This document shows, piece after piece, positions 1 through 19,143 of a DNA stretch of 19,143 bases. Source of the DNA: Cyanobacteria bacterium UBA11153 (lineage in GTDB: Bacteria; Cyanobacteriota; Cyanobacteriia; Cyanobacteriales; Coleofasciculaceae). Where the stretch lies: contig DOIX01000279.1 in NCBI GenBank assembly GCA_003511885.1, forward strand, positions 1-19,143. Direction: 5' to 3'. The translations under genes were made by a program, and so were the position numbers. Numbering within the stretch: the first letter of the stretch is position 1; every line of letters starts with the position of its first letter. The notes beneath the pieces are model-generated. The model saw nothing but the letters and a program-made list of their open reading frames with translations, had not been told where the DNA came from and ran no database searches.

Positions 1-639
1 GACAATACAGCCCTCAATCGCGCTGCTAGAAATTTAGGAATTGGTGAAAATGCCGCAGTATTTAGCCAGCTACCATTCACTCGTGCTGAAGCTGAGAAAA
101 TTATCGCTTTAGTACCAGAAAATCAAAGTTTAGAAGCTTTAGATTTTAAGGCTTCTCGTACTAATGCTACTAATCCAGATTTATCTCAATATCAGATAGT
201 CCATTTTGCTACTCACGGCTTACTTGATTCCGTTAATCCGGAATTATCTGGGATAGTTTTATCCCTATTTAATGAAAAAGGAGAAGCCCAAGATGGCTTT
301 TTGCGCCTCCACGATATTTTCAACTTGAATTTACCTGCGGAATTAGTAGTATTAAGTGCCTGTCAAACGGGATTAGGTGAAAATGTGAAAGGGGAAGGAA
401 TTGTGGGCTTGACAAGAGGCTTCATGTATGCTGGGGCGAAGCGAGTTGTAGTTAGTTTGTGGAGTGTGAATGATGTGGCGACTTCGGAATTGATGGCTAA
501 GTTTTATCAGAAAATGCTGCAAGGGGGGCAAAATCCGGTTAATGCTTTGAGAGAGGCACAGTTGGAGATGTGGAATTCTGGAGAATGGAAATCTCCTTAT
601 TATTGGGCTGCCTTTACGGTGCAGGGGGATTGGCGGTAG
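1..639 (+). CDS. CHAT-domain protease, C-terminal part (5' end outside window)
   Basis: The frame is open from base 1 to a TAG at 637-639, giving 212 residues of the C-terminal end of a larger protein. CHAT domains are caspase-like cysteine peptidase folds, often fused behind TPR repeats in filamentous cyanobacteria. Both catalytic signatures are visible: His in HFATHG (codon 72 of the window, 214-216) and Cys in VLSACQTGLG (codon 121, 361-363). The following GEGIVGLTRGFMYAGAKRV and SLWSVND blocks, and the terminal PYYWAAFTVQGDWR, are typical of the family. The catalytic dyad is intact, so the domain could be active. The substrate is unknown, and any N-terminal TPR region lies upstream of the window. 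A TTG at 301 is an internal codon, not the start. Confidence 0.9.
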   Translation, partial: DNTALNRAARNLGIGENAAVFSQLPFTRAEAEKIIALVPENQSLEALDFKASRTNATNPDLSQYQIVHFATHGLLDSVNPELSGIVLSLFNEKGEAQDGFLRLHDIFNLNLPAELVVLSACQTGLGENVKGEGIVGLTRGFMYAGAKRVVVSLWSVNDVATSELMAKFYQKMLQGGQNPVNALREAQLEMWNSGEWKSPYYWAAFTVQGDWR

Positions 640-683
640 AGGGGTTTTTAACTGAAAACTTAGATTTTGCACCAGTTTCAATA

Positions 684-752
684 AGAGGCAGAGCCTCTAG
701 ATTCTCGTTCCCAGGTTGAACCTGGGAACTAGGGTTGGGAGGCTCTGCCTCC
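684..752. repeat. Nested inverted repeat between convergent genes
   Basis: Outer arms AGAGGCAGAGCCTCT (684-698) and GGAGGCTCTGCCTCC (738-752) are near-perfect complements. Inside them lies a 23-base palindrome (707-729: GTTCCCAGGTT, G, AACCTGGGAAC). Folded, it gives a long stem capped by a second strong hairpin. It sits between the CHAT gene and the end of gmk, which converge here, so it could end transcription from both sides, although it lacks a clear T-run. This type of element is common and dispersed in filamentous cyanobacteria. Confidence 0.75.
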
Positions 753-755
753 ATG

Positions 756-1310
756 CTATTTCCCAAAAATCGCGGCTTCAAGACTCAAAACAGCAGCATC
801 AAAATCATCATTAATAATTTGGACATCAAACTCATGAGCGGCCTCAATTTCAATCTTAGCACGCTCCAGACGACGGGCGATCGCAATTTCACTATCTTGC
901 CCTCTCCCTCTAATCCTGGTCTCCAATTCCGCTAAACTGGGAGGAAGAACGAAAATCCGCCAAGCATTGGGAAAATTTTTGTTAACTTCCCTAGCTCCAA
1001 CTAACTCAATCTCTAAAATAACAGACTTACCCAATTGAATTTTTGACTCAACGGGAAGGCGAGGAGTACCATAATAATTACCCGCATACTCAGCCCATTC
1101 CAATAACTCACCTGCGGCTATCATTGCCTCAAACTTGTCGCGACTGACAAAATAATAATCTTTGCCATCAACTTCGCCATCGCGAGGTTGGCGAGTGGTT
1201 GCCGAGATAGAAAGCTCTAATTCTGGATATTTTCCCATGATGGCACGGAGTAAAGTTCCTTTCCCGACACCACTAGGACCAGTCAATACGATTAGTTTCC
1301 CTAATTCCAT
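756..1310 (-). CDS. gmk: Guanylate kinase
   Basis: This 184-residue protein has the usual length of guanylate kinase, which phosphorylates GMP to GDP with ATP in the cytoplasm (purine nucleotide and GTP supply). The Walker A loop GPSGVGKGT is at residues 11-19. The GMP-binding region follows (SISATTRQPRDGEVDGKDYYFVS), then EWAEYAGNYYGTP, and the arginine-rich lid (RIRGRGQDS...RRLERA). The start ATG at 1310 has no Shine-Dalgarno sequence. It is preceded by a repeat carrying three AGTTGAC heptamers (1325-1345 on the plus strand). The RemA-family gene lies upstream in the same direction, an arrangement widely conserved in bacteria. Confidence 0.95.
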   Translation of the reverse strand: MELGKLIVLTGPSGVGKGTLLRAIMGKYPELELSISATTRQPRDGEVDGKDYYFVSRDKFEAMIAAGELLEWAEYAGNYYGTPRLPVESKIQLGKSVILEIELVGAREVNKNFPNAWRIFVLPPSLAELETRIRGRGQDSEIAIARRLERAKIEIEAAHEFDVQIINDDFDAAVLSLEAAIFGK

Positions 1311-1318
1311 GAGGTTTG

Positions 1319-1394
1319 TGTAGCAGTTGACAGTTGACAGTTGACAATTGCAGTCATGACGTTATTTCACCTCTAACCGATGTGGTGGTTATAA
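1319..1394. repeat. Heptamer array and degenerate MITE-like end upstream of gmk
   Basis: TAGCAG (1321-1326) is followed by three AGTTGAC units (1325-1345), then ATGACGTTATTTC and a GGTTATAA end at 1387-1394. The same order of parts (TATAGCAG, heptamers, ATGACGTTATTTC, GGTTGCTATAA) is found before the neighbouring remA gene, so the two leaders carry related elements. It occupies most of the 120-base gap between remA and gmk. Confidence 0.65.
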
Positions 1395-1430
1395 ACAAAA
1401 TAAAACAAGTTAGAGTAGTTACAACTTAAA

Positions 1431-1697
1431 TTAATTATGGCTGTTATTGTCATCTTTGCTAAAAACAAAGCGATGGGCAACGGTTTCCGGCTGAATCGCC
1501 GAAAGGATGACATGGCTAGAATCCATCACAATCACAGCCCTCGTGCGTCGCCCGTAGGTAGCATCGATGAGCTGTCCGCGATCGCGCGCATCTGCAATAA
1601 TACGCTTAATCGGCGCAGACTCTGGCGAAACAATCGCAATTACCCTGTTTGCCGAGACAATGTTGCCAAAACCAATATTGATTAATTGAATGTCCAT
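1431..1697 (-). CDS. remA: RemA/DUF370 family regulator
   Basis: The 88-residue protein begins [20 protein letters not shown] and continues with the conserved [44 protein letters not shown]. This is the DUF370/RemA family. In Bacillus, RemA is a DNA-binding activator of biofilm matrix genes; in cyanobacteria the role is not established. I place the start at the ATG ending at 1697, because the longer open frame to 1766 reads through heptamer repeats (QLSTVN) rather than conserved sequence. It lies just upstream of gmk, the classic context of the family. The start codon overlaps the TATAGCAG end of the upstream repeat, and no Shine-Dalgarno sequence is visible. Confidence 0.9.
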
Positions 1698-1825
1698 ATA
1701 GCAGTTGACAGTTGATAGTTGATAGTTGATAGTTATTTGATGAACATCAAACCCCATATCAAGCAAGGCTTCAAGCCTCTCTTTATGACGTTATTTCTGT
1801 CTTAACTGATATGGCGGTTGCTATA
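1697..1825. mobile_element. MITE-like element with heptamer array, abutting the remA start
   Basis: The ends TATAGCAG (1697-1704) and TTGCTATA (1818-1825) are complementary over most of their length. Inside are four AGTTGAY heptamers (1703-1730), the palindrome AGGCTTCAAGCCT (near 1767-1779), ATGACGTTATTTC and GGCGGTTGC. The right end resembles that of the MITEs at 1924, 9081 and 11379. Its left edge overlaps the remA start codon, so it supplies the whole remA leader. Confidence 0.55.
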
Positions 1826-2078
1826 ATTAAAAGTCAAAAGTTAAAAGTCAAAAAGGGGAGTGGGGGAATGGAGGAGTAGAATCGAAAATAGACTCAGTTA
1901 TCTGGAAACCTCTGCACCTCAGCCATAGCAACCGCCAGGGCGGTTAAGACATTATCAATTACTCAAACCGTTGATTTTACAGCTTTCTTCCCTAGCCTCT
2001 AGTACCGAGCCAATAGTCCCTTGCTATAAAACTGGCAACTTAAAACTGATTCCTTAAAACTCAAAACTCCCTATTAAT
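1698..2078. other. Repeat-filled divergent intergenic region between remA and the NFACT gene
   Basis: This 381-base gap holds the repeat element ending at 1825, an AAAAGTC/AAAAGTT heptamer stretch (about 1829-1852), the full MITE copy at 1924-2028, and A/T-rich sequence before the NFACT start. I see no coding sequence and no convincing sigma70 promoter for either gene, so the native promoters may be displaced or masked by the repeats. Confidence 0.6.
1924..2028 (-). mobile_element. MITE-like element, copy A
   Basis: This 105-base element has terminal inverted repeats CATAGCAA (1924-1931) and TTGCTATA (2021-2028). Read on the minus strand it matches copies B (9081-9178) and C (11379-11484) over its whole length: the AAGGGACTA start, GGGAAGAAAG, AAATCAA.GGTTTG, AATTGA.AA.GTCTTAAC, then the palindrome CCGCCCTGGCGG (1932-1943 on plus). 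It has no coding capacity. It lies about 50 bases before the NFACT start codon. Confidence 0.8.
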
Positions 2079-3995
2079 ATGCAACTTGTTGACTTTACCA
2101 CTCTCATCGCTGCTTGTGCCGAATTACGGAATGACTGGATACCTGGAAGGATTGAACAAGTATATCAGCGCGATCGCTATACTATAGCTCTTTGCTTGCG
2201 TACCCTGAAAGGCAAAGGCTGGCTTACCCTATCTTGGCATCCGCAAGCGGCACGGATTTGCCTTGGCGATGCACCTCCCCGGATTCCTGATACATTTACT
2301 TTTAGCGATCAATTGCGACATCAATTAAATGGTTTAGCTTTAATCGCCATTGAAACTGTTTCACCTTGGGAGCGCGTATTAGATCTACAATTTTCTAAAC
2401 GACCAAATGAGCCAGCTATTTGGCATCTCTATGTGGAAATTATGGGAAAATACAGTAATGTAATTCTCGCTGATGCCAATAATTTAATTGTGACTGCTGC
2501 TCATCAAGTCAGCAACCAGCAATCCAGTGTACGCCCCATCCAAACGGGACAACCTTACGAATTACCTCCAGCTTTAACAGCTACTCCTCCCAGTTTGACA
2601 GAATCTCAAGCACGCTGGCAAGAAAGAGTTAGTTTAATCCCTGGCAAGCTATCCCGTCAACTACTCCAAAGTTACCGAGGTTTAAGTCCAGCCCTAGTCC
2701 ATTCTATGATCGAAGTCGCAGGCTTAGATCGCGATAGCGAAGCGCTGCTGCAAAGCGCAGATCGCACTACGGAAAGTTTAACATTATCTGAATGGCAACA
2801 GCTCTTTCATTACTGGCAACAATGGTTGGCGGTATTGGGGAATATGGAGCGGGGAGCTACTGAGCAGGGAGCTATCGAGGAGGAGAAGAAAAAAATTTCT
2901 CCCTTGTCTTCCCCTTCTCCCTTGTCTTCCCCCTCTCCCCCTTCCCTAAAATTTCAACCGGGTTGGACAGAAGACGGATACAATATCCTGGGTTGGGGTA
3001 TTATCAAACCTGCGGAAAATATTCAAAGTTTACTTAATTCTTACTATACTACTGAAAGTGAAAGAGTCGAATTCGATCGCTTGCACAACCAATTAAGTCA
3101 AAAACTGAGTAATATCTTGGTGAAATTACGTCAAAAAGCATCGGGTTTTGTAACGCGATTACAGGAATCTGCTGAAGCAGATAAGTATCGACAAAATGCG
3201 GACTTATTGATGACTTATCTCCAGGAATGGCAACCGGGAATGAATAGGATTACTTTATTAGATTTTGTCACTAATGAACCGATAAATATTCCCTTAAATC
3301 CAGAACAAAATGCGATTCAAAATGCCCAAGCATTGTATAAACGCCATCAAAAACTCAAACGGGCACGCCTTGCAGTTGAACCTTTACTAGATGAGGTACA
3401 AGAAGAAATTCGCTATTTAGAACAAGTGGAAGCTGCTTTAAAGATACTGGAAATTTATCATAATCCAGAAGATTTACAGACACTAGGAGAAATCCGCGAT
3501 GAAATGGTGCAACAAGGATATTTAGAAGGTTCCCTCCCCAGAGATTCCGGCAGACGTAGTGGAAAAAGCGATCGCGCAGCGGGCACTTCTTGCCATCGCA
3601 AAATTCCCGATGTTTCCCAACCCTATCGCTATCAAACGCCCAGTGGCTTTGAATTATTGATTGGCCGAAATAATCGCCAAAACGATATACTTACCTTTCG
3701 CACTGCAGGAGATTACGATATTTGGTTTCATACCCAAGAAATTGCCGGGAGTCATGTCCTGCTTCGTCTCCAACCGGGAACCGTGCCCGAAGAAAAAGAC
3801 TTACAATTTGCTGCTAATTTAGCCGCTCATTACAGTCAGGCCAGACAAAGCGAACAGGTTCCCGTAGTTTACACCAAACCCAAATACGTTTACAAACCCA
3901 AGGGCGCTAAACCTGGAATGGCGATTTACAAGCAAGAAACCATCCTGTGGGGACATCCTCAAGAGGCCAAAGCCTCTATGACAGAGGCACTCTAG
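2079..3995 (+). CDS. NFACT family protein (RqcH/Rqc2/FbpA-like)
   Basis: This 638-residue protein belongs to the NFACT family, whose bacterial member RqcH binds stalled 50S subunits with peptidyl-tRNA and directs alanine tailing of the nascent chain. The NFACT-N domain covers about residues 1-150 (EIMGKYSNVIL). The central helical and coiled-coil part spans about 190-480. The C-terminal NFACT-R domain shows LIGRNNRQNDILTF and DIWFHTQEIAGSHV. Usual length is about 560-580. The excess comes from a Ser/Pro insert near residues 275-290, encoded by CTTGTCTTCCCC repeats, and an Arg/Ser-rich insert near 490-510. The conserved Asp-Arg pair of RqcH aligns with Glu98-Arg99, a conservative change. The stop codon is the first unit of a TAGCCCC array. 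Confidence 0.88.
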   Translation: MQLVDFTTLIAACAELRNDWIPGRIEQVYQRDRYTIALCLRTLKGKGWLTLSWHPQAARICLGDAPPRIPDTFTFSDQLRHQLNGLALIAIETVSPWERVLDLQFSKRPNEPAIWHLYVEIMGKYSNVILADANNLIVTAAHQVSNQQSSVRPIQTGQPYELPPALTATPPSLTESQARWQERVSLIPGKLSRQLLQSYRGLSPALVHSMIEVAGLDRDSEALLQSADRTTESLTLSEWQQLFHYWQQWLAVLGNMERGATEQGAIEEEKKKISPLSSPSPLSSPSPPSLKFQPGWTEDGYNILGWGIIKPAENIQSLLNSYYTTESERVEFDRLHNQLSQKLSNILVKLRQKASGFVTRLQESAEADKYRQNADLLMTYLQEWQPGMNRITLLDFVTNEPINIPLNPEQNAIQNAQALYKRHQKLKRARLAVEPLLDEVQEEIRYLEQVEAALKILEIYHNPEDLQTLGEIRDEMVQQGYLEGSLPRDSGRRSGKSDRAAGTSCHRKIPDVSQPYRYQTPSGFELLIGRNNRQNDILTFRTAGDYDIWFHTQEIAGSHVLLRLQPGTVPEEKDLQFAANLAAHYSQARQSEQVPVVYTKPKYVYKPKGAKPGMAIYKQETILWGHPQEAKASMTEAL

Positions 3996-4034
3996 CCCCT
4001 AGCCCCTAGCCCCTAGCCCCTAACCCCTAACCCC
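3993..4034. repeat. TAGCCCC/TAACCCC heptamer array
   Basis: Six perfect 7-base units run head to tail: four TAGCCCC (3993-4020), then two TAACCCC (4021-4034). The first three bases are the stop codon of the NFACT gene, so the array begins inside the coding sequence. Similar CTAGGGG units occur inside MITE copy B (about 9091-9110). Short tandemly repeated heptamers are characteristic of filamentous cyanobacteria. Confidence 0.85.
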
Positions 4035-4083
4035 TCCCCAAAGAAAATGTAAATTTACATTACGAAAAGATCCCATTGTTTGT

Positions 4084-4211
4084 TACGATAAGTACACGAA
4101 AAATCTTAACGCTGCTCGCTTGGGAACGCGCAGACAAGATTTCCTCGATTGAGAAAGACGACAAAACTTAGATGGCGAGACCAGCTAGAAGCAAAGCTGG
4201 TCTTTTGTTTT
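4084..4211 (+). ncRNA. Candidate small RNA (unassigned family)
   Basis: An extended -10 box (TGTTACGAT, -10 TACGAT at 4084-4089) precedes a region with three consecutive stems. The first pairs AAATCTT (4101-4107) with AAGATTT (4136-4142) and encloses CTGC/GCAG (4112-4115, 4130-4133). The second is a small CTC-GATT-GAG hairpin (4144-4153). The third is a terminator. The predicted transcript would start near 4096 and be about 115 bases long. There is no open frame. I do not recognise the family. It could instead be part of the NFACT 3' untranslated region. Confidence 0.5.
4178..4211 (+). terminator. Rho-independent terminator
   Basis: AGACCAGC (4178-4185) pairs perfectly with GCTGGTCT (4196-4203) around a 10-base loop, followed by TTTTGTTTT. 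It would end the candidate small RNA and any read-through from the NFACT gene. Confidence 0.85.
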
Positions 4212-4335
4212 CGGGTGCGATTGCGATTGGCTGGCTTTTGGGCTGAAAGGGATGGCCTTGAAGGAGGCAACTTTTCTTGACACCTAAACCAATCATTATA
4301 CCATCTAATCCGAAAATATCGAAATTAAACCTAAG

Positions 4336-5844
4336 TTACAGGCATTGGATTAAATGTTCTCCAACCCGTAGAGCATTAGCAATAATTGTCAGGGCGGGAC
4401 TAATTCCGGCATTGGAGGGGAAGAAACTGCCATCCACTACATAAAGATTATCTACATCATGGGTGCGACAATTGAGATCTAATACTGATGTAGCCGGATT
4501 ATCGCCAAAGCGACAAGTGCCGCACTGATTTGCCATAACTTGTAGAGGTACTTCGCCACGAGGATGAATGACACCACGTTGGAAACCATCGAGGTTTTTT
4601 TCCACGGTTTTCAATACATCTGTCCAGCGATAAATTAAGCGATCGTGTGCTTCTGTATTATTAGGAGTGTAGTCAATATAAAGTTTATTACCATCGACGC
4701 GGACGAGATTATTTGGATTGGGTAAATCTTCTGTCTGTACCCACCAACCAATAGAATGGGTTGCTAACTGTTTGAGTCCAAATCCCGGCATAAATTTGGC
4801 TAAGATTGATAGCATGGGTGGGGCTTCAGCAAAGATAATATCAGTCAGGAGTCCACCTGTATTCTGAATATGTCCCATAGGATAGGGAAAATCGGTATCG
4901 CCCCAGTAAAAATCATTGACATGGATGCTTCTTTGAAAGCTGCCTGAATTGGGTTTATTACTCAGTTGGACTACTGCTGTCATCAGGCTTTTCATTAAAT
5001 TTCGTCCCACTAAATCGGAACTATTGGCAAGCCCTTTAGGGTGGGAATCATTGGCGGAGCGTAATAGTAATGCGGCTGAGTTGACTGCACCACAAGCGAG
5101 GACGATAATATCGGCTAAAAATAGATAAGATTGTCCGTCGATTTCGGCTTGGACGGCTTTAACAATTTTACCGGAAGGGTTGGTATGTAAACAAATGACT
5201 TTTGCCTGAGTTTTTAAGGTGACATTCGGATATTTTAAGGCGGGAATAATGCCGCTAACTTCAGCATCGTTAGTGGGATCTTCTTCTTGACGGGTTAAGC
5301 CGAGAGGTATGGGGGCAGGATGACAACCTTGTTGGGCAATGGCATCAGCAATTGCTTGTATTTGGGGTTCGTTACTGATGGCTGGATAGGGGTATTCTGC
5401 ACTGCGATATGGTTCAGTTGGATCGAGATTTCCTGCACCATGAACTTTGTAAAGTTGTTCTGCTTCTGTATAGTAAGGTTCAAAGTCTTGGTATTTGAGA
5501 CACCATTCTGGGGAAATTCCGCCTTGATGTTGGACTGTCTCAAAATCTCGTTCTCGCATTCGCAATAATGCCGCACCATAAATTTTGGTATTACCGCCAA
5601 CGGAGTAATTCATTTGGGGATAAAATGGTTCTCCTGCACTGTCATACCATTGTTCGGGTGCGTGATATCGTTCTCGTTTAAATAGATCGACATTACTGCG
5701 ATTTTGCTCCTCTAATGGCATAAAATTACCACGTTCAAGGATCAGAATTTTTTTGCCCGTTGGAGCAAGTTTATAGGCTAATGTTCCGCCACCTGCACCT
5801 GTCCCAATAATGATGATATCGTAGCGATCGTCGTCAACGATCAT
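4336..5844 (-). CDS. GMC family FAD-dependent oxidoreductase
   Basis: This 501-residue protein is a glucose-methanol-choline type flavoenzyme, which oxidises an alcohol-type substrate using FAD. The N-terminal nucleotide-binding fold is YDIIIIGTGAGGGTLAYKLA, with Gly14-Gly20 as the dinucleotide loop and ILERG as the acidic strand end. The substrate-binding part contains YSVGGNTKIYGAALLRMRERDF. The C-terminal GMC_oxred_C domain has CGTCRFG, then NLYVVDGSFFPSNAGISPALTIIANALRVGEHL. The substrate is unknown. I chose the ATG at 5844 over one eight codons upstream (5868) because a GGAG lies seven bases before it. It is the last gene of the oxidase operon, 59 bases after the TauE gene. A link to the oxidase, such as feeding electrons, is unproven. 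Confidence 0.85.
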   Translation of the reverse strand: MIVDDDRYDIIIIGTGAGGGTLAYKLAPTGKKILILERGNFMPLEEQNRSNVDLFKRERYHAPEQWYDSAGEPFYPQMNYSVGGNTKIYGAALLRMRERDFETVQHQGGISPEWCLKYQDFEPYYTEAEQLYKVHGAGNLDPTEPYRSAEYPYPAISNEPQIQAIADAIAQQGCHPAPIPLGLTRQEEDPTNDAEVSGIIPALKYPNVTLKTQAKVICLHTNPSGKIVKAVQAEIDGQSYLFLADIIVLACGAVNSAALLLRSANDSHPKGLANSSDLVGRNLMKSLMTAVVQLSNKPNSGSFQRSIHVNDFYWGDTDFPYPMGHIQNTGGLLTDIIFAEAPPMLSILAKFMPGFGLKQLATHSIGWWVQTEDLPNPNNLVRVDGNKLYIDYTPNNTEAHDRLIYRWTDVLKTVEKNLDGFQRGVIHPRGEVPLQVMANQCGTCRFGDNPATSVLDLNCRTHDVDNLYVVDGSFFPSNAGISPALTIIANALRVGEHLIQCL

Positions 5845-5903
5845 GGTAGTCTCCTTATTTTTAATCAACAGAAAGTAACTGACATTTTGATGATTTTGCT
5901 AGT

Positions 5904-6749
5904 TTAAGTTTTCTGGTGATGGAAAACACGAAAGGCAGAGATATTGAGGATAATTCCGAGGAATAGTTTGAGGACATAACTAGGTACTATTCCGACTAGA
6001 CATCCCCCCATAAATGCACCAATTACTGACCCAAAACCCATAGGAGCGACTGTATTTCGTAATGGTTTGCGATCGCAAAATGCTCCCCTACTTGCATACT
6101 TAATCAAGCCCACTGTTACGGTTGGCAAACTAATTAATAAGCTGGCAGTCCCCGCTGTCTTGATATCTGCACCGAAGGCAAAAACTAGGGTGGGAATAAT
6201 TATTTCTCCTCCGGCTACACCCAGGAGACTGCTTACCATCCCAATGGCTAAACCAAAGCCAATTCCGGCTGGAATTCGCCAGAAAAAACTGGGTGGAATT
6301 AGTGCTGGAATTGTTTGAGGAAGAAAGCTTTCAACAATTAAGGCGACACCTACTAAAACTAGCAATACTAGAATGGCTTTTTCCAACTGTTCGTTAGAAA
6401 GTCTACTGGCGAGTACTGCTCCCCAAAAAGCAGTGAAAATGGCTCCCAAAATTAATGACAGGATGACAGGTAAAAGGGGCAGTAGGGAATCAAGAGAAAG
6501 AGTAGTGCTACGAATTAGTAATGATGCCAGGATTGTAATTAAGCTAACTGCCAGATTGAGGGGTACAGCTTGACGTACCGGATAACCTAAAATTCCGGCA
6601 ATTACTGGCAGGCGAAATTCTGCACCTCCTAACCCAATTAACCCTCCTAGCATTCCAATAGGTACGGCATAAAGAAAGGAGAGTCGCAAACGTCTTTGAG
6701 ATTGAGCTAGATTCCTGTCATCTGCTGTCGATAAATTTCTTTTCGCCAT
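5904..6749 (-). CDS. TauE/SafE family membrane transporter (sulfite exporter-like)
   Basis: This 281-residue protein has about eight hydrophobic segments and two repeated family motifs: GMLGGLIGLGGAEFRLP near the N-terminus and GMVSSLLGVAGGEIIIP in the second half. TauE/SafE proteins are predicted to export sulfite, sulfoacetate or other small organic anions; the substrate here is unknown. The N-terminus is positively charged (RNLSTADDRNLAQSQRRLR), so it probably faces the cytoplasm. It lies 25 bases after subunit III and 59 bases before the GMC gene, on the same strand, and appears to be part of the oxidase transcription unit. Confidence 0.87.
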   Translation of the reverse strand: MAKRNLSTADDRNLAQSQRRLRLSFLYAVPIGMLGGLIGLGGAEFRLPVIAGILGYPVRQAVPLNLAVSLITILASLLIRSTTLSLDSLLPLLPVILSLILGAIFTAFWGAVLASRLSNEQLEKAILVLLVLVGVALIVESFLPQTIPALIPPSFFWRIPAGIGFGLAIGMVSSLLGVAGGEIIIPTLVFAFGADIKTAGTASLLISLPTVTVGLIKYASRGAFCDRKPLRNTVAPMGFGSVIGAFMGGCLVGIVPSYVLKLFLGIILNISAFRVFHHQKT

Positions 6750-6774
6750 GGAATTTCATCCCAAATAGATTGAC

Positions 6775-7410
6775 TCACTGCCAGATGTAAATCAAAATAA
6801 ACAAAATAATCCAAATAACATCGACAAAGTGCCAAAATAGGGATGTAGCGGCAACGCCAAACTCTCCTTTATCATAGTTACCGGGAATAAAGGATCTTCC
6901 TAACATAATGGACTGGAGTAAAACTCCTGTCATGACGTGCAAACCGTGAAACCCAGTGAGTAAATAAAAACTTCCGCCAAATACGCCATCGGTAAAGCCA
7001 AAAGGTAAACTCCTCCATTCCACTGCCTGTCCATACAAAAAGTAACTGCCCATTGCCATTGTCAGTAACCAAAAAGCCCGAAAGCCCCAGAGATTATTGC
7101 GGTGGATAAATTTTTCGGCAATATAAATTACGAAACTACTGGAAACTAAGACTACTGTATTAATGGCTGGCTCTTTAATTTCCAATTCGGTTACGCCAGG
7201 GGGAAACCAATCCAAGGCAGTAGTTTTGTAAACGATATATCCGGCAAAAAAGCTGAGGAAGATGACACTTTCGGAAAGTAAGAAGACGATGAAACCAAAC
7301 ATGCTATTGCCAGCTTCATCATGGCTATCTGTTGCTATTTCCTGTCCGGAATGGACAGTATTGGGCAAGTTTGGGGATTCAAGATTAGCGTCTATTTTAG
7401 TGAGGTTCAT
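6775..7410 (-). CDS. ctaE: Heme-copper oxidase subunit III, ARTO type
   Basis: This 211-residue subunit III has five predicted membrane helices, the short form usual in cyanobacteria. Typical sequence includes FLLSESVIFLSFFAGYIVYK, GVFGGSFYLLTGFHGLHVMTGV and SLFWHFVDVIWIILF. Subunit III stabilises the oxidase and its proton uptake path. I place the start at the ATG ending at 7410, seven bases after a GGAG, rather than at the upstream candidate ending at 7428. This start lies inside the end of subunit I (14-base overlap), so the two are probably translationally coupled. Confidence 0.9.
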   Translation of the reverse strand: MNLTKIDANLESPNLPNTVHSGQEIATDSHDEAGNSMFGFIVFLLSESVIFLSFFAGYIVYKTTALDWFPPGVTELEIKEPAINTVVLVSSSFVIYIAEKFIHRNNLWGFRAFWLLTMAMGSYFLYGQAVEWRSLPFGFTDGVFGGSFYLLTGFHGLHVMTGVLLQSIMLGRSFIPGNYDKGEFGVAATSLFWHFVDVIWIILFILIYIWQ

Positions 7411-9079
7411 GAGCAATCTCCAGGGCATCAGGATTAGCGACTAAGGGTTCGTTTTTCCCATAGCCGTAAGGTTGGGCAATAATTACAGGTAATTCTTCAA
7501 AGTTTTCTGCTGATGGAGGTGAAGAGACTAGCCATTCTAAGCCAATTGCCCGCCAAGGATTCTGTGGTGCTTTTTTACCTTGAATCCAGGAACCGAGCAT
7601 ATTTAAAATAAAGGGTAGAGTGGATACTCCTAACAGAAATGCACCAATACTAGCAACCACATTCCAAAAAGCAAATTCTGGATCGTAAGAAGCAACTCGA
7701 CGGGGCATTCCTTGCAATCCGAGAGGGTGCATGGGGAAAAAGTTTAAATTAGTCCCGATAAAAGTGAGGACAAAGTGCAATTTTCCTAACCCTTCAGAAT
7801 ACATTCGTCCCGTCATTTTCGGGAACCAATGATAGAGGGCAGCATACATACCCATGACAACGGCACCGTAAATAACATAGTGAAAATGACCGACCACAAA
7901 ATAGGTATTATTCACATAAATATCAATTGGGGTTGATGCTAACATAATCCCAGTAATCCCGGCAAAAACAAACATGATTAATCCACCCAAACCAAAGAGC
8001 ATGGGAGTATCCAATCGCAATTTTCCACCCCAAATTGTGGCTACCCAAGCGAATACTTTAATTCCCGTCGGGAGGGCGATTAACATGGTGGTAAACATAA
8101 ATGCCATCCGCATCCATCCCGGCGTGCCACTAGCAAACATGTGATGTACCCAAACAATACCACTCAATCCTGTAATAATTAAGGAGGAAATCGCGACGAA
8201 TGGATAACCAAAAAGTGGCTTCCGGGCATATACGGGAAATATCTCAGAAAAAACCCCAAAAATGGGCAAAATAATTACATATACGGCAGGGTGAGAATAA
8301 AACCAAAAAAAGTGCTGAAATAAAACAGGATCTCCCCCTTTAGCTGGATTAAAAAAACTCGTCCCCACTGTAATATCGAGGAGGAGCATAACTGCACCCG
8401 CTGTCAGGGCTGGTAATCCAAATAGTTGAATAATTTGGGCACTCAATACTGTCCAGACAAAGACAGGCATCCGAAACCATGTCATTCCTGGTGCCCGCAT
8501 CTTGAAAATGGTGGTGACAAAATTCACGGCCCCCATAATCGAAGATATCCCAGAAATCGCTACTGCCAAAAGCCATAAGACTTGCCCATTAATTAAATTA
8601 CCTGTAGGATTTTGGATACTTACTGGAGGATATGCCCACCAACCAGATTGAGATGGTCCTCCTGGTAGGAGAAAGCTTGCCATTAAAATAATGCCAAATA
8701 CTGGTACCATCCAGAAAGCAGCAGCATTTAATCTGGGAAATGCCATATCCCTAGCACCAATCATGAGAGGCACGAGATAGTTTGACAAGCCTACCAATGA
8801 GGGAAATGTCCATAGAAACAACATGACGGTACCGTGCATGGTGAACATGGCATTATAGACAGTACGATCGATTAAATCGGCTTCTGGGGTAATTAATTCT
8901 CCCCGGATAATCATGGCAAAAATGCCACCTACCAAAAAGAAGAAAAAAGAAGTAACTAAATATTGAATGCCAATGACTTTATGATCCGTGCTGAAGCTAA
9001 AGAATCGCTTCCAGTCATCAGGCTTACCAGATTGTGGTTGTTCAATATTTGCGATCGTGTCAAGAGAGATATTAGTCAT
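7397..9079 (-). CDS. ctaD: Heme-copper oxidase subunit I, ARTO type (A2 signature)
   Basis: This 560-residue, twelve-helix catalytic subunit reduces oxygen to water at a heme a3/CuB site and pumps protons. All metal ligands are present: His82 and His400 (low-spin heme), His263, His312 and His313 (CuB), His398 (heme a3), and the cross-linking Tyr267. The K-channel lysine is Lys341 in LPTGIK. Residues 261-266 read YSHPAV, the signature of A2-type oxidases; the A1-type glutamate (GHPEV) is replaced by Ala265. I use the ATG at 9079. A TTG three codons earlier would lie inside the adjacent MITE. The MITE ends one base before this ATG and no Shine-Dalgarno sequence remains. It follows subunit II and overlaps subunit III. 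Confidence 0.95.
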   Translation of the reverse strand: MTNISLDTIANIEQPQSGKPDDWKRFFSFSTDHKVIGIQYLVTSFFFFLVGGIFAMIIRGELITPEADLIDRTVYNAMFTMHGTVMLFLWTFPSLVGLSNYLVPLMIGARDMAFPRLNAAAFWMVPVFGIILMASFLLPGGPSQSGWWAYPPVSIQNPTGNLINGQVLWLLAVAISGISSIMGAVNFVTTIFKMRAPGMTWFRMPVFVWTVLSAQIIQLFGLPALTAGAVMLLLDITVGTSFFNPAKGGDPVLFQHFFWFYSHPAVYVIILPIFGVFSEIFPVYARKPLFGYPFVAISSLIITGLSGIVWVHHMFASGTPGWMRMAFMFTTMLIALPTGIKVFAWVATIWGGKLRLDTPMLFGLGGLIMFVFAGITGIMLASTPIDIYVNNTYFVVGHFHYVIYGAVVMGMYAALYHWFPKMTGRMYSEGLGKLHFVLTFIGTNLNFFPMHPLGLQGMPRRVASYDPEFAFWNVVASIGAFLLGVSTLPFILNMLGSWIQGKKAPQNPWRAIGLEWLVSSPPSAENFEELPVIIAQPYGYGKNEPLVANPDALEIAHEPH

Positions 9080-9080
9080 A

Positions 9081-9178
9081 TATAGCAAGGGACTAAGGGC
9101 TAGGGGCTAGGGAAGAATGTTGTAAAATCAAGGGTTTGAGGAATTGAGAATGTCTTAACGGCCCTGGCGGTTGCTATA
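9081..9178 (+). mobile_element. MITE-like element, copy B, between oxidase subunits II and I
   Basis: This 98-base element has terminal inverted repeats TATAGCAA (9081-9088) and TTGCTATA (9171-9178). It includes CTAGGGG units near 9091-9110 and ends with the near-palindrome CGGCCCTGGCGG. It fills most of the 127-base gap between ctaC and ctaD and stops one base from the ctaD start codon. It shares sequence end to end with copies A and C. Confidence 0.85.
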
Positions 9179-9206
9179 ACACAAGTTAAAACGGAAATTA
9201 TGGCTG

Positions 9207-10139
9207 TTAATTGGTTGTAGATGCCAGTGACTTAACGATTGGTTGAGAAGTGGAGTAATTAACTAGAGGCGGCGGCGCGGGGACGATGGTTTGCCATCCG
9301 GCGCGGCGTTGAGATTGAGTGTATTCAGCAAATGCTTGGTTATAAGCTGGTGTGGGGGAATGTGTAGCGGTTTCAGCTAGCCATTCCTGATAGGATACGG
9401 GCGATTCCACGACTACATCTCCCTCCATAGCTGCAAAGTAAGTACCACTATATTGGGAATCCCGTAAACGATATTTTCCTTCCCGAATGGGTGTAAATTC
9501 AAACTCAATCCTTTTCCCTGGAATAATATCTTGCTTGAGGCGAAAGGCGGGGATATAAAATCCATGAATTACATCTTCCGAAGTGAGGATTAATTTTACC
9601 CGCTGATGATTGGGTAAATGAAGTTCTGTACTGGTAATATTTTGGTCAGGATAGTGAAATTCCCATGCCCATTGACGAGAAATAACCTCAATTTCTGGCA
9701 TTGGTGAAGTGTCTGCCCCAGGATTCTCCATGGGCGCAGCCTCAGCACTTGCCATGCCAAGATGAATATGTTCCATCGGACCAAGAATTGACATGCGATC
9801 GTAAACTTGGTAACTATAACCTGCAATCCAAATTACTAATACCAAAGGGATCGCAGTCCAAACAATTTCTAAGGTAACATTACCCTCAATCGGCGGACCA
9901 TCACTCTCATCGTATTTACCAGCACGCTGGAATAAAACCGAGTACGTTAAAGTCCCCACAACACCGAAAAAGATAAAAGTGCCTACCGCCACCAAAAAGC
10001 TAAATAAATCATCAATTAACTGAGATTCAGCAGATGCCTGTGGTGGTAGCCAAGTGTAGGATTCATGCCCCATCCAGAGACTAATGGCAGTCAGCGCGAT
10101 CGCAAATACTGCTAAAACTAAAATTGTGCGAATTTTCAT
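9207..10139 (-). CDS. ctaC: Heme-copper oxidase subunit II lacking the CuA site (ARTO)
   Basis: This 310-residue subunit II has an N-terminal hydrophobic segment (about 4-22), a transmembrane hairpin (about 44-70 and 92-112) and a periplasmic cupredoxin domain from about 150 (QWAWEFHYP; DVIHGFYIPAFRLKQD). In standard subunit II six residues bind the binuclear CuA centre that accepts electrons from cytochrome c. By spacing from His192, the other ligands here are Asp227 (for Cys), Gln229 (for Glu), Ser231 (for Cys) and Phe235 (for His); only His192 and Met238 remain. This loss is the known hallmark of the cyanobacterial alternative terminal oxidase (ARTO/Cox2), thought to take electrons from quinol. 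A Met/His-rich linker lies at 116-148. It starts eight bases after the upstream DUF2231 gene. Confidence 0.93.
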   Translation of the reverse strand: MKIRTILVLAVFAIALTAISLWMGHESYTWLPPQASAESQLIDDLFSFLVAVGTFIFFGVVGTLTYSVLFQRAGKYDESDGPPIEGNVTLEIVWTAIPLVLVIWIAGYSYQVYDRMSILGPMEHIHLGMASAEAAPMENPGADTSPMPEIEVISRQWAWEFHYPDQNITSTELHLPNHQRVKLILTSEDVIHGFYIPAFRLKQDIIPGKRIEFEFTPIREGKYRLRDSQYSGTYFAAMEGDVVVESPVSYQEWLAETATHSPTPAYNQAFAEYTQSQRRAGWQTIVPAPPPLVNYSTSQPIVKSLASTTN

Positions 10140-10145
10140 GTCCCA

Positions 10146-10751
10146 TTATTTCCATAGCAAATTTGGATTTTCCCCTAGTCGTAATAAGCGATCTGCGGTA
10201 ATATGGACACCAAATTCCGCCGCTAGTTGTGCCCCCAATGTGCCGTGGACAAACATAATGGCAAAAATTCCCAATCCCACTAATAAATAACCCCAATCCA
10301 CCTGTCTCGCCATCTCCTTGCGCCAGAGGAAACGTTGAAATCCTCGCCATACTGCCATCCCGACAATTAGCGCTAAGAGGAAAACACCTCCGACTCCATG
10401 CCACAACATAGTTTCCATGGCATCAAATCCCCAGGCACTTCGCACTTCTCCTGATGGCTCTGCTAACATGATTTCGTAGAAACCTGCGGCAACTGTAAAG
10501 AATGTAATTATTGCTGCTGCCAAGATGTTATACCAACCCACATCAAAGAAATTCGAGCGCGTGGCGGGAATTGCCAAAAATTTAAAAATTGGTTTTTCCA
10601 AAGGAAAGAAAGCCCCCACAAAATCAAAGGCAATCGCCACAATAAATAAACCCAGAGTGAGATGAACTAAATTGGGATGAATGGGAATTTGGTACGGCAA
10701 ACCATTAGCACCTAATTGAGTCCCCAATTGATGAATTAGCTCTGAATTCAT
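10146..10751 (-). CDS. DUF2231 membrane protein, second copy
   Basis: This 201-residue protein has four main hydrophobic segments and belongs to the DUF2231 family, whose function is not established. Conserved histidines are His25 and His30 (HPNLVH), His118 (LWHGVGG), His169 (FVHGTLGA) and His183 (FGVHI). It aligns with its upstream neighbour: HP..VH, the W.N....I helix, LAEP, the central His and the G..L....G.H end. The pair is probably a tandem duplication. Its start overlaps the neighbour's stop (ATGA) and it ends eight bases before ctaC, so it is tightly linked to the oxidase. Paired histidines in helices could hold heme b, but that is inference; an assembly factor or quinol-side subunit is also possible. 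Confidence 0.8.
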   Translation of the reverse strand: MNSELIHQLGTQLGANGLPYQIPIHPNLVHLTLGLFIVAIAFDFVGAFFPLEKPIFKFLAIPATRSNFFDVGWYNILAAAIITFFTVAAGFYEIMLAEPSGEVRSAWGFDAMETMLWHGVGGVFLLALIVGMAVWRGFQRFLWRKEMARQVDWGYLLVGLGIFAIMFVHGTLGAQLAAEFGVHITADRLLRLGENPNLLWK

Positions 10752-11251
10752 GGCAAAAAGCCCTCCTTCACTGCTTCAACTACGGGAACACTATGCAAGC
10801 CATAAACCCACACCAACAAATCTCCCAAATATACCTGGAAAAATACCAACCCAGTTAACAACAATCCCATACCCAGAAAAGGGATAGGTAACTCTTTGGG
10901 ATTGCGGGAACGAATCACATAGCGCCACCCAGTAACGGCGGCAATAATACCAGACATAGACCAGCCAATCGCCGTATGTAGGTTCAATGTTTGCTGGACT
11001 GATATATTATATGGTTCCGCTAATCCCGCTTCAATCTGTCCAAAGATAATCGCAATAAAGATGGAAATAGTAGCGAAGAAAAAATTCCACCAACTCACTT
11101 CATAGAATCGAGGATTGCGAGTAAAATAGCCAATCCCATCACATAAAACCGCGAATAACACCATCGCAATTACAAAATGCACTACGATGGGATGTATGGT
11201 ATCGGGATAAGGCAAATTATGGTCATTTAAAGGTGGAAGATAATCCAGCAT
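10748..11251 (-). CDS. DUF2231 membrane protein, first copy (operon head)
   Basis: This 167-residue, four-helix membrane protein of family DUF2231 is the first gene of the oxidase operon. Key residues are His20 and His25 (HPIVVH), His92 (LHTAIGW) and His153 (YGLHSVP), with EAGLAEP between helices two and three. These match His25, His30, His118 and His183 of the downstream paralogue. The two frames overlap by four bases (ATGA at 10748-10751), which indicates translational coupling. No clear Shine-Dalgarno sequence precedes the ATG at 11251. The predicted leader runs about 390 bases to the promoter near 11646-11674 and contains MITE copy C. Confidence 0.8.
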   Translation of the reverse strand: MLDYLPPLNDHNLPYPDTIHPIVVHFVIAMVLFAVLCDGIGYFTRNPRFYEVSWWNFFFATISIFIAIIFGQIEAGLAEPYNISVQQTLNLHTAIGWSMSGIIAAVTGWRYVIRSRNPKELPIPFLGMGLLLTGLVFFQVYLGDLLVWVYGLHSVPVVEAVKEGFLP

Positions 11252-11378
11252 GGTATTCCGCTATACAGATATTTTGAGTTTGAATCAATCTCCGAGCGTT
11301 GGTTAACTTAACTCCAGATTCCGCAAAGAATCAAGTCATCAGTTCATACCAATGATAACCATTGACAAGATGGATAGG

Positions 11379-11484
11379 TATGGCGAGGGACTAGAGGATA
11401 TTGGTTCTTGGATCGGGAAGAAAGTCGTCAAATCAATGGTTTGCTGGAATTGAGAACGTCTTAACCGCCCTGGCGGTTTCTATA
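11379..11484 (+). mobile_element. MITE-like element, copy C, in the oxidase operon leader
   Basis: This 106-base element has degenerate ends TATGGCGA (11379-11386) and TTTCTATA (11477-11484). It shares GGGAAGAAAG, AAATCAA.GGTTTG, GAATTGAGAA and GTCTTAACCGCCCTGGCGG with copies A and B. It lies between the predicted promoter and the first gene of the oxidase operon, so it would be transcribed as part of the leader. Confidence 0.75.
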
Positions 11485-11645
11485 ACTCAAATTAACGAGA
11501 TAGCCGCCTAAAATAACTCGAACTCTTACAGTATATTCACTAAATCCCTATCTATGACAGGTCGATCAGAAAGTTTTAAGATTTGTGTATTCAACATAAT
11601 TTTTTGTAAAAATAGCAACAAATTATCAGATAAACAATCTTGTTA

Positions 11646-11674
11646 CTATATAAACTAAAATGGCAGTTGTCAAA
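11646..11674 (-). promoter_or_regulatory. Sigma70-type promoter of the oxidase operon
   Basis: On the minus strand a perfect -35 box TTGACA (11669-11674) is followed by exactly 17 bases and a -10 box TATAGT (11646-11651). Transcription would start near 11639 and run towards the DUF2231 genes. The -35 box is the inner part of the repeated 24-base motif at 11669-11692. It is the best promoter match I found in this gap. Confidence 0.65.
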
Positions 11675-11692
11675 AGACAACTTGTCAAACTT
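11669..11692. promoter_or_regulatory. Shared 24-base motif, copy 1 (candidate operator)
   Basis: On the plus strand it reads TGTCAAAAGACA, then A, two variable bases (CT), and TGTCAAACT after the shift. It matches 16206-16229 at 22 of 24 positions. It contains the palindrome TGTC-AAAA-GACA and a third TGTCA half-site, and overlaps the -35 box of the oxidase promoter. Confidence 0.6.
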
Positions 11693-11984
11693 AACAAGGG
11701 CTGCACCACCTGCCCCAGAGAAAAATATGTGGGAGATAGCATTCTTAAAAAAATTATTACAACCTAAGCGAACAAGATCCACACACTACAATAATTTATT
11801 TACATTTCATTAGCAAACACCAGATAAACAAAAAAAAACTTTGCGCTCTTTGCGTTAAAAAAGCCGATTCCTCCCCACAAAAAAACTCCAAACAAACCAC
11901 CTTTACCTAAAACAGAAAATCTCCATCAAATAACCTGCAATTTTACTCCACAGCAGCCCACCAGACATTCCCCAACCGAAAATT

Positions 11985-12002
11985 TTCATGTAGATACATG
12001 AA
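11985..12002. promoter_or_regulatory. 18-base perfect palindrome upstream of hupE riboswitch
   Basis: TTCATGTA (11985-11992), two bases GA, then TACATGAA (11995-12002). It lies about 45 bases before the riboswitch, where the -35 region of the hupE promoter should be, and could be a binding site for a dimeric regulator. The factor is unknown. Confidence 0.4.
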
Positions 12003-12047
12003 GAGAGTTCAAGAATGGCATTAATAGTGATAGAGTGATTGGACTAT

Positions 12048-12198
12048 CTCGGTTCTGGTGGGAATCAGCCATCAGACGCAAGGGGGAAAGTACGGTGCAA
12101 ATCCGCCGCTGTCCCGCAACTGTAAAGGAAACAATGATACCCTAGCCAGGATACCCGCCGAGTCGTTAATCGGATACTGTCAATCTGCGAGGTACAGA
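12048..12198 (+). promoter_or_regulatory. Cobalamin riboswitch controlling hupE
   Basis: The closing stem pairs CTCGG (12048-12052) with CCGAG (12158-12162). Conserved core blocks are GGTGCAAATCCG (12094-12105), TCCCGCAACTGTAAAGG (12112-12128) and the B12 box AGCCAGGATACCCGCC (12144-12159). This is an adenosylcobalamin-class aptamer, expected to lower expression when B12 is plentiful. The 3' strand of the closing stem can also pair as CCGA (12158-12161) with TCGG (12170-12173), a possible switch helix. The ribosome site GAGG (12189-12192) lies in the loop of a small TCTG/CAGA hairpin (12184-12198), so control is probably at translation initiation; no terminator is visible. Confidence 0.93.
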
Positions 12199-12200
12199 TA

Positions 12201-12881
12201 ATGGCTCAAAATTGGTTACGCCAAGCAAAGAAAAGTAACATATATCTACGTCCAAAAGGCGTTAGTCTTGCTATCGCAAGTTTCATCTGTCTCGGATTGT
12301 TAATGGCAGCTAACCCTGCCATGGCGCATCACGCGATGGGAGGGAGAATTCCCGCTAACTTTTTTGAAGGATTTATATCTGGGTTAGCACATCCAGTCAT
12401 CGGTTTGGATCATTTGGCTGTAGTTTTGGCAATGGGATTCCTCTGTGTGGGAAAAGTGCAAGGTTTTTTGATGCCAGGAGGTTTCTTGTTAGCAGCGATG
12501 GGGGGCACGGGAATTCATCTACTGAGGATGGATTTACCGGGATCTGAAATAATTATCGCAATTTCTGCGATCGCATTAGGAGCTATTCTATCACTAGAAA
12601 AATCTTTAAGCTTCATTCTCCTTTTCTCTTTAGTCACAATTGCGGGTTTATTTCATGGCTATGCTTATGGGGAAGCAATTGTGGGTGCCCAAATGACTCC
12701 TTTAGTTGGTTATCTATTAGGATTTACTCTGATTCAATATGGGGTGGCGATGTTAGCATTTTGGATTGGTAGTAAAGGGATGAAAAAATCTTTGGCTCAA
12801 ACTAAATCGCTAATGCGCTACTGCGGTTACGCTGTTTGCGCGATTGGTTTTGTATTTTTGACAGTTTCTCTGGGGAGTTAG
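12201..12881 (+). CDS. hupE: HupE/UreJ family protein, probable B12-regulated cobalt transporter
   Basis: This 226-residue membrane protein has an N-terminal signal-like segment (about 22-42, ending AMAHHAMGG) and about six further helices. The family signature HPVIGLDHLAVVLAMG follows, with its metal-binding type His and Asp residues, and later LFHGYAYGEAIVG. HupE proteins are linked to nickel or cobalt uptake. In cyanobacteria, copies under a cobalamin riboswitch are predicted cobalt importers for B12 synthesis, and this gene begins directly after such a riboswitch, which supports cobalt. GAGG lies eight bases before the ATG. It stands alone, with no gene close downstream on the strand. Confidence 0.88.
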   Translation: MAQNWLRQAKKSNIYLRPKGVSLAIASFICLGLLMAANPAMAHHAMGGRIPANFFEGFISGLAHPVIGLDHLAVVLAMGFLCVGKVQGFLMPGGFLLAAMGGTGIHLLRMDLPGSEIIIAISAIALGAILSLEKSLSFILLFSLVTIAGLFHGYAYGEAIVGAQMTPLVGYLLGFTLIQYGVAMLAFWIGSKGMKKSLAQTKSLMRYCGYAVCAIGFVFLTVSLGS

Positions 12882-12987
12882 TCGATGTAGTATCGAGTAA
12901 GTGCTATCCACCAAACACTCCACAATCAGTTGAAACAGTGTAGAGATAGCCAGCCTAAGTAAAAAACTACGTTTTCAGGGTGAAGAC

Positions 12988-13020
12988 AGAGCTACAGGTG
13001 CTTTCGATGCCTGTAGCTCT
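12988..13020 (+). terminator. Strong hairpin after hupE (terminator-like, no T-run)
   Basis: AGAGCTACAGG (12988-12998) pairs perfectly with CCTGTAGCTCT (13010-13020) around an 11-base loop. It is placed about 105 bases after the hupE stop. There is no following T-run (ATTCGGGG), so it may be an mRNA-stabilising stem rather than an intrinsic terminator. Confidence 0.5.
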
Positions 13021-13111
13021 ATTCGGGGAAGGGATGATTGCAATCGCAGACCGATCTGCGCTAGACTGTAATTTGCGATCGATTATCGATTCTCTCAACT
13101 TCAGTAATAAT

Positions 13112-13492
13112 GTAAGCAACCCCGGTCTGAAGACACGGGGCTTTAGCTAAGAAATTAGTTGAAGCCGTGCTTACCAGCCTAAGTCTTAACTGACTACGTT
13201 ATCGGCAAGCGTTCAAATTCCTACCAGTGGATGCGTAGCTAGTCCACTGCTCTAGAACCGAAAAGTTAAACAGTTTTAAGGTCACTGAAACAGTGCTTTT
13301 TGGACAGTTACCGACCGATAACATTGGCGTTCGCGTAGCGTGCCGTAGGCATCAGCTAACTTTACCCAGAAATGGGCAGGAGACAACCATATCTCCACGG
13401 AGGGGCAACCATACCCCTCCAATCCCAAAAAAACGGTAGGCGAATAAATTCGCTGCCGCGCTTTCCTCTCCGGTCTAAAGACACGGAGTTTC
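13112..13492 (+). ncRNA. Structured RNA / non-autonomous IS200/IS605-like element (HEARO/omega-RNA-like)
   Basis: This is a compact series of nested stems. GTAAGCA/TGCTTAC (13112-13118, 13168-13174) encloses hairpin H1 (CCCCG..CGGGG, 13120-13140) and a CTAA-GAAA-TTAG hairpin. GTTATCGG/CCGATAAC (13198-13205, 13315-13322) encloses CAGTGGA/TCCACTG and CACTG/CAGTG. Then come CCCA-GAAA-TGGG (13365-13376), two hairpins with the same loop CAACCATA (13379-13396, 13399-13420), GCGAA/TTCGC (13440-13453) and H2 (CTCCG..CGGAG, 13468-13488). H1 and H2 are related, in the same orientation, and differ by a compensated base pair (C-G to T-A). Same-orientation end hairpins suit an IS200/IS605-type element. 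The position before a start codon resembles HEARO (IscB/IsrB omega-RNA), but no nuclease gene is present. The family assignment is inference. Confidence 0.5.
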
Positions 13493-13511
13493 CAGCGACG
13501 GAGGTATTCTG

Positions 13512-13772
13512 ATGAAAGAACAAGATTTAATAACTATTTCAATAGAATCAGATGTAAAAGCGATAGTTGAAGATATTTTTTCTCAATTGGGTATGACTAA
13601 GAGTCAAGCTATCGAATTATTTTATCAGCAAGTTGCACTAACTAAAAACATACCGTTTAAAACAATAAATCTTAATGAAGAGACCATTGGTGCGATTGAA
13701 GAACTGAATGACAAAGAAAATTTAAACAGTTATAATACTTTTGCCGAACTTCGTCAAGAATTGGGAGTGTAA
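13512..13772 (+). CDS. RelB/DinJ family antitoxin
   Basis: This 86-residue protein has the RelB/DinJ pattern: an N-terminal ribbon-helix-helix (ITISIESDVKAIVEDIFSQLGMTKSQAIELFYQQVALTKNIPF) for dimerisation and operator binding, and a C-terminal toxin-wrapping tail (YNTFAELRQELGV). The antitoxin neutralises the adjacent ribonuclease and normally represses its own promoter. GGAGGT (13500-13505) lies six bases before the ATG. The structured RNA element ends only about 20 bases upstream, so the promoter must lie within or before it. The toxin gene begins one base after its stop codon. Confidence 0.88.
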   Translation: MKEQDLITISIESDVKAIVEDIFSQLGMTKSQAIELFYQQVALTKNIPFKTINLNEETIGAIEELNDKENLNSYNTFAELRQELGV

Positions 13773-13773
13773 C

Positions 13774-14043
13774 TTGCGGAAAATTATTACCACAAACCAA
13801 TTTAAAAAAGATCTGAAAAGACTTGCCAAAAGAGGAAAATTTATAAATAAGCTTGAAGAAGCGATCGATAAATTACAAGCAGGAATAAATCTCGAACAAC
13901 GCTATCGCAATCATCAGTTAATCGGCAACTGGTTTCCTTACTGGGAATGTCACATAGAATCAGACTGGCTATTAATTTATCAGCAAACAGAAACAGAATT
14001 AATATTAATTAGAACAGGTACTCATAGCGATCTATTTGATTAA
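13774..14043 (+). CDS. YafQ/RelE family mRNA interferase toxin
   Basis: This 89-residue toxin is a YafQ-like ribosome-dependent mRNA endonuclease. All residues important in E. coli YafQ are present with a constant shift of three: His47, His60, Asp64, His84 and Phe88 (for His50, His63, Asp67, His87, Phe91), in NHQLIG, CHIESDW and RTGTHSDLF. It should be active. I choose the TTG at 13774 as start because GGAG (13764-13767) precedes it at six bases and the protein then begins RKIITTNQFKKDLKRL as in homologues. An upstream TTG at 13741 would add unrelated residues inside the antitoxin frame. It lies one base after the antitoxin, as expected for a type II pair. Confidence 0.88.
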   Translation: MRKIITTNQFKKDLKRLAKRGKFINKLEEAIDKLQAGINLEQRYRNHQLIGNWFPYWECHIESDWLLIYQQTETELILIRTGTHSDLFD

Positions 14044-14131
14044 TTATCACCCATATTTGATGGAAAAGCGATCGCACTTTTATAGCGCTACCCATTTTAG
14101 GACATTTCCCCAATCCTTGGATCTCCGATGA

Positions 14132-14154
14132 TGCGTTACCTTTCGGATAACGCA
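14132..14154. repeat. Hairpin between convergent genes
   Basis: TGCGTTA (14132-14138) pairs perfectly with TAACGCA (14148-14154) around a nine-base loop. It lies between the toxin gene and the end of the leftward gene at 14227. No T-run follows, so a terminator role is uncertain. Confidence 0.45.
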
Positions 14155-14226
14155 CCCTACTGGCTAGATTTAAAGAAGTATAGAGATATTGTGACAAGCA
14201 TTTGTTCCATAATAAACGATACTTCT

Positions 14227-14871
14227 CTACTTATAAAATTTTACCATCTTCAACCATCGCACCACAAACCCAATACCCCCCAATCCCAAAAGAGCTACTA
14301 AAATAAAAACAGGAATTTGCCACTGAGATGACGACTCTTTTGTACTAGTCTCATCCTTTGAATTATTAACAGTTTGGGGTAAAGGAGTTACTTGAGGTAG
14401 ATTTATCCCAGCTCTAACTGTGACAGTGTAGGTAAATGCAAAGGGCTGAAAATCGGCTCCTGGTTTTGCCGTGCCGCTGAATTTTAATTCATACTCTCCA
14501 GCTTGGGGAAAGACAATCTCTGCTCCTGGAATTTCTTGATATTGCTCGGCTGAAATTGGTTTTAGGGGTGGTTTGAGGGATGGAGAATCTCTTTGTGGCT
14601 GGGGATTTTCTGTGCCTTGGCTATGAGATTTTAAATTAACTTCTAGTTGGCAATTGCACTCCGTTAAGGGAATCGGTTTTCCGCCTTGGCGAGTTAGAGC
14701 AAACCAGGCTTGGGCTGCTTCTCCTGCTTTGGGATTGTGATTGGGTTGAATATGAAAGGTAGCTGCAACATTACCAGAAGCTTTGATAGTATGAGCAAGG
14801 GTGCTGGGGGCAATTTGGAAAAGGAAAGGGAGGATAAATAAACTTTTATTTAGGTTGATTTGGGGGGGCAT
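14227..14871 (-). CDS. Secreted, membrane-anchored periplasmic protein, probably Ig-like (unassigned)
   Basis: The 214-residue protein has a signal peptide (about 1-26, cut likely after STLA), leaving HTIKASGNVAATFHIQPNH at the mature N-terminus. A beta-rich domain follows (AQAWFALTRQGGKPIPLTECNCQLEVNL ... GEYELKFSGTAKPGADFQPFAFTYTVTV) with a proline-rich insert near 85-110 and a C-terminal helix (about 186-205) ending in Lys and Arg. The fold resembles CopC, FixH or YtkA-type small periplasmic proteins, but I cannot assign the family. Possible metal ligands are the N-terminal His residues and Cys-Asn-Cys (about 72-74). Its start overlaps the end of the DsbD_2 fusion gene by 26 bases, so the two are made together and probably work together. 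Confidence 0.65.
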   Translation of the reverse strand: MPPQINLNKSLFILPFLFQIAPSTLAHTIKASGNVAATFHIQPNHNPKAGEAAQAWFALTRQGGKPIPLTECNCQLEVNLKSHSQGTENPQPQRDSPSLKPPLKPISAEQYQEIPGAEIVFPQAGEYELKFSGTAKPGADFQPFAFTYTVTVRAGINLPQVTPLPQTVNNSKDETSTKESSSQWQIPVFILVALLGLGGIGFVVRWLKMVKFYK

Positions 14872-16072
14872 AAAATTTAGCTAAGGATAGGATTGACCAA
14901 ATTAAAGGAGATCTTACTAATAAGATAGATAATGTAATAATTACCAACAATACTGTTCTCAACTGTTGTCCCATTGTCGATGTCAATTCACCCAGATAAT
15001 GAGAACCCACTAACCCCGTATGAATGGCACAGAGAATTAAAGCCGGAACACTTAATAAATGAATCTGTCGCCAACCCTTTCCCAAAGCATTCATTAAACT
15101 ATCAAAACTAGTTAAAGCTGCTGGAGTGATTAATACCAATGCGATAATTCCCGCCCACATTCCCGTCTGATGAATGGGCAGCATGAAAGATAAACCTGAC
15201 AAATTCCAGTTAAATGTATGATCAAACATATAACTTACATGAGCCAGAGACAAAACAAAAGCCCCAACTCCCAAAAGCCGTCGATAACGCAAAGGATTAG
15301 ACCAAAATCTGCTAATTGGTCTGGCAATTAGAGCTAACATTAAACATAAAAGTGCCCCATGTCCTGTATAATCCACCATATCCCCATTCCGCAATAGGGT
15401 GACAACCCCAATAATTAGGGTTACCCATCCTCCCATCCGAAAGAGTTGACTGCGACGATTTGCACTCACCAAAGCAGTAGAAATTCCCACACCCAACATA
15501 GTCGGCAAAGTACCTAAACCAAAGGCTAACATTGTGGCTCCACCCAGCCAAATATTACCAGTTTCCGCTGCTTTAATTTGGGCTGCATAGAGAAATCCGC
15601 AAGGAATTAATCCCCAAATTATCCCTAATAAAGTAGGAGTCCACCAATGTCCAGCCTCAGATAGTTTAACCATCGCTCGTCCCAACTTTTCGTGGAGATT
15701 CCCTTGAGTTAAGGGATGTAAAATAGGGAATTTAGGCATCCATTTTGGTCGAATTTGGGCAAGTCCAAACCAAATTAGTAACGCACCTGTGAAGATTGCC
15801 ATGCCCTGACGGAAAATGCTATCTAAACCAGCAAATTGTCCGCCAGCAATCAGAATCGAACCTAATCCGCCAATCCCAATTCCGACAATAGCATAACTTG
15901 CCAAGCGCCCTAAATTTAATAAGCTATGAAAGTAAAGTTGTTCTTGCCATGTGGGTGAAGTATTTGACTTGTGGGATAGGGAAAATGCGACTGTGAGAGG
16001 TCCGCACATCCCCGCACAATGCCCAAAACTACCGAGAAATCCTAGGAGCATCACTAGGAATAGGTCTATCAT
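14846..16072 (-). CDS. DsbD_2/UreH-like membrane protein fused to a ferric-reductase-like heme domain
   Basis: This 408-residue polytopic protein has two parts. Residues 1-225 form a DsbD_2/UreH-type domain with FGHCAGMCGP (Cys19, Met22, Cys23) and GLIPCGFLYAA (Cys158), features seen in proteins that pass reducing power or copper across the membrane. Residues about 235-390 resemble the ferric reductase/MsrQ transmembrane domain (LRYRRLLGVGAFVLSLAHVSYMF, GKGWRQIHLLSVPALILCAIHTG), with candidate heme ligands His278, His338 and His351. I infer transfer of electrons through heme and thiols, or metal handling; the substrate is unknown. The start is the ATG ending at 16072: a longer frame to 16192 translates only heptamer repeats. 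The start codon abuts TATAGCAG, the end of that repeat. The next gene overlaps it by 26 bases. Confidence 0.8.
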   Translation of the reverse strand: MIDLFLVMLLGFLGSFGHCAGMCGPLTVAFSLSHKSNTSPTWQEQLYFHSLLNLGRLASYAIVGIGIGGLGSILIAGGQFAGLDSIFRQGMAIFTGALLIWFGLAQIRPKWMPKFPILHPLTQGNLHEKLGRAMVKLSEAGHWWTPTLLGIIWGLIPCGFLYAAQIKAAETGNIWLGGATMLAFGLGTLPTMLGVGISTALVSANRRSQLFRMGGWVTLIIGVVTLLRNGDMVDYTGHGALLCLMLALIARPISRFWSNPLRYRRLLGVGAFVLSLAHVSYMFDHTFNWNLSGLSFMLPIHQTGMWAGIIALVLITPAALTSFDSLMNALGKGWRQIHLLSVPALILCAIHTGLVGSHYLGELTSTMGQQLRTVLLVIITLSILLVRSPLIWSILSLAKFYAPPNQPK

Positions 16073-16077
16073 ATAGC

Positions 16078-16140
16078 AGTTGATAGTTGATAGTTGACAG
16101 TTGACAGTTGACAGTTGACAGTTGACAGTTGACAGTTGAT
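16078..16140. repeat. AGTTGAY heptamer array, nine units
   Basis: Nine perfect 7-base units cover 63 bases: AGTTGAT twice, AGTTGAC six times, AGTTGAT once. The array is preceded by TATAGC, and its edge touches the start codon of the gene at 16072. The same heptamer is found before gmk (three units) and remA (four units). Confidence 0.9.
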
Positions 16141-16205
16141 ATGGGGTGTATATTCTGATAATTAACCATAGATTTTTTATATTTTTAATCATAAATTTTG
16201 GTAAA

Positions 16206-16229
16206 TGTCAAAAGACAAGCTGTCAAACT
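16206..16229. promoter_or_regulatory. Shared 24-base motif, copy 2 (candidate operator)
   Basis: It reads TGTCAAAAGACA, A, GC, and TGTCAAACT after the shift, and differs from 11669-11692 at only two adjacent positions. Its minus-strand TTGACA could act as a -35 box for the DsbD_2 fusion gene, though the -10 at 17 bases (TTAAAA) is poor. It lies 134 bases before that start and about 380 before the BlaI-type gene. Confidence 0.55.
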
Positions 16230-16605
16230 AGAAAATAGGCAATCCAGAGCCAAATTATCTATATTGACAAATTATCTCCAAAACCCGCCTCAAATCAAAC
16301 CGATACCTCACATATATTGATTTACGGCTATAATCGATCGTCAAATTGTGGATATGGCTTAGACCAAAACCAGTAGAATGAATATTGAGACTTACTTGAG
16401 TTTTGAAGTTTTGAGCTTTGAGTTTTGCCTTTCGACAAGCCTGCCAGAGGGGAGGGCGGGTTTTGAAGGGAGGTTATCTCCTATCTTACCAATGTTATTC
16501 ACTAAACCCGCCCCCAGACAATTTTCCCCGATTCCCACTGAGAATTTGACTGAGCGCTCGCCCTGAAGTCTTGCCGAAGTTACTCATTCCCCCTTTTAAC
16601 TTATT

Positions 16606-17031
16606 ATGGTTCCTTTACCAAATTATCGTCCCAAACAATTATCTTTAGGCCCATTAGAAGCAGAGATTTTGAATATTATCTGGGAGCTAGATTCTGTTAC
16701 AGTTAAAGACGTACACGAACGGATTATCTCAGATCCCAATCGAGAATTAACCTATAGCTCCGTGACAACTGTACTCCGTCGCTTGACAGAGAAAGGTTGG
16801 TTAGTTTGTGATAAAAGCGATCGCACTTTTTATTGGCAACCCTTACTAACTCGCGCCCAAGCCCAAGCCATCGATGCTTACGAGCAATTACAGCGATTTC
16901 TAGAGGTAGGGAATCCAGAAATAGTGGCGGGATTTGCAGATAGTATCGATTCCAGCAGTTTAGCGCAACTCGAAGCGATCGCCAAACGTGTCAGAGAAGC
17001 CAGAAAAGCCCGTCAGGAGGAGGATTCCTAA
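16606..17031 (+). CDS. petR: BlaI/MecI/CopY family repressor, PetR-like
   Basis: This 141-residue protein has the BlaI winged helix: LGPLEAEILNIIWELDSVTVKDVHERI, the recognition helix ELTYSSVTTVLRRLTEKGWLV, then the wing DKSDRTFYWQPL and a helical C-terminal dimer and cleavage region. BlaI repressors bind palindromic operators as dimers and are removed by proteolysis. In cyanobacteria the BlaI/M56 pair best described is PetR/PetP (slr0240/slr0241 in Synechocystis), which controls the switch between plastocyanin and cytochrome c6 in response to copper. The downstream M56 protease supports that reading, but orthology rests on context and family. Its stop codon overlaps the next start (TAATG). 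Confidence 0.8.
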   Translation: MVPLPNYRPKQLSLGPLEAEILNIIWELDSVTVKDVHERIISDPNRELTYSSVTTVLRRLTEKGWLVCDKSDRTFYWQPLLTRAQAQAIDAYEQLQRFLEVGNPEIVAGFADSIDSSSLAQLEAIAKRVREARKARQEEDS

Positions 17032-17918
17032 TGCACTCGATTATGATTGCGATCGCATTTACTCTCGCTTGCTGGCTCAGATTAAGATGGCGGGCACATC
17101 GTCTGACTTGGGCAGATTCATGGTGGCAAGCCCTCTTTTTATTTCTCTTTCCTTTCCTGTTAATTCTCATGACAGCCGCCTCCATCCTGGCGATGGGAGC
17201 ATCAGGAAAAATGTTCGGTTTCTGGGCAGGATGGTTTTCTTACTATTGTGCTGTGTGCTTTCTAGTTTGGGCAATAATTTTATTGTTACACCAGGCAATT
17301 GCCGGAGCAAAACTAGTGCGAGAAGTTCGCACCTATCCCCCGATCAAAATTGGAGATAAATCCTGTAGAGTTCCCAATATTGCCACCCTATTTGCCGCCC
17401 AAATTGGATTTTGGCAACCAGAATTAGTTGTAAGTCAAGCCATGTTAAATAGACTGGATCCTGCCCATCTAGAAGCAGTAATCGCCCACGAAGAAGCCCA
17501 TGCCCATTACCGAGATACTTTTTGGTTTTTCTGGCTCGGTTGGGTACGGAAATTAACAGTATGGTTGCCTAATACAGAGAATATATGGCAAGAATTATTA
17601 TGTTTAAGAGAATTGCGAGCAGACTCTTGGAGTGCCCAAAAAATAGATCCTTTACTCCTAGCCGAATCCTTACTCTTGGTAATGGATGTACCCTCAGTAT
17701 CAGAATCAATCCTCTCGGCTGGATTGAGTTGTGTTGCTCCTGGCAATCAGTTAACTCAGAGACTAGAAGCCTTGCTAAATCAAGAGGATAAGCATAATGA
17801 AGGCGAGAACATCACTGATTGCGATCGCAATCGGTTAGAATCTTTGACAAAATGGTGGTTTTGGCTGGGTTTAGCAGGAGCCTTTTTACCTCTGGCAGTT
17901 ATCCCATTTCATGTTTAA
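17031..17918 (+). CDS. petP: M56 family membrane metalloprotease, PetP-like
   Basis: This 295-residue protein is a BlaR1-type M56 peptidase without the penicillin-sensor domain. Hydrophobic segments lie at about 1-18, 30-55, 62-88 and the C-terminus (about 274-293). The zinc motif is HEEAH (residues about 155-159), with the third ligand in LRELRADSW. Such proteases cut the partner BlaI repressor when a signal is sensed. In the PetRP system of Synechocystis, PetP degrades PetR when copper is present. Translation is coupled to the repressor by a one-base overlap. Metal sensing by this copy is inferred from the family, not visible in the sequence. Confidence 0.8.
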   Translation: MHSIMIAIAFTLACWLRLRWRAHRLTWADSWWQALFLFLFPFLLILMTAASILAMGASGKMFGFWAGWFSYYCAVCFLVWAIILLLHQAIAGAKLVREVRTYPPIKIGDKSCRVPNIATLFAAQIGFWQPELVVSQAMLNRLDPAHLEAVIAHEEAHAHYRDTFWFFWLGWVRKLTVWLPNTENIWQELLCLRELRADSWSAQKIDPLLLAESLLLVMDVPSVSESILSAGLSCVAPGNQLTQRLEALLNQEDKHNEGENITDCDRNRLESLTKWWFWLGLAGAFLPLAVIPFHV

Positions 17919-18052
17919 TTTTGGAAACGAGAGAATTTACCCATACAATTAAACTCAAAACTCTCAAAAAAAAGCCCCCTACCCCCATTTATAGCACTAC
18001 ACATTTTTGATTGAGGTTTGGTAAGCTGTCGCAACAAGTCGAAAAACCTAAC

Positions 18053-18130
18053 CCCCCAGCCTCCTTCCCTTCGAGGGAAGGGGGATCCGGAAATCTTGCT
18101 CCCCTCTCCTAAAAGGAGAGGGGCTGGGGG
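18053..18130. repeat. Nested inverted repeat (C/G-rich) after petP-like gene
   Basis: Outer arms CCCCCAGCC (18053-18061) and GGCTGGGGG (18122-18130) enclose two strong hairpins: CTTCCCT/AGGGAAG (18064-18080) and CCCCTCTCC with its complement (18101-18123). This is a widespread cyanobacterial intergenic repeat type. It lies in a 290-base gap that otherwise holds only A/T-rich sequence, with no gene. Confidence 0.75.
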
Positions 18131-18208
18131 AGGGGTCAAACTGGTAATTGAGAATGGTGCAAGATCTAAGTTAAAATTGACTGCAATAGTAATGACAGTC
18201 CATTTTAG

Positions 18209-19143
18209 ATGAAGTTTAAATTCTCCAGTACGATCGCAACTGTGGCAAGTATACTAGTCTTATCTCAATCATCATACAGTTTTCAGAAGTCACCAAGTGA
18301 GATTACCCAAGATATTACTGTTTTGATTGATGGCTGTGGTTTGGGTTCCGGAGTGATTTTTAAGCAGGAGAAGAATAGCTATTTAGTCCTGACAGCGCGA
18401 CATGTTTTGAGAGAAGATGTGGATTGTTTGGTGATTACTTCAGATCGAGAGCGATATACTGCTAAAAAGAATAAGTTTACCTACTATCAAGGGTTAGATT
18501 TGGTAGCAATGGAGTTTGAAAGTAATCAAAGCTATCCGGTGGGGAAATTGGGAAAATCTGAGGAGGTGACTATGGGAAACACTGTTTACGTCGCAGGCGC
18601 ACCTGCATCCAATCAAACTATTACCAAACGCGATATTCTGGTGACTGAGGGTAAAATTATTAGAACAACTTCTGAACTTGAGTTGGGTTATACTTTGGTT
18701 TACGATAATACGACCAAAAAGGGGATGAGTGGTGGTCCGGTTGTGGATGAAAATGGGGAAGTTATTGGGATTCACGGTAGAAGAAATTCTGCTGAGGGAA
18801 TTCAAGAGAGTTATGGGATTCCTATTCAGAAGTTTTTGACAGAAAAAATTGGACAAAATTTAGAGGATTATTATTTACTTCAAGGCAATGCTTTTCTAGA
18901 TGAAGGAAATTATGAAGAGGCAAAAACTGCTTACAAGAAGGTTATCGAAATTAATCCTAATTATGCGGCAGCCTATTTCTATCTTGGCTTTGTTAACTAT
19001 AAACTTGAGGACAAAGAGAGTGCGATCGCGGATTACAATAAAGCTATTGAGATTAATCCTAACTATGCCGATGCCTACTACAACCGGGGTGTAGCCCGCT
19101 CTGCTTTAGGAGACCAAGAGGGTGCGATCGCCGATTACAATAA
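18209..19143 (+). CDS. Secreted trypsin-like serine protease with TPR repeats (3' end outside window)
   Basis: The frame is open from the ATG at 18209 to the window edge, giving 311 residues. A signal peptide covers about residues 1-25 (SSTIATVASILVLSQSSYS). A trypsin-like domain follows with the full triad: His65 in LTARHVL, Asp97 in QGLDLVAMEF and Ser174 in KKGMSGGPVVD; VIGIHG and SYGIPI are also typical. From about residue 218 the protein continues in TPR units of 34 residues (LLQGNAFLDEGNYEEAKTAYKKVIEINPN, then AAAYFYLGFVNYKLEDKESAIADYNKAIEINPN, then ADAYYNRGVARSALGDQEGAIADYN). It is likely a periplasmic or exported protease whose TPRs bind partners. Substrate unknown. HIP1-type GCGATCG sites recur within the TPR units. 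Confidence 0.88.
   Translation, partial: MKFKFSSTIATVASILVLSQSSYSFQKSPSEITQDITVLIDGCGLGSGVIFKQEKNSYLVLTARHVLREDVDCLVITSDRERYTAKKNKFTYYQGLDLVAMEFESNQSYPVGKLGKSEEVTMGNTVYVAGAPASNQTITKRDILVTEGKIIRTTSELELGYTLVYDNTTKKGMSGGPVVDENGEVIGIHGRRNSAEGIQESYGIPIQKFLTEKIGQNLEDYYLLQGNAFLDEGNYEEAKTAYKKVIEINPNYAAAYFYLGFVNYKLEDKESAIADYNKAIEINPNYADAYYNRGVARSALGDQEGAIADYN

Follow-up and report, generated by a model that had tools for sequence, protein, structure and literature searches.

A 400-bp structured stretch in the genome of Cyanobacteria bacterium UBA11153 is best explained, with a probability of roughly 70%, as a non-autonomous element of the IS200/IS605 type that has kept its full omega RNA and lost its IscB gene, the guide now being served by IscB made elsewhere in the cell. 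The element stops exactly at the start codon of an antitoxin gene, and relatives of it stand at the start codons of many unrelated genes. It was found in a DNA stretch of 19,143 nucleotides, referred to here in its entirety as the window, which sits in contig C373 of a 6.65 Mb assembly in 437 contigs.

Identity and ends of the element

A suspicion of a HEARO RNA, raised in a first-pass annotation of the window from its letters, was borne out by the covariance search. Positions 13112-13365 match Rfam family RF02033 (HEARO) with 136.5 bits against a cut-off of 83, over the full length of the model (1-211), and no intron family matched the window in the Rfam scan. The predicted fold of this region lies at -81.4 kcal/mol, whereas shuffled sequences average -65.4 (z -3.14) and one in 200 of them is equally stable. 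The stems of the annotation are real: two long-range stems, one of 7 bp (GTAAGCA with TGCTTAC) and one of 8 bp (GTTATCGG with CCGATAAC), can be read in the sequence together with two GAAA loops. Both of its end hairpins are also present, lie in the same orientation and differ by a compensated C-G/T-A pair. In an alignment of 13 HEARO regions, nine of them from nuclease-less elements, 28 of the 51 predicted pairs show double changes with pairing kept in at least one copy. The extent of 13112..13492 given at first was correct at the left; the right end is at 13511, the part covered by the HEARO model stops at 13365, and 13366-13420 forms an additional 3' domain beyond it (Table 1).

The HNH endonuclease ORF named in the title of RF02033, which the RNA itself does not require, is absent directly downstream, where the next gene is the antitoxin, as the annotation had stated. 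The end hairpins, the absence of a target duplication and the insertion beside a fixed short motif are those of IS200/IS605-type elements, and several short gene-less copies in one genome (the window, C60, C408 and C395) are what defines a PATE or MITE. Judged from its sequence, 13112-13511 is thus an element of the IS200/IS605 type from which the nuclease gene is missing, and one and the same thing answers to the two names considered at the outset, PATE-like element and orphan HEARO/omega RNA.

Table 1. The element and adjoining features in the window
Feature	Position	Strand	Basis or remark
Entire nuclease-less IS200/IS605-type element, 400 bp	13112..13511	+	Copies at unrelated sites have the identical left end and stop at ...TATTCTG/ATGA (slash, junction)
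HEARO / omega RNA scaffold	13112..13365	+	RF02033; 94-95% identity to the C242 and C24 HEAROs
Presumed guide region (left flank adjoining scaffold)	13096..13111	+	By analogy with known omega RNAs
Left-end hairpin CCCCG..CGGGG	13120..13140	+	Sequence, alignment
24-nt insert in 3' part of HEARO	13329..13352	+	Missing in the C24, C242 and C60 copies
GAAA-loop hairpin CCCA-GAAA-TGGG	13365..13376	+	Position of the small GNRA hairpin that bears the nuclease-gene ribosome-binding sequence in nuclease-coding copies
Hairpin GGAGA-CAACCATA-TCTCC, without ATG	13379..13396	+	Counterpart of the start-codon hairpin in nuclease-coding copies
Second hairpin with identical loop, GGAGGGG-CAACCATA-CCCCTCC	13399..13420	+	
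Right-end hairpin CTCCG..CGGAG	13468..13488	+	Sequence; other copies
GGAGG, 7 nt before antitoxin ATG, within element right end	13500..13504	+	In other copies too
ATGAA: target site at right end, presumed nuclease motif, antitoxin start codon	13512..13516	+	G017 homology starts here
RelB-family antitoxin gene, host gene outside element	13512..13772	+	PF04221, 46.9 bits
YafQ-family toxin gene, host gene outside element	13774..14043	+	PF15738, 117 bits

The junction with the antitoxin gene (13511/13512) is exact. At unrelated places the right end reads ...GGAGGTATTCTG/ATGA or variants of this; the match between the window and an element-free antitoxin-toxin pair in genome G017 begins exactly at 13512; and a pair in a Prochloron genome, where HEARO is absent, opens with the same ATGAAAGAA, so that the antitoxin starts at this sequence in two relatives. 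The adjacent genes both exceed their Pfam cut-offs as a RelB/DinJ-YafQ pair; the toxin had been named correctly as YafQ (PF15738), and the antitoxin, called DinJ-type at first, is assigned to the RelB family (PF04221). The annotation had also proposed a captured leader that controls this pair. Such domestication seems very unlikely: the element is indeed the immediate leader of the antitoxin gene and places GGAGG just before its ATG, but HEARO was found at none of 20 homologous toxin loci scanned (29 fetched) and like elements precede many unrelated genes. Toxin-antitoxin control was for these reasons rejected as the purpose of the element, and its association with the pair looks incidental. 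An effect on expression at the window locus alone may exist.

A study of IsrB (PMC9581776) gives its target-adjacent motif as NTGA, or NTG in two cyanobacterial orthologues, so the start codon at the right end doubles as the presumed nuclease motif. The element is preceded by other features. The front portion of an element from a different HEARO subfamily lies immediately 5' of it (12903-13020; 80% identity to a C427 element over 129 columns, without an Rfam score of its own), and a Cobalamin riboswitch (12033-12176; 62.8 bits, cut-off 31.5) stands just 5' of a HupE/UreJ-family gene at 12201-12881. HEAROs are reported, in work by Weinberg from 2009, to insert before ATGA or GTGA. The 24-nt insert of the scaffold, which we take to be reminiscent of cyanobacterial short dispersed repeats, occurs once in its own genome at up to 1 mismatch and was thus ruled out as a repeat of that genome; a similar insert occupies the identical HEARO position in a distant genome (L060, 1450-1696).

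Copies and nuclease genes in the same genome

The search for other copies was productive, both in relatives and in the genome itself, which holds 26 HEARO matches, 15 of them above the cut-off, against none in 14 control genomes. The iscB-type genes whose presence elsewhere the annotation had left as a question were also found. There are nine matches to the RRXRR domain of IscB/IsrB, eight over the cut-off and six near full domain length. Two loci, C24 and C242, carry HEAROs 95% and 94% identical to that of the window (218 positions), followed in order by an iscB-type gene and a window-like right end (92%); RRXRR and HNH domains are both present in the C242 protein. The element of the window therefore has an IscB-coding relative in its own genome. 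Of seven Y1 transposase matches, five were examined (L049, L050, L051, L052, L054), and none of these has the window-type end in its vicinity; elements bearing TnpA/TnpB and a window-type end occur in G005, G010 and G017.

The presumed guide has no other match in the genome above chance. With at most 2 mismatches and an intact motif it fits at one other place (C248), and a reversed-pattern control fits at 2; trans targets in the genome were rejected on this ground. It follows that any target must be an absent empty allele. That the RNA acts in trans as a regulator, binding other genes of the genome together with a nuclease or a nuclease-dead partner, is extremely improbable in view of these counts, numerous as guide RNAs without an adjoining nuclease gene are.

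A further alternative is that the element is a dead deletion derivative of the PATE/MITE kind, in which the ends alone serve movement, the RNA is decaying, and the placement at start codons reflects no more than the purging of other ATGA sites by selection. Some copies are what this would predict. The copy in C60 is 307 bp long and has lost most of its HEARO, its final 163 bp being 100% identical to the window copy, and three 58-bp copies (L030, L151, L155) consist of one hairpin, the left end running straight into the right-end hairpin. We regard this alternative as unlikely overall, on the evidence of placement and RNA structure given below. Two details of these ends deserve record in their own right: an S-adenosylmethionine synthetase ORF is opened by the short copy of L155 about 20 codons before the matched domain, and L219, L220 and L120 have tandemly repeated right ends, as would be expected if the target motif had served two times.

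Placement at start codons and empty sites

Placement was scored in two samples by whether the RTGA at the right end opens an ORF of at least 60 aa. Set 1, drawn from part of the element and right-end matches, comprised 48 right ends like that of the window with a readable RTGA, 22 of which open such an ORF. The proportion was 11/14 for nuclease-less copies with a HEARO above the cut-off, 4/6 for copies with an IscB gene or remnant (the two misses being C24 and C242), 1/9 for TnpA/TnpB-bearing elements with the same end and 6/19 for other contents; the contrast of 11/14 with 1/9 has a Fisher p of 0.003. Left out were L149, L150, L154 and L164, which have a right-end-like hairpin with a different tail and lack a HEARO at the cut-off, and, for want of an RTGA in reach, L085 (a genuine right end, with ATAA next to it) and matches in L058, L062, L082, L088 and L161, which represent either left ends or chance similarity. 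The HEARO copies L026, L028, L033 and L036 went uncounted because the hairpin model missed their ends, and L075 and L088, with altered ends, were retained as misses.

Set 2 was picked by HEARO alone in order to avoid selection by the right end, and consisted of 60 HEARO matches, among the matches listed, from further genomes of this order, none of which contributed more than five. Two that stop at contig ends, L227 and L256, were dropped, leaving 58 of which 23 lack IscB; L250, before a phosphoglycerate-kinase-like ORF, was dropped for its unreadable right end. Right ends were read by eye, and the strict count covers copies without IscB: 14 of 22 readable ends open an ORF of at least 60 aa. 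Among RTGA sites taken as controls from 68.7 kb of adjacent DNA, scored likewise by ORF length and not by a gene caller, 172 of 903 (19%) do so, or 29 of 244 (12%) where the upstream sequence is non-coding. Against these two rates the binomial tails are 2.5e-6 and 1.7e-8 for 11/14 and 5.6e-6 and 1.4e-8 for 14/22, figures to be read with the kinship of copies within a subfamily in mind, although their sites differ. A dead derivative would account for the nuclease-less copies away from such ORFs (3/14 in set 1, 8/22 in set 2). It does not readily account for intact HEAROs standing mostly at ORF starts when TnpA/TnpB-bearing elements with the same end do not, nor for the low rate at control sites with non-coding upstream sequence.

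The GGAGG within the right end may act as a ribosome-binding sequence. It precedes RTGA in 44 of 48 ends of set 1, a count biased by a query that contains GGAGG and found many of these ends, in 6 of 22 in set 2 and at 78 of 929 control sites; a ribosome-binding sequence was rejected as a universal trait.

Besides the antitoxin gene, nuclease-less copies stand at the start codons of 24 host genes, all of which were scanned; 20 have a Pfam match and four (L057, L158, L229, L266) have none. The matches include ribosomal protein L9, an acyl-carrier-type protein, thiamine phosphate synthase with ThiD2, TatA, a phycobilisome protein, PurT, a penicillin-binding transglycosylase, rubrerythrin, apocytochrome f, Psb27, an epimerase-family protein, rubredoxin, a metallophosphatase, pyridoxamine phosphate oxidase, 6-phosphogluconate dehydrogenase, an O-methyltransferase and DUF2808. 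Several of these genes are presumably essential.

For two hosts the empty site could be read in relatives. The left flank of the element at acpP in G001 adjoins the gene directly in G011, G012, G005 and G010, and is 125 bases apart from it in G000; the G011 site reads ..GGTTGAGGAATAATTG/ATGAACGAAG, to be compared with ..GGTTGAGGAATATTTG/element/ATGAACGAAA in G001. At rplI of G005 the flank adjoins the gene in G011 (..AAAAGACT/ATGGCAAAG, against ..AAAAGACT/element/ATGACAAAAC in G005), and is separated from it by a greater distance in G012 and G002, as judged from the matched flank. Insertion thus took place exactly before acpP and rplI, and comparison of these two insertions with the empty sites revealed no target duplication.

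Hairpins retained after loss of the nuclease gene

Past the end of the Rfam model, a small hairpin bearing a ribosome-binding sequence occurs in many nuclease-coding copies and is followed by a hairpin of the form AGAC-GCAACAAT-GTCT, the ATG of which is the start codon of the nuclease gene. At the same place, nuclease-less copies of the window type have GGAGA-CAACCATA-TCTCC, mostly with a second hairpin of identical loop, and other nuclease-less copies have GGGAT-ACAACAAT-TTCCC. The hairpin motif was found in 17 of 37 nuclease-less copies (13 with CAACCAT, 4 with ACAACAAT), none with an ATG, and was missing from the other 20; it was found in 14 of 31 nuclease-coding copies, all with an ATG, this census using 31 of 35 loci and a pattern somewhat broader than the one applied to nuclease-less copies. 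When the two named helices are scored in 12 copies, 92% of cells are paired. The eight double-change cells and the covariation score exceed those of 500/500 shuffles and of all slid versions; the count of two pairs that carry double changes is not exceptional, being reached by 339/500 shuffles, and all double changes fall in the first helix and none in the second. The preservation of HEARO pairs through double changes, and the persistence of the 3' hairpin without an ATG, are not what would be expected of a dead derivative with a decaying RNA.

In DtIsrB, the tandem 3' hairpins contact the PLMP domain, and nicking is lowered by removal of SL7/8 and not by removal of SL8 alone (PMC9581776). By analogy a protein-binding role for the 3' hairpins is plausible, and the GAAA-loop hairpin at the end of the scaffold may correspond to SL7 of IsrB. 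No Rfam family besides HEARO matched in 20 set 2 loci scanned. Two more groups of nuclease-less HEAROs (L234, L237, L239-L242, L261 and L273; L236, L244, L245 and L247) have their own conserved sequence past HEARO, unlike the CAACCATA type. In L156 a group I intron match (555-802, minus strand) lies downstream of a tocopherol cyclase gene whose own start coincides with the end of a TnpB-type element.

Proposed mode of life and related systems

The reading we prefer, a transposable guide RNA served by IscB from other loci, would work as follows. A Y1 transposase acting in trans would place the element directly 5' of ATGAA, here the antitoxin start codon. Insertion would occur on one strand, beside TCAT, and the omega RNA would as a result always be read in the direction of the gene at whose start codon the element had landed. 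Since the guide would be the flank left of the scaffold, that of each copy would be the terminal part of the leader native to the host gene; its target would be the uninserted allele, and the motif beside that target the host start codon. The host promoter may make guide, scaffold and message as one RNA, with the element in sense orientation in the leader; a promoter scan of 12850-13560 found none, where shuffles would give 0.8. The guide part would probably be loaded by IscB from other loci such as C24 and C242 and direct it to uninserted alleles, whose cutting would favour keeping the element. Cutting of uninserted alleles that favours element-bearing copies is described for TnpB and IscB elements. 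In the subfamily of the window, the end of the element would also supply a new ribosome-binding sequence.

With the omega RNA of IscB-IsrB the window element shares the full covariance match, the end hairpins, the insertion 5' of RTGA and the guide position in the left flank; it differs in having no nuclease gene and in having kept the start-codon hairpin without its ATG, followed by a second with the same loop. Stand-alone omega RNAs were reportedly noted together with IscB by Altae-Tran in 2021. These too have no neighbouring iscB and presumably use a nuclease in trans, whereas host start-codon placement, empty sites and nuclease-less 3' domains are documented here. PATE and MITE derivatives of IS200/IS605 are likewise short, carry the hairpin ends of larger elements and are moved in trans; the window element, in contrast, retains a full conserved guide RNA between its ends. 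Group I introns and IStrons are also mobile RNAs that limit the harm of insertion; for the window element, a position ahead of the start codon would have this effect. A literature search by title and abstract opening, which did not cover the first HEARO and omega descriptions, found no report of HEARO elements at start codons, and absence is not proven by it.

More broadly, it seems to us an even bet that nuclease-less HEAROs form a lasting class of start-codon parasites, inserted in sense between leader and ATGA, using the host promoter, the leader end as guide and IscB from elsewhere, and often giving back a ribosome-binding sequence. If so, a genome would carry leader-embedded guide RNAs, each aimed at the start codon in the uninserted allele of its own host gene, with housekeeping genes such as acpP and rplI among the targets, and these RNAs could act as homing devices and perhaps as regulators. 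Landing at the start codon would explain life beside genes that the cell cannot lose, and selection for the RNA, continuing once the protein was gone, would be evident from the hairpin that persists without an AUG. Both IscB and IsrB are related to the ancestor of Cas9. Nuclease-less guide RNAs in housekeeping leaders have predictable guides and empty alleles known from relatives, and would make trans loading, homing and effects on expression directly testable.
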